NCBI GenBank assembly: GCA_903900705.1
Contig: CAIUOG010000066.1
Location: 62,001 to 126,000 of the forward strand
From: an uncultured Acidobacteriia bacterium
GTDB taxonomy: Bacteria > Acidobacteriota > Terriglobia > Bryobacterales > Bryobacteraceae
Length of the DNA stretch: 64,000 nt
Direction: 5' to 3'
The translations under genes were made by a program, and so were the position numbers. This document shows positions 1 through 64,000 of the stretch, one piece after another. The notes beneath the pieces were generated by a model that did no database searches, had not been told where the DNA came from, and saw nothing but the letters and a program-made list of their open reading frames with translations. Position 1 is the first letter of the stretch. The number at the start of each line of letters is the position of its first letter.

Positions 1-1
1 C

Positions 2-199
2 CCTCTCGCCCTGCACGCCGCGCAGATTCGACGACTCGCCGCCGATGCCGGCGTGGCCTTGGCCGACAGCTTCGAAGCCTTCCGCCGCACCGTCAATTCC
101 GGCGTCGATGTCCGCTATCTGCTTTCCCAAAGCAACCATCCCAATCTCGACGGTCACCGGCTCGTCGCAACCGAGGTTTTACGCTGGTTTCAGGCGTAG
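2..199 (+). CDS. SGNH/GDSL-type hydrolase, C-terminal fragment
   Basis: The gene is cut by the left edge, so only its last 65 codons and the TAG stop are present. The visible peptide contains a block NHPNLDGHRLVA, which matches the C-terminal D-x-x-H style block V region of SGNH (GDSL) esterases, here with an Asn-His-Pro-Asn run followed by Asp-Gly-His. The reading frame is fixed by the stop at 197-199 and by the good amino-acid composition. The ACT-domain gene starts 32 bases downstream on the same strand and could be cotranscribed. Nothing can be said about substrate because the nucleophile region lies outside the window. Confidence 0.6.
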   Translation, partial: PLALHAAQIRRLAADAGVALADSFEAFRRTVNSGVDVRYLLSQSNHPNLDGHRLVATEVLRWFQA

Positions 200-231
200 T
201 CGCACAGGCGTAAACAAACGAGGAGAGTTCC

Positions 232-627
232 ATGGCGAAGGTCAAAGCATTCACGGTAACCATCGAAGATAAGCCCGGCGCGCTGGGCACTTGTTTTCGC
301 GCTCTCGCGGAACGCGGCATCAACATCCTCGCCTTCCAGTCTTTCGTGGAAGAAGGGGAGAGTCTCACGCGCTTCCTCGTGGACAACCCCGCCTCCGCTA
401 AATCCGTCCTCGGCGGTCTCCGCATGAACTTTGAAGAGACCGATGTCGCGGTGGGGCGGCTCGCGCACAAGCCCGGCGAACTCGGCCGCGCCGCTTCTGT
501 GCTGGGCGAGCATGGCATCAATATCGATTACTCCTATTGCGGCCTCGAACCCGGCTCCGACAAAGTTCTGGTCGTGTTTGGCGTGGATAATCCCGGCAAA
601 GCCGGCACTCTGCTCGATACCCTCTGA
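232..627 (+). CDS. Tandem ACT-domain protein
   Basis: A 131-residue protein made of two consecutive ACT-type units. The first is around residues 5-65, with KPGALGTCFRALAERGINI. The second is around 75-131, with KPGELGRAASVLGEHGINI. ACT domains bind small ligands, usually amino acids, and many short stand-alone tandem ACT proteins are putative regulators of amino-acid metabolism. No catalytic domain is attached. A clear Shine-Dalgarno AGGAG lies a few bases before ATG 232. The partner enzyme is not evident from the neighbours: an SGNH hydrolase lies upstream and a BlaI-type regulator downstream. The family call is secure; the ligand and role are unknown. Confidence 0.85.
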   Translation: MAKVKAFTVTIEDKPGALGTCFRALAERGINILAFQSFVEEGESLTRFLVDNPASAKSVLGGLRMNFEETDVAVGRLAHKPGELGRAASVLGEHGINIDYSYCGLEPGSDKVLVVFGVDNPGKAGTLLDTL

Positions 628-648
628 GTCCCGCGGTAAATAAAACGC

Positions 649-677
649 TTGACTGCTTTGCGGGCAGATGTTAATTT
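649..677 (+). promoter_or_regulatory. Candidate promoter of the blaI-blaR1 type operon
   Basis: TTGACT (649-654), a 17-base spacer and TAATTT (672-677) make a plausible sigma-70 type promoter. The -10 element ends only 6 bases before ATG 684, so the transcript would begin at or next to the start codon. No BlaI-type dyad is clear enough to call here. Confidence 0.5.
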
Positions 678-683
678 TTACGC

Positions 684-1100
684 ATGGTGCTCAATTCTGC
701 GCAGGCTGATTCCGGACTCAGCCGTCGCGAACGGCAGATTATGGATATCCTCTTCGCTCTGGGCCGCGCCACCGGCCCGGAAATTCAGGAGCGTCTGCCC
801 GGGGAGCCGGGCTACTCCGCTGTCCGCACCATCCTCCGCGTTCTGGAACGCAAAGGCCACGTCCGGCATGTGGAAGAAGGCTTGCGATACGTTTATCTGC
901 CGGTGGTCGAGCGCGAGGCGGCAAAACAATCCGCCATCCAGCGCCTGATCGCCACGTTCTTTGATGGTTCGGCGAAGGCGGCCGCGGCGGCCTTGCTTGA
1001 CCCAGCCGCCTCGAAGCTGTCGGAGACCGATCTCAGGGAACTCGAAGGTCTTATCCGGAAGGCCCGGGGCAAGAAGGTAAAGAAAGAGAGGCAGGCATGA
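684..1100 (+). CDS. BlaI/MecI family transcriptional repressor
   Basis: A 138-residue winged-helix protein. The N-terminal half (about residues 12-75) has the BlaI/MecI pattern LSRRERQIMDILFALGRAT followed by SAVRTILRVLERKGHV, the DNA-reading helix and wing. The C-terminal half is the dimerisation region, ending in a basic tail. BlaI-type repressors are inactivated by a partner membrane metallopeptidase. That partner is the next gene, which overlaps the stop by four bases (ATGA). The known family regulates beta-lactamases, but in soil bacteria most copies control other envelope functions, and no beta-lactamase gene is visible nearby. The start at 684 is chosen because it gives the normal length and follows a -10 like TAATTT. 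Confidence 0.9.
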   Translation: MVLNSAQADSGLSRRERQIMDILFALGRATGPEIQERLPGEPGYSAVRTILRVLERKGHVRHVEEGLRYVYLPVVEREAAKQSAIQRLIATFFDGSAKAAAAALLDPAASKLSETDLRELEGLIRKARGKKVKKERQA

Positions 1101-2245
1101 TACTGCTGTTGCTGAAAGTCACAGTTTTGTTCGCGGCGGTGTTGGCCATTCTGCCAGTTCTGGGAAAGGCAACCGCCGGGCTGCGTCATCTGCTCTGCGC
1201 GCTCGCTCTCGCGGTCGCGCTGCTGTTGCCGCTCACCACGCTCTGGGCGCCGCATGCCATTGCGGTCACGCTCCCGGTGGTCTTTGCGGTCACCGCATCC
1301 ACAAAAACCGGCCCGGCCGGAATTTCACCTGGATTCTTGTGGGCGCCGGGCAGCATTCTGTTTCTGCTGCGCCTGGCTATTGGCTACTGGCGGCTATCAC
1401 GCGTCGCCCGCCAACCCGACGCCGGCGCCGGTGTCGCGCTGGCCGATGTCTCGGTTCCCCTGGTGTACGGACTGCTGCGCCCCGTGATTCTGCTGCCCCG
1501 CGAAGCCGAAACCTGGCCCGACAACCAGCGCGCCGCCGCCATCCGGCACGAACGCGCCCATGTGCAACGCCATGATCTTTGGACCAGCCTGATGGCGCAG
1601 GTCGTCTGCGCGGTCTACTGGTTCCACCCGCTGGTCTGGCTGGTCTCCCGCCAGTTGCGTCACGAGCAGGAACTGGCCTGTGACGATGCTGTTCTCTCCG
1701 CCGGCTTCGAGCCGGCCGATTATGCGGAAGCGCTCGTCGCTGCCTCGCAAAACCTCACCGCAACCTTCCTGATCGGATGCCACATGCTGACAAACAAATC
1801 GCTGAAATCCAGAATCGCGCGCTTACTCGACAGTAGTCTGCCGCGCACCCCCTCCACCGCCTCCAGGCGTGTTGCGTGCCTCGCCGCCGCCGTCCTGCTG
1901 GCCTCCCTCGGAATGACCTGGGCGCAGCCACCGCAAGCCGCTCCGCAGGACGAAAAGGTCTACAAAATGAGCGAGGGAATCACCGCCCCGAAACTCACCC
2001 AAAAGGTCGACCCGAAGTATACGGAAGAGGCGAGAGACGCGAAGGTCGAAGGGACCGTCACGCTCTCCGTCGTAGTCGGCGCGGATGGCCTCGCTCACCA
2101 GATCAACGTCGTAAAGCCGCTCGATGGCGGTCTGGACCAGAAGGCCGTGGAAGCGGTACAGCAGTGGAAGTTCACGCCCGGCGCCAAAGACGGAGTGGCC
2201 GTGAACGTCCGCGCGATGATCGAAGTCAACTTCAAACTGATGTAG
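1097..2245 (+). CDS. M56 (BlaR1-like) membrane metallopeptidase with C-terminal TonB domain
   Basis: A 382-residue protein. Residues 1-100 hold several hydrophobic segments. The zinc motif HERAH is at 151-155, with the supporting Glu in QELACDDA near 192, as in the M56/BlaR1 peptidase family that senses an envelope signal and triggers cleavage of the BlaI repressor. After a further membrane segment (about 255-273), the C-terminal part (about 295-382) is a TonB-type C-terminal domain, with VEGTVTLSVVVGADG and AVEAVQQWKFTPG. BlaR1 proper carries a penicillin-binding sensor there, so this protein must sense something else or act as an energy-transducer-like partner. It is translationally coupled to the repressor gene by an ATGA overlap. 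The convergent neighbour starts immediately after its stop. Confidence 0.85.
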   Translation: MILLLLKVTVLFAAVLAILPVLGKATAGLRHLLCALALAVALLLPLTTLWAPHAIAVTLPVVFAVTASTKTGPAGISPGFLWAPGSILFLLRLAIGYWRLSRVARQPDAGAGVALADVSVPLVYGLLRPVILLPREAETWPDNQRAAAIRHERAHVQRHDLWTSLMAQVVCAVYWFHPLVWLVSRQLRHEQELACDDAVLSAGFEPADYAEALVAASQNLTATFLIGCHMLTNKSLKSRIARLLDSSLPRTPSTASRRVACLAAAVLLASLGMTWAQPPQAAPQDEKVYKMSEGITAPKLTQKVDPKYTEEARDAKVEGTVTLSVVVGADGLAHQINVVKPLDGGLDQKAVEAVQQWKFTPGAKDGVAVNVRAMIEVNFKLM

Positions 2246-3211
2246 CTATTTCGTGGTGTAAAAATCCCAGAGAATGCGCCAGGTTGCCGTTTTTCCCGGC
2301 GCGGCGTCAACCCGCACATAGGCTTCCGGACAGGCCGTTGGTCGGATGGACCAGTAAACCATCCGTGACAGCGGCCTGTCCGCCGTCTGCCTCACTCCCG
2401 CGCCCGTCCGGCTGTTCTCCACCCGGATGTCATAATCCTTCACATCCGTGCTGAACCCGGTCAGGCTGTTGTAGGCCGTCTCATTGGCCCGCAGTTCCTT
2501 CAGGTAATCCAGTTCTTTACCGCGCAGTTCCACCAGACCCGGATTCCACGCCCGCTCCGCCTTCGCCGCAAACGCAAACTTCACAGAAAGATCCGCGCTC
2601 GTGGGCTGGTGATCCAGCATGTAGAAGTTGTGGTCGTAAGCCTCGGTGGCAATCGGCTTCGTCCCTGTGTTCTTCAGCCGGTGCTCGATGCTTAGCTGTG
2701 GCTTACCCGCCACCAGTCGCACAATCTTCGTGTACTCATACCCGTAGCCCGATTTCGCATCTTTCACCACATGCGTGAACTCCACGCGATCCCGATGCGC
2801 TTTCACCGTCCACCTGCCGCCGTCGACAATCTGATAAGTCTTGAAATGGTCGTACTTCGCATCGTCCTTCTTCAGAAAACCCACGCCGATCTTGAGAAAC
2901 GTACCGCCTGCCGCGGCCTCCGCATACCCCGGCGCTTCCAGATCGCTGAACTCCTCCACCGGCCCCATAATCGCGTCGTGCAGCTTCGGGTCATAAGGCC
3001 TTGTATTCCACTCGCCGAAGTACTGGTGGCCCTTGTATTCGAGGCTCGGGATCTGTCCCGACCAGTCGAAGCGCGTGGCCCGGTAATAGCCCTTCGCCGC
3101 GTCCGGCAGATAGATCTTCGCCGTGATCAGTCCGTTCGTAATATCGGCCTGCGGAAACTCAGCGCCGCTCAGCCCCACAAGGGCTGTGACAAAAAGCAGA
3201 AGTGTTTTCAT
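2246..3211 (-). CDS. Secreted galactose-mutarotase-like protein
   Basis: A 321-residue exported protein. The signal peptide starts MKTLLLFVTALVGLSGA, and this ATG is preferred over an upstream in-frame one that would run into the DUF1552 gene. The mature part has features of the aldose-1-epimerase/galactose-mutarotase fold, such as EHRLKNTGTKPIATEAYDHN, which resembles the strand carrying the catalytic-type His in that fold, and many beta-rich aromatic segments. The assignment is from general resemblance and the substrate is unknown. It lies seven bases behind the DUF1552 gene and third in an apparent operon with the DUF1592 cytochrome. Its stop codon directly abuts the stop of the BlaR1-like gene on the other strand. 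Confidence 0.5.
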   Translation of the reverse strand: MKTLLLFVTALVGLSGAEFPQADITNGLITAKIYLPDAAKGYYRATRFDWSGQIPSLEYKGHQYFGEWNTRPYDPKLHDAIMGPVEEFSDLEAPGYAEAAAGGTFLKIGVGFLKKDDAKYDHFKTYQIVDGGRWTVKAHRDRVEFTHVVKDAKSGYGYEYTKIVRLVAGKPQLSIEHRLKNTGTKPIATEAYDHNFYMLDHQPTSADLSVKFAFAAKAERAWNPGLVELRGKELDYLKELRANETAYNSLTGFSTDVKDYDIRVENSRTGAGVRQTADRPLSRMVYWSIRPTACPEAYVRVDAAPGKTATWRILWDFYTTK

Positions 3212-3218
3212 GACTTGC

Positions 3219-4571
3219 TCAGAGCTCCGATAAATATCCCAGCTGTCCATTGCTGTCGCCCACTGACTCCACCGGCACGCCCATCCGGTCCAGCATCGCC
3301 ACAAAAAGATTCGCCATCGGCGTCTCTTTCGCATACTGGATAAACCGCCCCGGCTTCAGCGTCCCGCAGCCTCCGCCCGCCAGCACCAGCGGCAGGTTGG
3401 CATGGTCGTGCGCATTGCCGTCACTGAAGCCGCTGCCATAAGTCAGCATCATGTGATCGAGCAGCGTGCCATCGCCATCCGGTGTGTTCCGCAGCTTGTT
3501 CAGCAGGTATGCCAGTTGCTTCATGTGGAACATGTTGATCTGCGTCACCTTCTCGATCTTTTCCCGGTCGCCCTGGTGGTGCGTCAGCCCGTGGTGTGCT
3601 TCCGGGATGCCGATCTCCGGATACGCCCGCGGACTCTGCTCCAGCGCCAGCAGCACCGTTGCCACCCGCGTGGAATCCGTCTGGAAAGCCAGCGTCATCA
3701 GATCAAACATCACGCGCGCGTGCTCAGAGAACTCCGTCGGAATGCTCGAAGCCGGGGCGGCCATGGAAGGTGTCGCCTCGGCGGCGCTGTTGCGTTCCGC
3801 GCTCTCAATCCGCTTCTCCACGTCGCGAACCGACGACAAATACTCATCCAGCTTGCGCTTGTCCGCCCCGCCCAGCGTGGCGCTCAGCTGCTGCGCGTCG
3901 CCCGTCACCACGTCGAGAATGCTCTTCTGATATCGCGCCTCGCGCGGCGTCTCCCGAGCGGCGAACAGCCGCTCAAACACCGCGCGCGGACGAATCTCCG
4001 CCGGGTTCGGAGCATTCGGCGTCCGCCAGGAAATGCTGTTGCTGTAAGCGCAGCTATACCCGTTATCGCAGCTGCCGCCCTGCACGCCTTCTTCGCAGCC
4101 GAGTTCCAGGGACGAAAAGCGCGTCCGCCCTTCCAGCCGCTTCGCCGCAATCTGATCCACCGAAACGCCGGCCCACAGGTCACGGCCATTGGTCTTTTTG
4201 GGATGCACGCAGGTCAGATAATTTGCTCCGGCGCGGCCATGGTCGCCCGGCCCGTCACCCAGCGCGCGCCCCGCATTCTGCGTCAGCCCGCTCAGCAGCA
4301 TAATGTCCTTGCGGAATGGCAGCAGCGCCTGCGACACGCGCGGCAGAGCCTCGGGGAACGGCATCACGCCCGTCTTCGTGATGTCGAAACCGGCGGGCAG
4401 CCACTGCTCCATGATGATGCCGTTCGGCACATACAAAAAGGCCGCGCGGCAGGGCGCTTTTGTCGCCGCCGCCCGCGTGAACGCGGGGATCATCGCATCC
4501 AGCAGCGGCAATGCGAGGGCCGTACCAAGGCCTCTGAGCAGCGTTCTCCGCCGCAGGGATTTACCGGGCAT
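3219..4571 (-). CDS. DUF1552 family protein, Tat-exported
   Basis: A 450-residue protein with an N-terminal twin-arginine region (RRRTLLRGLGTALALPLLDA). It has the typical DUF1552 layout: VPNGIIMEQWLP near the start, a long middle segment, and a C-terminal AHDHANLPLVLAGGGCG block. The family is common in Planctomycetes and Solibacter-type Acidobacteria, has no established biochemical activity, and is nearly always paired with DUF1592-family cytochromes. That is the case here: the start overlaps the end of the DUF1592 cytochrome gene by 11 bases. The protein probably works outside the cytoplasmic membrane with that cytochrome, but this is inference from pairing. Confidence 0.85.
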   Translation of the reverse strand: MPGKSLRRRTLLRGLGTALALPLLDAMIPAFTRAAATKAPCRAAFLYVPNGIIMEQWLPAGFDITKTGVMPFPEALPRVSQALLPFRKDIMLLSGLTQNAGRALGDGPGDHGRAGANYLTCVHPKKTNGRDLWAGVSVDQIAAKRLEGRTRFSSLELGCEEGVQGGSCDNGYSCAYSNSISWRTPNAPNPAEIRPRAVFERLFAARETPREARYQKSILDVVTGDAQQLSATLGGADKRKLDEYLSSVRDVEKRIESAERNSAAEATPSMAAPASSIPTEFSEHARVMFDLMTLAFQTDSTRVATVLLALEQSPRAYPEIGIPEAHHGLTHHQGDREKIEKVTQINMFHMKQLAYLLNKLRNTPDGDGTLLDHMMLTYGSGFSDGNAHDHANLPLVLAGGGCGTLKPGRFIQYAKETPMANLFVAMLDRMGVPVESVGDSNGQLGYLSEL

Positions 4572-6840
4572 CCGTCAACTCCTTCACCACTCCACGAATC
4601 AGATCAGAGAATTTATAGTCGTTCCGCGCCAGGTCCCGCAGAATGCCGTCCACCCGCGACCGGTCATACGGTTCCAGACCGCGGCCCAGCGCATAGGTCA
4701 GCATCTTCTCGGTTACGTTCCGTGCGAACAACTCCGGCTGGCTGCGCAGAATCTGCTTCAGTTCTTTCGGACCATTGAAGCTCACGCCGCTCGGCAAGGT
4801 GCCCGAACTATCGATGGGAAAATTGCCGTCCCTGTCGCGCCACGCGCCGGAAGCATCGTAGTTTTCAAGGCCGAAACCCAGCGGATCCATCTGCCTGTGG
4901 CACACCGCGCAGGCGGGGTTCGCGCGATGCTGCTCCAGCTTCTGGCGCAACGATGCCGTGCTGCCCGCGCTGTGCTCATCCAGTGCCGGAACATCCGGCG
5001 GGGGCGGCGGAGGCGGTGTGCCCAGCAGATTCTCCAGCACCCACTTTCCCCGAATCACCGGCGACGTGCGCGTCGCATAAGAAGACTGCGCCAGAATCGC
5101 GCCCTGCGTGAGCACGCCGCCGCGCCTCACGCCATCCAGGTCCACACGCTGAAACTCTTCCCCGGTCACGCCGGGAATCCCGTAGTACAGCGCGAGCGGA
5201 CCGTTGACATACGTGAACCGGCCGTCGAGAAAATCCAGCAGACTGCGGTTCTCCCGCAGAATTTCCCGCGCGAAGAGCGTCGTCTCCCGCTTCATCGCCT
5301 CCAGCAGTTCATCGTCCACCAGCGGGAAATGCCCCGGGTCCGGCTTGCGCTTATCGAGTTGCCGCAGCCCCAGCCACTGCCCGGCGAAGTTCTCGATCAG
5401 ATGATCGGCGCGCGGGTCCGCCAGCATGCGTCGCACCTGCGCGTCCAGCACCGCCGGCTGCCGCAGCTTCTGTTCGTCCGCCAGGCGCAGCAGTTCCTCG
5501 TCCGGCGTCGTGCTCCACAGAAAGTACGAAAGCCGGCTGGCCACCGCATAATCGCTGAGCGGCTCGCGCTCCACTCGGAACAGGAACTGCGGTGACATCA
5601 GCACTGCCTGCAGAGCCACGCGAATGCCTTCATCGAAGGACTCGGAATCTTTCCTCACCATCGCCGCCAGATTCGCCAGCTTCTCCACTTCCTGCTTCGT
5701 CGGCCGACGCCGGTAAGCCCGTCGCGCCAGCGTTTCCACAATCTTCCGCGCGCACTCCGGAGTCTTCTCACCGCACACGTACAAGCGCTTCCGGCTCTCC
5801 GGCGGCGCGGCCACAGGGTCGAACGGACCCACAATATCGAAATAGTCGATAAACAGCTTCCGGCGTCCATCCAGGTTCACGTTCTCACGCGGATTCCGCA
5901 GTGCCGCGAACTCCGGATAGGAAGCCCGAAACGCATGCTCTCCCGCCGTCAGATGGACCTTCACCACCGTCTCGCCATGCGCATAGGCGAAGTCGATATT
6001 GCCCTCCACCACTTCCGAATAAACAGGGTGGCCATCCACCGTCATCACCATCTTCACGGGCGGATCCGCAACCCGGTTCAGTTCCCGCAGTTCCGACTTT
6101 TCGGCCTCATTGAGGCCTTTCTTCAGGCTCAGTTCCTTCTGGCGCGGTGTTTTCTTATCGCGCGGCCGGTAGTTCGCCACGCGCATGTGGAACTCATAAT
6201 CGGCCTCCACGGGGAAGTTCCAGGTTGCCCACAGCGCACCTCGGTAGGAAAAGGGCAGAGCGTTCGCCGTCGGATCATCCTGGAGTTTCTTCCCGAGGAA
6301 CCGCACCAGTTTCGATGGCTTCCGCCCGGCTGCGGTCGTCTCCCCATACACGGCCACGCGCGACACCGTCTTCGCCGCAGCCGTATACTTCTCCATCAGC
6401 AGCGGTGAGACGGAGAGAACATCGCCGATATTGTCGAACCCGTAGCCCGTATCGTCCAGCGGAAACTCATCCGCCGGACGCAGCGAAACAGCCAGCAAAT
6501 CCTGAACCGTGTTGTTGTATTCCACCCGGTTCAGACGATGCGCCGTCACGTGCCCGCTTTCCTTCCTCGCCGGATAAGCCTTGCCGATCCAGGCCGTGAA
6601 TTCCGCAACCTCAGCCTTTGCCGGGGCACCAGCCCCCGCGGGCGGCATGCGGCCCGTGCTCACCTTGTCCAGCACCTTCTCCCACACCGCGGCCGAATCC
6701 GGCGCGGGCTCCAGACTGAGGTTGGCAACCTTCAGCTTCGCGTTATGACACGAGACGCAGTGCTTCCCCAGAAACGTCTGCGGCAACTGGGCAGACAGAC
6801 TTCCCGCAAGTACGAACAAGGCTAAGGCGAGACGTGGAAT
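4561..6840 (-). CDS. Planctomycete-type cytochrome c with DUF1587/1595/1592/1588/1585 domains
   Basis: A protein of about 759 residues. A heme-binding CVSCH lies close to the mature N terminus. It is followed by DUF1587 (HRLNRVEYNNTVQDLL), a beta-rich carbohydrate-binding-like middle, DUF1595, DUF1592 (SRLSYFLWSTTPDEELL), DUF1588 (TRTSPVIRGKWVLENLLG, then seven prolines) and DUF1585. A second CAVCH sits in the DUF1588 region. The multidomain family is widespread in Planctomycetes and Acidobacteria and its role is undefined; a redox function outside the membrane is likely. No ATG or GTG fits. The TTG at 6819 gives a truncated signal peptide, whereas ATT at 6840 gives a proper one and has GGAG ten bases before it. 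I therefore use 6840 but regard the start as unsettled. First gene of a three-gene operon. Confidence 0.85.
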   Translation of the reverse strand: MPRLALALFVLAGSLSAQLPQTFLGKHCVSCHNAKLKVANLSLEPAPDSAAVWEKVLDKVSTGRMPPAGAGAPAKAEVAEFTAWIGKAYPARKESGHVTAHRLNRVEYNNTVQDLLAVSLRPADEFPLDDTGYGFDNIGDVLSVSPLLMEKYTAAAKTVSRVAVYGETTAAGRKPSKLVRFLGKKLQDDPTANALPFSYRGALWATWNFPVEADYEFHMRVANYRPRDKKTPRQKELSLKKGLNEAEKSELRELNRVADPPVKMVMTVDGHPVYSEVVEGNIDFAYAHGETVVKVHLTAGEHAFRASYPEFAALRNPRENVNLDGRRKLFIDYFDIVGPFDPVAAPPESRKRLYVCGEKTPECARKIVETLARRAYRRRPTKQEVEKLANLAAMVRKDSESFDEGIRVALQAVLMSPQFLFRVEREPLSDYAVASRLSYFLWSTTPDEELLRLADEQKLRQPAVLDAQVRRMLADPRADHLIENFAGQWLGLRQLDKRKPDPGHFPLVDDELLEAMKRETTLFAREILRENRSLLDFLDGRFTYVNGPLALYYGIPGVTGEEFQRVDLDGVRRGGVLTQGAILAQSSYATRTSPVIRGKWVLENLLGTPPPPPPPDVPALDEHSAGSTASLRQKLEQHRANPACAVCHRQMDPLGFGLENYDASGAWRDRDGNFPIDSSGTLPSGVSFNGPKELKQILRSQPELFARNVTEKMLTYALGRGLEPYDRSRVDGILRDLARNDYKFSDLIRGVVKELTDAR

Positions 6841-6861
6841 GGGGTGGACGCTCCGGAATCC

Positions 6862-6890
6862 ATACTACTCCGGTTGCAGTTGTCTGTACA
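6862..6890 (-). promoter_or_regulatory. Candidate promoter of the DUF1592-DUF1552 operon
   Basis: On the minus strand TGTACA (6885-6890), 17 bases and TAGTAT (6862-6867) form a reasonable sigma-70 type promoter. The -10 element ends 21 bases before the proposed ATT start, leaving room for the GGAG ribosome-binding site. Confidence 0.4.
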
Positions 6891-6961
6891 TCGGGGGCGC
6901 GGCAGAGCAGCCATAATTCAGCATGGCGATTCCTGTATGCTTTCAGATTGCAGGTGAACCT

Positions 6962-7972
6962 ATGAAAAAGCTGAACCCCGTGCTGCTCGGAGCCGCCATG
7001 CTGGCCCTTTCGACTCTCTCCGCCCCCGCGGCCTCCCCCATCAAAGTCATGATTCTCGATGGCGAAAGCGGCGGCGCCTACCACAAATGGCAACTGATCA
7101 CCCCGGTCCTGAAGAAGGAACTGGAAGAGACCGGACTGTTCACAGTCGACGTCGCCACCGCCCCCAAAGCCGGCGAAGACTTCAGCAATTTCAAGCCGGA
7201 TTTCTCAAAGTACCAGGTGGTGGTTTCCAACTACGACGCCGCCAACTGGCCCGACGACCTGAAGGCCTCCTTCGAACAGTACATGAAGAACGGCGGTGGA
7301 CTGGTCTCCGTCCACGCCGCCGATAACTCCTTCGGACAATGGACCGAATATAACAAGATGATCGGCATTGGCGGCTGGCGGGGTCGCGAAGAAAAATCCG
7401 GCGCGCTCTGGTACTTCAAAGACGGCAAACTGGTTTCCGACGACACACCGGGCCGGGCGGGGAAACACGGCCGCCGCATCCCCTACCAGCTCACCACCCG
7501 GGACGCCAATCACCCCATCATGAAGGGTCTGCCCTCCCAGTGGATGCACCAGGGTGACGAACTCTACAACTCGCTGCGCGGACCCGGCGAACACATGACC
7601 GTCCTCGCCACCGCCTTTTCTGATCCCGCCAATGCCGGCAGCGGGCACGACGAACCGATGCTCCTCGTCACCAGCTACGGCAAGGGCCGTGTCTTTCACA
7701 CAGCCATGGGCCACGACGTGAATGCGCTCGCCTGCGTCGGCTTCATCGTCACCCTGCAGCGCGGCGCCGAGTGGGCCGCAACCGGTAAGGTCACGCAGAA
7801 GGTGCCGGCCAGCTTTCCCAACGCCAACACCGTCAGTTACCGTACCGACATCGCCGCCATGGACCCGCTCTACAAAAACGGTCTGAACGGCCTCGACTCG
7901 CAACCCGGCGCCGGTGGTCGCGGCCCCGGTCGTCCCGGAGCCCCGCCCGTCCCCCCGCCGCCCGCCAAATAG
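6962..7972 (+). CDS. Secreted ThuA-domain protein
   Basis: A 336-residue protein with a signal peptide (MKKLNPVLLGAAMLALSTLSAPA) and a ThuA-like, glutamine-amidotransferase-type fold. Recognisable pieces are VMILDGESGGAYHKW at the start of the fold, FEQYMKNGGGLVSVHAADNSF, and the late YGKGRVFHTAMGHD. ThuA (trehalose-utilisation) domain proteins are sugar-metabolism associated but biochemically poorly defined, and many exported copies occur in Acidobacteria and Planctomycetes. The C-terminus is a Gly/Pro-rich tail. ATG 6962 is preferred over an in-frame ATG 39 bases upstream because it begins the signal peptide and has AGGTG before it. The gene converges on an SGNH hydrolase with a four-base gap. 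Confidence 0.85.
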   Translation: MKKLNPVLLGAAMLALSTLSAPAASPIKVMILDGESGGAYHKWQLITPVLKKELEETGLFTVDVATAPKAGEDFSNFKPDFSKYQVVVSNYDAANWPDDLKASFEQYMKNGGGLVSVHAADNSFGQWTEYNKMIGIGGWRGREEKSGALWYFKDGKLVSDDTPGRAGKHGRRIPYQLTTRDANHPIMKGLPSQWMHQGDELYNSLRGPGEHMTVLATAFSDPANAGSGHDEPMLLVTSYGKGRVFHTAMGHDVNALACVGFIVTLQRGAEWAATGKVTQKVPASFPNANTVSYRTDIAAMDPLYKNGLNGLDSQPGAGGRGPGRPGAPPVPPPPAK

Positions 7973-7976
7973 CGGC

Positions 7977-9266
7977 TTAGCGGAACAGCTTCAGATCAAT
8001 CGAATCGGCCATCAGCTTGTAGCCAGGATTCGCCGGATGCAGAAAGTCCGGCGAATCCGCCTCAGGCCGAAAACGCTTCGGCTCGGCCTTGTCCCGCGTG
8101 GCGGCGTCGAAATCGATCACGCCGTCAAATTCCTTCCCGTTGCGAATCCATTCATTCACCTCGGAGCGCACTTTCTCCCCGTACTCGTTGTAAGCATTCG
8201 ACCCGCCGTACGGTGTCATCGTGCAGCCGATCACCTTCACGCCGTACAGATGCGCCATCGCGATCATCTGCCGGTAGGCCGCAATCAGCGCGTCCGCTGT
8301 AATGGTCGGCGTGGCCCCGCGCGACCCTCCCGTAATGTCGTTGATCCCCTCCAGAATCGTCATCCATTTCACGCCCGGCTGTATCAGCGCGTCATGATAA
8401 AGCCGCACCAGACCGCTGCCGTTATCGCCTAAAACGCGGTTACCCGAAATCCCGGCATTCACCACCGAAATATGCGCCGTGGCCTTGTTCGCGTGCAGCC
8501 GCGCGGCCAGCAGAGAGGGCCAACTGCCATCGGTCTCCGGCGTCGATTGGTCTCCGTCCGTGATGGAATCGCCGAACGTCACCAGTGTCCCGGCATCGGC
8601 CGGCGCAAGCACATCAATCCCCGCCAGCCAGTACCAGGATTCCCGGATCGTGGGTTCCGTAATCTGGGGCGCGCCAGTGAAATTGCCTTCCTGCGAGATG
8701 TAAGTGTTGTGCAGCGCAAAGCGGTGGCTGGTCGGATTCTTCGCCTCCCCCGGCACATACAAACTCACCGCGACCTCCGCCAGCGCCGGCAGCTCAAAAT
8801 TCACCGGATCGCTCACCAGCGTCCCGCCCGCATACAGCGTTGCCGCCGCCTTGCCGCTGAACGTCAGCGCGCGGTCAGTCGCCGGGTCGATGGCCGAATC
8901 CTTTGCGCGCAGCGCAATATGCGCCGCGCCAAAATTCACCGTGCCGCTGCCCAGCGCGCTCTCCAGACGGATCCGCACATTGTGCCCGCCAATGCTGGTC
9001 CGCGCAAACATGCGGATCGTCTGGTTGTTCACCGACGCCAGCGTCGCCGGAATGCCGAAGCGACGACCCGGACCTGTTGGAGCCGGCGCGGGCGCCGGCG
9101 CGGGCGTTGGCGTGGCGGGCCGGGGCGGCGTCGCCGCGGCGGGCGCGCGATACAGATCCTGCGGCGTTCCAAATGTGGCGACCCAGTGTTCCGCGGGTGG
9201 CGCGGCAAACGCGGTGGCTCCCAAAGTCAATCCACAAAACAGTAATACGGCCGGATGCATTTTCAT
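7977..9266 (-). CDS. Secreted SGNH/GDSL-type esterase
   Basis: A 429-residue exported protein with all SGNH blocks. VTFGDSITDGD supplies the catalytic Ser, NAGISGN the Gly/Asn oxyanion block, EGINDI the Asn block, and DFLHPANPGY the C-terminal Asp and His. An N-terminal beta-rich part of about 190 residues precedes the catalytic domain. It begins with a signal peptide and a low-complexity Pro/Ala stretch (APAPAPAPT). Such enzymes deacetylate or de-esterify polysaccharide side chains. The start could be ATG 9275, 9266 or 9260; I chose 9266 because it lies 7 bases after a TAAGAT hexamer that mirrors the one of the divergent GH28 gene. The shared promoter region suggests joint regulation with GH28. 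Confidence 0.85.
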   Translation of the reverse strand: MKMHPAVLLFCGLTLGATAFAAPPAEHWVATFGTPQDLYRAPAAATPPRPATPTPAPAPAPAPTGPGRRFGIPATLASVNNQTIRMFARTSIGGHNVRIRLESALGSGTVNFGAAHIALRAKDSAIDPATDRALTFSGKAAATLYAGGTLVSDPVNFELPALAEVAVSLYVPGEAKNPTSHRFALHNTYISQEGNFTGAPQITEPTIRESWYWLAGIDVLAPADAGTLVTFGDSITDGDQSTPETDGSWPSLLAARLHANKATAHISVVNAGISGNRVLGDNGSGLVRLYHDALIQPGVKWMTILEGINDITGGSRGATPTITADALIAAYRQMIAMAHLYGVKVIGCTMTPYGGSNAYNEYGEKVRSEVNEWIRNGKEFDGVIDFDAATRDKAEPKRFRPEADSPDFLHPANPGYKLMADSIDLKLFR

Positions 9267-9271
9267 CAGTG

Positions 9272-9320
9272 GCATCTTATCGAAGTCGCCACGATTGTCT
9301 GAGCCGGAACGATAAGATGC
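9272..9320. promoter_or_regulatory. Divergent promoter with 11-bp inverted repeat
   Basis: GCATCTTATCG (9272-9282) and its exact reverse complement CGATAAGATGC (9310-9320) flank 27 bases between the SGNH hydrolase and GH28 genes. Each arm contains a TAAGAT hexamer (9274-9279 minus, 9313-9318 plus) placed exactly 7 bases before its start codon. The arms therefore look like back-to-back -10 elements, and the repeat may also be an operator. Confidence 0.55.
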
Positions 9321-9325
9321 GATTC

Positions 9326-10885
9326 ATGAAGCTTCCCGCCCTGGTGCTCCTTGCCTGCTCTCTTGCAGCCGCTCAGTTCGACGTCAAATCCTTCGGCGCG
9401 AAGGGGGACGGCCAGACGCAGGATCGGGAGGCCATCAACAAAGCCATCGATGCGGCCGCCGCGGCGGGCGGCGGCACCGTTCATTTCGGCCCCGGCGCCT
9501 ACGTCACCGGCTCCATTCACCTGAAGAGCAACGTCACCCTCCATCTCGAACGCGGCTCCGTCCTCGAAGCCAGCGCGGACACCTCCTCCTATGACGCCGC
9601 CGAACTCAACGTGTCCGACATGTATCAGGATGCCGGCCACAGCCACTGGCACAACAGCCTCATCTGGGGCGAAAACCTGGTCAACGTCGCCATCACCGGT
9701 GGCGGACTCATCAACGGCAAGGGCCTGGTGCGGGGCGAACGCGGCCCCGGCGGCGATAAAGCCATCGCGCTCCGGCTCTCCCGCAACGTCACCCTGCGCG
9801 ACTTCTCCATCCTCAACGGAGGCCACTTCGGCATCCTCGCCACCGGCGTCGATAACCTCACCATCGACAATGTCACTGTTGATACCAATCGCGACGGCTT
9901 CGATATCGATTCCTGCCGCAACGTCCGCATCTCCAATTCCAGCATCAACACGCCGAATGACGACGCCATTACGCTCAAGGGCACTCACGCCCTCGGCTAC
10001 GCGCGGTCTTCCGAGAACATCACCATCACCAACAGCCTCGTCAGCGGTTATGACGTGGGCACTCTGCTCGACGGCACGTACAAACGGACCCTCGAAAAGG
10101 CGCCCGATCGTGACGGCCCCACCGGACGCATCAAAATCGGTACCGAATCGGAAGGCGATTTCCGCAATATCACCATCTCCAACATCGTTTTCGACCGTTC
10201 CCGCGGCCTCGCGCTGGAGTCTGTCGATGGCGCGCATATCGAAGATGTGTCTGTCTCAAACATCACCATGCGCCAGGTCTCGAACGCGCCGTTCTTCCTG
10301 CGGATCGGCGCCCGCATGCGCGCGCCAAAGGGAGTGGAAATCGGGTCGATCCGCCGCGTGAATATCAGCGATGTGGTGGTCTACGATGCGGACCCGCGCT
10401 ACGGCTCCATCATCGCCGGCATCCCCGGGCATGACGTGGAAGAGGTGAAATTCAACAACATCCGCATCGTCTATCGCGGCGGCCTGAATCTCGATCAGGT
10501 CGCCAAACAACCCGCCGATCTCGTGAATACGTTCTTCTTTCGCGCCACCGGTGGCATCCCTCCCCGTGAGCCCTACGCCACCCCGGAGCGCGAGAAGGAA
10601 TATCCGGAACCCTCCATGTTCGGCATGCTGCCCGCGTGGGGCTTCTTCATCCGCCATGCGAAGGGCATTGAGCTCAATAACGTGGAGATCGGTTTCATGA
10701 AGGAAGACCGCCGCCCCGCGTTCGTGGTCGATCAGGCCGAAGACATCGAACTGAATCATGTGAAGCTGCCGCGCGTGGCCGGCGTACCCTCCGTGGTGCT
10801 GCTCAACGTGAAAGGCTTTCGCGTCAACGGCGGCGGAACGCTGCCGGATGTGAAGGTTCCCGCCGCCGCGCGCAGGGAACTCTGA
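9326..10885 (+). CDS. Glycoside hydrolase family 28 (polygalacturonase-like), secreted
   Basis: A 519-residue protein. It has a signal peptide (MKLPALVLLACSLAAAQ), then the N-terminal pectate-lyase-superfamily entry FDVKSFGAKGDGQTQD, then a right-handed beta-helix. The GH28-type acidic residues are visible as NRDGFDID (D190) and PNDDAITLKG (D212, D213). The usual G-H-G catalytic-support motif is not obvious, so the substrate may not be plain polygalacturonate. The next gene, a sulfatase-like protein, starts inside the stop codon (TGATG), and a divergent SGNH esterase shares the promoter. The three together look like a locus for an esterified or sulfated polysaccharide. ATG 9326 is chosen for the signal peptide; ATG 9317 is three codons upstream. 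Confidence 0.85.
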   Translation: MKLPALVLLACSLAAAQFDVKSFGAKGDGQTQDREAINKAIDAAAAAGGGTVHFGPGAYVTGSIHLKSNVTLHLERGSVLEASADTSSYDAAELNVSDMYQDAGHSHWHNSLIWGENLVNVAITGGGLINGKGLVRGERGPGGDKAIALRLSRNVTLRDFSILNGGHFGILATGVDNLTIDNVTVDTNRDGFDIDSCRNVRISNSSINTPNDDAITLKGTHALGYARSSENITITNSLVSGYDVGTLLDGTYKRTLEKAPDRDGPTGRIKIGTESEGDFRNITISNIVFDRSRGLALESVDGAHIEDVSVSNITMRQVSNAPFFLRIGARMRAPKGVEIGSIRRVNISDVVVYDADPRYGSIIAGIPGHDVEEVKFNNIRIVYRGGLNLDQVAKQPADLVNTFFFRATGGIPPREPYATPEREKEYPEPSMFGMLPAWGFFIRHAKGIELNNVEIGFMKEDRRPAFVVDQAEDIELNHVKLPRVAGVPSVVLLNVKGFRVNGGGTLPDVKVPAAARREL

Positions 10886-12111
10886 TGCGCCGCCGCGAAT
10901 TTCTTCGGACCGCCGGCCTGATCGGCGCGGGCGCCAGCCTCCCCGGCGCTGTCCCGTCCAGGCCGAACATCATCTTCGTACTCGCTGATGAACTGGGAAT
11001 CGGCGGCCTCAGTTGCTATGGCGGCGACACGTTCCTCACCCCGAATCTGGACGCCCTGGCGCGCGGTGGAATGCGTTTCACCCACGCCTACACGGCCCCG
11101 CTCGGCGGGCCGTCGCGCGCCCTCATCCTCACCGGGCGCTATTCCTTCCGGACCGGCGCAACCAATCAGACGTCCGCCGCCACCCTCGACCCCGCGAAGG
11201 AAACGGCCCTGCCCCGCCTGCTACAGCATGCTGGTTATGTTTCCGCCGCCATCGGCCGCTGGACTCTCACCGCCGCACCCTCCGATTTTGGCTTCGATGA
11301 AAGCCAGACCGGTGGCCCACCCTATCACTCCCCCAACGGCTATACGCCGGACCGCATGCACGACTACCTGGCGGGCTTCCTCACACGCCACCGCGCCCGC
11401 CCCTTCTACGTTTACTACTCTCTTTCGCAGGTGCACACCGGCCTGCGGCCCACGCCGGACACCCCTCCTTCCGGCAATGATTTCTACGGCGACAACATTC
11501 GCTACATGGATCGGCTCATCGGTAAACTGGTCGACGTCCTGGAGCGGCTGAAGCTTCGCGAAAACACCCTTGTCGTCTTCACCAGCGACAGTGGAACCGG
11601 CAGCGTCTATGCGGACGAAGCCACCGTCAGAGGCCGCCGTCTGGCCGGCGCAAAAGGGTCTCTTCTGGAAGGCGGTTCGCTCGTGCCGCTGCTCGCGAAC
11701 TGGCCCGGCGTCACTCCCTCCGGCATAGTTTCCGACGACCTGATCGACTCCACCGATTTCCTTCCGACCTTCGCCGAACTCGCCGGCGCCCAACTACCCG
11801 AAACGCCGCTCGACGGCCACAGCTTTGCGCCGCGACTTCTTGCGGAGGCCGGCAAACCCCGCGCCTGGGTCTACGTTCAACTGGGTGCGCAATGGTACGT
11901 GCGGGACGCGAATCGGAAGCTCAATCAGGCGGGCGAACTCTTCGATATGACCCGCGCCCCCTACGAAGAGCCGCGCCTCACCGGTTCCAGCCCGGCTCTG
12001 CAGGCTGTTCTCGACCAGTTGAACCCCGCCGCCGGAATTCAGGACAGCGGCGATGGTTCTGGTCGTAGCGTCAATCACAGCCTCCACACCCGAAAGAAAA
12101 AACTGTATTGA
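10885..12111 (+). CDS. Sulfatase-fold protein lacking the formylglycine cysteine
   Basis: A 408-residue protein with a Tat-like N terminus (MRRREFLRTAGLIGAG) and clear type I sulfatase architecture: RPNIIFVLADELGIGG, LTPNLDALARGGMRF, LILTGRY and VVFTSDSGTGS. The signature C/S-x-P/A-x-R, whose Cys or Ser becomes formylglycine, reads GGPSR (residues 74-78), with Gly at the catalytic position. Metal-ligand motifs are also altered: the usual DD is DE and the usual DN/DH of the later strand is DS. The fold is therefore retained but hydrolysis of sulfate esters by the known mechanism is impossible. It may bind substrate, or use other chemistry. It is translationally coupled to GH28. A canonical sulfatase lies at 39973-41439. 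Confidence 0.85.
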   Translation: MRRREFLRTAGLIGAGASLPGAVPSRPNIIFVLADELGIGGLSCYGGDTFLTPNLDALARGGMRFTHAYTAPLGGPSRALILTGRYSFRTGATNQTSAATLDPAKETALPRLLQHAGYVSAAIGRWTLTAAPSDFGFDESQTGGPPYHSPNGYTPDRMHDYLAGFLTRHRARPFYVYYSLSQVHTGLRPTPDTPPSGNDFYGDNIRYMDRLIGKLVDVLERLKLRENTLVVFTSDSGTGSVYADEATVRGRRLAGAKGSLLEGGSLVPLLANWPGVTPSGIVSDDLIDSTDFLPTFAELAGAQLPETPLDGHSFAPRLLAEAGKPRAWVYVQLGAQWYVRDANRKLNQAGELFDMTRAPYEEPRLTGSSPALQAVLDQLNPAAGIQDSGDGSGRSVNHSLHTRKKKLY

Positions 12112-12136
12112 CATTTCCCCCGCTCTTTCACAAACT
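12108..12136 (+). promoter_or_regulatory. Candidate promoter of the M20 peptidase-receptor operon
   Basis: A perfect TTGACA (12108-12113) overlaps the stop of the upstream gene. CAAACT (12131-12136) at 17-base spacing is a weak -10. A leader of roughly 100 bases would follow, with a GC-rich sequence in which I see no further structure. Confidence 0.35.
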
Positions 12137-12242
12137 ATTCAGTTAACCCCGTCTCAGACGCCAGCTGAGTTCGCTGCCGATCACCCATTCCCGTCACGCC
12201 CCGTCGCGCACGTTACTCGCGCACTTTAACTAAGGTGGCTCC

Positions 12243-13688
12243 ATGGCTCGAACGTTTTTGAAAGTCGGCGGTTTCTTTTTTCTGCTGGTCTCCCTGTCAA
12301 TCTCTCCTGCCTTCGCGCAGGTGAATGACACGGCCAGACTGCTGCAGGAACTCATCCGCGTCAACACCAGCAATCCCCCCGGCAATGAAATCAAAATGGC
12401 CGAATTGCTGAAGTCGAAGTTTGAGCCGCTCGGCTTTCAGATCGATATCATCCAGACGCCCGATCCCGCCAAAGCCCACTTCATCGCGCGCCTCAAAGGC
12501 GACGGCAGCAAAAAGCCCATCCTGCTCGCCGCTCATGCCGATGTCGTCGGCGTCGAGCGCGAAAAGTGGTCCGTCGATCCTTTCGCCGGCGTGATCAGGG
12601 ACGGCTATGTCATTGGCCGCGGCGCGATCGATTTCAAGGGCGGGCTCGCTGTCTTCGCGCAGGCCGTCATGATGCTGGCGAAGAACAAGGTCCCTCTCTC
12701 CCGCGACATTATCTTCCTCTCGGAGGCCGATGAGGAGGGCGGCCAGTACAACACCACCTGGCTCGCCAAAGACCACTTCGACAAGATCGATTGTGAGTTT
12801 TCCCTCAACGAAGGCGGCTGGATCATCAAGAATCCCGACGGCTCCACGCGCTACGTCAGCATCTCCACCGCTGATAAATCCGGCGTCTCCCTTCTGGTCA
12901 CCGCCAAAGGGACCTCCACCCATTCCTCCATGCCGCGTCCCGATAACGCCATCTTCACGCTGGCCAAAGCCATGTCGAAGATCGGCGACTACGACACGCA
13001 GCCCAAACTGATCGACAGCACCAAAGAGTTCTTCACCACTCTTGAAAAGACCAGCACTCCGCCCATGTCCACTTACTTCCACGATCTTGTGGCAGGCACG
13101 GATCCCGAAAAAGTGAAGAAGGCCGACAGGGAAATCAGCAAGGATCCCCTGCTGCACGCCATCATGCGCAACACCATTGCGCCCGTGTTTCTGAACGCCG
13201 GTTTCCGCGGCAACGTGATCCCCGGCTCAGCTGACGCGACCCTCAATTTCCGCACCATTCCCGGTACCAATGTCGACGAACTGATTTCCGAAATCAAAGC
13301 GGTGGTCAACGATCCCCGCGTCGAAGTCACCAATGCGGGCGGTCGCGGCATGCCCGCCGGCGCGAATGCCGCCGCCTACGCCGAATACATCAAGATGGCC
13401 AGCCGCATGAAGCCATCCACGAAAGACTCAGAGCTGTTTCGCGCTCTGGTCGAACAAGCCAACTCCGTTTTCCCCGGCGTCCCTGTCACGACGTATCTCT
13501 TCCAGGCCGGTACCGATGCTGCCGCATGGCGCAGTAAAGGTATCCCGGTGTATGGGATCTACCCGTATCCCATCAGCGCGGAAGATCTGACACGGATGCA
13601 CGGTAACGATGAGCGAGTCCCGGTCGAGAGCCTGCAACAGGGTACCGACATGATCTACAAAACTCTGCTCAAAGTCGCCGCAAAATAA
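12243..13688 (+). CDS. Secreted M20 family metallopeptidase
   Basis: A 481-residue exported enzyme of the ArgE/DapE/ACY1 (M20) type. After a signal peptide ending near PAFAQ it shows the zinc ligands in order: AAHADVVG (His), GRGAIDFKGG (bridging Asp), SEADEEGG (Glu general base and ligand), and a late MHGNDERV (His). The dimerisation domain lies between. Such enzymes hydrolyse peptides or N-acyl amino acids, and secretion suggests use of external peptides. The Shine-Dalgarno-like AAGGTGG precedes ATG 12243. The TonB-dependent receptor follows after 16 bases, so hydrolysis and uptake may be coordinated. Confidence 0.9.
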   Translation: MARTFLKVGGFFFLLVSLSISPAFAQVNDTARLLQELIRVNTSNPPGNEIKMAELLKSKFEPLGFQIDIIQTPDPAKAHFIARLKGDGSKKPILLAAHADVVGVEREKWSVDPFAGVIRDGYVIGRGAIDFKGGLAVFAQAVMMLAKNKVPLSRDIIFLSEADEEGGQYNTTWLAKDHFDKIDCEFSLNEGGWIIKNPDGSTRYVSISTADKSGVSLLVTAKGTSTHSSMPRPDNAIFTLAKAMSKIGDYDTQPKLIDSTKEFFTTLEKTSTPPMSTYFHDLVAGTDPEKVKKADREISKDPLLHAIMRNTIAPVFLNAGFRGNVIPGSADATLNFRTIPGTNVDELISEIKAVVNDPRVEVTNAGGRGMPAGANAAAYAEYIKMASRMKPSTKDSELFRALVEQANSVFPGVPVTTYLFQAGTDAAAWRSKGIPVYGIYPYPISAEDLTRMHGNDERVPVESLQQGTDMIYKTLLKVAAK

Positions 13689-13704
13689 CGAGGAGAATCC
13701 TTCG

Positions 13705-16536
13705 ATGTATCAAAGACTTTTGCTGGCCCTCGCCATCACGGCGGGCCTGACGTTTGCACAGCAGACGGGTATTACCGGAAGGCTCACAGACCCCTCCGGC
13801 GCCACTCTGGCCAGCGCCATCGTGACCGCCAAAGGAGACGACGGCTCAAAGCTCCAGACCATCACCAACGCCCAGGGCGCTTATCAGTTCCCCACCCTGC
13901 GCGCCGGGAAATATGTCCTCCGTTTCGAAGCCCCCGGCTTTGCGCCCGCGGAGCGCAGTCTTTCCGTGCTGGTCGGTCAGGTCGCCGCCGTCGATATCGC
14001 TCTGCAGCTCGCCACAGCCTCGTCGTCAGTTGCGGTGGAAGCACTCTCGGCCGCCGTCGATACCACTTCTTCCACGGTTGCCGGAGACGTCAGTCCCACC
14101 GAAGTCGCCCGCGTTCCCTTGAACGGCCGCAACTATCTGCAACTCGCCATGATGGTGCCGGGCATCACGAACAATACGGTCTCCAATTCACCGCTCGGAG
14201 CCACCGACAGCGGTAAGCTCCAGATCAACGTTGATGGCCAGCAGGTAACACAGAATTCCGCCAGCGACGGCTTCGGCGAACCGCAATACAGCCAGGACGC
14301 CATCGACCAGTTCCAGATCATCACCAACCGTTTCGACGCCACCCTCGGCCGTTCCTCCCGCATGCAGGTCAACGTACAAACCAAGTCCGGCACGAACAAC
14401 CTCCACGGCACTCTGTATGGCTACTTCCGGAACGACGCCTTCAATGCCTCCGATTCGGTGGCGCACAAAGTTCTGCCCTTCAGCGATCAGCAGTTCGGCG
14501 GTACTTTCGGCGGACCCATCAAAAAGGACAAGCTATTCTTCTTCTTCGCCTATGAAGGCGAGCGCCAGCCCACCAGTATTTTCGATCAGCCCACCGGCTT
14601 CGGCGGGCTGTCTTACACCTTTGCCAACGAACTCCGCACCAACAGCTATCTGCTGCACTCCGACTACGTCTTCAACGCGGCCAATCGTCTCTCAGTCCGT
14701 GCCACCGGCTATACCTGGCATGTCCCGTTCAACAATGTGACCGGCGCCGCTTCACCCACCCGCGCCACCGATTCCACCCGCACCAGCTACGCCGTCCTCG
14801 GCACCTGGACGTGGACCATCAATCCCGCCATCGTCAATGACGTGAAGATCGGCCTCAATCACTTTGACTGGATGAACACGCCGCTCATTCAGACCGCTGA
14901 ATACCGCCTTCCCACCATCACCGTCGGCTCGCCCTACAACTACCCGCAGCAACTCGGCCAGAATGACTGGCAGTATCGCGATGACCTGTTCTGGCTCAAG
15001 GGCAACCACAGCATGCGGACCGGCTTCGACTACCTGCACAACATCTACTCCGGCAACTTCGGCCAGAACGTCCGCGGTACCGTGCTTTCCTTCTCGTCCG
15101 GCGTCAGTTCTCTCAATCTGGCTTCGGTCTTTCCCGTCTGGAATGACCCCACCACCTGGAACCTCGCCGCCCTGGCGCCCTATGCGACCTCTTACACGCA
15201 GGGCTTCGGCAACTATCTCTACAGCCTGCCCACCAACGCCATCGCCTTCTGGTTTCAGGATGACTGGAAGATCACTCCCCGCCTGACGCTGAATCTCGGC
15301 CTGCGTTACGACAACGATCTGGGCATCTTCAATCCCAATCTCACTCTGAAGAGCGGTGTGAAGACCCCGCACTACAACGACAATCTGCTCTTCCAGCCGC
15401 GACTCGGTTTCGTCTGGGATCCCACCGGTACCCGTAAGACCGTCATTCGCGGCGGCGCGGGCCTCTTCTATGCCGATATTCAGGTGAACCAGACCATTGA
15501 CGATCAGATCTTCAACGGCCAGACCACTATCTCGCCGTCCGTCACCGGCACCGCCGCGAATCCCATCAATCTCAACGCCCCCTTCGGCAGCGTGACGGGC
15601 GCGCAGTTCCTCGCCGGCCAGGCCCCCGTTAATGCGCAGACCATTCAGCCGCTGGGTCCGGATGTCCACACGCCTTACTCACTCCAGCTCAGCATTGGCG
15701 CCGAACACCAGATCAACAAAGACTGGAGCGTCTCCGCCGATATCGTCCACTGGCGCGTCTATCGCGACTGGATCCGAACCGACGCCAATCTCGCCTACAA
15801 CCCGGCAACCGGTTACACCGTCAATCCCAGCACTGCGCCGCGCCCCAACACGGCCTTCGCGGGCATTCTGAACTTCACCACGCCGAACGCCGCCGGTTCC
15901 ATTTACAATGGTCTCCACGTAGGCGTGCAGCATCGCTTCGCACAGAACTTCAGCACCTCGGTTGCCTACACGCTGGCCCATCTCAAAGACTCCACCACCG
16001 GCCCCTTCTATTACCCGAACAATCAGTTCAATCTCGCCGATGAATGGGCGGTATCGCCCGATAACCAGAAGCACTCCATGACCATCGCGGCGTCCTACAC
16101 CTACAAGTGGGGCATCTCGCTCAGCGGTTCGTTCCACTATGGTTCCGGCCAGAACTTCCAGGTGACCGCAAACCAGAATCCGTTCAACGCGACCGGCGTC
16201 ACGGACCGGCTGTTCACCGCCAGCGCCGCTTACTACGGCTCGCCGGCGAACATCACGCCGCTTACCATCGGAGGCGTCGCCTACAACCTGCTGGCGCGCG
16301 ATTCCCTCGTCGGCCATTCCATTGATCGCGTGGACATGCGGCTCTCCAAAACCTTCACCGTAAAAGACCACATCCGCTTCATCCCCATGATCGAAGCGTT
16401 TAATCTTTTCAACCACTCGAACTTCGGCAGTTACCAGACCGTTGTGAACGTGGCCACCTATGGCCTCGCCGCGCAGAACTCAGATCTGGCTTATGCCGCC
16501 AGAATGCTGCAGTTCGCCGGCAGATTCGAGTTCTGA
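13705..16536 (+). CDS. Oar-like TonB-dependent receptor with carboxypeptidase-regulatory domain
   Basis: A 943-residue outer-membrane protein. It has a signal peptide (LLLALAITAGLTFA), then an N-terminal carboxypeptidase-regulatory/CNA-B-like beta sandwich (about residues 20-105: GITGRLTDPSGATL). The Oar-type plug signature EVARVPLNGRNYLQL and a long beta barrel follow. The last residues end in Phe (AGRFEF), as expected for outer-membrane insertion. The family is greatly expanded in Acidobacteriota and imports or binds oligomeric nutrients using TonB/ExbBD energy; that machinery is encoded at 29.9-32.7 kb. AGGAG lies ahead of ATG 13705. The stop overlaps the start of the GWxTD gene. No substrate can be named. 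Confidence 0.9.
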   Translation: MYQRLLLALAITAGLTFAQQTGITGRLTDPSGATLASAIVTAKGDDGSKLQTITNAQGAYQFPTLRAGKYVLRFEAPGFAPAERSLSVLVGQVAAVDIALQLATASSSVAVEALSAAVDTTSSTVAGDVSPTEVARVPLNGRNYLQLAMMVPGITNNTVSNSPLGATDSGKLQINVDGQQVTQNSASDGFGEPQYSQDAIDQFQIITNRFDATLGRSSRMQVNVQTKSGTNNLHGTLYGYFRNDAFNASDSVAHKVLPFSDQQFGGTFGGPIKKDKLFFFFAYEGERQPTSIFDQPTGFGGLSYTFANELRTNSYLLHSDYVFNAANRLSVRATGYTWHVPFNNVTGAASPTRATDSTRTSYAVLGTWTWTINPAIVNDVKIGLNHFDWMNTPLIQTAEYRLPTITVGSPYNYPQQLGQNDWQYRDDLFWLKGNHSMRTGFDYLHNIYSGNFGQNVRGTVLSFSSGVSSLNLASVFPVWNDPTTWNLAALAPYATSYTQGFGNYLYSLPTNAIAFWFQDDWKITPRLTLNLGLRYDNDLGIFNPNLTLKSGVKTPHYNDNLLFQPRLGFVWDPTGTRKTVIRGGAGLFYADIQVNQTIDDQIFNGQTTISPSVTGTAANPINLNAPFGSVTGAQFLAGQAPVNAQTIQPLGPDVHTPYSLQLSIGAEHQINKDWSVSADIVHWRVYRDWIRTDANLAYNPATGYTVNPSTAPRPNTAFAGILNFTTPNAAGSIYNGLHVGVQHRFAQNFSTSVAYTLAHLKDSTTGPFYYPNNQFNLADEWAVSPDNQKHSMTIAASYTYKWGISLSGSFHYGSGQNFQVTANQNPFNATGVTDRLFTASAAYYGSPANITPLTIGGVAYNLLARDSLVGHSIDRVDMRLSKTFTVKDHIRFIPMIEAFNLFNHSNFGSYQTVVNVATYGLAAQNSDLAYAARMLQFAGRFEF

Positions 16537-18230
16537 TGGGACGTACCCTCCTGCTGCTGCTGGTGTGTGTGGCCGGTCTTACGGCCGCGCCACCCGCATG
16601 GCCGGATACCGTCGCACCCATCATTACTCCCGCTGAGAAGAAGACCTGGCAGACGCTGAAGCCGGAAGATCGCCCCGGCTTCGAGCGCGATTTCTGGGCC
16701 ACCCGCAGCATCACGCCGGAGGAGTATTACCGCCGCCTCGCTTACGTGGATGTCCACTGGGGCACGGATAAACCAGGTTCCGGCGCCAATACCGATCCCG
16801 GTCGCGTTTACCTGGCGCTTGGTCCTCCCACGAAGATCACCCGCGTGTCGTCCTCCCGCATCTTCGTTCCCGTGGAGATCTGGTACTACGACAACGTTCC
16901 CGATTTCCTCAATACCGAACTTCGCCTGCTCTTTTACCTCAAGGGAAGTCTCGGCCTGCCAAAGCTCTACTCCCCCACGGTCGATACCATCCGCGCACTG
17001 CTGCTGCCGCAGGCCGGCGCCGTTCACATGTTCGGCCCGAATGACAGCCTCACCGAATCGGACATCCGGAAGAACCTGAAGACCGGACCGGCGGAGGATG
17101 AGGTGATCACCGCCGCGGTCGGCGTTGCCACCGGCATCAAGTACAGCGGCAACGACGAAATTCTCGGGCAGGTGCTCTCGCCACAGCGAATGCTGTCGAA
17201 AAGCCTCCGTACGCGCGTCACGGCGCGCCTGGTTGCCTCGCAGCCGAAGCTGGATACTCTGGTCACCCCCTCGCCCTGGGGAGGCCGCCAGATTGATCTT
17301 CGGCTCGAAACCGCCGCGCAGAAACAGTTCGACATCGAAGTGCAGAGCGGCGTCACCACGCTCTGCCGCGACCAGTTGCAGCTCCGCTTCCCGGACTCGA
17401 AGCCTGTCGAATACACCTACCGCCTCGATCTGCTTCCGGGCGCGTATCGTGTTATCTTTACCGTCGACGGCGTCACTTTCGGCTATCCTCTCCATATCCC
17501 CGCAGTGGCGGACAGCCCCGAATTGGGTTCGCTTTTTCGAGTGGATCTGGATTCCGATTCCGGTTCCTCCCGCGCGCCCTTCACTTTCGATGGCCGCCGC
17601 GCGCATCTGAACCCGTCCGGCCAGTCCGTCATTTTGCCAATCAACAGGCCCTGTCAGGGGAACTGCCGGGTTACCTGGATGCTCCGCCAGGGCGCCGCGG
17701 TCGTCTGGCGCGCCAGTGCGGAGGCCACCACCTTCGCCACCGTGGATCTTCCGCGGAACCTGCCGCCCGGCCTCTATCGCCTCGAAGCCATCACCTCCGC
17801 CGATTCCCGCGCCATGGATCTCCAGTTCGGCCCCGCGTCCCCGGAGCCGAAGTCCACGCTCATTTCCTTCAACGCCAATCTCGCCCCGGCACAGCGACTC
17901 CGCTTCCTCGGCCACCAGTGGCTGTTGCGCGGCAACCTCCCGGAAGCGCGCCGCGCTCTCGAAGCCTCTCTCCGCGAAGGGCCCACCACGGAAACGCAGG
18001 TAGAGTTCGCCCGCCTCGAAGTTGCAGCGGGCAGCCTGGATGCGGCCAGGGAACGTCTCCGCGCCGTCCTCGGCCGCAATCCGGATCACTTCGAGGCCCT
18101 CGCCGTCTACGGCTCCATCGAAGCCCAACTGCAGGATTACGCCGTCGCCGCCGAATACTACCGCAAGGCGCTCGCCGTGCAGGACTCTCCCGCACTGCGC
18201 GCTGCCCTCGCGCAGCTTCCCGCGCGCTAA
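16536..18230 (+). CDS. GWxTD-domain protein with C-terminal TPR
   Basis: A 564-residue exported protein. After a signal peptide ([20 protein letters not shown]) comes a GWxTD domain (about residues 25-115), with VHWGTDKPG and [13 protein letters not shown] as the diagnostic segment. A long beta-rich central part follows, then TPR-like helices near the C-terminus (about 445-560). GWxTD domains are common in Acidobacteria and related phyla and have no proven function. Their presence beside Oar-like receptors is frequent in my experience of such genomes, but that is general knowledge rather than a test. The ATG lies inside the receptor stop codon (TGATG), so translation is coupled. Confidence 0.8.
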
Positions 18231-18567
18231 TCTCCCGATTTCCTGTTCACAGCGCCGCCAAAAATATTTCCGGCGCTCCACCGGCATGGCAAAACCTTCG
18301 ATCCGGCGCGCGGCTCAGATCCTCCCGCCTGCTCCGGACTCTGCCGAAAACGGGCTTTTCGCACCGTTTTTCCCGCTGGCGGAGCCTGCATCAAACGCGG
18401 TCCGCGCGCCGTGGAACAGGCCTTGTTTCCCGCCGTCGCCCTGCAAAATTGTTCCGCCCCTGCCGGCGCCGCGCCTCCCGCAGTCTATGATGAAGTTTCG
18501 GGGGCAGGGCGCATGCGGAGAATCTTCTCCCGGTGGCCTTTCATCGAACAATAAGGAAGGGAAAGGA
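18231..18567. other. 337-base intergenic region upstream of clpP
   Basis: No convincing gene. An AGCGCCG/CGGCGCT pair (18251-18257, 18271-18277) with a 13-base A/T-rich loop could end the upstream transcript but has no T-run. CGAAAA/TTTTCG (18345-18350, 18356-18361) is a second small dyad. TATGAT (18486-18491) is a good -10 candidate for clpP, without a matching -35 at normal spacing. An open frame here is only the upstream extension of clpP and has no ClpP-like sequence. Confidence 0.4.
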
Positions 18568-19188
18568 ATGGGTAACTCTCTGCTGGTTCCAATGGTTGTG
18601 GAACAGACGTCCCGAGGGGAACGGTCTTACGACATCTACTCGCGTCTGCTGAAAGAGAACATCATCTTTCTGGGAACGCCGATCGACGACACAGTCGCGA
18701 ACCTGATCATCGCCCAGTTGCTGTTTCTGGAGGCCGAAGATCCGGAGCGCGATATCTCGATCTACATCAATTCGCCGGGTGGTTCCATCACCGCCGGCCT
18801 TGCGATTCTTGACACGATGGCATTCGTTCGGCCTGACATCGTAACCATCTGCGTGGGCCAGGCGGCGTCCATGGGCGCAGTCCTGCTGGCCGCGGGAACG
18901 AAAGGCAAGCGCTTCAGCCTGCCCAACTCGCGCATCATGATCCACCAGCCCTCCATGCAGGGTCTGGCAGGCCAGGCGGCCGATATCGACATTTATGCGA
19001 AGGAAATCCTCCGCATGCGCGAGATGCTGAATAAGATCCTCGCCGATGCCAGCGGTCAGTCCATCGAACGCGTTGGCCGCGATGTGGATCGCGACTACAT
19101 CATGGGGCCCGAACAGGCCGTGGAATATGGCATCATCGATCGCGTCATCACCAGCCGTGACCTCGCGCCCGCGCCGGTTTCCAAATAA
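18568..19188 (+). CDS. clpP: ATP-dependent Clp protease proteolytic subunit
   Basis: A 206-residue ClpP of normal length. It shows the family blocks [26 protein letters not shown] with the catalytic Ser (about residue 101), [10 protein letters not shown] with the catalytic His (about 126), and the Asp in [10 protein letters not shown] (about 176). It forms the barrel protease that degrades proteins fed by ClpX or ClpA-type unfoldases in the cytoplasm. The start at 18568 has a strong AAGGAAGGGAAAGG purine stretch before it; a longer in-frame extension upstream has no family similarity. No clpX or tig gene is adjacent, unlike the common tig-clpP-clpX order. A strong terminator follows at 19206-19253. 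Confidence 0.97.
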
Positions 19189-19205
19189 CACATCACTGCT
19201 CCACC

Positions 19206-19253
19206 GGGCGATGGGGGAAGGCTGTAACAAGTCTTTCCCCATCGCCCTTCTTT
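19206..19253 (+). terminator. Rho-independent terminator of clpP
   Basis: A 15-base stem, GGGCGATGGGGGAAG (19206-19220) with CTTTCCCCATCGCCC (19233-19247), has one G-T pair and a 12-base loop. It is followed by TTCTTT. Confidence 0.85.
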
Positions 19254-19263
19254 CATTGTTACC

Positions 19264-19290
19264 GTAAACGTTCGTACAGTTAACGGTTAC
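19264..19290. promoter_or_regulatory. Imperfect dyad, candidate operator upstream of the SDR gene
   Basis: GTAAACGTT (19264-19272) and AACGGTTAC (19282-19290) form a 9-base inverted repeat with one mismatch, centred about 54 bases before the SDR start. Size and spacing suit a dimeric repressor. The cognate regulator is not in the immediate neighbourhood. Confidence 0.35.
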
Positions 19291-19316
19291 CTTCTGAACC
19301 CTGATCCCCATAGGCG

Positions 19317-19322
19317 TAAGAT
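19317..19322 (+). promoter_or_regulatory. -10 element TAAGAT of the SDR gene
   Basis: TAAGAT ends 8 bases before ATG 19331, predicting a transcript starting at or just before the start codon. A GGAA between them could still act as a ribosome-binding site. Confidence 0.45.
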
Positions 19323-19330
19323 GGAAATTC

Positions 19331-20095
19331 ATGCGCCTTGCGAATAAGGTTTCCATAATCACCGGCGCCGGAGCCGGCATCGGCGAGGGCACCGCGATCC
19401 GTTTTGCCGAAGAAGGCTCCCGTCTGGTCCTGGCCGATATCAGCGAGGCAAACGTGAACGCCGTCGCGGCTCAGGTTGCCGCCCTGGGCGCCGAAGTCGT
19501 CGCCGTCGCCGGAGACATTTCGAAAGAGGATGACGCCCGCCGGATCAGCGACGTCGCGGTACAGAAATTCGGTGGGATCGACATTCTGGTCAACAACGCC
19601 GCCAACTTCACCACCATCGGCGTCGAAAAGGCCTCCGTCGAAGACTGGCAGCGTGTTCTGGGCGTCAACGTCATCGGCACCGCCCTGGTCGCCAAACACG
19701 CGATCCCGCACATCCGTCAGCGCGGCAAGGGTTCCATCGTCAACGTTTCCTCCACCAGCGCCCTCATGGCGCAGCCGGATTTCGCCACCTACAACACCAG
19801 CAAGGGCGCGCTGCTCTCCATGACCATCTGTATGGCGCTCGACCTCGCTCCCCACAACATTCGCGTCAACAGCATCTGTCCCGGCTGCGTGCTCACCAGT
19901 GCCACCGAACGCGAGTGGATCCGCATGGGCATCACAAAGGAACAGTGGATCGCCGAAATGGCCCCGCAGCACATGCTCAACCGCGTGGGGGAAGCCCGGG
20001 AAATCGCCAACGCCATCCTGTTTTTCGCCTCCGACGAAGCCAGCTTCATCACCGGTGCGCATCTCATGGTGGACGGCGGTCGCATCGCCAAGTAG
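19331..20095 (+). CDS. SDR family NAD(P)-dependent oxidoreductase
   Basis: A 254-residue classical short-chain dehydrogenase. It has the glycine-rich cofactor motif TGAGAGIG (residues 11-18), VLADIS (an acidic residue after the second strand favours NAD), DILVNNAA, and the catalytic Ser-Tyr-Lys in NVSSTS...YNTSK (about S141, Y154, K158). It ends with the typical ASFITGAHLMVDGG. Length is normal for the family. It catalyses oxidation or reduction of an alcohol/carbonyl pair, probably on a small hydroxylated substrate, which cannot be identified. The gene stands alone, between the clpP terminator and the promoter of the repeat protein, and may be controlled through the dyad at 19264-19290. Confidence 0.9.
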   Translation: MRLANKVSIITGAGAGIGEGTAIRFAEEGSRLVLADISEANVNAVAAQVAALGAEVVAVAGDISKEDDARRISDVAVQKFGGIDILVNNAANFTTIGVEKASVEDWQRVLGVNVIGTALVAKHAIPHIRQRGKGSIVNVSSTSALMAQPDFATYNTSKGALLSMTICMALDLAPHNIRVNSICPGCVLTSATEREWIRMGITKEQWIAEMAPQHMLNRVGEAREIANAILFFASDEASFITGAHLMVDGGRIAK

Positions 20096-20123
20096 TTCCG
20101 CGCCGTCTGCCGGCATCCGACTG

Positions 20124-20151
20124 TTAACTTTTTGAGAGGGCGGGGTATAGT
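20124..20151 (+). promoter_or_regulatory. Candidate promoter of the first HExxE repeat protein
   Basis: TTAACT (20124-20129), 16 bases, then TATAGT (20146-20151). The -10 sits inside a GCGGGG...CCCGC dyad that could also end the SDR transcript or form an operator. An 80-base leader would follow. No Shine-Dalgarno is visible before ATG 20234; the region is A-rich instead. Confidence 0.4.
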
Positions 20152-20233
20152 ACCCGCTTTCGGCCCCGACCTTTCGCCCTGCCCTCTACTCCGGTAGCAT
20201 CGGGTAGTAGGCATCCTTCTAAATCAAACAAAA

Positions 20234-22645
20234 ATGAAAATTTCAGGACTTATTTTCGCCGGTCTGGCCGCGTCGTGCCTGATCCACGCACAAAGCACCG
20301 AGCTCCGGCACAACCCGCCCCCGTCGCACCGTTCCGCCCGCTACGTCTCCTTCCCGAATCAACCTTCGCAGGACCCGGCGGACCCGGCCACACTCCGCAC
20401 CGGCCTGAACTCCCGCGCCACCGTCGCCACCGTCCCCATTTGGGCTTCCACAGATGGCGCCTACGGCTACCAGATGGTCGGCGCCAGCCCCATGACCGCA
20501 GCCGCCGGAACCACCACAATTCCCACCGTCATCGTCCCCCTGGTGCTGACTTTTGCGGACGGCAATAAGTCTGATCCAACGGCCTCGAACACCTGCTCCT
20601 CCCAGTCGCCCGTGTCGCTGGTGCAGTCGTCCCCTATTTTTAACAACTACGCCTTTACCGCCGGCGGCGTCAGCCTCGGCTCCACGCAGTTTCTCGATGC
20701 CTTCCAGCGCGCCAACTTCTGGCAGTATGCCGGTCCCACCGGAATCAGCCCGAACTACCACACTCTCCTTTCCCAGACCACGCTCGCGCCCATTGCCATC
20801 GCCGTTCCCTCCGCCAGCGGCAGCACGGTCGCGGCAACCTGTGGCCGCCTCGGCGAAATGGACCTCAACTGGTTCGACTCCTATGTGCAGGGCACCGTCT
20901 TTCCGAAGCTCGCCACGCTCGGCGTTACACCCTCCAGCCTCCCGGTCTTTCTGCTCTACAACACCGTGATGTATCAAACGACCACCAGCAACTGCTGCAT
21001 CATCGGCTATCACTCCGCCTTCAACAACCCCAGCTATTCCAGCGCCGTGCAGTCCTATGCCGTGGCGGACTTTGAGACCTCCGGCAGCTTCGGAAGCACG
21101 CAGGACATCGCCGCTCTTTCCCACGAACTCGGCGAATGGCTCGACGATCCCACCGGCAACAACCCGACACCCTACTGGGGCCACATCGGCCAGGTCAGCG
21201 GCTGCCAGAACAATCTCGAGGTTGGCGATCCGCTGAGCGGAACCGAACTCGCCGTCACCATGTCGAACGCCTATACCTACCATGTTCAGGAACTGGCCTT
21301 CAAAAGCTGGTTCTATCACGACGCCGCCTCGTCCGGCGTGAACGGCTGGTACTCGTCCAACGGCACCTTTAAGGCCCCCGCCGCCTCCTGCGAAACCTCC
21401 ACCACCTCGCTCACCATCACCCCGGTCAGCATCGCCGCCGGGTCCTCCACTACGGTTGCGATCAAAGTGGCGCCCGGTTCCGGTTACACCGGCATCCCGT
21501 CAGGCGCCGTGAATCTGGTCAACAGCACGTCCGCCACGACTCTCGCCACCTACACTCTCAGCGGCGGCGCGGTGAATACGACTGCCGTACTGCCCGCTGG
21601 CAGCTACAACGTCACCGCCAACTACACCGGAGATCTGAACTTTGCCGCCAGCACCTCCGCCGCTGTCGCGGTCACGGTCGGAACGGCCTCGGCCACTGTG
21701 AGCCCCGTTTCGCTCGCCTTCGCGAGTCTGGCCGTCGGAACCTCCGGCGCCGCCCAGACTGTCACGTTCACCAACACCGGTACCGCGCCCGTCACCATCT
21801 CCTCGGTCTCCATCACCGGCGCCAGCCCCGCCGACTACAGCCAGACCAACACCTGCGGCAAGAGCGTAGCGGTGGGTGCGAAGTGTACCGCATCTGTCAT
21901 CTTCAAGCCGACCGCGACCGGGACCCGCACGGCAACGCTCGCCTTCGCCGACAACATCGCCGGCTCGCCCCAGACAGTGGCGCTCTCGGGAACGGCGACG
22001 GCCCCCGCCGCGCCGGTCGTCAGTCTCAGCCCCACGTCGCTTACCTTCACCAGTACGGTGGTGGGCGTCTCCAGCGCCGCCCAGACCGTCACGGTAAAAA
22101 ATACCGGCGCCGCATCGCTCAGCATTACCTCTGTCTCCGTCACCGGGGACTACAGCCAGACCAATACCTGCGGAACCAGTCTCGCGGCCGCGGCAAGCTG
22201 CTCCATCGCGGTGACCTTCAAGCCCACCGCGTCCGGCGCCCGAACCGGGTCACTGAGCATTGCCGACAACGCCTCCGGTTCGCCCCAGACCGTTTCTCTC
22301 ACCGGTACAGCTACTGCTGCCACCGCGCCGAAGGTGACCCTCAGCCCCACCTCGCTGAGCTTCGCTTCCACCACCGTCGGGACCACCTCGGCCGCAAAAA
22401 CCATCTCGCTCACCAACAGCGGCACGGCGCTGCTGACCATCAGCTCCATTGCCGTGAGCGGAACCAATGCCCCGGATTTCGCACAGACCAACAACTGCGG
22501 AACCAGTCTGGCGGTAAATGCCGCCTGCACGATTTCGGTGACTTTCAAGCCGACCGCGAAGAGCAGTCGCAGCGCTTCCATTACTATCTCGGATAACGTT
22601 GCGGGATCTCCCCAAAGTGTATCTCTCAGCGGCACTGGTAAGTAG
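20234..22645 (+). CDS. Secreted HExxE peptidase-like protein with Ig-like and three HYDIN-type repeats
   Basis: An 803-residue exported protein. After the signal peptide (MKISGLIFAGLAASCLIHAQ) comes a head of about 370 residues with SHELGEWLDDPTGNN (H297, E298, E301) followed by NLEVGDPLSG. This resembles putative zinc peptidases with HExxExxxDP and a later acidic-GD segment. Next is a bacterial Ig-like domain (about 385-475). Three choice-of-anchor-D/ASPM-SPD2-HYDIN repeats of about 105 residues follow, each with SLxF...VG, a Cys pair (NTCG...C) and FKPTA. The protein is probably a cell-surface or secreted enzyme or adhesin. Peptidase activity is inference from the motif only. The next gene is a full-length paralogue. 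Confidence 0.75.
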   Translation: MKISGLIFAGLAASCLIHAQSTELRHNPPPSHRSARYVSFPNQPSQDPADPATLRTGLNSRATVATVPIWASTDGAYGYQMVGASPMTAAAGTTTIPTVIVPLVLTFADGNKSDPTASNTCSSQSPVSLVQSSPIFNNYAFTAGGVSLGSTQFLDAFQRANFWQYAGPTGISPNYHTLLSQTTLAPIAIAVPSASGSTVAATCGRLGEMDLNWFDSYVQGTVFPKLATLGVTPSSLPVFLLYNTVMYQTTTSNCCIIGYHSAFNNPSYSSAVQSYAVADFETSGSFGSTQDIAALSHELGEWLDDPTGNNPTPYWGHIGQVSGCQNNLEVGDPLSGTELAVTMSNAYTYHVQELAFKSWFYHDAASSGVNGWYSSNGTFKAPAASCETSTTSLTITPVSIAAGSSTTVAIKVAPGSGYTGIPSGAVNLVNSTSATTLATYTLSGGAVNTTAVLPAGSYNVTANYTGDLNFAASTSAAVAVTVGTASATVSPVSLAFASLAVGTSGAAQTVTFTNTGTAPVTISSVSITGASPADYSQTNTCGKSVAVGAKCTASVIFKPTATGTRTATLAFADNIAGSPQTVALSGTATAPAAPVVSLSPTSLTFTSTVVGVSSAAQTVTVKNTGAASLSITSVSVTGDYSQTNTCGTSLAAAASCSIAVTFKPTASGARTGSLSIADNASGSPQTVSLTGTATAATAPKVTLSPTSLSFASTTVGTTSAAKTISLTNSGTALLTISSIAVSGTNAPDFAQTNNCGTSLAVNAACTISVTFKPTAKSSRSASITISDNVAGSPQSVSLSGTGK

Positions 22646-22744
22646 AAGTGCTGAAAATATAAGGAATAGGAGTAATTAAAACTCGCTGAAAAGAGCGGGA
22701 ACCTGCAGTAACATCGGTAACAGAAACACCCAAGGAGCAATCTG

Positions 22745-25198
22745 GTGAGCTGTACCGCGTTACGAAGGCTTCCCGCCTTTTTTGTCTTATCTCTTTCCGC
22801 TTTTAGTCAGATATTTCATGGCTCGGAAGAGACTGTGAGCACTCCGCCCTCGCGGCCTGTCCGCTACGTTTCACGTCCTGCGAATACCACGCGGTCTCTG
22901 AATCCCGAATCCTTCAGCACAAGAGCCGCGGGCGCTTCCGTGTCCGCCCTGCCTCTCTGGCAGGCCACTTCAGGATCTTACTCCTATCAGATGGTGGGCT
23001 CCAGTCCTCTGCAGGCCGGCGCGGGCACAACCACAATACCCGCCGTGATTATTCCGGTTACCATCAAATTCTCTGACGGCACGACTTACGATCCTGCCGT
23101 CACCAGCACCTGCTCCACGCAGACTCCTCTTTCTCTCGTACAGTCATCGCCTTTGTTTAATAGCGCGAATTATACAGTGGGCGGCGCCAACGTGGGCGCC
23201 ACTCAGTTTGCCGATTATTTTCAGCGTGCGAATTTCTGGCAATCAACGGGCGGCGGCCTCAGCCCGAACTATCACATCCTGCTCAGCGCTTCCGCGGCGC
23301 CCTCTGTACAGATCACGGTTCCGGCCGCGAACGGTAAGACCGCTGCCGCGGGTTGCGGACGTCTGGGCGAGATGGATATTAACTGGTTCGACAGTTATCT
23401 CATCAATACGGTTTTTCCGGCTCTCTCTTCCACGGTGCATCCCTCGATGCTTCCGGTATTTGTCCTCGAAAACGTCGTCATGTATGAGACGACCGCCACC
23501 AATTGCTGCATCCTGGGTTATCACTCCGGCTTCAGCAGCTCCGGCGCGCTGCAGACTTATGTGGTGGCGGACTTCGATACCAGTAACAGCTTCGGCAGCA
23601 CGAAAGACGTCGCCGCCATGTCGCATGAAATCGGGGAATGGCTGGACGACCCCACGGGTAACAACGCCACGCCTTCCTGGGGCAATATCGGCCAGGTCTC
23701 CGGCTGCCAGGGGAACCTCGAAGTAGGCGACCCGCTGAGCGGCTCCAACTTTACCGTCACCATGTCGAACGCCTACGTATACCACCTGCAGGAACTGGCC
23801 TTCAAAAGCTGGTTCTTCCGGGATTCTCCATCCACCGGCGTGAACGGCTGGTATTCGTCGCGGGGAACCCTCACCACGCCGTCGAAGCCCTGCAATATCT
23901 CAACAACCAGCCTGACCATCTCGCCCACTACCCTCTCACCGGGTTCCGCCGCGACCGTGAAGATTACCGTCGCGCACAGTTCCGGTGGCAGCGGTACGCC
24001 AACTGGGAACGTGACCCTGGTGGACAGCCTGAGCACCACGCCCCTCGCGACCTATCCGCTCAGCGCCGGCGCAGTCAACACCACCATCACCACTCTGCCC
24101 TCCGGCAGCTATACCGTGACAGCCAACTACCCGGGTGACTCCAACTTCGGCCCCAGTTCTTCCTCCCCGGTATCAGTCACAGTCGGCGCGCCCGGCGTCA
24201 CGCTGACGCCGCTTTCGCTCGCCTTCCCAGGTACCACCATCGGCAACAGTTCCGCCACGCAATCGGTCACCATCTCCAATTCCGGTACCGCGCCACTCAA
24301 CATCGCTTCCGTCTCCTTCACGGGTGGCAGCCCCGGTGACTATACCCAGACGAATACCTGCGCCGCCGCCCTCGCGGTTCATGCCACCTGCACGGTCGTC
24401 GTGACCTTTAAGCCCACGGCGGCAGGCGTCCGGACCGCCTCGCTGAGTGTCGCCGACAACGCCACCGGCTCGCCCCAGGCCGTCGCACTCACCGGAACGG
24501 CTGTGGCCGGCGCACCCGCTCCCCGCGTCACCCTCAGTGCCGCCGCGATCACCTTCCCTTCCACGCTGGTGGGTTCAGCCAGCACGTCTCAGAGCGTCAC
24601 CATCACCAACAGCGGCAATGCCATTCTCACCGGCATCTCAATCACAAAGGCGGGCGTCAGCCCCGGCGACTTCACGGAAACCACCACCTGCGCCGCCACC
24701 CTCGCCGCCGCGGCCAGTTGCACCGTCACGGTCGCCTTCAAGCCCACGGCGGCATCCGCGAGGTCCGCCACCGTCAGCATTGCCGACAACGCCACCGGCT
24801 CGCCCCAGATCATCACGCTTTCCGGCGCCGGCGCCAGCCCGAACGCGGGACCCCGGGCCACCCTGAGCGTCACGTCCCTGGCCTTCCCCTCCACCGTGGT
24901 GGGCGGCGCGAGCGCCAATCAGACGGCCACACTCACCAACACCGGAACCTCCACGCTTACGCTGGCCGCCGTCTATCTGACCGGTACGAACGCCACGGAT
25001 TTCATTGGCTATACCACCTGCGGCCAGACTTTGCCGGCCGCCGCCAGTTGCGACGTCACGCTTGCGTTTAAGCCGAAGGCCGCCGGCGCCCGCACCGCTT
25101 CCGTCGTCTTCATCGACAATGCTTCTCCGGTCAACGGCTCCGCCGCGACCCAATCGGTGGCACTTTCGGGCGCCGCCACCGTCAAAAGCACGAAATAG
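22745..25198 (+). CDS. Paralogue: secreted HExxE peptidase-like protein with Ig-like and three HYDIN-type repeats
   Basis: An 817-residue protein collinear with its upstream neighbour. It has a signal peptide, the head with SHEIGEWLDDPTGNN and NLEVGDPLSG, an Ig-like domain, and three HYDIN-type repeats with conserved Cys pairs and FKPTA or FKPKA. The start is GTG 22745, with AAGGAG about 8 bases before it. The head regions share long identical stretches (for example NAYxYHxQELAFKSWF), so the pair arose by tandem duplication and both heads are under constraint. The 99-base spacer has only a weak CGCT/AGCG hairpin, so the two may be cotranscribed. A strong hairpin follows at 25208. Confidence 0.75.
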   Translation: MSCTALRRLPAFFVLSLSAFSQIFHGSEETVSTPPSRPVRYVSRPANTTRSLNPESFSTRAAGASVSALPLWQATSGSYSYQMVGSSPLQAGAGTTTIPAVIIPVTIKFSDGTTYDPAVTSTCSTQTPLSLVQSSPLFNSANYTVGGANVGATQFADYFQRANFWQSTGGGLSPNYHILLSASAAPSVQITVPAANGKTAAAGCGRLGEMDINWFDSYLINTVFPALSSTVHPSMLPVFVLENVVMYETTATNCCILGYHSGFSSSGALQTYVVADFDTSNSFGSTKDVAAMSHEIGEWLDDPTGNNATPSWGNIGQVSGCQGNLEVGDPLSGSNFTVTMSNAYVYHLQELAFKSWFFRDSPSTGVNGWYSSRGTLTTPSKPCNISTTSLTISPTTLSPGSAATVKITVAHSSGGSGTPTGNVTLVDSLSTTPLATYPLSAGAVNTTITTLPSGSYTVTANYPGDSNFGPSSSSPVSVTVGAPGVTLTPLSLAFPGTTIGNSSATQSVTISNSGTAPLNIASVSFTGGSPGDYTQTNTCAAALAVHATCTVVVTFKPTAAGVRTASLSVADNATGSPQAVALTGTAVAGAPAPRVTLSAAAITFPSTLVGSASTSQSVTITNSGNAILTGISITKAGVSPGDFTETTTCAATLAAAASCTVTVAFKPTAASARSATVSIADNATGSPQIITLSGAGASPNAGPRATLSVTSLAFPSTVVGGASANQTATLTNTGTSTLTLAAVYLTGTNATDFIGYTTCGQTLPAAASCDVTLAFKPKAAGARTASVVFIDNASPVNGSAATQSVALSGAATVKSTK

Positions 25199-26428
<1,230 letters not shown>

Positions 26429-26429
26429 C

Positions 26430-26741
26430 GTGTCATTTTCACTTCTCCTGCTGCAACAGCAGCCTTCCAATTCGATCTATCTCTTTGCGCCCTACGCTCT
26501 GATCGCCGTAGTCTTTTATTTTCTTTTGTTTATGCCTATGCAGAAGCAAAAGAAAAAACAGGCCCAGATGCTTGCCGACCTGAAAGCCGGCGACTCCGTC
26601 ATCACCAACGGCGGCCTTATGGGCACCGTCACCGCCGTGGATGGTGACACAATAGTTCTCAGAATCAAACCGGACAACCTGAAACTTCAGTTCGCCCGCT
26701 CCGCAGTCAGCTCCATCGTGCTGCCGGAAGGCACGAAGTAA
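26430..26741 (+). CDS. yajC: Preprotein translocase subunit YajC
   Basis: A 103-residue protein with one N-terminal transmembrane segment (APYALIAVVFYFLLFMPMQ) followed by a basic stretch QKKKQ. The YajC core KAGDSVITNGGLMGTVTAVD is present. YajC associates with SecDF in the accessory Sec complex that assists protein export. The start is GTG 26430, one base after the tgt stop, with GGAAAG upstream. Position between tgt and secD is the usual one. Confidence 0.95.
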   Translation: MSFSLLLLQQQPSNSIYLFAPYALIAVVFYFLLFMPMQKQKKKQAQMLADLKAGDSVITNGGLMGTVTAVDGDTIVLRIKPDNLKLQFARSAVSSIVLPEGTK

Positions 26742-26765
26742 CCTCGCAATAAGGCAAATACTCAC

Positions 26766-28391
26766 ATGCAACGAAATCTGACGATCAAGACGGTTGTAAT
26801 TGTGGCTACCGTACTGATCTGCATCTTTGGAATCATTGGCTTACCCACCTCCGTGGCGAAGCTGCAGTCCAACATCGCCCACAATATCCACCTCGGGCTG
26901 GACCTCAAGGGCGGCAGTCACCTCGTGCTGCAGGTTCAGGTTCAGGACGCGGCCAAGGCCGAAGCCGATCAGGTGATCGAGCTGCTGCGCGAAGAAACCC
27001 GCACCCGCAACATCCTGGTGGCCGGTGGCTTCGACCGCAACGACCCGGAAACCCTCAAGGACACTGAAAACATTCAGGTTACCCTCCACGGCGTCGACCC
27101 CGCCAAGGCTTCGATTCTTCGCAGCATGGTGACGGAGAAGTTCCCGGACTGGACCCTTTCCGGCCTCAACGCCAACGATTACAAAATGAACATGAAGCCC
27201 AGTTCGGTCCTCGAACTGAAGCGCAACACGGTCACCCAGTCTCTCCAGACCATCGAAAAGCGCGTCAATGAGCTCGGACTGACTGAGCCGACCGTGCAGG
27301 CGCACGGCGACCCGGTCACCCAATCGGAAATCCTGGTGGAGCTTCCTGGTGAAGGCGACCCGGCCCACGTGAAGGAAATCATCGGCGCCACCGCGCAGCT
27401 CAAAATCGTGGAAGTGAAGAATGAGGGCCCCTGGAAGACAGCGCAGGAAGCGCTCGGCGCCAAGGGTGGCATTCTGCCGCTCAATACCGAACTCCGTGAA
27501 TTCGTTTCCGCCGGCGCTTCCGGTGGCTGGTACCTCATCTCCCGCACCCCGGTGATCACCGGCCAGGATATGCGCAGCGCCAAGGCCGCCACAGACCCCG
27601 ACAGCCCGGGCCGCTGGGAAACCAGCTTCACCCTCTCGCAGGACGGTGCGCGCCGCTTTGAGCGTTTCACCCAGGCGAACATCGGCAACCGGCTGGCCGT
27701 CGTGCTCGATACCCAGATCCGCAGCGTTGCCACCATCCAGAGCGCCATCAGTGACTCCGGCCGCATCAACGGCCTCAGCAGCGATCAGGAAGCGAACGAT
27801 CTGGCCCTCGTCCTCCGCACGGGCGCGCTGCCCGCCGGCATTAAGTACCTGCAGGACGCCACGGTTGGCCCGTCCCTCGGTCTCGATTCCATCCGCGAAG
27901 GGATTTTCTCGGGCATCGCCGGCTTGGTGGCCGTCATTATCGTGATGCTGATTTATTACAAGAAGGCCGGCCTCAACGCCGTTCTGGCGCTGCTGCTCAA
28001 CACCATCCTGCTGATGGCGGCGCTCTGCTACTTCGGCGCAACGCTGACCCTGCCAGGCATCGCGGGCATCATTCTCACGGTCGGTATGGCCGTCGATTCG
28101 AACGTGCTGATCTTTGAGCGTATCCGGGAAGAAATCCGCTCCGGCAAATCAATCATTGCCGCGGTCGACGCGGGCTTCGGCAAGGCGTGGTGGACCATCG
28201 TGGATACCCACGTCACCACCATCGTCTCGTGTCTCTTCCTGTTCATTTTCGGGTCCGGTCCGGTGAAGGGCTTCGCCGTCACCCTCGTGATCGGTCTCCT
28301 GGCCAACGTCTTTACGGCGGTCTTCGTTTCGAAGGTGATCTTCGACTGGGAGCTCTCCGGCAAGACCGAAGTCACCGAACTCAGCATCTAG
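26766..28391 (+). CDS. secD: Protein translocase subunit SecD
   Basis: A 541-residue inner-membrane protein. Transmembrane helix 1 is near residues 8-26, followed by the conserved LGLDLKGGSHLVLQV. A large periplasmic P1 region of about 330 residues follows, then five transmembrane helices with YYKKAGLNAVLAL, LTLPGIAGIILTVGMAVDSNVLIFERIREE and the GKAWWTIVDTHVTT segment. SecD with SecF uses the proton gradient to complete translocation of exported proteins. Length is within the normal range for short SecD proteins. The secF gene follows after 150 bases that contain a hairpin. Confidence 0.97.
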   Translation: MQRNLTIKTVVIVATVLICIFGIIGLPTSVAKLQSNIAHNIHLGLDLKGGSHLVLQVQVQDAAKAEADQVIELLREETRTRNILVAGGFDRNDPETLKDTENIQVTLHGVDPAKASILRSMVTEKFPDWTLSGLNANDYKMNMKPSSVLELKRNTVTQSLQTIEKRVNELGLTEPTVQAHGDPVTQSEILVELPGEGDPAHVKEIIGATAQLKIVEVKNEGPWKTAQEALGAKGGILPLNTELREFVSAGASGGWYLISRTPVITGQDMRSAKAATDPDSPGRWETSFTLSQDGARRFERFTQANIGNRLAVVLDTQIRSVATIQSAISDSGRINGLSSDQEANDLALVLRTGALPAGIKYLQDATVGPSLGLDSIREGIFSGIAGLVAVIIVMLIYYKKAGLNAVLALLLNTILLMAALCYFGATLTLPGIAGIILTVGMAVDSNVLIFERIREEIRSGKSIIAAVDAGFGKAWWTIVDTHVTTIVSCLFLFIFGSGPVKGFAVTLVIGLLANVFTAVFVSKVIFDWELSGKTEVTELSI

Positions 28392-28484
28392 TGGCGCATC
28401 CGCGGGTTGCTCGCGCTCCTCAGGCCGGCAATCCGCATATGTTAGTTTTGGTACGCGTATTTCAGGAACAAATTCTCTACGACC

Positions 28485-28507
28485 GGTGTCATTACACCAA
28501 TGGCACC
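28485..28507 (+). promoter_or_regulatory. Hairpin in the secD-secF intergenic region
   Basis: GGTGTCATT (28485-28493) pairs with AATGGCACC (28499-28507) around a 5-base loop, with one T-G pair; an alternative GGTGT/ACACC pairing overlaps it. There is no T-run. It lies 34 bases before the secF ATG in a 150-base spacer, which is long for an otherwise tight operon. Confidence 0.4.
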
Positions 28508-28541
28508 GTTCAGTCCGGAACGCCCGGGCGGGCAGTGATAG

Positions 28542-29789
28542 ATGGAATTATTTAAAAAAACGAATTTCGATTTTCTCGGCCACAAGTGGCCCTTCATTAT
28601 CGCCTCGCTGGTGCTCAGCGTGGGTGGGCTGCTGAGCCTCGCCGTCAAGGGCGGGCCCAAGTATGGCATTGAGTTCAAGGGCGGCCTGCTGATGACCGTC
28701 CGTTTCGCTTCCAAGCCGGACGTGGAGAAGATCCGTACCGTGCTTTCGAAGGTTCTGTCCCAGCCGCCGAGCGTCCAGACGTTCGAAGGCGCGTCAGACC
28801 AGAACGAAGTTGAGATTGAAGTGGGCGTCGACAGCACCGGCCGGAAAGATGCGGACGCCGAACTTGAGCGCAGTAAGAAGCTTGTGATCGATACGCTCGC
28901 GCAGACCTTCGGCCAGCCCGGCAACGGCAAGCTGGACCTCAATAACGCGACCGCCATTCAGTTGAGCCAGCGTATTATCGATCCCCTGCAGAGGGCGGGC
29001 GTGTCTCTGTCCGTGCAGCAGGTGGAAGAGCTCGCGACGGCCGTTATCGGCTTCCGTGATTCCCACGGCGGTCTGATTACAAAGATTGACGATCTGCGTG
29101 GCGTTCCCGGCTTGACGCCGCAGGCCCTGACGGTATTCAATCAGGAGAGCTATCTTGCTCCCTATACGGCCGCGCGCAGCAGTGAGAGCGTTGGTCCGAA
29201 GGTTGGCGCAGACCTGCGCAGCCAGGCCATCAGCGCAACTCTGCTTGCATTGGCCGGCATGTTGGTATATATCTGGTTCCGGTTCGAATGGGTTTACGGG
29301 GTGGGGGCGGTGATCGCAGTGTTCCACGACACCATCATCACCATCGGAATCTTCTCGATTATGGACAAGGAAATCAGCCTCACGGTTATCGCCGCGCTGC
29401 TGACGCTTGTTGGTTACTCGATGAATGATACGATTGTCATCTTCGATCGTATTCGTGAGAATCTCCAGCTGAACAAGCGTGGAGGCCTGGTGGACGTAAT
29501 TAACCTGAGCGTCAACCAGACGCTGAGCCGGACGGTGATGACTTCCGGGTTGACGTTCCTTGCGGTTCTTGCGCTGTTTTTATTTGGCGGACCGGTGCTT
29601 CATGGTTTCTCTTTGGCGCTCGTTATAGGTATCATTATTGGAACGTACTCTTCAGTGTTTGTGGCGAGCCCGATTGTCCTCGCATGGCATGACTGGGCCG
29701 ACAAACGCAGAAAGACTGCTCCAGAGGTTCCTGTCTCTGCCCCCCGTGCGGGCGCTCCGGCCAAAGGTTCTGTGAAGGCGGCAAAGTAA
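28542..29789 (+). CDS. secF: Protein translocase subunit SecF with ComEA-like HhH insertion
   Basis: A 415-residue SecF, about 90 residues longer than typical. Transmembrane helix 1 (about 15-34) and YGIEFKGGLLMTVRF are canonical. The C-terminal half from VGPKVGADLRSQAI carries five transmembrane helices, with SMNDTIVIFDRIREN near the end. Between residues about 128 and 210, in the periplasmic P1 region, is an extra segment. It reads LDLNNATAIQLSQRI, then ELATAVIGFRDSHGG, then IDDLRGVPGLTPQAL, the pattern of a ComEA/GspK-type helix-hairpin-helix domain. No strong Shine-Dalgarno is seen at ATG 28542. Confidence 0.93.
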   Translation: MELFKKTNFDFLGHKWPFIIASLVLSVGGLLSLAVKGGPKYGIEFKGGLLMTVRFASKPDVEKIRTVLSKVLSQPPSVQTFEGASDQNEVEIEVGVDSTGRKDADAELERSKKLVIDTLAQTFGQPGNGKLDLNNATAIQLSQRIIDPLQRAGVSLSVQQVEELATAVIGFRDSHGGLITKIDDLRGVPGLTPQALTVFNQESYLAPYTAARSSESVGPKVGADLRSQAISATLLALAGMLVYIWFRFEWVYGVGAVIAVFHDTIITIGIFSIMDKEISLTVIAALLTLVGYSMNDTIVIFDRIRENLQLNKRGGLVDVINLSVNQTLSRTVMTSGLTFLAVLALFLFGGPVLHGFSLALVIGIIIGTYSSVFVASPIVLAWHDWADKRRKTAPEVPVSAPRAGAPAKGSVKAAK

Positions 29790-29930
29790 GCCGCGGTCGG
29801 CTTCCGTTCCGGCGGCGCTGTTCCATCAGCCCGCCACTGGCAGTACCAGATTTTAGTTCGATTCGTTGAGCAAAATTTCCGCGTTCGGACCCCACTTGAG
29901 CGGGTTGGCGCAAAAGGTAGAGAGGGCATA

Positions 29931-30683
29931 ATGTTTGAGCAGACATTCGTTGAAGGCACAGGAAAAACGAATAAGCCGTACACCATCCTGCTGTCGTTCG
30001 CAATCCAGCTGGTAGCGATCGGCATTCTCGTTATCATTCCGCTGATCTATTTCGACGCACTGCCGCAGGCGCAGTTGTCGACCTTTCTGACGGCTCCTCC
30101 GCCGCCGCCTCCGCCCCCGCCGCCGCCTCCTCCGGCCGCCGTGAAAGTGGTGAAGGTTACCCCCAAACAGTTCAACTCCAACATCCTGACGGCGCCTAAA
30201 ACGGTTCCGAAGGAAGTGAAGATGATTACGGAAGAAGAAGCGCCCATGACGGCGGGCGTTGTCGGTGGTGTCCCGGGCGGCGTGCCTGGCGGTACCGCGG
30301 GCGGCGTTCTCGGCGGTATCATCGGTGGTCTGCCCAGCGCGGCCCCGCCACCGCCGCCTCCTCCTCCGGCTGCGAAGCCGAAGCCCCCGGCAGTTCCCCA
30401 ACGCGTCGGTGGTAACGTTATGCAGGCGAGCCTCATCCGCCAGCCCAAGCCGGTGTACCCGCCGCTTGCCAAGGCAGCTCGCGTACAGGGAACCGTGAAG
30501 TTCGAGGCCCAGATCGCCAAGGACGGCACGATTCAGAATTTGCACCTCATCAGCGGTCCTCCCCTGCTCGTTCAGGCGGCGATGGCAGCGGTGCAGCAGT
30601 GGCAGTACAAGCCGACACTTCTCAACGGTGAACCCGTGGAAGTGATCACGACCATCGACGTCAACTTCACGCTCAGTCAGTAG
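29931..30683 (+). CDS. tonB: TonB family energy transducer
   Basis: A 250-residue protein. It has an N-terminal membrane helix (about 19-41) and a periplasmic linker with 13 consecutive prolines (56-68), then a glycine-rich VPGGVPGG repeat and a second 8-proline run. The C-terminal TonB domain (about 165-250) has PVYPPLAKAARVQGTVKFEAQI and AVQQWQYKPT. It transmits ExbB/ExbD energy to outer-membrane receptors such as those at 13705 and 50312. First gene of a tonB-exbB-exbD-exbD operon. The start has AGAGAGGG before it, overlapping a TAGAGA hexamer 7 bases upstream, with TTGAGC 16 bases further up, so promoter and ribosome-binding signals overlap. Confidence 0.9.
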   Translation: MFEQTFVEGTGKTNKPYTILLSFAIQLVAIGILVIIPLIYFDALPQAQLSTFLTAPPPPPPPPPPPPPAAVKVVKVTPKQFNSNILTAPKTVPKEVKMITEEEAPMTAGVVGGVPGGVPGGTAGGVLGGIIGGLPSAAPPPPPPPPAAKPKPPAVPQRVGGNVMQASLIRQPKPVYPPLAKAARVQGTVKFEAQIAKDGTIQNLHLISGPPLLVQAAMAAVQQWQYKPTLLNGEPVEVITTIDVNFTLSQ

Positions 30684-30744
30684 TGGAGTAAGGCAGCGCT
30701 GGCCGGTTTTTTCATAAATCAACTCGCAGGAGAAGAAGACTAAA

Positions 30745-31485
30745 ATGCTTTTACAGATGCAGGTTTGGGCGTTCATGCTGTTGCAGGAAGCCGGAGCGCC
30801 GGGTTGGGATTTCCGCCACCTCTGGATTCAGATGGGTACGCTGGCCAAGGCCGTCGTCATCATCATGTTCCTGATGTCCGCTTGGTCGATTGGTGTCATG
30901 ATCGACCGTCTGATGGCGTTCAACGCCGCTCGCAAGCAGAGCCGCCAGTTCGCTCCGGCGGTTGCCGGCGCGCTCCGCGAAGGGAAGCTCGACGAAGCGA
31001 TCAAGATCGCCGATCGCTATAAGAAGAGCCACCTTGCCAAGGTCGTTGTCGCTGGACTCCAGGAATTCCAGGCGCACCAGGGTAACACCGAAATCTCCGG
31101 TGAAGAGATTGAAGCCTCCAAGCGCGCCCTCGAACGCGCGGAAGCGATTGTTCACGCCGAACTGAAGCGTGGCGTCAGCGCCCTCGCGACAATCGGTTCC
31201 ACTGCCCCGTTCGTCGGTCTCTTCGGAACCGTCGTCGGCATTATCAACGCGTTCAAGACGATGGCTGCGGAAAAGACCCCCGGTATCGGCGCGATCGCCG
31301 GTGGTATCTCGGAAGCGCTCGTTACGACAGCTATCGGTCTGTTCGTCGCCGTTCCCGCCGTCTGGATGTTCAACTACTTCACCGGTCGTGTTGATGCATT
31401 CGACGTCGAAATGGGCAACTCCAGCTCCGAACTGGTCGATTACTTCCTGAAGCGTGCGCAGGCCCGCTCCGGCGCGCGTAAGTAG
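30745..31485 (+). CDS. exbB: MotA/TolQ/ExbB proton channel family protein
   Basis: A 246-residue inner-membrane protein with three transmembrane segments: about residues 32-53 and two in the C-terminal half, the latter with STAPFVGLFGTVVGIINAF and EALVTTAIGLFVAVPAVWMFNYF. This is the standard ExbB/TolQ motor-channel arrangement. The protein forms the pentameric channel in which ExbD sits, converting proton flow into motion of TonB. AGGAG precedes ATG 30745. A 210-base spacer with a strong hairpin separates it from the first exbD, which may set unequal expression. Confidence 0.95.
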   Translation: MLLQMQVWAFMLLQEAGAPGWDFRHLWIQMGTLAKAVVIIMFLMSAWSIGVMIDRLMAFNAARKQSRQFAPAVAGALREGKLDEAIKIADRYKKSHLAKVVVAGLQEFQAHQGNTEISGEEIEASKRALERAEAIVHAELKRGVSALATIGSTAPFVGLFGTVVGIINAFKTMAAEKTPGIGAIAGGISEALVTTAIGLFVAVPAVWMFNYFTGRVDAFDVEMGNSSSELVDYFLKRAQARSGARK

Positions 31486-31530
31486 TCAGCTGCAGCGATT
31501 AAGAAACACTCTGGCGAGTTGATTGACTGA

Positions 31531-31561
31531 CCGTGGCGGTGGTTTCGAACCGCCGCCACGG
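31531..31561 (+). promoter_or_regulatory. Strong intercistronic hairpin between exbB and exbD
   Basis: CCGTGGCGGTGG (31531-31542) and CCGCCGCCACGG (31550-31561) form a 12-base stem with one G-T pair and a 7-base loop TTTCGAA. No T-run follows, so full termination is unlikely. Partial termination or 3'-end protection of exbB mRNA is plausible. Confidence 0.55.
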
Positions 31562-31645
31562 GATCTCCGAAAGCAGTGCTTCTGTTTCCGGGGACGGTCG
31601 GCTGGCGAGTGAGTGTGCGATGCCCGGTTCCTCCGGTCGTCGCAT

Positions 31646-31687
31646 CAATCAGCGAAGCGTATCAGGCAATCAGCGAAGCGTATCAGG
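31646..31687 (+). repeat. Perfect 21-base tandem duplication upstream of exbD
   Basis: A 21-base unit beginning CAATCAGCGAAGCGT occurs twice head to tail (31646-31666, 31667-31687). The final AGG of the second copy begins the Shine-Dalgarno AGGAGAG of the exbD gene at 31696. The first copy lacks the extended ribosome-binding sequence. Confidence 0.85.
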
Positions 31688-31695
31688 AGAGACGA

Positions 31696-32154
31696 ATGAC
31701 AAAGAAGAAAGCGCCGCCACCAGTGGCGGACATTAACGTCACGCCGATGGTCGACGTGATGCTCGTGGTGCTGATCATCTTCATGGTTATCACCCCGATG
31801 CTCTCAAAAAGTATCCCTGTAGATCTGGCAATGACGCGCAATCCGATCACCATGCCGGACGCGGACAAGGAAGATGCGATCATCGTGGCGATCACTCGCG
31901 ACGGTCAAACCTTTCTCAGCCCCGGCCTGAAGAAAACGGAACCGTCTGACCTCGCCCCGGCCGTGAAGGAACTGCTGACGGGCCGGACGAGCAAAATGGT
32001 TTATATCAAGGCCGATGCGCGTTCGAAGTACGAGAGAGTGGAAGAAGTCGTCGATAACCTCCGGGCTGGAAGCGTGGACGAAGTTGGTTTGCTCACCGAG
32101 CAGACTGCGGACGCCAAGAAGCTCGAAAAAGCGCAGGCAGCGACAACGAAGTAA
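31696..32154 (+). CDS. exbD: ExbD/TolR family protein (first copy)
   Basis: A 152-residue protein with a short cytoplasmic N terminus and one transmembrane helix, INVTPMVDVMLVVLIIFMV, that contains the proton-carrying Asp. A periplasmic ExbD/TolR domain follows (KMVYIKADARSKYERVEEVVDNLRAG). It forms the rotor-like dimer inside the ExbB pentamer. ATG 31696 with AGGAGAG upstream is chosen; an in-frame extension to 31576 would add residues encoded by the 21-base tandem repeat and has no family similarity. It differs clearly from the next exbD in sequence and linker. Confidence 0.93.
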   Translation: MTKKKAPPPVADINVTPMVDVMLVVLIIFMVITPMLSKSIPVDLAMTRNPITMPDADKEDAIIVAITRDGQTFLSPGLKKTEPSDLAPAVKELLTGRTSKMVYIKADARSKYERVEEVVDNLRAGSVDEVGLLTEQTADAKKLEKAQAATTK

Positions 32155-32227
32155 AGGCAGAATAGCGACAGCTGGGCTGGCGCGGTTTTGCCGAAGATCA
32201 GGATCGGAATCTTAAGGAGCGATATTT

Positions 32228-32656
32228 ATGGCAATGGCAGTTGGCGGCAGCGGCGGCGGTCCCAAGGGCGATATCAACATGACGCCCATGATCGACATTC
32301 TCCTCGTGCTGCTGATTATCTTCATGGCGATTTCGCCGGTTTCGCCGCATGGTCTGGACGCTCTTGCGCCCCAGCCCCCACCGCCGAACCAGAAGGCGAA
32401 TGACGCCGACGACAGAACTGTGGTCATCGTGATCGACAAGCAGGGTGGTTTAAAGCTCAACCAGGACCCCACCACGTGGGACGCTCTGGAAGAACGCCTG
32501 ATCGGCATTTTCAAGACCCGCGCTGAAAAGGTTGTCTTCGTGAAAGGCGATCCCGAGCTGGAATTCCAGGTTGTGGCCCGCGCCATCGACACCGCGCATT
32601 CCGCCGGCGTCGATAAGGTCGGTCTCATGACGCCGAAAGTGGAGGCTGGTCAGTAA
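32228..32656 (+). CDS. exbD: ExbD/TolR family protein (second copy)
   Basis: A 142-residue ExbD-like protein. It has a glycine-rich N terminus (GGSGGGPKG), the transmembrane helix INMTPMIDILLVLLIIFMA with the functional Asp, a proline-rich linker (APQPPPPNQK) and a periplasmic domain ending near KVGLMTPK. Two ExbD paralogues behind one ExbB are common in some phyla and may form heteromeric motors or serve different TonB partners. AAGGAG lies about 10 bases before ATG 32228. The stop overlaps the next start (TAATG). Confidence 0.93.
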   Translation: MAMAVGGSGGGPKGDINMTPMIDILLVLLIIFMAISPVSPHGLDALAPQPPPPNQKANDADDRTVVIVIDKQGGLKLNQDPTTWDALEERLIGIFKTRAEKVVFVKGDPELEFQVVARAIDTAHSAGVDKVGLMTPKVEAGQ

Positions 32657-33483
32657 TGCGGCTTCTCGCGCTTTCTCCCGTCATGCGTCAGGCCAGACTC
32701 GTTCTGGCGACTGGTGCTCTCGTCGCAATGGTTGTCTTCGCGACCGGCTGCGACAAACTCAAGGCCCGCGACCATATCAACTCCGGTACGGCCGCGTTTA
32801 AGGCCGGAAACTTCTCTGCCGCTGCGGATAACTTCAAAATGGCGGTCGATCTCGACCCGTCCATTCCGAACATCCGCATCTACCTGGCAACTGCTTATAT
32901 TCAGCAGTACATTCCGGGTACGGAAACGGAAGAGAATAAGAAGTACGCGCAGGCGGCCATTGACGAACTCAACAAGACTCTGGCGTCCGACCCGAAGAAT
33001 GTGCTCGCGACCCAGTATCTTGCCAACGTCTACTACCAGATGAAGGACTTCCCCAAGGCCCAGGAATGGAGCCGTAAGGTTGTGGAACTCGATCCCAAGG
33101 ACAAGGGCGCCCTCTACACTCTTGGCGTCATTCCGTGGATCCAGTTTGTGGCTGCGGACCGCGAGGCCCGCATCGCTTCGAAGATGAGAATGGAAGATCC
33201 CGGTCCCATCAAGGACCCGAAGGATCGCGCCGCTCTCAAGGAAAAGTACTGGCAGTCTCTGACGGACGGTATCGAATACGAGAAGAAAGCTCTCGCCGTC
33301 GATCCGGAATATGAGAACGCCATGGCCTACATGAACCTCCTGATCCGCTATCGCGCCGACTTGGACGACACGAAGGAAGACTTCGTGAAAGATTCCAAGG
33401 AAGCCGACGACTGGGTTCAGAAATCTCTCGAAACCACAAAGATCAAGGCCGAGCGGAAAGCCGCGAATCCGAACGCAAAGTAG
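32656..33483 (+). CDS. TPR-repeat lipoprotein
   Basis: A 275-residue exported protein. A signal region with LVAMVVFATGC, a lipobox-like segment ending in Cys, suggests lipid anchoring. TPR units follow at about 40-75 (SGTAAFKAGNFSAAADNFKMAVDLDP), 95-150 (QYLANVYYQMKDFPKAQEWSRKVVELDPKD) and later helices. TPR proteins act as scaffolds. Coupling to the ExbBD operon by a one-base overlap suggests a role with the Ton system or the outer membrane, but no specific function is known. The operon ends with the terminator at 33504. Confidence 0.8.
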   Translation: MRLLALSPVMRQARLVLATGALVAMVVFATGCDKLKARDHINSGTAAFKAGNFSAAADNFKMAVDLDPSIPNIRIYLATAYIQQYIPGTETEENKKYAQAAIDELNKTLASDPKNVLATQYLANVYYQMKDFPKAQEWSRKVVELDPKDKGALYTLGVIPWIQFVAADREARIASKMRMEDPGPIKDPKDRAALKEKYWQSLTDGIEYEKKALAVDPEYENAMAYMNLLIRYRADLDDTKEDFVKDSKEADDWVQKSLETTKIKAERKAANPNAK

Positions 33484-33503
33484 TACCGTTACAGGCTTTA
33501 CCA

Positions 33504-33540
33504 ACGGGGGCTGGCGCGCAGACGTCAGCCCCCGTTTGCG
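33504..33540 (+). terminator. Rho-independent terminator of the tonB-exbBD operon
   Basis: ACGGGGGCTG (33504-33513) pairs with CAGCCCCCGT (33526-33535) and is followed by TTGCGTTTGCG, a moderately T-rich tail. Confidence 0.75.
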
Positions 33541-33582
33541 TTTGCGTCGCGTTCCGCTTCCCCATCCTCCACTCCACACCGA

Positions 33583-33588
33583 TAGAAT
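33583..33588 (+). promoter_or_regulatory. -10 element TAGAAT of the rel gene
   Basis: TAGAAT ends 6 bases before GTG 33595. The bases between, GGAAGG, could also act as a ribosome-binding site. No good -35 is visible. Confidence 0.45.
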
Positions 33589-33594
33589 GGAAGG

Positions 33595-35832
33595 GTGCCC
33601 CCTGATGGTGAGTTGCGTGACATTTCCCCGGTAGTGTCCCCCCCGCCGGTCCCTGACCCGGTTTCACTCGACACGCAACTCGAAAAGCTTCTGGCGACCG
33701 TGGCGGAAGCGCGTCCCAAAGACGATCTCTCCCCCATCGGGAAGGCCTATCAGTACGCCGCCCAGTATCACTCCGGCCAGCTTCGCGCCTCCGGTGAGCC
33801 CTATCTGATGCACCCCCTCGCCGTCGCGCAGATTCTTGCCGACATGCGGATGGACGTGGTCAGCATCGTCACCGGCCTGCTGCACGATATCGTCGAAGAC
33901 ACCACCGTCACCACCGCCGACGTTCAGAAAAACTTTGGGCCGGAAGTGGCGAGTTGCGTCGACGGCGTCACCAAACTCAGTAAGATCGATTTCTTCTCCG
34001 CCGAAGACCGCCAGGCCGAGAGCTATCGCAAGATGCTCCTCGCGATGGTAAACGATATCAGGGTCATCATCGTAAAACTGGCTGACCGGCTTCACAACAT
34101 GCGGACGCTGAGCGTGCTCAGCCCCGAACGCCGTGAGCGCATCTCCCGCGAGACTCTGGAAATCTATTCGCCCATCGCGCACCGCCTCGGTATGGGGAAG
34201 GTGCGAGGTGAACTCGAAGACCTCGCCTTCCGCTACCTCGATCCCGATGCCTTCGCCGAAATCTCCCACGCCATCGACAACCAGCGCGCCGCCAACGAGG
34301 CCTATCTCGAACGCATGCGCCGCACCGTGGAAGATGAACTCCGCCGCGAGGGCATTCCGGCCCGCGTCGATGGCCGCGTCAAGCGGGCCTTTTCCGTTTA
34401 TCAGAAGCTCAAGCGGCAGAAGATTTCGCTCGAACAGGTCTACGATCTTTTTGCCCTCCGCATCATTACCGATTCCGTCAAGAACTGCTACGGCGCTCTC
34501 GGCGTGATTCACAATGAGTGGCGTCCGGTGCCGGGCCGCATCAAGGACTTTATCGCGATTCCCCGACCCAACCTCTACCAGTCCCTTCACACCTCCGTCG
34601 TCGGGCCGGAAGGCAAGCATTGCGAAATCCAGATCCGCACCGAAGAGATGCACCGCATCGCCGAGGAAGGCATCGCCGCCCACTGGAAGTACAAGGAAGG
34701 CAAGCGCGGCGCGCAGGATGACCAGCGTGTCGCCTGGCTCCGCCAACTCGTCGAGTGGCAGCAGGAAATGCGCGATCCCGGCGAGTTCAGTTCCACGCTG
34801 AAGCTGGACCTCTACCCGGAAGAAGTCTATTGCTTCACCCCGAAGGGCCGCGTCATCGTGCTGCCCAGCGGCGCGAGCCCCATCGATTTCGCCTACGCGG
34901 TCCACTCGGAAGTCGGCAATACCTGCACCGGCGCCAAGGTCAACGGTCGAATCGTTCCCCTGCGTTACGCGCTGCGGAATGGCGAGATTGTCGATATTCT
35001 GACGCAGTCCGGCCACCTGCCCAGCAAGGACTGGCTGGGGCTGGTGAAAACCTCCCGCGCGCGCAACAAGATCAAGCACGTCATCAACGCCAATGAGCGC
35101 GAGCGCGCCATCGAAATCGGCCAGAAGTTTCTTGAAAAGGAAGCGCGCCGCCACGGCGTGCAACTGGCCCGGATTCAGCGCAACGAACTCGAACGCGTCG
35201 CCGCGGAATACGGCATGAGCAAGATCGAGGATCTCTATGCCAGCCTCGGTTACGGCAAGTTCTCCGCGCGCCAGGTATTGCAGAAGGCCGCGCCGGAGCA
35301 GGTGGCCGAAGATACCCCGCCACCCGCGCCCCCGCCGCCTGCGGACCACTCCTCCGGAGTCCAGCGCAGAGACGATGATTCCGTCATCAAGGTGCATGGC
35401 ATCGACGACGTGATGGTCTATCGCGCCAAATGCTGCAACCCCATCCGGGGCGACGCCATTGTCGGCTATGTCACGCGAGGCAAAGGCATCGCCGTGCACT
35501 CCCGGACCTGCAATAACGTGCAAAACCTGATGTACGATTCCGAGCGCAGGATCGAAGTCGAATGGGCCCGCAACGCCAGCGATACCTTCCCGGTTCGCAT
35601 CGTTGTGCAGACCGACGACCGCCCCGGACTGCTCCATCAGCTGACCACCGTCCTGGCGAGCGAAAGCACCAACGTTCGCAGCCTCGAAGCGCGCACTGAT
35701 TTCCATTCCGGCAACGACGCCGCATCGGTGGAAATGACCGTGGATGTCCGCGATAAAAAACAACTCGAAAAGCTCTGCGCCGCTATGCGCCGGATCTCCG
35801 GCGTGCGCGATGTGGAGCGCATCAATCAATAA
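33595..35832 (+). CDS. rel: Bifunctional (p)ppGpp synthetase/hydrolase (RelA/SpoT family)
   Basis: A 745-residue long RSH enzyme. The N-terminal HD hydrolase is intact: SGEPYLMHP, and HDIVED at about residues 97-102. The synthetase domain has KRAFSVYQKLKRQ and GRIKDFIA, carrying the RxKD form typical of bifunctional Rel enzymes, then YQSLHT. TGS (CFTPKGRVIVLP), a zinc-finger/helical region and a C-terminal ACT domain complete the regulatory half. A proline-rich linker (PPPAPPPP) precedes the last part. The enzyme makes and degrades the stringent-response alarmone. The start is GTG 33595. The DUF971 gene follows after 5 bases. Confidence 0.95.
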   Translation: MPPDGELRDISPVVSPPPVPDPVSLDTQLEKLLATVAEARPKDDLSPIGKAYQYAAQYHSGQLRASGEPYLMHPLAVAQILADMRMDVVSIVTGLLHDIVEDTTVTTADVQKNFGPEVASCVDGVTKLSKIDFFSAEDRQAESYRKMLLAMVNDIRVIIVKLADRLHNMRTLSVLSPERRERISRETLEIYSPIAHRLGMGKVRGELEDLAFRYLDPDAFAEISHAIDNQRAANEAYLERMRRTVEDELRREGIPARVDGRVKRAFSVYQKLKRQKISLEQVYDLFALRIITDSVKNCYGALGVIHNEWRPVPGRIKDFIAIPRPNLYQSLHTSVVGPEGKHCEIQIRTEEMHRIAEEGIAAHWKYKEGKRGAQDDQRVAWLRQLVEWQQEMRDPGEFSSTLKLDLYPEEVYCFTPKGRVIVLPSGASPIDFAYAVHSEVGNTCTGAKVNGRIVPLRYALRNGEIVDILTQSGHLPSKDWLGLVKTSRARNKIKHVINANERERAIEIGQKFLEKEARRHGVQLARIQRNELERVAAEYGMSKIEDLYASLGYGKFSARQVLQKAAPEQVAEDTPPPAPPPPADHSSGVQRRDDDSVIKVHGIDDVMVYRAKCCNPIRGDAIVGYVTRGKGIAVHSRTCNNVQNLMYDSERRIEVEWARNASDTFPVRIVVQTDDRPGLLHQLTTVLASESTNVRSLEARTDFHSGNDAASVEMTVDVRDKKQLEKLCAAMRRISGVRDVERINQ

Positions 35833-35837
35833 ACCGA

Positions 35838-36209
35838 ATGAATACAAACCTCAGGACCGACCCCGAACACATTGCGATCTCCAAATCGAGAGGCATCGAG
35901 ATCGATTGGAAGGATGGCCACCACAGTTCTTTTGGCACCGAGTACCTGCGCGACTGGTGCCCCTGCGCCAGTTGCACCGGTTCACACGGCACCGAACCGC
36001 GCAAAAAGACCACCGAAGCGCCGGCCAGCCCCTTCCCCATGTTCACGCCGAAACTGAAAATGCTCAACATCGAACCCGTTGGCAGCTACGCGATGAAGAT
36101 CGACTGGAGCGACGGGCACAACACCGGGATCTATTCCTACGACCATCTCCGCGAAGTCTGCCCCTGCGACGAATGCAGGGCGGCGAAGCAGGCTGGGCAG
36201 GCAGTCTGA
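35838..36209 (+). CDS. DUF971 (gamma-butyrobetaine hydroxylase-like N-terminal) protein
   Basis: A 123-residue protein with two related segments: DWKDGHHSSFGTEYLRDWCPCASC and DWSDGHNTGIYSYDHLREVCPCDEC. Each ends in a C-P-C-x-x-C motif that probably binds zinc. Stand-alone DUF971 proteins are found in many bacteria, sometimes next to iron-sulfur assembly genes, and have no firm function. The first unit follows the rel stop by five bases, so it is likely cotranscribed with rel. The relation to alarmone metabolism is unknown. Confidence 0.85.
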   Translation: MNTNLRTDPEHIAISKSRGIEIDWKDGHHSSFGTEYLRDWCPCASCTGSHGTEPRKKTTEAPASPFPMFTPKLKMLNIEPVGSYAMKIDWSDGHNTGIYSYDHLREVCPCDECRAAKQAGQAV

Positions 36210-36260
36210 CCGGGTTGCTATCCTGTGGAGTCCCGGAACGCTTAGACTGGTGAAACACTC

Positions 36261-36971
36261 ATGTCGAAGAAAATAGCGGTGGTGGAAGATGAAGCCGAAC
36301 TGGCTTCCCTGATCGAGTACAACCTCAACCGGGGTGGCTTCCAGACCCGTGTCTTCGGCGGCGGCGTCAATACGTTTCGCGAACTCGAGGCCTGGCAGCC
36401 GGACCTGATCGTCCTCGATGTCATGCTGCCCGGGCAGGACGGCTTTGAGATCTGCCGCCGCATCCGCCAGGGCGGCAAACTGACTCGCACACCCGTTATC
36501 TTTCTCACCGCCCGCTCCGACGAGGTGGATCGTGTCCTGGGTCTTGAAATCGGCGGCGATGACTATATCACCAAACCGTTCAGTCCGCGCGAACTGCTGG
36601 CCCGCATCAAAGCCCATCTGCGCCGCAGTGAGGCCGACACCGAGCCCAAACAGACGAACGTCACCATGGGCCCGTTCCGCGTCGACCTTGCCGCCCGCCG
36701 CGTCTTCCAGCTCAAGCCACAGGGCCTGGAAAAGGAAGTCGAACTCACCTCTACGGAGTTCAAACTCCTCGAATTCTTCCTCACTCATGTCGGCCACGCC
36801 TGGTCCCGCGAACAGCTCCTCCGCGAAGTCTGGGGCGAACAGCACTACGTCACCCCGCGGACCGTCGACGTCCACATCCGCCGCCTCCGCGAACAGATCG
36901 AAGAGAAGCCGGATGAGCCCGCCTTCCTCGTGACCGTGCGAGGCTTTGGCTACCGCTTCGAAGTGCAGTAA
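36261..36971 (+). CDS. OmpR/PhoB-family response regulator
   Basis: A 236-residue two-domain regulator. The receiver has acidic residues near 10-11 (VVEDE), the phosphoacceptor Asp at about 53 (IVLDVMLPG), Thr/Lys in FLTARSDE and TKPFSP. The C-terminal winged helix has LTSTEFKLLEFFL and TPRTVDVHIRRLREQIE. It is followed after 10 bases by a PhoR-like sensor kinase. The resemblance to PhoB is good but phosphate genes are not adjacent, so the signal is not assigned. Confidence 0.93.
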   Translation: MSKKIAVVEDEAELASLIEYNLNRGGFQTRVFGGGVNTFRELEAWQPDLIVLDVMLPGQDGFEICRRIRQGGKLTRTPVIFLTARSDEVDRVLGLEIGGDDYITKPFSPRELLARIKAHLRRSEADTEPKQTNVTMGPFRVDLAARRVFQLKPQGLEKEVELTSTEFKLLEFFLTHVGHAWSREQLLREVWGEQHYVTPRTVDVHIRRLREQIEEKPDEPAFLVTVRGFGYRFEVQ

Positions 36972-36981
36972 CCGAGGGCAT

Positions 36982-38475
36982 GTGACCGGTCGTATCTTCC
37001 TCAAACTGATTGCCGTAATTGCCTGCCTGATCGCGGTCTCCCTCGTGGCGGCGGACCTGCTTGCCTCTCGCGTGGCTGAGCACTACTTCATCGCCCATCT
37101 CGAAAAGGAGCTGGAAGAAAAGGGACGCGTCCTCATCGCGGCGGAACTGGTCCGTCAACCCCAACAGTCGCACTTCCGCCAGCTGGGGCAATCCGCGGAC
37201 GCCCGCCTCACGCTGGTTGCCGGCGACGGCAAGGTACTCGCCGATTCTGAAGCCGACCCCGCCACGATGGAGAACCACGGCGGCCGGCCGGAACTCCGCG
37301 AAGCCTTCTCCGGCCGCGTCGCCACCATCACGCGCCACAGCGCAACCCTCGGCGTCGATTTCCTTTACGTTGCCATCCCTCTCCGCGCCTCATCCCCCGC
37401 TCAGCCCGCCGCGTTGCGCCTCGCCATGCCGCTCTCCCGCGTCAATGCGGAGGTGGCCGCCATCCGTCTCAAAATCCTGGAAAGCGTGGCTCTCGCGTTT
37501 CTGCCCGCAATCCTGATCGCCGCTTTCCTTGCCCGCCGCCTCGCGAGCCGCATGGGGGACATCATCGCCTATGCCGGAGAACTCGCCAACGCCAACTTCC
37601 AGGCGCGCCTGAAGCCCGGCGGTGGCGGAGAACTGGGCATTCTTGGCCAGAAGCTCAACGAGACCAGCGCCAAGCTGGAGCGAACGGTGCAGCAGCTCCA
37701 GCACGAACACACCGAACTGGACTGCCTGGAGCGCGTCCGCAAGGACTTCGTCATCAACGTCTCCCACGAACTCCGCACCCCCCTCGCCTCCATCCAGGGC
37801 TACACCGAAACGCTGCTCGATGGCGCGATTAACGATCCCGAATACAACGTCCGGTTCCTGAACATCATCCGTCACAACGCCGAGCGCCTCTCGCGCCTGA
37901 CGGGCGACCTGCTCATCCTGTCCCGCCTCGAACTGCGCACCCAGGAATTCCGCTGCGCCTCCTACCGGGCGGACCAGTTGCTGGGCGACGTCGTCGACAC
38001 CATCCGCCCCATTGCCGAAAAGAAACGCATCACCATGGTGCACGAACCGGGTCCGGAAGGCACGGAAGTCTTCTGCGATTCCGAGGCGTTCTATCAGGTG
38101 GTCAGCAACCTTCTCGATAACGCCGTGAAATACACCCCGGAAGGCGGCTCCATCACCTCCGGCCTGAAGCCCGTGCGCCGCGACGACAACACCGAGTGGG
38201 TGGAATTCTTCGTCCGGGATTCCGGTATGGGCATTCCCGTGGAAGATCAGTCGCGCCTATTTGAGCGCTTCTACCGCGTCGATAAGGCCCGCAGCCGGGA
38301 ACTCGGCGGCACTGGCCTGGGCCTCGCCATCGTCAAACATCTGGTGAAAGCGCATGGCGGTGATGTCCGCGTGGAAAGTGAGCTGGGACACGGAACTACC
38401 TTCTTTTTCACGCTTCCGGTGGATCATACCGAGCTCGCCATGGAGAACATGCCCGTAAGTGCGGCAATTCAATAG
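36982..38475 (+). CDS. PhoR-like sensor histidine kinase
   Basis: A 497-residue membrane kinase. Transmembrane helix 1 is at about 6-28. A periplasmic sensor of about 135 residues follows, then helix 2 at about 167-185 and a HAMP linker. HisKA has [12 protein letters not shown] (phosphoaccepting His about 262). The HATPase has [14 protein letters not shown] (N box), RDSGMGIP (G1), [13 protein letters not shown] (F box) and [11 protein letters not shown] (G2). No PAS domain is evident, unlike E. coli PhoR. GTG 36982 is chosen because it follows GAGGG and avoids overlap with the regulator; an upstream in-frame start exists at 36946. A second regulator gene lies 73 bases downstream. Confidence 0.92.
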
Positions 38476-38495
38476 ACTTCCGGCTTCACGCGGAT

Positions 38496-38524
38496 TTGAC
38501 GCGCTCTTAACCCCGCTGTAACGT
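38496..38524 (+). promoter_or_regulatory. Candidate separate promoter for the second response regulator
   Basis: TTGACG (38496-38501), 17 bases, then TAACGT (38519-38524), 24 bases before GTG 38549. The -35 is strong, the -10 moderate. It would allow independent expression of the second regulator. Confidence 0.4.
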
Positions 38525-38548
38525 AATCGCGGCTACGCTGGAATTGCC

Positions 38549-39277
38549 GTGACAAAACGAATCGTTCTGATCGAAGACGACGCTGATCTTTACGCATTGC
38601 TGAAATACAACCTCGAAAAAGAGGGCTTCAGTCTTGCAGGCTCGCAAACTGGCCGTGGTGCGCTCGATCTCTGCCGCCGCGTTCGCCCCGATCTGATTCT
38701 GCTCGATATCATGCTCCCCGATTCCGACGGGCTTGATATCTGCAAAGGCATCCGCAACGATGCCGAACTGGCGCAGACCCCGATCATCTTCCTCACCGCC
38801 CGCGCTTCGGAAACAGACCGCATCGTCGGCCTCGAACTCGGCGCCAATGACTATATCGTCAAGCCCTTCTTCATCCGCGAACTGATTGCCCGCGTCAAAC
38901 TGCAGTTCCGCACCCAGACGGCCCCGGCCCGCGTCCTCAAGGCCGGCGCCGTGGAACTTGACCGCAGCAGCTGCCAGGTGAAACTCGCGGGCGAACCGCT
39001 CGCCCTTACCGCCACTGAATTCCGTCTTCTCGAATTCCTCATGACCCGTCCCAGCGTCGTGTTCAGCCGTGAACAACTGCTCAACGCCGTCTGGGGGCAG
39101 GATCGCGCCATTACGGATCGCACGGTGGATGTCTACATCCTGCGCCTCCGCCAGAAGATCGAACGCGACCCCGCCGCTCCCCGCCTGATTCACTCCGTGC
39201 GTGGCTTCGGCTATTCGTTCGAACCGCGCACCGTGGAACAGCCCCGCGAAGAAATCGCCCTCGAAGTCGCCAGCTAG
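38549..39277 (+). CDS. OmpR/PhoB-family response regulator (second)
   Basis: A 242-residue regulator with the receiver Asp at about 53 (ILLDIMLPDSD), TKR-type acidic pair (IEDDADL), FLTARASETDR and VKPFF. The winged helix has LTATEFRLLEFLMTR and ITDRTVDVYILRLRQKIE. It belongs to the same subfamily as the regulator at 36261 but is clearly divergent, so this is not a recent duplication. It could be a second output of the kinase between them or an orphan. The start codon is GTG. Confidence 0.92.
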   Translation: MTKRIVLIEDDADLYALLKYNLEKEGFSLAGSQTGRGALDLCRRVRPDLILLDIMLPDSDGLDICKGIRNDAELAQTPIIFLTARASETDRIVGLELGANDYIVKPFFIRELIARVKLQFRTQTAPARVLKAGAVELDRSSCQVKLAGEPLALTATEFRLLEFLMTRPSVVFSREQLLNAVWGQDRAITDRTVDVYILRLRQKIERDPAAPRLIHSVRGFGYSFEPRTVEQPREEIALEVAS

Positions 39278-39320
39278 CTGGTCGACACCAGCGGGTCCGG
39301 CTCCGATATTGCGGCTGTGT

Positions 39321-39326
39321 TACGCT
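39321..39326 (+). promoter_or_regulatory. -10 element TACGCT of the TsaC-like gene
   Basis: TACGCT ends 7 bases before GTG 39334, predicting a transcript starting at the start codon. Confidence 0.35.
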
Positions 39327-39333
39327 GACCCTG

Positions 39334-39966
39334 GTGGCTACCGATCTTATCGGGCTTAATCCTCTCGACCCTTCTCCGCAGGCTCTGGATCGCGCCGCTG
39401 CACTCATCCGGAACGGCAAAGTGGTGGCCGTCCCCACCGATGCCCTCTACACATTGGTGGCGGATCCGTTCAGTCTCCTCGCCGTCCGCCAGGTCTACGC
39501 CGCCAAAGGTCGCGGCATCCACCGCGCTCTGCCTCTTCTGGTTCGGGACGCGCTGATGGTGGAAGAACTGGCCCGCGAAATCTCTCCGCGCTTCCGCGTT
39601 CTCGCCCGGCGCTTCTGGCCCGGCCCCCTCACCATGATTCTGCCCGCCGCCCCCGGCGTCCCGCTGCGCGCCACCGGCAACACCGGCCGCCTTGCCGTGC
39701 GTCAGGCCCGCTCTGTGGTGGCCGACGCCCTCATCGAGCGCCTCAACCAGCCCCTCATCGCCACCAGCGCCAACATCTCCGGCAGCCCCACCTGCCGCAG
39801 CGGCATTGAGGTCTTCGGCATGATGGATGGCCAGGTCGACCTCGTCCTCGATGGTGGTTTCTGTGACGGCGTCGGCGCCAGCACCGTCGATATCACCGAA
39901 CCCGAATGGCAGATGATCAAAGAGGGCGCCATCACGGCGCGCGATATCGCCGAATGCCTCGAATAG
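39334..39966 (+). CDS. tsaC: L-threonylcarbamoyladenylate synthase (TsaC/YrdC/Sua5 family)
   Basis: A 210-residue YrdC-fold protein. The nucleotide/threonine pocket is seen as VPTDALYTLVADP and VYAAKGRGIHRALPLLV, with RFWPGPLTMILPA and PLIATSANISG as later signature blocks. The enzyme makes threonylcarbamoyl-AMP for the universal t6A37 tRNA modification. Two signature positions differ from the common form: YTL in place of YGL, and KGRG in place of KGRP. Activity is likely but not certain. The start is GTG 39334. It converges on a sulfatase gene with a 6-base gap. Confidence 0.85.
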   Translation: MATDLIGLNPLDPSPQALDRAAALIRNGKVVAVPTDALYTLVADPFSLLAVRQVYAAKGRGIHRALPLLVRDALMVEELAREISPRFRVLARRFWPGPLTMILPAAPGVPLRATGNTGRLAVRQARSVVADALIERLNQPLIATSANISGSPTCRSGIEVFGMMDGQVDLVLDGGFCDGVGASTVDITEPEWQMIKEGAITARDIAECLE

Positions 39967-39972
39967 ACTAAC

Positions 39973-41439
39973 TCAGTTCTTCCCGGGCGTAGGCAAGTCC
40001 CCGCTCTTCAGCTGTTCACGAATCGCCGCTCCCAGCCCTTCCGTCTCGCGCTCCGCATCGTAGTCCGGATTCGGCGTCGGCATCACCGGGTGCATCCCCT
40101 CCAGCCACCGATCCAGATTCGCCCGCAGCACCTTCGCAATCTCCGGCGTGCTCTCCGCCACGTTCTTCAGTTCACCGGGATCCGTGCTCAGGTTATAGAG
40201 TTCCACGGAATTATCTTCATACCACCGGATCAGCTTCCAATCGCCCATCCGGACCGCCGCGCCCGGTCGCCCACCCTGATTCGAGTAGTGCGGATAATGC
40301 CAGTACAGCGCATCCCGCTTCGGAGCCGTGCCGCGCCTGAGCAGCGGAACCAGATTGACCCCGTCCTTCGGCGCGCCGATCATCCTCGTCACGCCCGCCA
40401 TCTGCGCAATCGTCGGATAAAAATCCGTGCTCGTCACCGGCACAGGGCTCACGCTCCCGGCCTTCGTCACGCCCGGCCACACGATCACCAGAGGCTCACG
40501 GATTCCACCCTCATACAGAAAGCCTTTACCCGCCTTCAAAGGCAGGTTCGATGTGGGGGTCTGGCCCTTGTACTCCGCCGAAGCCAGCCCGCCATTGTCG
40601 GACGTGAAGATGAAAATCGTCTCGTTCTCCAGTCCTTCTGACCGGATGCGGCTCACCACACGCCCCACGCTTTCGTCGATGCTCTGCACCATCGCCGCGT
40701 ATGTCGCATTGTTCTGCGGATCTTTCGGATCCCTCACCTTGCGCTGGTAATGGCCCACCAGGGCCGACTTCCCTTCGAGCGGGATATGCACGCCGTAATG
40801 CGCCAGATACAGGAAAAACGGGTGCTTCGCGTTCTTCTGGATGAAGTCCTCGGCCGCATCGGTCAGCGTGTCCGCCAGATAGCTCCCCTGCGCGGCTGAA
40901 ATCGGCGGACTGCCGTTCCACTGCGGGAAGAAATGGCTCTTCGGTGAACCCGCGTCCGTACCCGCCACATTCACATCGAAACCCTGCTTTTCCGGGTAGT
41001 ACTTCGGTCCGCCCAGATGCCACTTGCCGATCGCGGCGGAAACATAACCCGCAATCCGCAACTCCTCCGCGATCGTGGTTTCTTCAAGCGGCAGAAACTG
41101 GTTGCTCTCGGGCGCAATCAGCTTCGAATGCGGCAGCGTATGCTTGCCCGGCAGGAAGTTCGTGATGCCCAGACGCGCCGGATACTTACCCGTCATAATG
41201 GCGGCGCGCGTCGGTGAGCACACCGGGCAGGCCGCGTAGGCATTGCTGAACCGCATCCCGCTCGCCGCCAGCGCGTCGATATGCGGCGTCTCATAGAAGT
41301 GGCTGCCGTTGAACCCGACATCCTTCCACCCCATGTCGTCCACCAGGATGAAAACAATATTCGGCTGCCGGCCCACCACCTGGCCCTGCAGGCCCGCGGC
41401 GCAGGCGGCGGCGGTCAGAAACCTCCGGCGTGTCAGCAT
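39973..41439 (-). CDS. Secreted type I sulfatase
   Basis: A 488-residue exported arylsulfatase-family enzyme. The N terminus is Tat-like (MLTRRRFLTAAACAAG). The catalytic motif CSPTR (C74-R78) is intact and followed by AAIMTGKYPARLG, so Cys can be converted to formylglycine. Metal ligands are present as VDDMGWKD and FTSDNGG. It probably removes sulfate from extracellular glycans. No sulfatase-maturase gene is visible nearby. GAGGGG precedes the ATG by three bases. It contrasts with the Cys-less homologue at 10885-12111. Confidence 0.93.
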   Translation of the reverse strand: MLTRRRFLTAAACAAGLQGQVVGRQPNIVFILVDDMGWKDVGFNGSHFYETPHIDALAASGMRFSNAYAACPVCSPTRAAIMTGKYPARLGITNFLPGKHTLPHSKLIAPESNQFLPLEETTIAEELRIAGYVSAAIGKWHLGGPKYYPEKQGFDVNVAGTDAGSPKSHFFPQWNGSPPISAAQGSYLADTLTDAAEDFIQKNAKHPFFLYLAHYGVHIPLEGKSALVGHYQRKVRDPKDPQNNATYAAMVQSIDESVGRVVSRIRSEGLENETIFIFTSDNGGLASAEYKGQTPTSNLPLKAGKGFLYEGGIREPLVIVWPGVTKAGSVSPVPVTSTDFYPTIAQMAGVTRMIGAPKDGVNLVPLLRRGTAPKRDALYWHYPHYSNQGGRPGAAVRMGDWKLIRWYEDNSVELYNLSTDPGELKNVAESTPEIAKVLRANLDRWLEGMHPVMPTPNPDYDAERETEGLGAAIREQLKSGDLPTPGKN

Positions 41440-41463
41440 AGACCCCTCGTGAATACCAGTCGA

Positions 41464-42636
41464 TTACAGTGCTTCGGCCGCGGCGCCCAGCGTCAGCGTG
41501 ACCTTCTGATTCCGCTTGCCCCGCACAATCGAGAGTTCAATCTTATCCCCGGCGCGCTTGTGATTCACAGCCCGTCGCAGCGCATCCTGCCCGTCCACGG
41601 GAATCCCGTCGATAGCGGTGATCAGATCGCCGCCCACGCCCAGCCGGTACATCCCCACGATCACCACGCGGTCGTAACCCTTCAGCCCCGCCTCATCCGC
41701 CGGAGAACCCGCTTCAATCGTCTCGATCAGCAGTCCGCCGGCCGCCGGAAGATTCAGCGCTTCCGCAATGTCGCCCTGAATGAAAATCACCTGGCTGATG
41801 CCGTGCACCGGGTGTGAAATCTTACCCGTCGTGCGGTACTCCTCCAGCATCGCTTTCGCGCGATTCACCGGCATCGCAAATCCAATCCCGATGCTGCCCG
41901 CCTCGCCGCTCGCCGTCTGGGAACCGAAAATCGCCGTGTTGATGCCGATCACGTTGCCGCGCGAATCAAACATCGGCCCGCCGCTGTTGCCGGGGTTGAT
42001 GGCCGCATCGGTCTGGATCAGACCTTCCAGCGGGGTCCCGTCCTCGTTCTGCAGGCTGCGTCCAAGCGAACTCACAATACCCGTGGTCAGCGTCCCATCG
42101 AGGCCGAACGGATTGCCGATCGCCAGCACCTTCTGGCCCACCTGCAGACTGTCCGAATCACCCAGGCGGACGAACGGCAGCTTGTGCCCCGCGTTAATCT
42201 TGATCAGCGCCAGATCGTTCCGCCGATCGATCCCCAGCACCTGCGCCTTGTACTGCTTCTTGTCCTTGTCGGAAAGCGTGACCGTGATGTTCTGTGACCC
42301 GTTGATCACATGATTGTTGGTGATGATCTCACCCTCGTCATTGATCAGGAAGCCCGACCCCGTGCCCTTGCGCGGATAAACCTGGAAGAAGAAATCCCGG
42401 CTGTACACCGTGCTCGTAATGTTCACGGTCGCCACCCGGTTGGTCTTGTAGATGTCGATATTGTTCTGCTCGTCGGTCTCAAAACCCGCGCCATGCGCCG
42501 TCACCGGGTCTGACCACAAATGTCCGTCGCCTGTCAGCGGCCTTACAAACTGCGCCAGCTTCCACTGGCCGCGCGAGGTCAGCATCCAGAATGATGCCAC
42601 CAGAATCAGGGTGAACAAAAGGGTGCGAGGTTTCAT
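41464..42636 (-). CDS. HtrA/DegP-type serine protease with PDZ domain
   Basis: A 390-residue S1C protease. It has an uncleaved or cleavable N-terminal hydrophobic segment (LLFTLILVASFWMLT), a trypsin-like domain with H109 (TNNHVING), D141 (RRNDLALIK) and S218 (NPGNSGGPM), and one C-terminal PDZ domain (about 290-380). A single PDZ makes it DegS-like in layout, so it may be a membrane-tethered envelope stress protease or a periplasmic quality-control enzyme. It is third in the folD-coaE-htrA operon, joined to coaE by a four-base overlap. Confidence 0.93.
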   Translation of the reverse strand: MKPRTLLFTLILVASFWMLTSRGQWKLAQFVRPLTGDGHLWSDPVTAHGAGFETDEQNNIDIYKTNRVATVNITSTVYSRDFFFQVYPRKGTGSGFLINDEGEIITNNHVINGSQNITVTLSDKDKKQYKAQVLGIDRRNDLALIKINAGHKLPFVRLGDSDSLQVGQKVLAIGNPFGLDGTLTTGIVSSLGRSLQNEDGTPLEGLIQTDAAINPGNSGGPMFDSRGNVIGINTAIFGSQTASGEAGSIGIGFAMPVNRAKAMLEEYRTTGKISHPVHGISQVIFIQGDIAEALNLPAAGGLLIETIEAGSPADEAGLKGYDRVVIVGMYRLGVGGDLITAIDGIPVDGQDALRRAVNHKRAGDKIELSIVRGKRNQKVTLTLGAAAEAL

Positions 42637-43235
42637 GATGCCGAACTCAGTTCTTCAAACACTATTTTAGTTTGACGCAGCGTCTCTTCGCGCGTGCCGC
42701 TGGTATCGATCACATAATCCGCCAGCCCCGTTTTTTGGCTGTTGGGGATCTGCCGCGCCAGCCGCGCCCGCACGTCGTCTTCCCGCGCGCCCGGCCGCGC
42801 CATGGCGCGTTCAAACTGCTGCGCGGGCGAACAGGTCACCGCGATCAGGCGGAAGAAATCCCGGTGACTGCCGGTTTCCACCAGAATCGCAGCCACGTAA
42901 ATCACAATCGCCCGCGGATCCTGCGCGGCAATGTCATGGAACCGTTGCTCCGCCAGCGCCCTCACGGCGGGATGTACCATTCCGTTCAGCCAGGCCAGTT
43001 GCACCGGATCGGAAAATACCAGCGTGGCCAGCCGGGCGCGGTCTATCCGGCCCTGGGCGTCCAGAATCTCGTCCCCGAAGTGCCCCACCACGCCGCTGTA
43101 CGCCGCGCCGCCAGGCAGCAGAACGTCATGCCCCAGCGCGTCGGCCTCCACCACATGACAGCCCATGCCGGCCAGCGCGGCCGCCACAAAGCTCTTGCCG
43201 CATGCCATCCCGCCGGTCAGGCCGACGACGATCAT
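42633..43235 (-). CDS. coaE: Dephospho-CoA kinase
   Basis: A 200-residue P-loop kinase that performs the last step of coenzyme A synthesis. The phosphate-binding loop is GLTGGMACGKS (about residues 5-15). The core EADALGHDVL and the lid/base region TCSPAQQFERAMARPG followed by ARLARQI are typical. The start at 43235 overlaps the folD stop as ATGA, and its own stop overlaps the htrA start the same way; a longer in-frame reading upstream is inside folD and is rejected. The normal length supports this start. Confidence 0.94.
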   Translation of the reverse strand: MIVVGLTGGMACGKSFVAAALAGMGCHVVEADALGHDVLLPGGAAYSGVVGHFGDEILDAQGRIDRARLATLVFSDPVQLAWLNGMVHPAVRALAEQRFHDIAAQDPRAIVIYVAAILVETGSHRDFFRLIAVTCSPAQQFERAMARPGAREDDVRARLARQIPNSQKTGLADYVIDTSGTREETLRQTKIVFEELSSAS

Positions 43236-44158
43236 GCGTCCGGCGCACACCCGGTGCGGCGTTCGGCGGCTTCCACCGTATTCTGCATCAGCATCGCGAT
43301 CGTCAGCGGCCCCACGCCGCCCGGCACCGGCGTCCACGCCGAGGCCAGCCGCGCCATATCGCCCGGATGCACGTCGCCCACCAGCAGGCTGCCCCGCTTC
43401 TCAAAGGCCTCCAGCTTCGCCGCGTCGAAAATCCGTTCGGCCTCCGCGCGATCCGTCACCTGATTCATCCCGACGTCGATCACCACCGCGCCCGGCCGGA
43501 TGTAATCGGCCGTAATCATCGCAGCCCGCCCAATCGCGGCCACCAGAATGTCCGCCGTGCGGCAAACCGCCGCCAGATCCTTGGTCTTCGAATGGCAGAT
43601 TGTCACCGTGGCGTTTTCAGCCAGCAGCAGCAGCGCCATCGGCTTCCCCACAATGGTGCTCCGCCCCACCACCACCGCATTTCGCCCCGCCATCGGGATA
43701 TCGTGCCGCTTCAGAATCTGGATCACACCCGCCGGCGTGCACGGGCGAAGACCAGGGCGTCCCGTCGCCAGCAGCCCCATGTTCAGGGGATGAAAGCCAT
43801 CCACGTCTTTTTCCGGAGCAACTTCCAGCAGCACTGCCTGCTCATCAATGTGGCCCGGCAGCGGCAACTGCACCAGAATGCCGTCAATCTCCGGTCGCCC
43901 GTTCAGCACGCGGATCAGCTTCAGCAGGCCCTCGGTTGTAATGGCGGGGTCCGGCGTAATCGTTTCGCTGTAGATCCCCAGGTCGCTCGCCGTCTTCGTC
44001 TTATTCCGGACATAGACCTGGGACGCCGGATTGCTGCCCACCAGCACCACCGCCAGGCCCGGAGGCCTGCCGGCGCGCTCGTGTAAACGTTGGACGCGGG
44101 GGCCGCATTCCGCTTTAATCAGGTCACGGACGCGGTTACCGTCAAGAATCTGAGACAC
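43232..44158 (-). CDS. folD: Methylenetetrahydrofolate dehydrogenase/cyclohydrolase
   Basis: A 308-residue bifunctional FolD. It has VYVRNKTK with the catalytic Lys region, GILVQLPLPGHID, PEKDVDGFHPLNMG, and the cofactor domain VVVGRSTIVGKPMALLLL. The late PVPGGVGPLTIAML is the diagnostic family signature. It interconverts one-carbon folate derivatives in the cytoplasm. The start is GTG 44158 with GAGGAA before it, and a TAAAAT hexamer lies exactly 7 bases upstream. First gene of the folD-coaE-htrA operon. Confidence 0.96.
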   Translation of the reverse strand: MSQILDGNRVRDLIKAECGPRVQRLHERAGRPPGLAVVLVGSNPASQVYVRNKTKTASDLGIYSETITPDPAITTEGLLKLIRVLNGRPEIDGILVQLPLPGHIDEQAVLLEVAPEKDVDGFHPLNMGLLATGRPGLRPCTPAGVIQILKRHDIPMAGRNAVVVGRSTIVGKPMALLLLAENATVTICHSKTKDLAAVCRTADILVAAIGRAAMITADYIRPGAVVIDVGMNQVTDRAEAERIFDAAKLEAFEKRGSLLVGDVHPGDMARLASAWTPVPGGVGPLTIAMLMQNTVEAAERRTGCAPDA

Positions 44159-44165
44159 TTCCTCA

Positions 44166-44171
44166 ATTTTA
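44166..44171 (-). promoter_or_regulatory. -10 element TAAAAT of the folD operon
   Basis: On the minus strand TAAAAT ends 7 bases before GTG 44158. The seven bases between contain GAGGAA, so a leaderless or extremely short leader transcript is predicted. Confidence 0.45.
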
Positions 44172-44183
44172 GCGCTCCAGGGC

Positions 44184-45608
44184 TTATCGCGTCAGGGTTC
44201 GCACGTACCGGTCGAAGAAATTCACGGCTTCGTAAAAGGAATTCACGCGAACCCGCTCATCCCGGCCGTGTGACCGGTCGTCGTTCCGCTCCACCGCAAT
44301 CTCCCCCACTCCAAAACTCGGCATCCCCGCCGCCAGCGTGTACTTGCTGTCAGACGCGCCGGTCTGCATGTTGATCACAATCCCCGCGCCCGGCCAGATG
44401 GTGTCGGCCACGCTCCGCAGCGGCTTCAGCACCTCCGGCGTCGGCGCGGAAGGCGGCAGCCCCGGTTTGTCCGGCGCGGTCTCCACCGCCTGTTGTGTCG
44501 CGCTCACCAGGTAACGGACCGCCACCCGCGGGTCCGCCACGCGCTTCACCAACTCCCGCCGCACTTCCTCCGGCGAATGGCCCGGCAGGATTCTGCAGTT
44601 CACCACCGCCTGCGCGGTCTGCGGCAGCGCGTTATTGGCATGCCCGGCGTTCAGCCGTGTCGCCACGCACGTCGTGTGGGTCAGCGAATTGAATCGCGTG
44701 TCGGCAGTCAGCCTTCGCACCGCCTCCGCATCCGGAGGATTCCGCAGAATGCCCCGGATATCCGCCGCGTTCTGCGCCGTTTCATGCGCCTCCACGCTCT
44801 CAAAATAAGCGCGCGTCACCGGATTCAGCTCAAACGGGAATGGCGCGCGCTCAAGGCGCCCCAGCGCATCCGCCAGGTGATAAATCGCGTTGTCCGGGCT
44901 CGGGCGCGAACTATGTCCACCGGGGTTCGTCACCGTGAACTGGAAATCCGCGTAAAGCTTCTCCGCCGCCGCCACGCCAATCTCGATGGCCTTGCCCTTG
45001 TCCGTGGTCACCCCGCCCGAATCGCCATTCAGAACAAACGCCGCATCCAGCAACTCCCGGTGGTTCTTCAGCAGCCAGTCCACCCCATTCGCCGGCCCGC
45101 CTTCTTCGTCCGAGGTCATCGCCAGAATCAGATCGCGATTCGGCACATAGCCTTCTTTCTTAAACTGCAGCAGCGTGGTCACCATCACGGCGTCATAGTC
45201 CTTCATGTCCACCGTGCCGCGGCCATAGAAGTAGCCGTCTTTTTCCACGAACTCGAATGGATTCGTCGTCCAGTCTTCGCGCCGCGCCTCCACCACGTCC
45301 AGATGCGCCAGCAGCAGGATCGGCCGAAGCGTACTGCCCGCCCGTCCCCGCAGCCTGACCACCAGATTCCCCTTCGCCGGTCTGCCCTCCGGCGCCAGCA
45401 CACGGACATCCGCCTCCGGAAAACCCGCTTCCAGAAACCGCTTCGCCATGGCCTTCGCGGCCGTCGTATTGTTTCCCGCGGAATCCGTCGTGTTGATCTC
45501 GATCAGTTCCCGGAAGATCTCGCGCGCCAGCTTTTCGCGCGGCGTGGATTGCCCGTGCAGCGCCACGGACAGCAGAAACAGGCAGGCGGGAAGCGTTTTC
45601 CGAAGCAT
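44184..45608 (-). CDS. Secreted M20 family metallopeptidase (second)
   Basis: A 474-residue exported enzyme. After the signal peptide (MLRKTLPACLFLLSVALHGQ) the zinc ligands appear in order: LLAHLDVVE (His), YGRGTVDMKDYDA (bridging Asp), MTSDEEGG (Glu pair), and a late SHGRDERVRV (His). The lid/dimerisation domain has NPGGHSSRP. It is a distant relative of the enzyme at 12243, not a recent copy. It hydrolyses peptides or acylated amino acids outside the cytoplasm. The start at 45608 is chosen for the signal peptide; a much longer in-frame reading overlaps the divergent gene and is rejected. Confidence 0.9.
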   Translation of the reverse strand: MLRKTLPACLFLLSVALHGQSTPREKLAREIFRELIEINTTDSAGNNTTAAKAMAKRFLEAGFPEADVRVLAPEGRPAKGNLVVRLRGRAGSTLRPILLLAHLDVVEARREDWTTNPFEFVEKDGYFYGRGTVDMKDYDAVMVTTLLQFKKEGYVPNRDLILAMTSDEEGGPANGVDWLLKNHRELLDAAFVLNGDSGGVTTDKGKAIEIGVAAAEKLYADFQFTVTNPGGHSSRPSPDNAIYHLADALGRLERAPFPFELNPVTRAYFESVEAHETAQNAADIRGILRNPPDAEAVRRLTADTRFNSLTHTTCVATRLNAGHANNALPQTAQAVVNCRILPGHSPEEVRRELVKRVADPRVAVRYLVSATQQAVETAPDKPGLPPSAPTPEVLKPLRSVADTIWPGAGIVINMQTGASDSKYTLAAGMPSFGVGEIAVERNDDRSHGRDERVRVNSFYEAVNFFDRYVRTLTR

Positions 45609-45615
45609 GTGAAAG

Positions 45616-45641
45616 ATTCTCGCACGGCATCGGGTTAATAT
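45616..45641. promoter_or_regulatory. Back-to-back -10 elements in a 40-base divergent spacer
   Basis: Plus strand TAATAT (45636-45641) ends 7 bases before ATG 45649. Minus strand GAGAAT (45616-45621) ends 7 bases before ATG 45608. The two promoters must overlap in their -35 regions. Confidence 0.4.
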
Positions 45642-45648
45642 AAGATCC

Positions 45649-46047
45649 ATGACCGCTCCCCTCCGCCTTGTCCTGCTTTCCGCGCTGCTGGCCACCTGCG
45701 CACTCTCTGCCGACAAGGTCAAAAAAGAGGATGCGCTCCAGGCCCAGGCCGTGGAACTCGACCACGCCGAATACCTCTGCAAAAACTGCTTCCTCGGCGA
45801 AAGCGACTACTATTTCTGCTTCGACGTGAACAGCAAAATCCTCATCGGCCACGAAAAAGTTCGCGTCCAGACCCGCCGCCAGAAACCCGACAACCTGCTC
45901 GGCGAGCGCGGCAAAACCGTGCCCATCCGCTACGACAGCAAATACATCTGGATCACCGGCCCCAACGGCAAAGACCAGCGCCTCACGCAGGACTACACGC
46001 GGAAGCTCTTCTCCTTCAACGAGTCCTGCCAGAAAGCCGCGAAGTAG
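45649..46047 (+). CDS. Small secreted protein of unknown function
   Basis: A 132-residue exported protein with signal peptide (APLRLVLLSALLATCALSA). The mature part of about 110 residues is basic and contains four Cys (YLCKNC, YYFCFD and a late ESCQ), probably disulfide or metal-bound. It has the conserved-looking segment KTVPIRYDSKYIWITGPNGK. I do not recognise the family. Its start is 40 bases from the divergent M20 peptidase and its stop is three bases from a convergent phosphoesterase. Confidence 0.7.
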   Translation: MTAPLRLVLLSALLATCALSADKVKKEDALQAQAVELDHAEYLCKNCFLGESDYYFCFDVNSKILIGHEKVRVQTRRQKPDNLLGERGKTVPIRYDSKYIWITGPNGKDQRLTQDYTRKLFSFNESCQKAAK

Positions 46048-46050
46048 CCC

Positions 46051-47028
46051 CTAAGGCGCGGTCACATCGAAACGGTCGCGCACTTCCCACACGGGCTTTG
46101 CCGCGTCCGGATTCCCCACCCGCACCATCTCCGCATGCAGCGTATTGCCCTGCATCGTGAATTTCACGTAGTGATAATTCACGTCCGATGGGTTCCGGTA
46201 TAGATCCCCCGCATCGCGCTTCGTGACTTTCGGATCCGCGCCACCCCCGCCCGAAACCAGGTACACCGTTCCATCCACCAGAAACCGCTCATAGTTGTGG
46301 ATGTGGCCCGCCGCCACCACAAACGCCGCCTGCTTCTTCGCGGGGGACGCCTTCAGTAACTCCGCCAGAGCGATCTCATTGGGCCGCGCATTGTGATCCG
46401 CCCCCAGGCCCGGGTCATGATCCGTCACCGGCGGATGGTGCAGGTTCACAAACACGAACTTCACCGTCTTCGGCAGGTTCGCCAACTCGTCCAGAATCCA
46501 CTTCTGCTGCTCGCTGCCCGCCACCAGGTCGGACGTGCTGTCCAGATTCAGCACCAGCACCTTGCTGCCCAGCTGCGCCGCGTACCACCGGTGTCCGCGC
46601 AGTTTCGGGAACGCCGTCCACCAGTTCTCCAGACACTGCTGCTTATTCAGCCCGTTCAGCTCGTGGTTCCCCAGCGCCGCGCTCACCACAATGCCCGCAT
46701 CCCGCCAGGCTTTGGTTTCCAGCGCGAACTGCGCATAGTCCGCCTTCTCCTGCCCGTGCCACGGCACGTCTCCGCTCAGAATCACCGCCCCCGGCTTCTC
46801 CTCCGCAATCCGGTCCACCAGCCACCGCCGCACCTTCGGGTTCGACGCCTTCGTCTCCTCCGGATTCGTGAACCGCATGTCGCCATACCCGATCAGCACC
46901 GGGTTCGCACCCATCTGCTCGTCCGGCACGCTCAGCAGAATCCTGCCCGAACCGTTCTGGGCCACCAGTTGTCCTGCCAGCGCCCCCGCCAGCGCCAAAA
47001 CCCCCGCCATCGCTTTCCGGAATCGCAT
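46051..47028 (-). CDS. Secreted metallophosphoesterase
   Basis: A 325-residue exported calcineurin-like phosphoesterase. After a signal peptide (VLALAGALAGQLVAQ) the motifs are GYGDMRF, ILSGDVPWHG, ALGNHELNG, NLHHPPV and AGHIHNYER. Four of the five metal-binding motifs are intact. The first, normally D-x-H, reads D-M-R, which may weaken one metal site. Purple-acid-phosphatase-like arrangement is possible from the HIHNYER block. It starts one base after the stop of the upstream peroxiredoxin gene, so the two form an operon. Confidence 0.85.
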   Translation of the reverse strand: MRFRKAMAGVLALAGALAGQLVAQNGSGRILLSVPDEQMGANPVLIGYGDMRFTNPEETKASNPKVRRWLVDRIAEEKPGAVILSGDVPWHGQEKADYAQFALETKAWRDAGIVVSAALGNHELNGLNKQQCLENWWTAFPKLRGHRWYAAQLGSKVLVLNLDSTSDLVAGSEQQKWILDELANLPKTVKFVFVNLHHPPVTDHDPGLGADHNARPNEIALAELLKASPAKKQAAFVVAAGHIHNYERFLVDGTVYLVSGGGGADPKVTKRDAGDLYRNPSDVNYHYVKFTMQGNTLHAEMVRVGNPDAAKPVWEVRDRFDVTAP

Positions 47029-47029
47029 C

Positions 47030-47569
47030 TCAGTTCAGTCCCTTCAACACATCCAAAACCTGCCGGTCATGATCGCCGGTCCTCGCATCCGGAATCACCG
47101 TGCGGATCACGCCATCCCGGCCAATGATAAACGTCGTGCGCTTCGAGATCCCGATCAGCGGCATCCCCACGCCATACTGCCGGATAATCTCGTGCTTCGG
47201 ATCCGGCAGAATGCTGAACGGCAGATTGTGCTTTTTCGCAAATGCCTCATGGCTCTCCGCGTTATCGGCGCTCACCCCCAGCACCACGGCGCCCGCCTTT
47301 TCAATCGCCTTGTAACCATCGCGCAGCGAACACGCCTGGGCCGTACAGCCCGGCGTCCCGTCCTTCGGATAGAAATACAGCACCACATTCGCCTTGCCCC
47401 GGAAGTCCTCCAGACGGATCCGCGCCCCATGCTGGTCGGTCGCCTCAAACAAAGGCGCCATCTCGCCGGCACGCGGCCCCGGCTTTCCGGAACCGGCAGC
47501 CAGAAACGCCGCCGCCCCACCCAGCAAGACCAACCCACCAACCGCCACCATCATCTGAATTCGCGACAT
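47030..47569 (-). CDS. bcp: Bcp-type peroxiredoxin, membrane-anchored or exported
   Basis: A 179-residue thiol peroxidase. The family core is LYFYPKDGTPGCTAQACSLRD, with peroxidatic Cys and a second Cys five residues on, as in Bcp/PrxQ. Unlike the usual cytoplasmic Bcp of about 155 residues, it begins with a hydrophobic segment MMVAVGGLVLLGGAAAFLAAG, suggesting an anchored or exported form facing the periplasm. It reduces hydroperoxides with thioredoxin-like partners. A TAAGAG hexamer (47576-47581, minus) lies 6 bases before the ATG. Confidence 0.9.
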   Translation of the reverse strand: MSRIQMMVAVGGLVLLGGAAAFLAAGSGKPGPRAGEMAPLFEATDQHGARIRLEDFRGKANVVLYFYPKDGTPGCTAQACSLRDGYKAIEKAGAVVLGVSADNAESHEAFAKKHNLPFSILPDPKHEIIRQYGVGMPLIGISKRTTFIIGRDGVIRTVIPDARTGDHDRQVLDVLKGLN

Positions 47570-47661
47570 ATATGACTCTTAGATGCTGACCGGACCGCCG
47601 CGGTGCGCATTTAACCGCCCTTGCCCCCTCATTCCCGCAGCTAACTTTGGATAGCATTCCG

Positions 47662-49131
47662 ATGCTGTCTATATACAGGCTGGTTTGCCGCGCGCTCCTG
47701 CACAACAATGAGGAGAAGGAGGCAAACCAGGTGGTTCCGGGCACAAACGCGCTTTTGTATTCCCTCGCAGCCGCTCTCTGTCTGTCCCTTTTTCTCCTCG
47801 CACGGCTTGCCTGGGAATACGCCGCAAACCTCAAATTGCAGCAACGGCAGGATCCCCTCACCGAACTCCCCAACCGCCTGGGTCTGGAAGCCGCCCTCGT
47901 AAGGAAGATGGCGCACGCCGAAGAATCCAACAGCGGCGTTGCCGTCCTCTTCATCGGTCTCGACGAGTTCCGCCCGGTCAACGATCTTTACGGCCACCGC
48001 GCCGGCGACGTCTTTCTGCGCCAGGTGGCCCGCCGTCTGCTGGCCTGCAAGGGGCCTGATGACGTTCTGGCGCGCGTCGGCGGAGACGAATTCATGATCG
48101 TCACCAGCCATGACGGCAGCCGAACCGGAATCTCCCAACTGGCCGACCGCGTCCTGTCCGCCGTCCGCCAGTGCTCCAGCGTCGAAGCCAACCGCGTCAA
48201 CGTCCCCGCCAGCATCGGCATCAGTCTCTTTCCCGATCACGGCCGCGACACTCTCACCCTCATCCGCCTGGCCGACCTCGCCATGCGCAAAAGCAAGCAG
48301 CGCTCCGGCGATACCTCCAGCTTCTACGATCCCTCCATGAGCGACGCCGAGTTCCGCCGCGGCGAAATCGTGGCCCTGATCCGCGACGCCCTCAACGAAC
48401 AGCGTCTCCACCTGGTCTTCCAGCCCGTTCTCGACGGCGCCGGACACATCGCGCAGCTCGAAGCTCTGGTCCGCATTCATGACCGCCTTCTCGGCAGCGT
48501 TCCGCCGGATGAGTTCATCGGCGTGGCGGAGCAAACCGGTCTCATCCACGAAATCGGCGCCTGGATTTTCTGGACCGTCTGCCGTCAGGCTCAGCAATGG
48601 CACGAAGCCGGTTTCCATGTGCCCATCGCCGTCAACGTGTCACCCGTGCAGTTGCTGGCGGATGATTTTGTCGCCCGCATTCTCGCCTGGCTTGAAGCCG
48701 CCGAACTCACGCCGGAGGCCATCATTATCGAGGTCACCGAGAGCGAAGTCATTCACGATGCCGATGTCATCCACGCTCTCGAAAAACTTCGCGACGCCGG
48801 CGTTCGCGTCTCCATCGATAATTTCCGGCCCGATCACGAAACCGGCCTCACCAGAAATCTCCCTGTCGACAGCGTGAAGATCGATGGCTCTCTTTCCGAG
48901 CCCGAATACGGCCTGCTCGACACGGTCTCCCACGCCCAGAAACTCGGCTATGAGGCGATCGTCGAACGCATCGAAGAATCCTGGCAACTCGACGGTGCCC
49001 GCCAGGCCGGGGCCGATCTCTTCCAGGGCTTCCTCATCGCGCCCCCGCTCGAACCGGAGGACACTACGCAGTTCCTCGCCAGCCACGCCGATTCCTCTCT
49101 CGGCGCGCAGGACAGCCTTCGCCGGCACTAA
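47662..49131 (+). CDS. GGDEF-EAL protein with probably impaired EAL domain
   Basis: A 489-residue cyclic-di-GMP protein. One transmembrane segment (about 28-47) is followed by a GGDEF domain with an intact GGDEF motif (about 140-144) and by an EAL domain with EAL at about 267-269. In the EAL domain the normally essential DDFG reads DNFR (about 386-389), and the following loop 6 residues GTGYSS are replaced, so phosphodiesterase activity is doubtful. The I-site RxxD before GGDEF reads KGPD. It is probably a diguanylate cyclase with a c-di-GMP-binding or regulatory EAL. ATG 47662 lies just after TAGCAT (47652-47657); an in-frame TTG at 47647 is an alternative. Confidence 0.88.
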   Translation: MLSIYRLVCRALLHNNEEKEANQVVPGTNALLYSLAAALCLSLFLLARLAWEYAANLKLQQRQDPLTELPNRLGLEAALVRKMAHAEESNSGVAVLFIGLDEFRPVNDLYGHRAGDVFLRQVARRLLACKGPDDVLARVGGDEFMIVTSHDGSRTGISQLADRVLSAVRQCSSVEANRVNVPASIGISLFPDHGRDTLTLIRLADLAMRKSKQRSGDTSSFYDPSMSDAEFRRGEIVALIRDALNEQRLHLVFQPVLDGAGHIAQLEALVRIHDRLLGSVPPDEFIGVAEQTGLIHEIGAWIFWTVCRQAQQWHEAGFHVPIAVNVSPVQLLADDFVARILAWLEAAELTPEAIIIEVTESEVIHDADVIHALEKLRDAGVRVSIDNFRPDHETGLTRNLPVDSVKIDGSLSEPEYGLLDTVSHAQKLGYEAIVERIEESWQLDGARQAGADLFQGFLIAPPLEPEDTTQFLASHADSSLGAQDSLRRH

Positions 49132-49134
49132 CCG

Positions 49135-50286
49135 CTACGCGCCCCAGATCCTGCCCAGCACCCGCCGCGCATTGCCTCCCAGAATCGCCCGGATGTCGTC
49201 ATCACCGTAGCCCCGCCCGATCAGCCCTTCCGTCAGATCGAACAAGCGTTTCGGATGGTCCAGACCCGTCACCGCCACGTGATCGGGGGCGTCCACATGG
49301 TACCCATAACGAGCGAAATTCGGCTGCGACTGCGGATTGAACCCTCCTCCGCCCACCGGATTTCCGTTCCCCACCACGTCCAGATCGCTGCCGATCCCCA
49401 GATGTTCCGTCCCCACCAGCTTCCGCGCGTAATCGAAGTGATCCAGCACCTTCTGGATTCCCACCGGCTCGCCATCGCTGACCATGAAGCGGATAAAGTC
49501 GAGCCCCATCATGCCACCCGTCTTCGCCATCTTTCGGATCGCTTCGTCCGTCTTCGCTCTGGTCAGATTCGGAATCAGCGAACGGCACGTACCATGGGTG
49601 AACAGTACCGGCTTTGTCGCCGCCTCAATGGCGTCGAGCGTCGTCTGGTCCGCGCAGTGGGACAAATCCACCGCCATCCCCACCTCTTCCATTCGCCTCA
49701 GAATCGTACCGCCAAACACAGACAGCCCGCCATCCCGGTTCTCCAGAAAGCCGCTGCCGATCCGGTTGTTGAAGTTGTAAGTCAGCTGCGAAATCCGCTG
49801 GCCCAGCCCGAAGAACTCCGCCACATCCGCCGCTGTGCGGAAGTGCGTCGAATCCTGAAACGTCAGCATCACCCCGGTGCGCCGCGTGCGATGCGCCAGC
49901 TCGATATCGGCAACGCTGGTCACCCGCACCAGCTTGTCCGGATTCCCCGCCAGAAACCCGTTCCAGCGCGCCATAAAACGCAGGGCGCTTTCGTAGTCGC
50001 CCGGGCCCGCGCCCAGCGCATACACGTCGGTCCGCGAACTCCGGTATACCGCCGCGTCCGCTTCTGAAAATGTGGAGGGCCTGTTCAGCCAGCGGGTCAT
50101 GCGGGGCGGCTTCTCGGAAAAGTCTTCGAACCGGAACTGGTTCAGCAGATCCACCACCGGCGTGGCTTCCAGCAGCCCGATGGTGCGCGCCGAATACTCC
50201 GCGCGCGTCTGCCCAACCAGCGCGAAACGCCCCTTCAGAATGGCGGCTGCCCCCAGCATCGCGCCGCGCCGCGTGATCGTGTGCAT
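49135..50286 (-). CDS. M19 (membrane dipeptidase) family protein with altered metal site
   Basis: A 383-residue protein with a Tat-like N terminus (TRRGAMLGAAAIL) and M19 renal-dipeptidase architecture: LGQRISQLTYNFNN, VDLSHC, THG, and GIGSDLD. The N-terminal zinc motif, normally D-x-H-x-D, reads VVDLLNQF, so the His and following Asp are lost. The usual Glu bridging ligand (family IGIEG) reads LTFQD. The later His residues in DLSHC and FTHG remain. The protein keeps the fold but probably cannot hold the binuclear zinc centre, unless it uses a different one. Confidence 0.8.
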   Translation of the reverse strand: MHTITRRGAMLGAAAILKGRFALVGQTRAEYSARTIGLLEATPVVDLLNQFRFEDFSEKPPRMTRWLNRPSTFSEADAAVYRSSRTDVYALGAGPGDYESALRFMARWNGFLAGNPDKLVRVTSVADIELAHRTRRTGVMLTFQDSTHFRTAADVAEFFGLGQRISQLTYNFNNRIGSGFLENRDGGLSVFGGTILRRMEEVGMAVDLSHCADQTTLDAIEAATKPVLFTHGTCRSLIPNLTRAKTDEAIRKMAKTGGMMGLDFIRFMVSDGEPVGIQKVLDHFDYARKLVGTEHLGIGSDLDVVGNGNPVGGGGFNPQSQPNFARYGYHVDAPDHVAVTGLDHPKRLFDLTEGLIGRGYGDDDIRAILGGNARRVLGRIWGA

Positions 50287-50292
50287 GGGGTC

Positions 50293-50298
50293 AGATTA
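50293..50298 (-). promoter_or_regulatory. -10 element TAATCT of the M19 gene
   Basis: TAATCT on the minus strand ends 6 bases before ATG 50286, in the 25-base gap after the receptor gene that runs in the same direction. It allows separate expression of the M19 gene. Confidence 0.4.
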
Positions 50299-50311
50299 GC
50301 GCGAAATCAGC

Positions 50312-53300
50312 TCAAAAACGCAGCTTTCCCACAAACTCGAAGTCTCTCGGATTCCCCGCGCTCGTGATCGTCCCGAACGCCGCGCTCCCATACGAACCAT
50401 TCGGGTCATTCAGCGGCGGTGTATTACTCACGTTAAACGCCTCCGCCCGGAACTCGAATCGGATCCGCTCCCTCACCTGGAATGTCTTGCCGATCATCAC
50501 ATCCGCATTCTGCAGCCCCGGCCCGCGCACCGGATTCCGCGAACTGTTCCCGATCACGTACTGCCCCGCCGTCGTAAACGCCGCCGTGTTGAACCACGCC
50601 GAAGCGCTCCGGTTCGCAAAGTCATTCGGATTGCTCACGCGATTCGGCCTCTGCACCGCGTAACCAAACGCGGAAAGATTATTCGTCGCCTGCGTCACCG
50701 GCACCGCATCCCCCGCCTGCACCCGCGCCAGGCCGCCAATCTGCCAGCCGGAAATCTTCCACCACCGCGGAATCCGGTACATCCACCCGGCCGAGAAAAC
50801 GCGCGGAATATCGCCGCTCGAAACATCGCGCTCCAGCTTCCGGTTGAAGGCGTCCGCCGCGCCAATGGTGGTCAGCGTCGGCCCCGTGAAAATGGTCTGT
50901 GAGAAGTACGTCGACGCATCGTCAATCAGCTTCGAAAACGTGTAGGCGAAGGTGAACGTCAGCCCGCGCGTCACGCGCTGTTCCAGCTTTGCCTGGAAGG
51001 CCTCGTATTCCGAATCCGCCACGTTGTCCCGGAAAAGCACCACGTTGGTGAACCGCGGAAACGCCCGCAGCAACTGCTGCTGCGTGATGGTCGCCTGCCC
51101 CAGTGACGACGATGCCGGAATCTGCCCGAAGTACGGATTCGCCACCTTCACCGTCAGCGCCGACCCCATCGCCAGATCCGCCGCCGGCAACTGGTTCAGG
51201 TTCGATTCCGGCAACCCCAGATGCGTGTTCTTCGAACCCAGATATCCCGCCTCGAAATTCAGATTCTGCCCGAACGTCTTCTGCACCGTGAAATTCCATT
51301 GCTGCGAATAGCCCGAGCCCACGTTCCGGTCCACCCCGAAAACTCCCTGGCCCAGCCCCGAATTCGGATTCGGCGCGGACACCTGCACCGTCGGCCCTTT
51401 CGACAGCACAAACGCCGGATTGATGTTGTCCTGGGACTGCTGCCCCACCGTCTGCACAAACGGAAACTGCGGCAGCGTGAACGGCGTCGTAATGCCCGTC
51501 TGCTCGAACCAGATCAGGCCGTAACCAGACCGGATCACCCACGAATTCGCCGGTCGGAACGCGATTCCCGCTCTCGGCCCGAAATCCCCCAGCCCCAGTT
51601 CGCGCGCCGTATGCGGAAAGTCCAGAACCTGCGTCCTGAGATTGAAAATCGCCGCGTGGTTGCTCGCTTCCGTCGAGGGGAAATTCAGCGTGTACCGCGT
51701 CCCCGCGTTCACCGTCAGCCGGTCCGTCACCTTCCACTCATCTCCCACAAAGAATTCCGCAATATGCGCGCGGTCCCGCAGCGCCTGATTCTGAATGTCG
51801 ATGCTGAACGCGTTCACCTGCCCCAGCATCAGTGAGGCCAGCGCATTGCCCCCCGTCCCCGTCGACGAATTCGAACCCGTCGTGGTGAACGCATACGACC
51901 CCGTCGGATTCGCCGGATTCACAATATACAGCGCTTCCCGCCGGATATCGGTCCCGAATTTGATCGTGTGATGCCCCTTCACAATCGAAAACGTGTCCAG
52001 GAACTCCGTCACGTTGGTCGTGAAATTGGTGTTCGCTGAAGACGTCGGGCCAATCTGCTGGAAACCGGTCACCGTGAAGATCGGCAGCGTGGAGGGGAAC
52101 GCGCTCGCCGGCGCGCCCGGAATCGAAATGCCGCCATTCTGCAGCGAAGTCTGGTTCACTGTGCGCCGGGTGAATCCGAACCGGAACTGGTTCAGCAGGG
52201 TCGGGGCAAGCGTCCAGTCATATTCCGAAGCCACGCTGTCACCCCGCGTGATGGCATGCCCGGTCACGCCGCTCGTCAGATTACCGCTGCCCTCCGGCAG
52301 AAACGTCACCGGATTATCGTCATCCCGCAGAAACGAATACCGCGCGAATGCCCGGTGCTTTTCGCTGAACACATGGTCCACCCGACCATCAAACTGATCC
52401 TGACTGTCCGGCTCCACGCCGGTGCGCGTGTAATTGTTCGCGCCCGCCTGGTTCGGGGCCGGGTAGTGGTGCAGTACCTGTGCGGCCAGCGGATCGATGC
52501 GGCTCGCCGGAATCGTATTGCCCGGAAACGCCGTCCGGGGCGAGGTCGTGCCGGAAGAGGTCGCCGGATCGTAAATCGCCGCCGTGAAAATACCGTTCGC
52601 CTGCGCCGCTGTCGGCACAACGCTCAGCCGCGTAACGCCGGTCCGCAGCCGCGTCCCCTGCCAGTCCGCGAAGAAGAAGGTCTTGTTCTTCTGAATCGGC
52701 CCCCCCGTCGTGAACCCATACTGGTTCCGTCGGAACTCCGGCTTCGGCCCCGCCGGCGCAAAGTAGTTCCGCGCATTCAGATCCTCATTCCGGAAGAATT
52801 CAAACACCGACCCGTGCAGCTCATTTCCCCCGGATTTCCCGATCACCATCACCGTCCCGCCATTCGACCTCCCATACTCCGGCGAGTAGGCATTGATGTT
52901 GAGCCGAAACTCCTCAATCGCGTCGATCACCGGGTACATCACCACCTGCCCGGGTTCCGGTTGCAGCACGCTGATGCCGTCATAAAGATACTCATTCGTA
53001 CGCGGGCGGCTGCCATTAATGCGCGGCAGCAGCGAACCTCCGCCAGGCAGCGCCACGCCGGGCGACAGCGCCACCAGCGGGATAAAATTCCTGCCATCCA
53101 GCGGCAGTGACTCCGCCTGCGCCCCGTTCACGTGATAATTCACCGTGCCCGTCGCCGTTTCAAGTAACGAAGCGTCAGCCTTCACCGTAATGGACTCCGA
53201 CGCCTGCCCCAGCGCCAGCTTCACGTCCACACGAGCCTGATCTCCAATGCGCAGCGTCACTCCGGTCTGCCGGTAGTCGCCAAAGCCCGCCTTGCTGACC

Positions 53301-53542
53301 GCAATCTCGTAAGCTCCCGCCGGCAGTCCCAGCAGGTGATAGTCGCCATGCGCGTCGGAGACTGCTTCGAAACGTGCCCCGGTGGCCTGTTGAATGCCGG
53401 AAACCTTGGCCTGCCCCACTCCGGCGCCGGAAGGGTCCTGCACCGTTCCGAACAGTTCCGCTCTGCCCGCCTGACCGAAGCAGGGCAGCGTCACCACGAA
53501 AAACAGAACCACCGGATAAGTCCGCAAGACACGCGTCACCAT
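50312..53542 (-). CDS. Oar-like TonB-dependent receptor (second)
   Basis: A 1076-residue outer-membrane receptor. It has a signal peptide (RVLRTYPVVLFFVVTLPCFGQ), an N-terminal carboxypeptidase-regulatory domain (about 25-110: LFGTVQDPSGAGVG), the plug signature SLPLDGRNFIPLVAL, and a long barrel ending in Phe (VGKLRF). It is larger than the receptor at 13705 and only distantly similar. The start could be GTG 53560, but ATG 53542 begins the signal peptide and lies 8 bases after TACGAT. The upstream DUF1080 gene reads in the same direction 57 bases away. Confidence 0.92.
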   Translation of the reverse strand: MVTRVLRTYPVVLFFVVTLPCFGQAGRAELFGTVQDPSGAGVGQAKVSGIQQATGARFEAVSDAHGDYHLLGLPAGAYEIAVSKAGFGDYRQTGVTLRIGDQARVDVKLALGQASESITVKADASLLETATGTVNYHVNGAQAESLPLDGRNFIPLVALSPGVALPGGGSLLPRINGSRPRTNEYLYDGISVLQPEPGQVVMYPVIDAIEEFRLNINAYSPEYGRSNGGTVMVIGKSGGNELHGSVFEFFRNEDLNARNYFAPAGPKPEFRRNQYGFTTGGPIQKNKTFFFADWQGTRLRTGVTRLSVVPTAAQANGIFTAAIYDPATSSGTTSPRTAFPGNTIPASRIDPLAAQVLHHYPAPNQAGANNYTRTGVEPDSQDQFDGRVDHVFSEKHRAFARYSFLRDDDNPVTFLPEGSGNLTSGVTGHAITRGDSVASEYDWTLAPTLLNQFRFGFTRRTVNQTSLQNGGISIPGAPASAFPSTLPIFTVTGFQQIGPTSSANTNFTTNVTEFLDTFSIVKGHHTIKFGTDIRREALYIVNPANPTGSYAFTTTGSNSSTGTGGNALASLMLGQVNAFSIDIQNQALRDRAHIAEFFVGDEWKVTDRLTVNAGTRYTLNFPSTEASNHAAIFNLRTQVLDFPHTARELGLGDFGPRAGIAFRPANSWVIRSGYGLIWFEQTGITTPFTLPQFPFVQTVGQQSQDNINPAFVLSKGPTVQVSAPNPNSGLGQGVFGVDRNVGSGYSQQWNFTVQKTFGQNLNFEAGYLGSKNTHLGLPESNLNQLPAADLAMGSALTVKVANPYFGQIPASSSLGQATITQQQLLRAFPRFTNVVLFRDNVADSEYEAFQAKLEQRVTRGLTFTFAYTFSKLIDDASTYFSQTIFTGPTLTTIGAADAFNRKLERDVSSGDIPRVFSAGWMYRIPRWWKISGWQIGGLARVQAGDAVPVTQATNNLSAFGYAVQRPNRVSNPNDFANRSASAWFNTAAFTTAGQYVIGNSSRNPVRGPGLQNADVMIGKTFQVRERIRFEFRAEAFNVSNTPPLNDPNGSYGSAAFGTITSAGNPRDFEFVGKLRF

Positions 53543-53579
53543 GTCTTGTAATCGTATCACTGTACTTTATGCAAGACAT
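53541..53579. promoter_or_regulatory. Inverted repeat over the receptor promoter
   Basis: ATGTCTTG (53541-53548) and CAAGACAT (53572-53579) form an exact 8-base dyad with 23 bases between arms. A minus-strand -10 like TACGAT (53551-53556) lies inside, and the left arm includes the start codon. A repressor bound here would block both transcription and start-site access. Confidence 0.45.
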
Positions 53580-53599
53580 TGTGCGGCGTCCCTGGTAAC

Positions 53600-54214
53600 T
53601 CACTTCTTCAGCGGCAGGATCCGCACGCTCCGAAACTCGATCTTGTACGTCGGCTGGCACTGAAAGCCAATGCCCCCCGAAGCATGCCGGCCATCCTCCG
53701 CATCCAGCACTGTTTTGCCGTTCAGCAGCACCAGGAAATGCTTGCCCGTAGCCGTGATGTCGTAATCGTTCCACTCATCGCCGATGATCTTCGCCGGTGG
53801 AGCCTTCACCGCGCCCACCAGACTTCCCGTATTAAATCCCGCCGGCTGGTAATCCCAGATCTGCAGTTCATAGCCGGTCTGGTGCGGCTGCCCCTCCTTC
53901 TGCGAACGCAGGAAAACACCGCTGTTCACCGTCTGCGCGCCGCGAAACTGCAGGCGCAGATGGAAGTCCGAATACTCCCCGTTGGTCCCGATCCACCCCG
54001 CCGTCGTGCCCGGGCAGGCAATCGCGCCATTCACCACCGCCCAGTCACCCGTCGCCTTGTCGTTGAACGTCTTGCGCGGCTCCCAGCCCCGCAGCGTTTT
54101 GCCGTCAAACAGCAGCGTCCAGCCCTCCTTCTTCTCGGCCGGCGTCAGCGCGTTGGGCTTGTCCGCCGCCGCCGCCAGGCATGCCGCGGCGGTCAGCAGG
54201 AAGAGCACTCTCAT
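53600..54214 (-). CDS. Secreted DUF1080 (3-keto-disaccharide hydrolase) protein
   Basis: A 204-residue exported protein. After the signal peptide (MRVLFLLTAAACLAAAA) the whole mature part is one DUF1080 domain, a concanavalin-like beta sandwich, with GWTLLFDGKTLRGWE, SDFHLRLQFRG, NSGVFLRSQ, GYELQIWD and a C-terminal IEFRSVRILPLK. Some members of this family hydrolyse 3-keto-glycosides. ATG 54214 is five bases after the stop of the aldolase-like gene upstream, so the two are an operon. An upstream in-frame extension is inside that gene and rejected. Confidence 0.9.
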   Translation of the reverse strand: MRVLFLLTAAACLAAAADKPNALTPAEKKEGWTLLFDGKTLRGWEPRKTFNDKATGDWAVVNGAIACPGTTAGWIGTNGEYSDFHLRLQFRGAQTVNSGVFLRSQKEGQPHQTGYELQIWDYQPAGFNTGSLVGAVKAPPAKIIGDEWNDYDITATGKHFLVLLNGKTVLDAEDGRHASGGIGFQCQPTYKIEFRSVRILPLKK

Positions 54215-54219
54215 CGTCG

Positions 54220-55191
54220 TCACCACGGCATCTGCCGTTTCGTGTATTTGCGACCGATCTCCGCCGCTTCCGCGCTCGCGGGACCAATCCGCACACCTTC
54301 CCGAATCATGTCGATCACATCGGTGGTCGTCATCGTATTTAGGAAGAACTTCCTGTTCGCCTTGCACGCCGCCAGAATGGTCGAGCGCGCGTCCTTCATC
54401 CTCGGATCATTCACCGCCCCGCGCCCCGACGGCACCCCCAGAGACAGCGCCATGTCGCCCGGCCCCCACTCGGCAAACGCCACGCCGGGAATCTTCAGAT
54501 TCCGGTCCGCGTTCGCGAGCGCATACTTATCTTCCAGCTTCAGCCCCAGCAGCAGTTCGCCCTTCGGATTGAGCGGCCACGGGTCGGCCTTTTCCATGTA
54601 CTCTTCCGTCGAAACGCCCCAGATTTCCGCCGCTGTCGCATTCCCGTGCACGCCGCGCCGGCCCTCTTTCAGACCATTCACGCCCACGCCTTCCGAATGC
54701 GTCGGAAACCGGATCGCTTCAATGAAAGCCCGCACCGCGCCGGGGTCGTCGGCATGCGTCAGCAGCACGCCATGGACGCCCGTCGCCAGCACCTGATTGA
54801 ACATCCACGCATTGGCCCGCACAGCGGCCTCGTCAGTGCCGTTTACCGGCACGTTCACAATCACCGTCGGCGTCCGGTGTCCGCTCCGCGTCGGACCGCC
54901 CTTCACCAGGCCCTTCATATATTCCGAAAGCCCCTTCACGTCGAACGGCGCATGTTCCATGTCATAGGCGATGTAGTCCGCATAGGTCTGCGAATCCTTC
55001 ACGCCCTGCTCGAACGTGCCCGTGGTGCCGGAATGCGAGCCCATGTAATAGATGGGCTGGTCTTCCGCCAGCAGTTCAATGGCGCGGTTAATATGCTTCG
55101 GCTTCGGAGCCTGCGCCAGTATGGTGCTTACGCCCGCCACGCAGCACAGCGCGGCCGTCAGCATCGCAAGGAATCTTCGGTTTTCGGTCAT
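54220..55191 (-). CDS. HpcH/HpaI aldolase-like protein with signal peptide
   Basis: A 323-residue protein with N-terminal export signal (RRFLAMLTAALCCVAGVSTILAQ). The fold resembles HpcH/HpaI-type 2-keto-3-deoxy sugar-acid aldolases: AYDMEHAPFD aligns with the family D-x-E-H segment, LKLEDKYAL with the metal-Glu region, and EWGPGDMALSLG with the G-P-x-D-L-x-x-S-L-G block. Known members act in the cytoplasm, so a secreted copy is odd. A Shine-Dalgarno AGGAGAG lies before the ATG. It is followed by the DUF1080 gene and a TonB-dependent receptor. Confidence 0.78.
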   Translation of the reverse strand: MTENRRFLAMLTAALCCVAGVSTILAQAPKPKHINRAIELLAEDQPIYYMGSHSGTTGTFEQGVKDSQTYADYIAYDMEHAPFDVKGLSEYMKGLVKGGPTRSGHRTPTVIVNVPVNGTDEAAVRANAWMFNQVLATGVHGVLLTHADDPGAVRAFIEAIRFPTHSEGVGVNGLKEGRRGVHGNATAAEIWGVSTEEYMEKADPWPLNPKGELLLGLKLEDKYALANADRNLKIPGVAFAEWGPGDMALSLGVPSGRGAVNDPRMKDARSTILAACKANRKFFLNTMTTTDVIDMIREGVRIGPASAEAAEIGRKYTKRQMPW

Positions 55192-55273
55192 TCAGATCTC
55201 TCCTGAAAAGGGTTGGCCCGAATGACTCTATTACAACCGGATCAGCGTTGCAAGGGCGCTCAGCAGCGCCCGT

Positions 55274-56107
55274 TCACCAGAGCCGCAACAGCGTGGAGGG
55301 CTCCAGATAAACCCCCTGCCACCGCACCGCGAAATGCAGGTGTGGTCCGGTCACCCGCCCGCTGGAACCACTCTTTGCAATTGGCGCGCCCTTCTCCACC
55401 GCGTCGCCCTCTTTCACCAGGAACTTCGACAAATGCATATACAGCGTGAACAGCGAGTCCCCATGGTCAAGCGTCACCAGCCCGCCCTCGAAATACATGT
55501 CGCGCGCAATCACCACCCGCCCGGCATTGGCCGCATGCACTTCCGTCCCCATCGCGGCCGCATAATCCAGCCCCTGGTGCACGCTCTTCGTCTTGCCGTT
55601 ATAAACCCGCCGCACGCCGAACGATGACGTAAACCGCGTCGGCGCGGGAGCCGTAAACGCTCCGTTCCAAAACCGCTCCGCCGGCGATGCCGCGAACACC
55701 TTCGTCCGGAACACCCGCTCCTCATCGATCCGCGCCTGTACTTCCACCGGAGGTTCCACAAACCGGTCCGGCACCGTAATCACGGATGATCGGTAGGCAT
55801 GCGGCGTCACCACCACATCCATATGCTGATCCCCGAATGCCAGCGGATACTTCCCCACCTTGCGATCCAGATCCACGCCGGCCAGCGCGCTGAATCCCGC
55901 GCCATCCCGCCGGAATTCAATCGTCTTTTCGAGCCAGGTCGCCGTCCCCGAAATCGTCTTCGAGCGAAACAGAATCGGCGCGCCGGGGAACACCGGATGC
56001 GGCGTCCAGCGCACCGGACCCGCCTCGGCGGCGCCAGGCAGAGCCGCCCGCGTCTGCGCCACAGCCGGCAATCCAATCGAATACAGCAATGCCTCGCGCC
56101 GCGTCAT
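55274..56107 (-). CDS. M23 family metallopeptidase (LytM-type)
   Basis: A 277-residue exported peptidase. The C-terminal LytM domain (about 155-277) has VHQGLDYAAAMGTEV with the His and Asp zinc ligands, VTLDHGDSLFTLYMHLSKFLV and GPHLHFAVRW with the H-x-H. The region before is a beta-rich domain. Enzymes of this family cut peptidoglycan cross-bridges or act as cell-wall remodelling partners. The N terminus MTRREALLYSIGLPAVA has an Arg pair and a short hydrophobic stretch, so Sec or Tat export cannot be distinguished. The start at 56107 lies 7 bases after TACGCT. Confidence 0.92.
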   Translation of the reverse strand: MTRREALLYSIGLPAVAQTRAALPGAAEAGPVRWTPHPVFPGAPILFRSKTISGTATWLEKTIEFRRDGAGFSALAGVDLDRKVGKYPLAFGDQHMDVVVTPHAYRSSVITVPDRFVEPPVEVQARIDEERVFRTKVFAASPAERFWNGAFTAPAPTRFTSSFGVRRVYNGKTKSVHQGLDYAAAMGTEVHAANAGRVVIARDMYFEGGLVTLDHGDSLFTLYMHLSKFLVKEGDAVEKGAPIAKSGSSGRVTGPHLHFAVRWQGVYLEPSTLLRLW

Positions 56108-56114
56108 GGCGATC

Positions 56115-56151
56115 AGCGTAGCACGCGCCCGTCCCAAAGCATGAGTAGAAT
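56115..56151. promoter_or_regulatory. Divergent promoter pair between M23 peptidase and ceramidase-like gene
   Basis: Minus strand TACGCT (56115-56120) ends 7 bases before ATG 56107. Plus strand TAGAAT (56146-56151) ends 9 bases before ATG 56161. The whole intergenic space is 53 bases, so -35 regions overlap. Confidence 0.45.
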
Positions 56152-56160
56152 CGAAGTTCC

Positions 56161-57504
56161 ATGGCGAAACGCTTTCTCCCTCTGACCTGCCTCCTGGCCG
56201 CCCTTGCCGCCCTGCCCGCGCACGCCGCCATGCAGGCCGGCGTCGCCACGCTCGACATCACTCCTCAAGACCCCATCTGGCTCGGTGGCTTCGCCGCCCG
56301 CACCCGGCCCTCCGAAGGCATCCGCCAGCGCATCTTCGCCAAAGCCCTTTCCCTGCGCGATGAGAAAGGCGTCACCGCCGTCCTGATCACCGCCGATCTG
56401 CTTGGCTTCACCGGTGAACTCTCCTCCTCCGTCGCCACGCGGGTCGACGCGAAATATCACATTCCCCGCCGCCTGCTCATCTTCAACGCCTCTCACACCC
56501 ACAGCGCCCCGGTCATCGGCTCACAACTCGCCCCCGCTTACCCCCTCACAGACGCTGATCGCGCTGTCATCAACCGGTACGCCGCCTGGCTGGACGCGCA
56601 GTTGGTCGACCTCGTGGGCCGTTCGCTCGCCAGCCTCCAGCCCGCGCAACTCACCTTCGGCCAGACCCTCGCCGGCCTCGCCGTCAATCGTCGCCGCGTC
56701 GGCAACCCCGAATATCCGGATGTCATCGATCCCGACCTTCCCGTGCTCATCGTCCGCGACCTCACCGGTAAGCCCCGCGCCATTCTCTTCGGCTACGCCT
56801 GCCACAACACCACGCTTGACGATCAGCTCATCAGCGGCGATTGGGCAGGCTTCGCGCAATCCGCCGTCGAGTCGAAGTATCCCGGCGCAGTCGCCCTGTT
56901 TGTGCAGAACTGCGGCGCGGACGCCAACCCCTTGCCCCGCCACACCGAGGCCCTCGCGAAGATGCATGGTGAGGTCGTCGCCGCCGCCGTCGCGGAAGTT
57001 GTGAACGGCAAGCCCCGCAAGGTGGATGGCGACATCCAGGCCGCCTTCAAAGAAACGGATCTCCCTCTCGAACCCGCGCCAGGCCGCGCTGAATGGACGC
57101 GCCGCACCACCATCGACAGTGAAATGAACCGCCGCCACGCCCGACTCATGCTGCAGCTTCTGGATCGCGACGGCCATCTGCCCGCCTCCCACATCTGGCA
57201 GGCGCAGGTTCTGAAGATCGGCACGGGCTTCACCCTGCTCGCTCTCGGCGGAGAAGTCGTGGCCGACTACGCACTGCGCTTCAAACGCCGTTATGGCTTT
57301 CAGAGCCTCTGGGTCGCCGGGTACTCCAATGAGGTGTTCGCCTACATCCCCTCGAAACGCATCTGGGAGGAAGGCGGCTACGAGGGCGGCGGCGCCATGA
57401 TCCCTTATGGCCTGCCCAACCGCTTTCAGTCGAATGTGGAAGATCTCGTTGCCGGAACGGTGGAAGAACTCATGTCGTCTGTCGGAAACCGGCCCCTCAA
57501 CTAA
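56161..57504 (+). CDS. Neutral/alkaline ceramidase-like secreted protein
   Basis: A 447-residue exported protein. The signal peptide is followed by AGVATLDITPQDPIWLGGFAAR, the entry of the neutral/alkaline non-lysosomal ceramidase N-terminal domain. NASHTHSAP and FGYACHNTTL then supply His ligands of the zinc site, and FVQNCGADANP is also typical. The family includes true ceramidases and many bacterial proteins of unknown substrate; at 447 residues it is shorter than full ceramidases, lacking the C-terminal Ig-like domain. Substrate is therefore left open. It converges with the next gene over six bases. Confidence 0.85.
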   Translation: MAKRFLPLTCLLAALAALPAHAAMQAGVATLDITPQDPIWLGGFAARTRPSEGIRQRIFAKALSLRDEKGVTAVLITADLLGFTGELSSSVATRVDAKYHIPRRLLIFNASHTHSAPVIGSQLAPAYPLTDADRAVINRYAAWLDAQLVDLVGRSLASLQPAQLTFGQTLAGLAVNRRRVGNPEYPDVIDPDLPVLIVRDLTGKPRAILFGYACHNTTLDDQLISGDWAGFAQSAVESKYPGAVALFVQNCGADANPLPRHTEALAKMHGEVVAAAVAEVVNGKPRKVDGDIQAAFKETDLPLEPAPGRAEWTRRTTIDSEMNRRHARLMLQLLDRDGHLPASHIWQAQVLKIGTGFTLLALGGEVVADYALRFKRRYGFQSLWVAGYSNEVFAYIPSKRIWEEGGYEGGGAMIPYGLPNRFQSNVEDLVAGTVEELMSSVGNRPLN

Positions 57505-57510
57505 CGGAAC

Positions 57511-59574
57511 TCAGTACTTCGCCGCGGCCCACTTCTTCCAGAGCGCCTCGTCCGTCAGCATTTTCATAAACAACCCGCCCACCACCGAACGCGCCTGAAA
57601 GCCCCGCTGCTTCGCGTCTTTTGTCCAGTACCAGTCCGTCAGCGGCACCCGCGACGGCGATTCATTCGCGAACTTCCAGGTCGGCTCAATCAGCGCGTCA
57701 AAATCCCCGCGCGATTTCGCCAGCGACGCCGTCCAGTAAATCCAGTCGAGCTTCGTATATTCCGACCGGTTATCGAGCGGCAGCCCGTAAGCGTTCTGGT
57801 GGGCCTTGTAAAACGCGATCTCCTTCTCCGCCACCACCGCCGGAAACAGATGCAGCCCCAACACCGTATCCCAGATCAGATTGTACTTCTGGCTCCACGT
57901 GCCCGGCTTGTCGAACGCCAGAACGTAGTGGTCGCCATCCGCCGCCATCGTCACCCAGCGTGTGGCAAACTCCTGCGCGGTCCTGCGATAAGCCGCCGCC
58001 TCGGCCGTGTGCCCCAGCGTCTGCGCCAGTTGCGCATACGCGCCCAGCGCCACAATCGCTTTGATCGACAGGTTCGAGTTGTGCGCCAGGTGTCCGGCAA
58101 AGTCGTCCGTGGACAGCTGATTCTCCGGGTCCAGCCCCTTGTCTTTCAGATACGCTGCCCACCTGGTCAGCGCGGGCCAGTACCGCCGCGCCAGCGCCGT
58201 ATCCCCTTCCGCATGCGCCATCGCCGCCGTCAGGATAATCATGTTGCTCGATTCCTCCACCGGCATCTGGTTCTCTTCCGTCTTCTCGCCGCCGCCATAA
58301 ACCTGCCCGTTCGCCTTCGGATACCGGCCCAGATCATGCGGCGCGAAGTCAAACCGCCAGCGCGGCATCGACGCATACGCCATCACCGGCTCCACAGACC
58401 CCTGCAACAGCTTCGGATTCAGCAGCAGATACAGCGGCGCGCTCGGATAAAAAACATCCACCGTGTCGATGCACCCATTCGAGAAGTTCTCTTTCGGGAA
58501 AAACAGCAGCGTCCCATCCGCGTCCACCGCCAGCTTGTGCGCCGCAATCGACTGCCGGTAAGCCAGCGCATTCATCTGCGCAAAACTCTCTCCGCCCGCC
58601 TTGCGAAGGTCCGCCATCAGGTCCCGGTCAAACGCCTCCGCGCGGGCCGTCAGCGATGTGAAATCGTGTTCCGCCGCCGTCAGCAAATCACCCGCCGATG
58701 CCCCGTTGCGCCGCCAGTACGCCCGCACGCGCCGCTCCAGATACGTCATCGACCACAGATCGTCATATGCGATCAAAATGTGTCTTGCGACCGCCGTCGT
58801 GCCCACTGAACCGAGCGACATCGCCACTGCCAGCCCCGGAGCATTCCGCCCCGTCCCCGGCCGGTTCGTATCCGTGTCATCCACCACCGGCAGCGCCCCG
58901 CCGCCTGTAAACGCGGTGCGCGCCGCGCCCAGGCTCATCGCCGCTTCCGTCGCATGCGCATTGCCCGGCGCGGCCACGTACAGGTAGCCCCAGTCGATCC
59001 GCAGATTGTCCCCGTCTTTTTCGAGCACCGGCTGCTGCTGCGATCCCAGCCGCAGCGCCTGCATCCCCTCCAACTGGAAGCGCGACCACTCCACCGCCTG
59101 CTCCGGCGCGTTCACCGCCAGCGCCGCCGAGGCATCGAAATACACCTGCACCTCATGCCCTTTGCCATCGGCCGACGTCGCTTCCCACACCAGATACGTC
59201 ACCGGACGCGAGAGCGCCTCCAGGTCCTTCGGCAGCGCGGGCGTCAGAAACGTCAGCTTCAGCCGGATACCGGCGCCTTCAAACCCATAGATCGTGCGCG
59301 TCGGCAGCACTTCCACCTTCTGCTGCGGCAGCGCCGGCAAAGCGCGCGGATCACGCCCCATGATCCGAAACGTCTGGCCGTCAATGCGAACCAGTGACGT
59401 GATCGCCTGGTCTGTCCCGGTCCAGTGCTTCGTGTTCTCGTCCGTCAGCTTGTCGGCCATCGACCACACGCTGAAGTAAGGATCATGCGCGATCAGCGGC
59501 ACTGCCGGCGGCCGGAAGGCCTGTTGCGCGAAAGCTGTTAAACAGAGGAATGCGAGCAGGGAGAGGCGTGTCAA
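57511..59574 (-). CDS. Secreted glutaminase A-like protein (DUF4965/DUF1793)
   Basis: A 687-residue exported protein. After a signal peptide (SLLAFLCLTAFAQ) it starts with the family opening FRPPAVPLIAHDPYFSVWSMAD. A beta-rich N-terminal part (DUF5127-like), a DUF4965 segment and an alpha-toroid-like C-terminal part (DUF1793) follow. Fungal relatives are extracellular glutaminases; bacterial members are mostly uncharacterised. The start codon is TTG 59574, with GGAGG three to eight bases upstream, a strong ribosome-binding site. Confidence 0.85.
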   Translation of the reverse strand: MTRLSLLAFLCLTAFAQQAFRPPAVPLIAHDPYFSVWSMADKLTDENTKHWTGTDQAITSLVRIDGQTFRIMGRDPRALPALPQQKVEVLPTRTIYGFEGAGIRLKLTFLTPALPKDLEALSRPVTYLVWEATSADGKGHEVQVYFDASAALAVNAPEQAVEWSRFQLEGMQALRLGSQQQPVLEKDGDNLRIDWGYLYVAAPGNAHATEAAMSLGAARTAFTGGGALPVVDDTDTNRPGTGRNAPGLAVAMSLGSVGTTAVARHILIAYDDLWSMTYLERRVRAYWRRNGASAGDLLTAAEHDFTSLTARAEAFDRDLMADLRKAGGESFAQMNALAYRQSIAAHKLAVDADGTLLFFPKENFSNGCIDTVDVFYPSAPLYLLLNPKLLQGSVEPVMAYASMPRWRFDFAPHDLGRYPKANGQVYGGGEKTEENQMPVEESSNMIILTAAMAHAEGDTALARRYWPALTRWAAYLKDKGLDPENQLSTDDFAGHLAHNSNLSIKAIVALGAYAQLAQTLGHTAEAAAYRRTAQEFATRWVTMAADGDHYVLAFDKPGTWSQKYNLIWDTVLGLHLFPAVVAEKEIAFYKAHQNAYGLPLDNRSEYTKLDWIYWTASLAKSRGDFDALIEPTWKFANESPSRVPLTDWYWTKDAKQRGFQARSVVGGLFMKMLTDEALWKKWAAAKY

Positions 59575-59596
59575 AACACCTCCAATTTACATCAGG

Positions 59597-60694
59597 CTAC
59601 TGTTTCAGACCCGCGTTTCCCAGAGCCATCACCGCGTATGCCGTCGCCGCGTCGCTCATAAACAGCCCCGCGTCATAAGTCGGCTCGCGCTTCTTGTTCA
59701 GCGACGTGGCCACCCAGCGCCCGTCCGCCGCATTCTGGCTGCCGCGCAGCCAGCCCAACGCCCGCTCCAGCGCAGGCTTTGTGTCTGCCGCGCCCAGTTG
59801 TTCCAGCGCAAACGCCACCAGCCCCGTCGCATATCCATCGCTTCCCGCATCCAGCGGCGTGTTGTCGCGCCGCTTCCACGTCCCCACCATCGCGGACATA
59901 CTGAAGCCCCCGTCAGCGCCCTGTTTCGTCAGCGTCTCCGCCACAATCGCTTTCTGTTGTTCCGCCGTCAGCAACCCCGGCAGCTTTGCCGACGCCCACA
60001 ACAGCACCACGCGGTCCAGCGGCGTCTGCGCGGCCATGTTCTTCACCAGCCAGGCATTCATCAGCTTCACGCCCGCCTGAATGCCCGGTTCGGAGCGGTA
60101 ATCGCCCGGCGCAGTCCCCACCGCAATCGCCGCCAGCGCCGTTCCGTAGAACTGGGAATCACCCTCCCAGGGCGCGTTATGGAATTGCAGCCAGGCCCAC
60201 GTGCCGTTCATGTCCGGGCTCTTCAGCTGCAGCGCCCACATGTTGTCCAGGGCAAGCCGCGCATCGTCACTCAGCCTGCCCGAAGCCGCGTCGCGCGAAG
60301 CCAGAATCAGCGCGTTCAGAATTGCCTCCGTCCCCCGCGATTCCGACGTCTTTGGCAAACCCCGCGCCTGATCCGGATAAAACGGCTCCATCTCTTTCCA
60401 CGCCCGCACGCGCTTCGTGATGTTCTCGTACATCCGGGCCTCATTCGCGGAGGGCTTCTGCTCTGCCAGCGCGGGCCGCAGATAAGCCCGACCCATCGCA
60501 TAAGGCGTCAGCGTATGGCAGGACACGCAGAAGGTCCCATGGTCCCTCTGTGCGCTCGGCCAGTCCATCCACCAGGCTGCGCGCCCATCCAGATAGGCCG
60601 CGGCCGCCTTCGGACTCCACCCCGCGGTCTGTCCGAACGCCGGAACCACCACCAGAATCGCTAAAATCGCCGCACCACAGGAAATCATTCGCAC
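59597..60694 (-). CDS. Secreted heme c protein with terpenoid-cyclase-like toroid
   Basis: A 365-residue exported protein with signal peptide (GAAILAILVVVPAFGQ). A single CVSCH heme c motif lies near residue 56-60, followed by TLTPYAMGRAYLR. From about residue 115 on are repeated helical units (ILNALILAS, MWALQL, TWAWLQF, SDGYATGLVAFALEQLG, ATAYAVMALGNAG) that recall squalene-cyclase/prenyltransferase-type alpha-alpha toroids. I know of no described enzyme with this pairing. It sits 27 bases downstream of the polyferredoxin gene and is probably cotranscribed, so electron transfer is likely. The start could be GTG 60694 or ATG 60688. Confidence 0.7.
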   Translation of the reverse strand: MRMISCGAAILAILVVVPAFGQTAGWSPKAAAAYLDGRAAWWMDWPSAQRDHGTFCVSCHTLTPYAMGRAYLRPALAEQKPSANEARMYENITKRVRAWKEMEPFYPDQARGLPKTSESRGTEAILNALILASRDAASGRLSDDARLALDNMWALQLKSPDMNGTWAWLQFHNAPWEGDSQFYGTALAAIAVGTAPGDYRSEPGIQAGVKLMNAWLVKNMAAQTPLDRVVLLWASAKLPGLLTAEQQKAIVAETLTKQGADGGFSMSAMVGTWKRRDNTPLDAGSDGYATGLVAFALEQLGAADTKPALERALGWLRGSQNAADGRWVATSLNKKREPTYDAGLFMSDAATAYAVMALGNAGLKQ

Positions 60695-60721
60695 AATAGC
60701 TAAAAGAATAGCCTGATCCGC

Positions 60722-61741
60722 TTACGGATGCCCGAACTCATCCGCATGCGGCGTCAGTTCCAGATACACCCGGTCCGGCAGTTCCGTATTCCAGTGCCCC
60801 GTCGACACCGCCAGCCCATACCCTCCCAAAAACACCACCGCGATTCCCGCCGCCATCGCCCACGCCGGCGCGCGCCGCCGCTTCGGCAGCGACAAATACA
60901 GCGCGCCCTCCGCCGGACACACCGCCACACACTGCAGGCAGCCCACACACTCCGCCGATTGAATCGTCACCAGCCTGTCCACCGGCAACGCCGACGGGCA
61001 CGCTTTTGCGCACTTCGCGCAATCAATACAGGCCGCCTCCTCCCGCCGGATGCGCAACGGACTCAGCAGCGCCGTCAGGCCCATCAGCGCTCCGTAGGGA
61101 CATAAATACCGGCACCAGAAATTCTGCACCACCAGCGACAGCGACCCCAGCAGGATCAGCACCACGCCGCCCGTCACCCCCAGATGCCGGAAGAAATTCA
61201 GCATCTTCACGTCATCCACCATCCCGTAAGGGCTCTCCAGAAACTCATGGATCCCCTCCACCGGCATGGCCACCACTGCATAGAGAAAGAAGGCCAGCAA
61301 CAGATATTTCAGGCCGCGCAGCGGCACGTCCACCAGCCGATGGAGTCGGAAGGTCCGCCCGAAAATCCGCCGTCCCAGTCGCCACAGATATTCTGAAACC
61401 GTTCCCACCGGGCAAAGCCAGCCGCAGAAGCTCTTCCGGAACAGCAGGGAGCACAGCAGAAACGCCACCAGCAGCACCGTCCCCGCCGGATGAATCGTCG
61501 GCATGCCCCCGCCCGCCAGCAGCACCTTCAGGTTCATCAGGGACGCGATCGGCAGCCAGCCTTCCACCCCCGCCGGCCGGCCCACCCGCATCGCCGTCAT
61601 GCCGCTCTCATAGAACTTCACGAACAGCAGAAACTGCGCACCTATCCAGAGATTCAGCGCCAGAAAGGCCAGCTGAAAACTCCGTCGCAACGCCTGGGAA
61701 TTCTCTGGTTTTGCGCGATGCGGCAGCTTCTTTACAGGCAT
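60722..61741 (-). CDS. Membrane polyferredoxin (NapH/NosR/CcoG-like 4Fe-4S protein)
   Basis: A 339-residue inner-membrane protein with about five or six transmembrane segments. It has the FCGWLCPVGTVSEY and FWCRYLCPYGALMG motifs of the NapH/NosR/RdxA group, and two 4Fe-4S clusters: CIDCAKCAKACP and CVGCLQCVAVCP. Such proteins move electrons from the quinone pool or cytoplasm across the membrane. Without nap, nos or cco genes nearby, the acceptor is probably the heme c protein encoded immediately downstream. A perfect palindrome, GTGACTAAAGTCAC, lies in the divergent promoter region. Confidence 0.88.
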   Translation of the reverse strand: MPVKKLPHRAKPENSQALRRSFQLAFLALNLWIGAQFLLFVKFYESGMTAMRVGRPAGVEGWLPIASLMNLKVLLAGGGMPTIHPAGTVLLVAFLLCSLLFRKSFCGWLCPVGTVSEYLWRLGRRIFGRTFRLHRLVDVPLRGLKYLLLAFFLYAVVAMPVEGIHEFLESPYGMVDDVKMLNFFRHLGVTGGVVLILLGSLSLVVQNFWCRYLCPYGALMGLTALLSPLRIRREEAACIDCAKCAKACPSALPVDRLVTIQSAECVGCLQCVAVCPAEGALYLSLPKRRRAPAWAMAAGIAVVFLGGYGLAVSTGHWNTELPDRVYLELTPHADEFGHP

Positions 61742-61761
61742 GGCATGTCGTCTCTGTCCTC

Positions 61762-61767
61762 ACCCTA
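61762..61767 (-). promoter_or_regulatory. Weak -10 element TAGGGT of the polyferredoxin gene
   Basis: TAGGGT on the minus strand places transcription start near 61755. The palindrome at 61790-61803 would then be centred at -41.5, the classic activator position of the CRP/FNR family. The -10 itself is weak. Confidence 0.3.
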
Positions 61768-61789
61768 CCCCGGCCCCCCGCCACGGGCA

Positions 61790-61803
61790 GTGACTAAAGT
61801 CAC
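61790..61803. promoter_or_regulatory. Palindrome GTGACTAAAGTCAC, candidate CRP/FNR-superfamily site
   Basis: A perfect dyad with core TGAC-N4-GTCA lies between the divergent polyferredoxin and small secreted protein genes. The core matches the FNR/DNR-type half-site layout, though the outer bases are G and C rather than T and A. It is centred about 55 bases before the polyferredoxin ATG. Confidence 0.45.
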
Positions 61804-61822
61804 GGGGCCGTTCTCCTCCGCG

Positions 61823-61828
61823 TAAAAT
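61823..61828 (+). promoter_or_regulatory. -10 element TAAAAT of the small secreted protein gene
   Basis: TAAAAT ends 6 bases before ATG 61835, again predicting start at the first codon. Confidence 0.45.
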
Positions 61829-61834
61829 AAGGGC

Positions 61835-62227
61835 ATGATCTGGCTGACGTCCGCCGCAATCGCCTTCTCCCTCCTGCAGCAATATCCGCAGCAGACGCCC
61901 CGCACCAGAACGCCTCGTCCCACCGCCGACGCCGGACCCGGCGCGAACACAGACGCCATCGCCACCTTTTCCGGCGCCTTCAAATCCGCCGATAAAAAGT
62001 ACGTCAATATCGACGTGGAAGGCGGCGAGATGCGCATGTATCTCACCCATTCCACGAAGTTCGTTCGCGACGGCAAACCCGCCCGCGCCTCCGATTTCGA
62101 AAGCGGCGAACTCGTCACCGCCGATACCGCGCGCGATGCCCGCTTCAATCTGCTCGCCGTCAAAATTGAACTCGTCAAGCCACCGAAATCGCAGGTCGGC
62201 GCTCCGGAAAAATCCCCGGATAAGTAA
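61835..62227 (+). CDS. Small secreted protein with OB-like (DUF5666-type) domain
   Basis: A 130-residue exported protein. A short hydrophobic N terminus (MIWLTSAAIAFSLL) is followed by a Thr/Pro/Arg-rich linker. A compact beta domain follows (ATFSGAFKSADKKYVNIDVEG ... MYLTHSTKFVRDGKPARASDFESGELVTAD), resembling DUF5666-like OB folds, and a charged tail. Function is unknown. It is divergent from the polyferredoxin gene and followed by the PQQ dehydrogenase gene on the same strand after 53 bases. Confidence 0.65.
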   Translation: MIWLTSAAIAFSLLQQYPQQTPRTRTPRPTADAGPGANTDAIATFSGAFKSADKKYVNIDVEGGEMRMYLTHSTKFVRDGKPARASDFESGELVTADTARDARFNLLAVKIELVKPPKSQVGAPEKSPDK

Positions 62228-62266
62228 GCCCTCCATTCGATAGGGGCGGAGTCGGTCCGCACACTA

Positions 62267-62272
62267 TATGCT
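62267..62272 (+). promoter_or_regulatory. -10 element TATGCT of the PQQ dehydrogenase gene
   Basis: TATGCT ends 8 bases before ATG 62281; overlapping TATATG (62265-62270) is an alternative. No Shine-Dalgarno is seen. Confidence 0.4.
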
Positions 62273-62280
62273 GTTTGCTT

Positions 62281-64000
62281 ATGCAGCGACTTGCACTCAG
62301 TGTGTTCCTGGTAGCAGCCGGCGCGTTCGCCCAGTCGACCGACCTTTCAAAAGAATGGCCCACCTATGGTCACGACCCCGGCGCGATGCGCTTCTCTCCG
62401 CTCACTGAGATCACCCCCGCCAACGTCTCCAAACTCAAAGTCGCCTGGGTCTACCACCTCAAGCCCGAAGGCTACGTCGCCCCCGCCGGCGGTCGTGGCG
62501 CGGGCCGGGGTCCCGCGGGTGGTCCCGCCGGCGCAACCCCCGCCGCCGGTGGACGCGGCGCTCTCGTTCCCACCGGCGATGTTCCCGATGCCCCCCAGTT
62601 CGGTGGCGGCCGCGGTCGCGGCGTCGGCGCCTTCCGCCCCAGCCAGGTAACGCCGCTCGTCATCAATGGCGTGATGTACATCACCTCGCCCTACCAGCGG
62701 ATGTGCGCCCTCGACCCCACTTCCGGCAGGGAAATCTGGTGCTACCAACTGCCCACCGGCGTCCCCTCCACCCGCGGCGCGGAATACTGGCCCGGCGACG
62801 GCAAAACGCCCCCGCAGATCGTCTTCGGCGGCAGTGACGGCAAGCTCTATTCCGTGGATGCCAGGACCGGCAAGCCCAATCTCGAATTCGGCGACAACGG
62901 CATCGTCAACATGAATACGGAGGATATGACGCACGGCCTTCCCAGCCGCAACGCCCTCACCTCCCCGCCCATCGTTTTTAAGAATCTCGTCATCGCCGGC
63001 GGCACCACGCAGGAAGTCCCCGCTCTCGGCACCGCGGGCGATGTTCGCGCCTGGGATATGCGCACCGGCAAGGTCGTCTGGAAATTCCACTCCATTCCCG
63101 GGGAAGGCGAAAAGTACAACAACACCTGGGCCAAAGACAGCTGGAAGAATCGCTCCGGCGTCAACGTCTGGGGCTTCATTACGGTCGATGAGAAACGCGG
63201 CATCGTCTACATGCCCTATGGCGCGCCCTCCGTCGACCAGTACGGTGGCGACCGCTCCGGCGACAACCTCTTCAGCACCAGCCTCGTCGCGGCCGACGCC
63301 AATACCGGCAAATACCTCTGGCACTTCCAGATCGTCCATCACGACATCTGGGATTACGATATGACCGGCGCGCCCGCTCTCATCGACGTCAAAAAAGGCG
63401 GCAAAACCATCCCCGCCGTCGCCGCCATCAACAAGGTCGGCCTGCTCTTCCTGCTCGATCGCGTCACCGGCAAGCCCATCTACGGCGTCGAGGAACGCCC
63501 CGTGGCGCAGAGCGAGGTCCCCCTCGAACGCACCTCGAAAACGCAGCCCTTCCCCGTCAAGCCGCCGCCACTCGCCCGCATGTCCATGAAGGCGGAAGAC
63601 GTCGCCACCGTCACCCCGGAACTGGAAAAAGCCTGCCGCGCCCTCATGGAAGGCGTGCAGTTGGGCGGTCCCTATCTGCCCGTCAGCTATAACCGTCTGC
63701 GCGTCCAGTTCCCCGGCAACCACGGCGGCGTCAACTGGTTCGGCACATCGTTCAATCCGCAGCTCGGCTATCTCTTCATCAACGCCAATGAACTCGGCCA
63801 GCTCTCCGGCCTGCGCGACCACGATCCCCAAAAAGGTCCCGCCACCGGCTCCGGCCAGGGCAACCGCGTTGACCCCTCCGGCCCCTACGAAGGCGTTCCC
63901 GGCGGCGGCCGCTTCAGCGTGAAGAATCCCGATTCCCCCCAGCAGCTCCCCTGTCAGCAACCGCCATGGGGCACCCTGACCGCCGTCAACGTCAACACCG
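62281..64000 (+). CDS. PQQ-dependent dehydrogenase, cut by window end
   Basis: At least 573 residues of an exported quinoprotein; the right edge cuts it. After the signal peptide (MQRLALSVFLVAAGAFAQ) comes the family opening EWPTYGHDPGAMRFSPLTEITPANV. Beta-propeller blades follow, with VNGVMYITSP-like and ALDPTSGREIW repeats and the HHDIWDYDMTGAPALIDV segment typical of PQQ glucose/alcohol dehydrogenases. Residues about 65-120 are a Gly/Arg-rich insertion (GGRGAGRG, GGRGRGVG) unusual for the family. It probably oxidises sugars or alcohols in the periplasm and passes electrons to a cytochrome. The cofactor synthesis genes are not in the window. Confidence 0.9.
   Translation, partial: MQRLALSVFLVAAGAFAQSTDLSKEWPTYGHDPGAMRFSPLTEITPANVSKLKVAWVYHLKPEGYVAPAGGRGAGRGPAGGPAGATPAAGGRGALVPTGDVPDAPQFGGGRGRGVGAFRPSQVTPLVINGVMYITSPYQRMCALDPTSGREIWCYQLPTGVPSTRGAEYWPGDGKTPPQIVFGGSDGKLYSVDARTGKPNLEFGDNGIVNMNTEDMTHGLPSRNALTSPPIVFKNLVIAGGTTQEVPALGTAGDVRAWDMRTGKVVWKFHSIPGEGEKYNNTWAKDSWKNRSGVNVWGFITVDEKRGIVYMPYGAPSVDQYGGDRSGDNLFSTSLVAADANTGKYLWHFQIVHHDIWDYDMTGAPALIDVKKGGKTIPAVAAINKVGLLFLLDRVTGKPIYGVEERPVAQSEVPLERTSKTQPFPVKPPPLARMSMKAEDVATVTPELEKACRALMEGVQLGGPYLPVSYNRLRVQFPGNHGGVNWFGTSFNPQLGYLFINANELGQLSGLRDHDPQKGPATGSGQGNRVDPSGPYEGVPGGGRFSVKNPDSPQQLPCQQPPWGTLTAVNVNT

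Follow-up and report, generated by a model that had tools for sequence, protein, structure and literature searches.

A putative ComEA/GspK-type helix-hairpin-helix domain in the periplasmic P4 domain of SecF from Acidobacteriota

Introduction

In E. coli, proton flow is accompanied by movement of the P1 and P4 domains of SecDF; its periplasmic domains meet YidC and BAM, and those of YidC also meet BAM; the precise mechanism of SecDF is still called unclear (PMC8669966, in part). SecDF entries from Thermus (3AQP, 5YHF) and Deinococcus (5XAM, 5XAN, 5XAP) have the same architecture as the SecF described here, with the GG motif, P4 and membrane helices. At the site where this protein carries a large insert, the family model TIGR00966, which represents ordinary SecF, allows for no more than nine positions (97-105). 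Lineage-specific extras have a precedent in cyanobacteria, where both SecD and SecF carry insertions, but these are described as helix-loops and not as a helix-hairpin-helix (HhH) domain, and they belong to another phylum (PMC13174344, in part).

Binding of DNA by HhH domains typically involves backbone contacts to phosphates, and the substitutions K164A and K199A in B. subtilis ComEA lower transformation more than 100-fold (PMC9747964, in part). The DNA-binding domain of ComEA and the Pfam family HHH_3 share with the SecF insert two hairpins, a D-x-N type start and an A-x-x-I...R helix; unlike them, the insert is mostly acidic or neutral, has a long and variable first hairpin and lacks the second glycine, and unlike ComEA it is lodged within a membrane protein. 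The first domain of GspK, a minor pseudopilin of type II secretion, shares with the insert the K-L-x-L-N start, A-I-x-D-W-R, a V-x-G-h-T-P second hairpin and acidity, but differs from the SecF insert in an insertion that separates its helix 2 from the second hairpin. Chain U of photosystem II (PsbU) is a further case of an HhH-like fold that helps to build a membrane complex, but it is a separate protein that matches the insert weakly. In a tree legend, psbU is placed beside ComEA-type HhH proteins (PMC4777378, in part).

Here we describe a SecF encoded in a 64,000-nucleotide stretch of DNA (the window) from the genome (6.1 Mb, 99.87% complete) of an uncultured, soil-type Acidobacteriia bacterium. 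No description of an HhH domain in SecF was found in the open-licence PubMed Central literature searched, and the HhH-bearing SecF is thus a variant that we did not find described there.

The secF locus and its product

Apart from its insert, the product of the window secF is by sequence a normal SecF (Table 1). It scores about 298.2-298.4 bits with TIGR00966, well within the family at a curated cut-off of 160, and its alignment falls into two stretches (model positions 1-96 and 106-279) that flank the extra segment. The gene order (tgt, yajC, secD, secF, then tonB, exbB and exbD) agrees with this assignment, as secF follows yajC and secD, and the presence of SecD_SecF_C marks the protein as SecF and not as a pseudopilin of the GspK kind. 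Its sequence relatives in the PDB are the Thermus, Deinococcus and E. coli entries (5MG3 chain F, from E. coli; PMC8669966, in part), and alignment of the whole protein with Thermus and Deinococcus SecDF by VIA-align gives Z 20.4-24.9, covering 284-295 of 415 residues.

Table 1. Features of the secF locus in the window; residue numbers refer to SecF.
Feature	Coordinates	Strand	Basis
yajC	26430..26741	+	
secD, partner upstream of secF	26766..28391	+	ordinary P1 head PF22599, P1 N-terminal part PF21760
secF, SecF with putative HhH insertion, 415 aa	28542..29789	+	ORF, TIGR00966
First transmembrane helix, residues 12-35, predicted	28575..28646	+	DSSP on AlphaFold2 model
Canonical P4 before insert, residues 48-123	28683..28910	+	DSSP on model
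Extra segment of SecF, residues 124-206	28911..29159	+	
Putative HhH domain, residues 130-206	28929..29159	+	profiles, hhalign, AlphaFold2, structural matches
D-x-N signature, residues 132-134	28935..28943	+	D 52/55, N 54/55 aligned inserts
HhH helix 1, residues 138-151	28953..28994	+	AlphaFold2 models
HhH helix 2, residues 158-174, with R172 in 51/55 inserts	29013..29063	+	model, alignment
G177, sole invariant insert residue, 55/55	29070..29072	+	alignment
Second hairpin: helix 182-187, VPGLTP turn 188-193 (G190 50/55), helix 193-202	29085..29147	+	
Last P4 strand, residues 208-217, into VGPKVG and next membrane helix	29163..29192	+	model

Downstream of secF and on the same strand, the window carries tonB, exbB and exbD (29931-32154), so that Sec and Ton energy-transfer genes adjoin. 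Four relatives of the same genus (L232, L233, L234, L235) have a gene for a 113-130 aa HhH protein and an ssb-like frame upstream of tgt-yajC-secD-secF; at that site the window instead encodes two large proteins that bear ASH and Ig-like domains (20234-22645 and 22745-25198). The neighbouring ComEA-like gene is an unlikely source of the SecF insert, because SecF with the insert occurs far outside this genus.

Position of the insert in P4

Structure prediction with AlphaFold2 used the window SecF and 55 relatives as input. In the resulting model, P4 before the insert comprises strands 48-55, 77-80 and 89-95 and helices 61-71 and 104-123, and the insert occupies the connection between the last P4 helix (104-123) and the last P4 strand (208-217). 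The membrane topology of the helix at residues 12-35 is assigned as in the SecF family. Between residues 96 and 218 the window protein has 122 aa, against 35-56 aa in the 17 insert-less members of 81 sampled SecF, so that by sequence comparison about 80 residues are extra. The first-pass annotation, made from the sequence, had put the excess at about 90 residues, which is nearly right, and had named the N-terminal segment P1; this label belongs to a domain of SecD, the soluble domain of SecF being usually called P4. The strings on which it had based the module are all present (LDLNNATAIQL at residues 131-141, AVIGFRDSHGG at 167-177 and DDLRGVPGLTPQAL at 183-196).

Evidence for an HhH fold

The extra segment is identified as a ComEA/GspK-type HhH domain from sequence profiles and a predicted structure. 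Profile searches, hhalign with shuffled controls, and structure prediction all bear out the earlier reading of a ComEA/GspK-like HhH in the periplasmic loop of SecF, and none of them left the insertion without such a fold. Pfam HHH_3 (PF12836) matches the window fragment at E of about 6e-5 to 8e-5 (7.8e-5 and 6.2e-5, with 23.1 and 23.5 bits) and the whole SecF at E 0.0035 (17.8 bits). The gathering cut-off of 27 bits is reached by neither, and the window copy is therefore termed HhH-related and not a Pfam HHH_3 member. In an alignment set of 55 inserts (the window and 54 loci), Pfam matches at E ≤1 comprise HHH_3 in 27, T2SSK_1st in 9 (best E only 0.015), HHH in 7 and T2SSK in 2, the best E among the other Pfam families listed being 0.0045. 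With whole SecF as queries (56 proteins, two of them insert-less), HHH_3 is found at E ≤0.1 in 14. The NCBIfam list is topped by GspK and ComEA models; at E ≤0.1, GspK matches 17/55 inserts (best 4.3e-5; the window copy is not among these), comE 15/55 and TIGR00426 9/55.

Profile-profile comparison was carried out by hhalign with domains taken entirely from relatives' genomes: 12 ComEA-like, 16 GspK first, 17 Tex-like, and GspK second domains (the ComEA-like and Tex-like labels were assigned by us from motif and frame length, and L206 was left out). The 55 inserts gave probabilities of 97.1 with ComEA-like, 95.5 with GspK first, 93.5 with Tex-like and 3.1 with GspK second domains, and 60 phylum-wide inserts gave 97.3, 91.2, 95.3 and 27.0, respectively. 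Five column-shuffled profiles stayed at or below 5.0 in 20 comparisons, so that the likeness to ComEA-type HhH domains stands above the shuffled controls. The likeness to GspK concerns its first domain, because the second scored so low. Searched against solved structures, the insert sequence gave KIF22 at E 0.096 as its only match, and the best E of the insert profile was 0.43 (an endonuclease/exonuclease/phosphatase-family protein).

The whole SecF is modelled with mean pLDDT 86.1 and pTM 0.73, residues 131-210 reaching pLDDT 92-97 in blocks of ten, and the insert alone with mean pLDDT 89.1 and pTM 0.80. The modelled insert has helices at 138-151, 158-174, 182-187 and 193-202, and two short strands (131-132 and 203-204) close the domain. 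Foldseek places ComEA (8dss_B) first with probability 1.00 and E 0.06, with no match at E <0.001. By VIA-align, the insert aligns with ComEA at Z 8.7 (2.7 A, 70 aligned), with Tex at Z 8.6, 8.2 and 5.9, with the ComEA-like 2duy at 7.1, with RlmN at 6.3, with photosystem II chain U at 4.4-5.2, and with argininosuccinate lyase and the rest at ≤4.4. The predicted fold thus agrees with solved ComEA-type HhH domains at modest Z and E, and VIA-align Z of this size is also attainable for helical models that have no clear relative; the fold assignment carries weight because the structural matches agree with the sequence profiles. GspK is not in the Foldseek or VIA-align match lists for the insert, which carries no weight against kinship with GspK, and VIA-align with the whole SecF returned a list filled by SecDF and RND pumps, uninformative on the insert.

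Distribution, history and selection

The whole window SecF matched 240 of 247 Acidobacteriota genomes at E ≤1e-30; f15 and f65 gave no SecF match at this threshold. The SecF sample consists of 80 genomes and the window (81 in all) and is non-random: genera of family f4 of both kinds were chosen on purpose, and the family codes f2, f61, f66, f68, f73, f74 and f75, whose SecF matches span the whole query, have no sampled genome. A survey of SecF length, proposed in the first-pass annotation, found the long segment with the insert in 64 of the 81 and no insert in 17, which is not a random share because of the purposeful f4 choice and the omitted families. Besides the 17 short ones, 60 SecF have 107-138 aa between residues 96 and 218, and 4 have 198-208 aa. 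Two full HhH copies stand in tandem before VGP in L167 and L156; L191 has a very long segment with one good profile match, and in L150 the segment is very long through a low-complexity linker. In five loci (L158, L165, L187, L190, L132), one continuous frame of about 937-1001 aa terminates in SecF; these frames are taken to be SecDF fusions and retain the insert. Two f25 genomes (G137, G245) have two SecF matches each.

A profile built from the 55 inserts matches 63 of the 64 long SecF at E <1e-3 and, rebuilt once on the same sequences, all 64; none of the 17 short-segment SecF is matched in either round. The profile finds 150 of the 247 Acidobacteriota genomes, which undershoots the sampled share with insert, so that its silence elsewhere is no proof. 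Among the matches listed, nearly all frames are of SecF or fused-SecDF size (329 to 1001 aa), two having 205 and 279 aa. The phylum to which L101 (titled Parvularcula) belongs was covered by 299 genomes, of which 3 matched weakly (5 matches), all in frames of 105-110 aa and none of SecF size. In the phylum of G590, 7 of 294 genomes matched, comprising one SecF and six weak matches in frames of 136-204 aa. G590 corresponds to L077, a bin titled Tepidisphaeraceae, and contains an Acidobacteriota-type SecF contig as well as a 1142-aa frame that gives two SecF matches; because of this additional frame, the L077 SecF contig is probably contamination of the public bin. None of five further genomes (four alphaproteobacterial and one insert-less acidobacterial) was matched. 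The SecF of L095, from an alphaproteobacterial bin, has a segment of 67 aa, longer than in the other outgroup rows, and has no profile match; it was counted insert-less.

The history of the insert was followed on a quick IQ-TREE tree of 98 SecF cores from which the insert columns had been removed (94 inner branches, 32 starred and 32 open), with an outgroup of seven rows titled Alphaproteobacteria, all scored insert-less. Presence and absence of the insert require 8 changes, whereas shuffled labels average 23 (0/500 as low), and the starred branches alone force 5; the change count cannot separate gain from loss, and the deep branches are weak. With the outgroup scored in this way, the tree is most simply read as a single gain at the base of the phylum followed by about seven losses, a history that 8 changes fit; the module was probably lost several times, which would make it dispensable in some lineages. 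In family f4, it is present in some genera and absent in others.

Rates of substitution were compared for 15 of 19 same-genus loci (identical sequences taken once), of which 62 of 105 pairs were usable. Median dN/dS values are 0.23 (insert), 0.21 (P4) and 0.07 (membrane part), and these ratios are rough because the dS medians of 1.4-1.5 are high and near saturation. On this rough measure, the insert seems to be under purifying selection similar to that on P4. A matching change in SecD was considered and rejected: 79 SecD were found, and P1 was measured by pattern in 76 of them, 59 paired with an insert-bearing SecF and 17 with an insert-less one. P1 length does not differ between these two sets (Mann-Whitney p 0.97), does not track the insert and gives no hint of a partner for the module.

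Alternative explanations

The nearest folds of the insert include ComEA, a binder of incoming DNA (PMC9747964, in part), and the HhH might accordingly bind DNA and link SecDF to DNA uptake or to periplasmic DNA. We hold this to be very unlikely from the composition of the inserts. Their net charge has a median of -2 and is positive in 1/55, the other 54 being neutral or negative, whereas the medians are +2.5 for ComEA-like (10/12 positive) and +6 for Tex-like domains of relatives (17/17), and -5 for GspK first domains (0/16); in the phylum sample, the charge is positive in 5/60 for residues 127-205 and in 10/60 for residues 125-211. A glycine at column 192, where the second hairpin glycine was placed, is found in 0/55 inserts, and so is a basic residue (K/R) at column 164, which would correspond to the key lysine K164 of ComEA in a register inferred from the A-x-x-I helix. 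The inserts thus lack the hairpin glycine and the basic phosphate contact of DNA-binding HhH domains and ComEA. Basic residues are not wholly absent, as column 200 is basic in 33/55, which speaks for DNA binding as far as it goes, and the G-h-G motif alone is indecisive, being found in 4/12 ComEA-like domains and as a string somewhere in 10/55 inserts.

That the HhH likeness arose by chance or from the artefact of a single assembly is scarcely credible: the window copy does stay below the Pfam threshold, but the insert recurs in most of the sampled SecF, its profile separates these almost completely from the insert-less ones, the shuffled hhalign controls are low, and the insert is modelled with high confidence. 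A weightier alternative, which we consider possible though not likely, is that the module is a tolerated and largely inert spacer, an old self-folding insertion doing little. The roughly seven losses on the tree, the 17 insert-less SecF, including f4 genera whose close kin keep the insert, and the absence of a matching change in SecD length would all suit a spacer; against it stand the similar dN/dS of insert and P4, the finding of the insert by its profile across more than half of the phylum's genomes, and the near-invariance of D132, N134, R172, G177 and G190, the conservation of this core being explicable also by folding alone.

Proposed role of the HhH domain

For the insert, the domain, its place, its conservation and its spread in the phylum were computed. 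We lean towards the HhH domain between the last P4 helix and strand acting as a packing or docking knob for protein and not as a DNA binder; such a protein-contact role is the most likely one because the charge of the insert and the missing glycine and basic residue argue against DNA binding. The two roles named in the first-pass annotation fare differently for the same reason: packing of the GspK kind is preferred, and DNA binding of the ComEA kind is disfavoured by the charge and the absent second hairpin glycine. That annotation had identified the module correctly and had been careful in assigning it a role.

In the proposed mechanism, the HhH would be periplasmic, placed at the end of P4 that presumably faces away from the membrane, because the last strand runs straight into a membrane helix. 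The two short strands would fix the HhH and make it move with P4 and SecD P1 during the proton-driven cycle, and its surface would pack against or dock a candidate partner: the SecD P1 head, YidC, an outer-membrane assembly factor or chaperone, or the emerging preprotein. More speculatively, and with a chance that we rate as rather low, the HhH may be a second SecDF 'head' that, in time with proton flow, binds the polypeptide as it emerges or passes it on to a partner in outer-membrane assembly. If this were true, the Sec motor of the acidobacterial ancestor would have had an extra domain for handling substrates or partners, doubled in some lineages.

SecDF is a widespread export motor, and a module at a defined place in P4 that occurs throughout a phylum but is missing from some close kin provides natural pairs with and without the insert, which could show what the insert end of P4 touches and does. 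The HhH domain would also show that a fold of the DNA-uptake and pseudopilin type has been re-used within the general export machinery.
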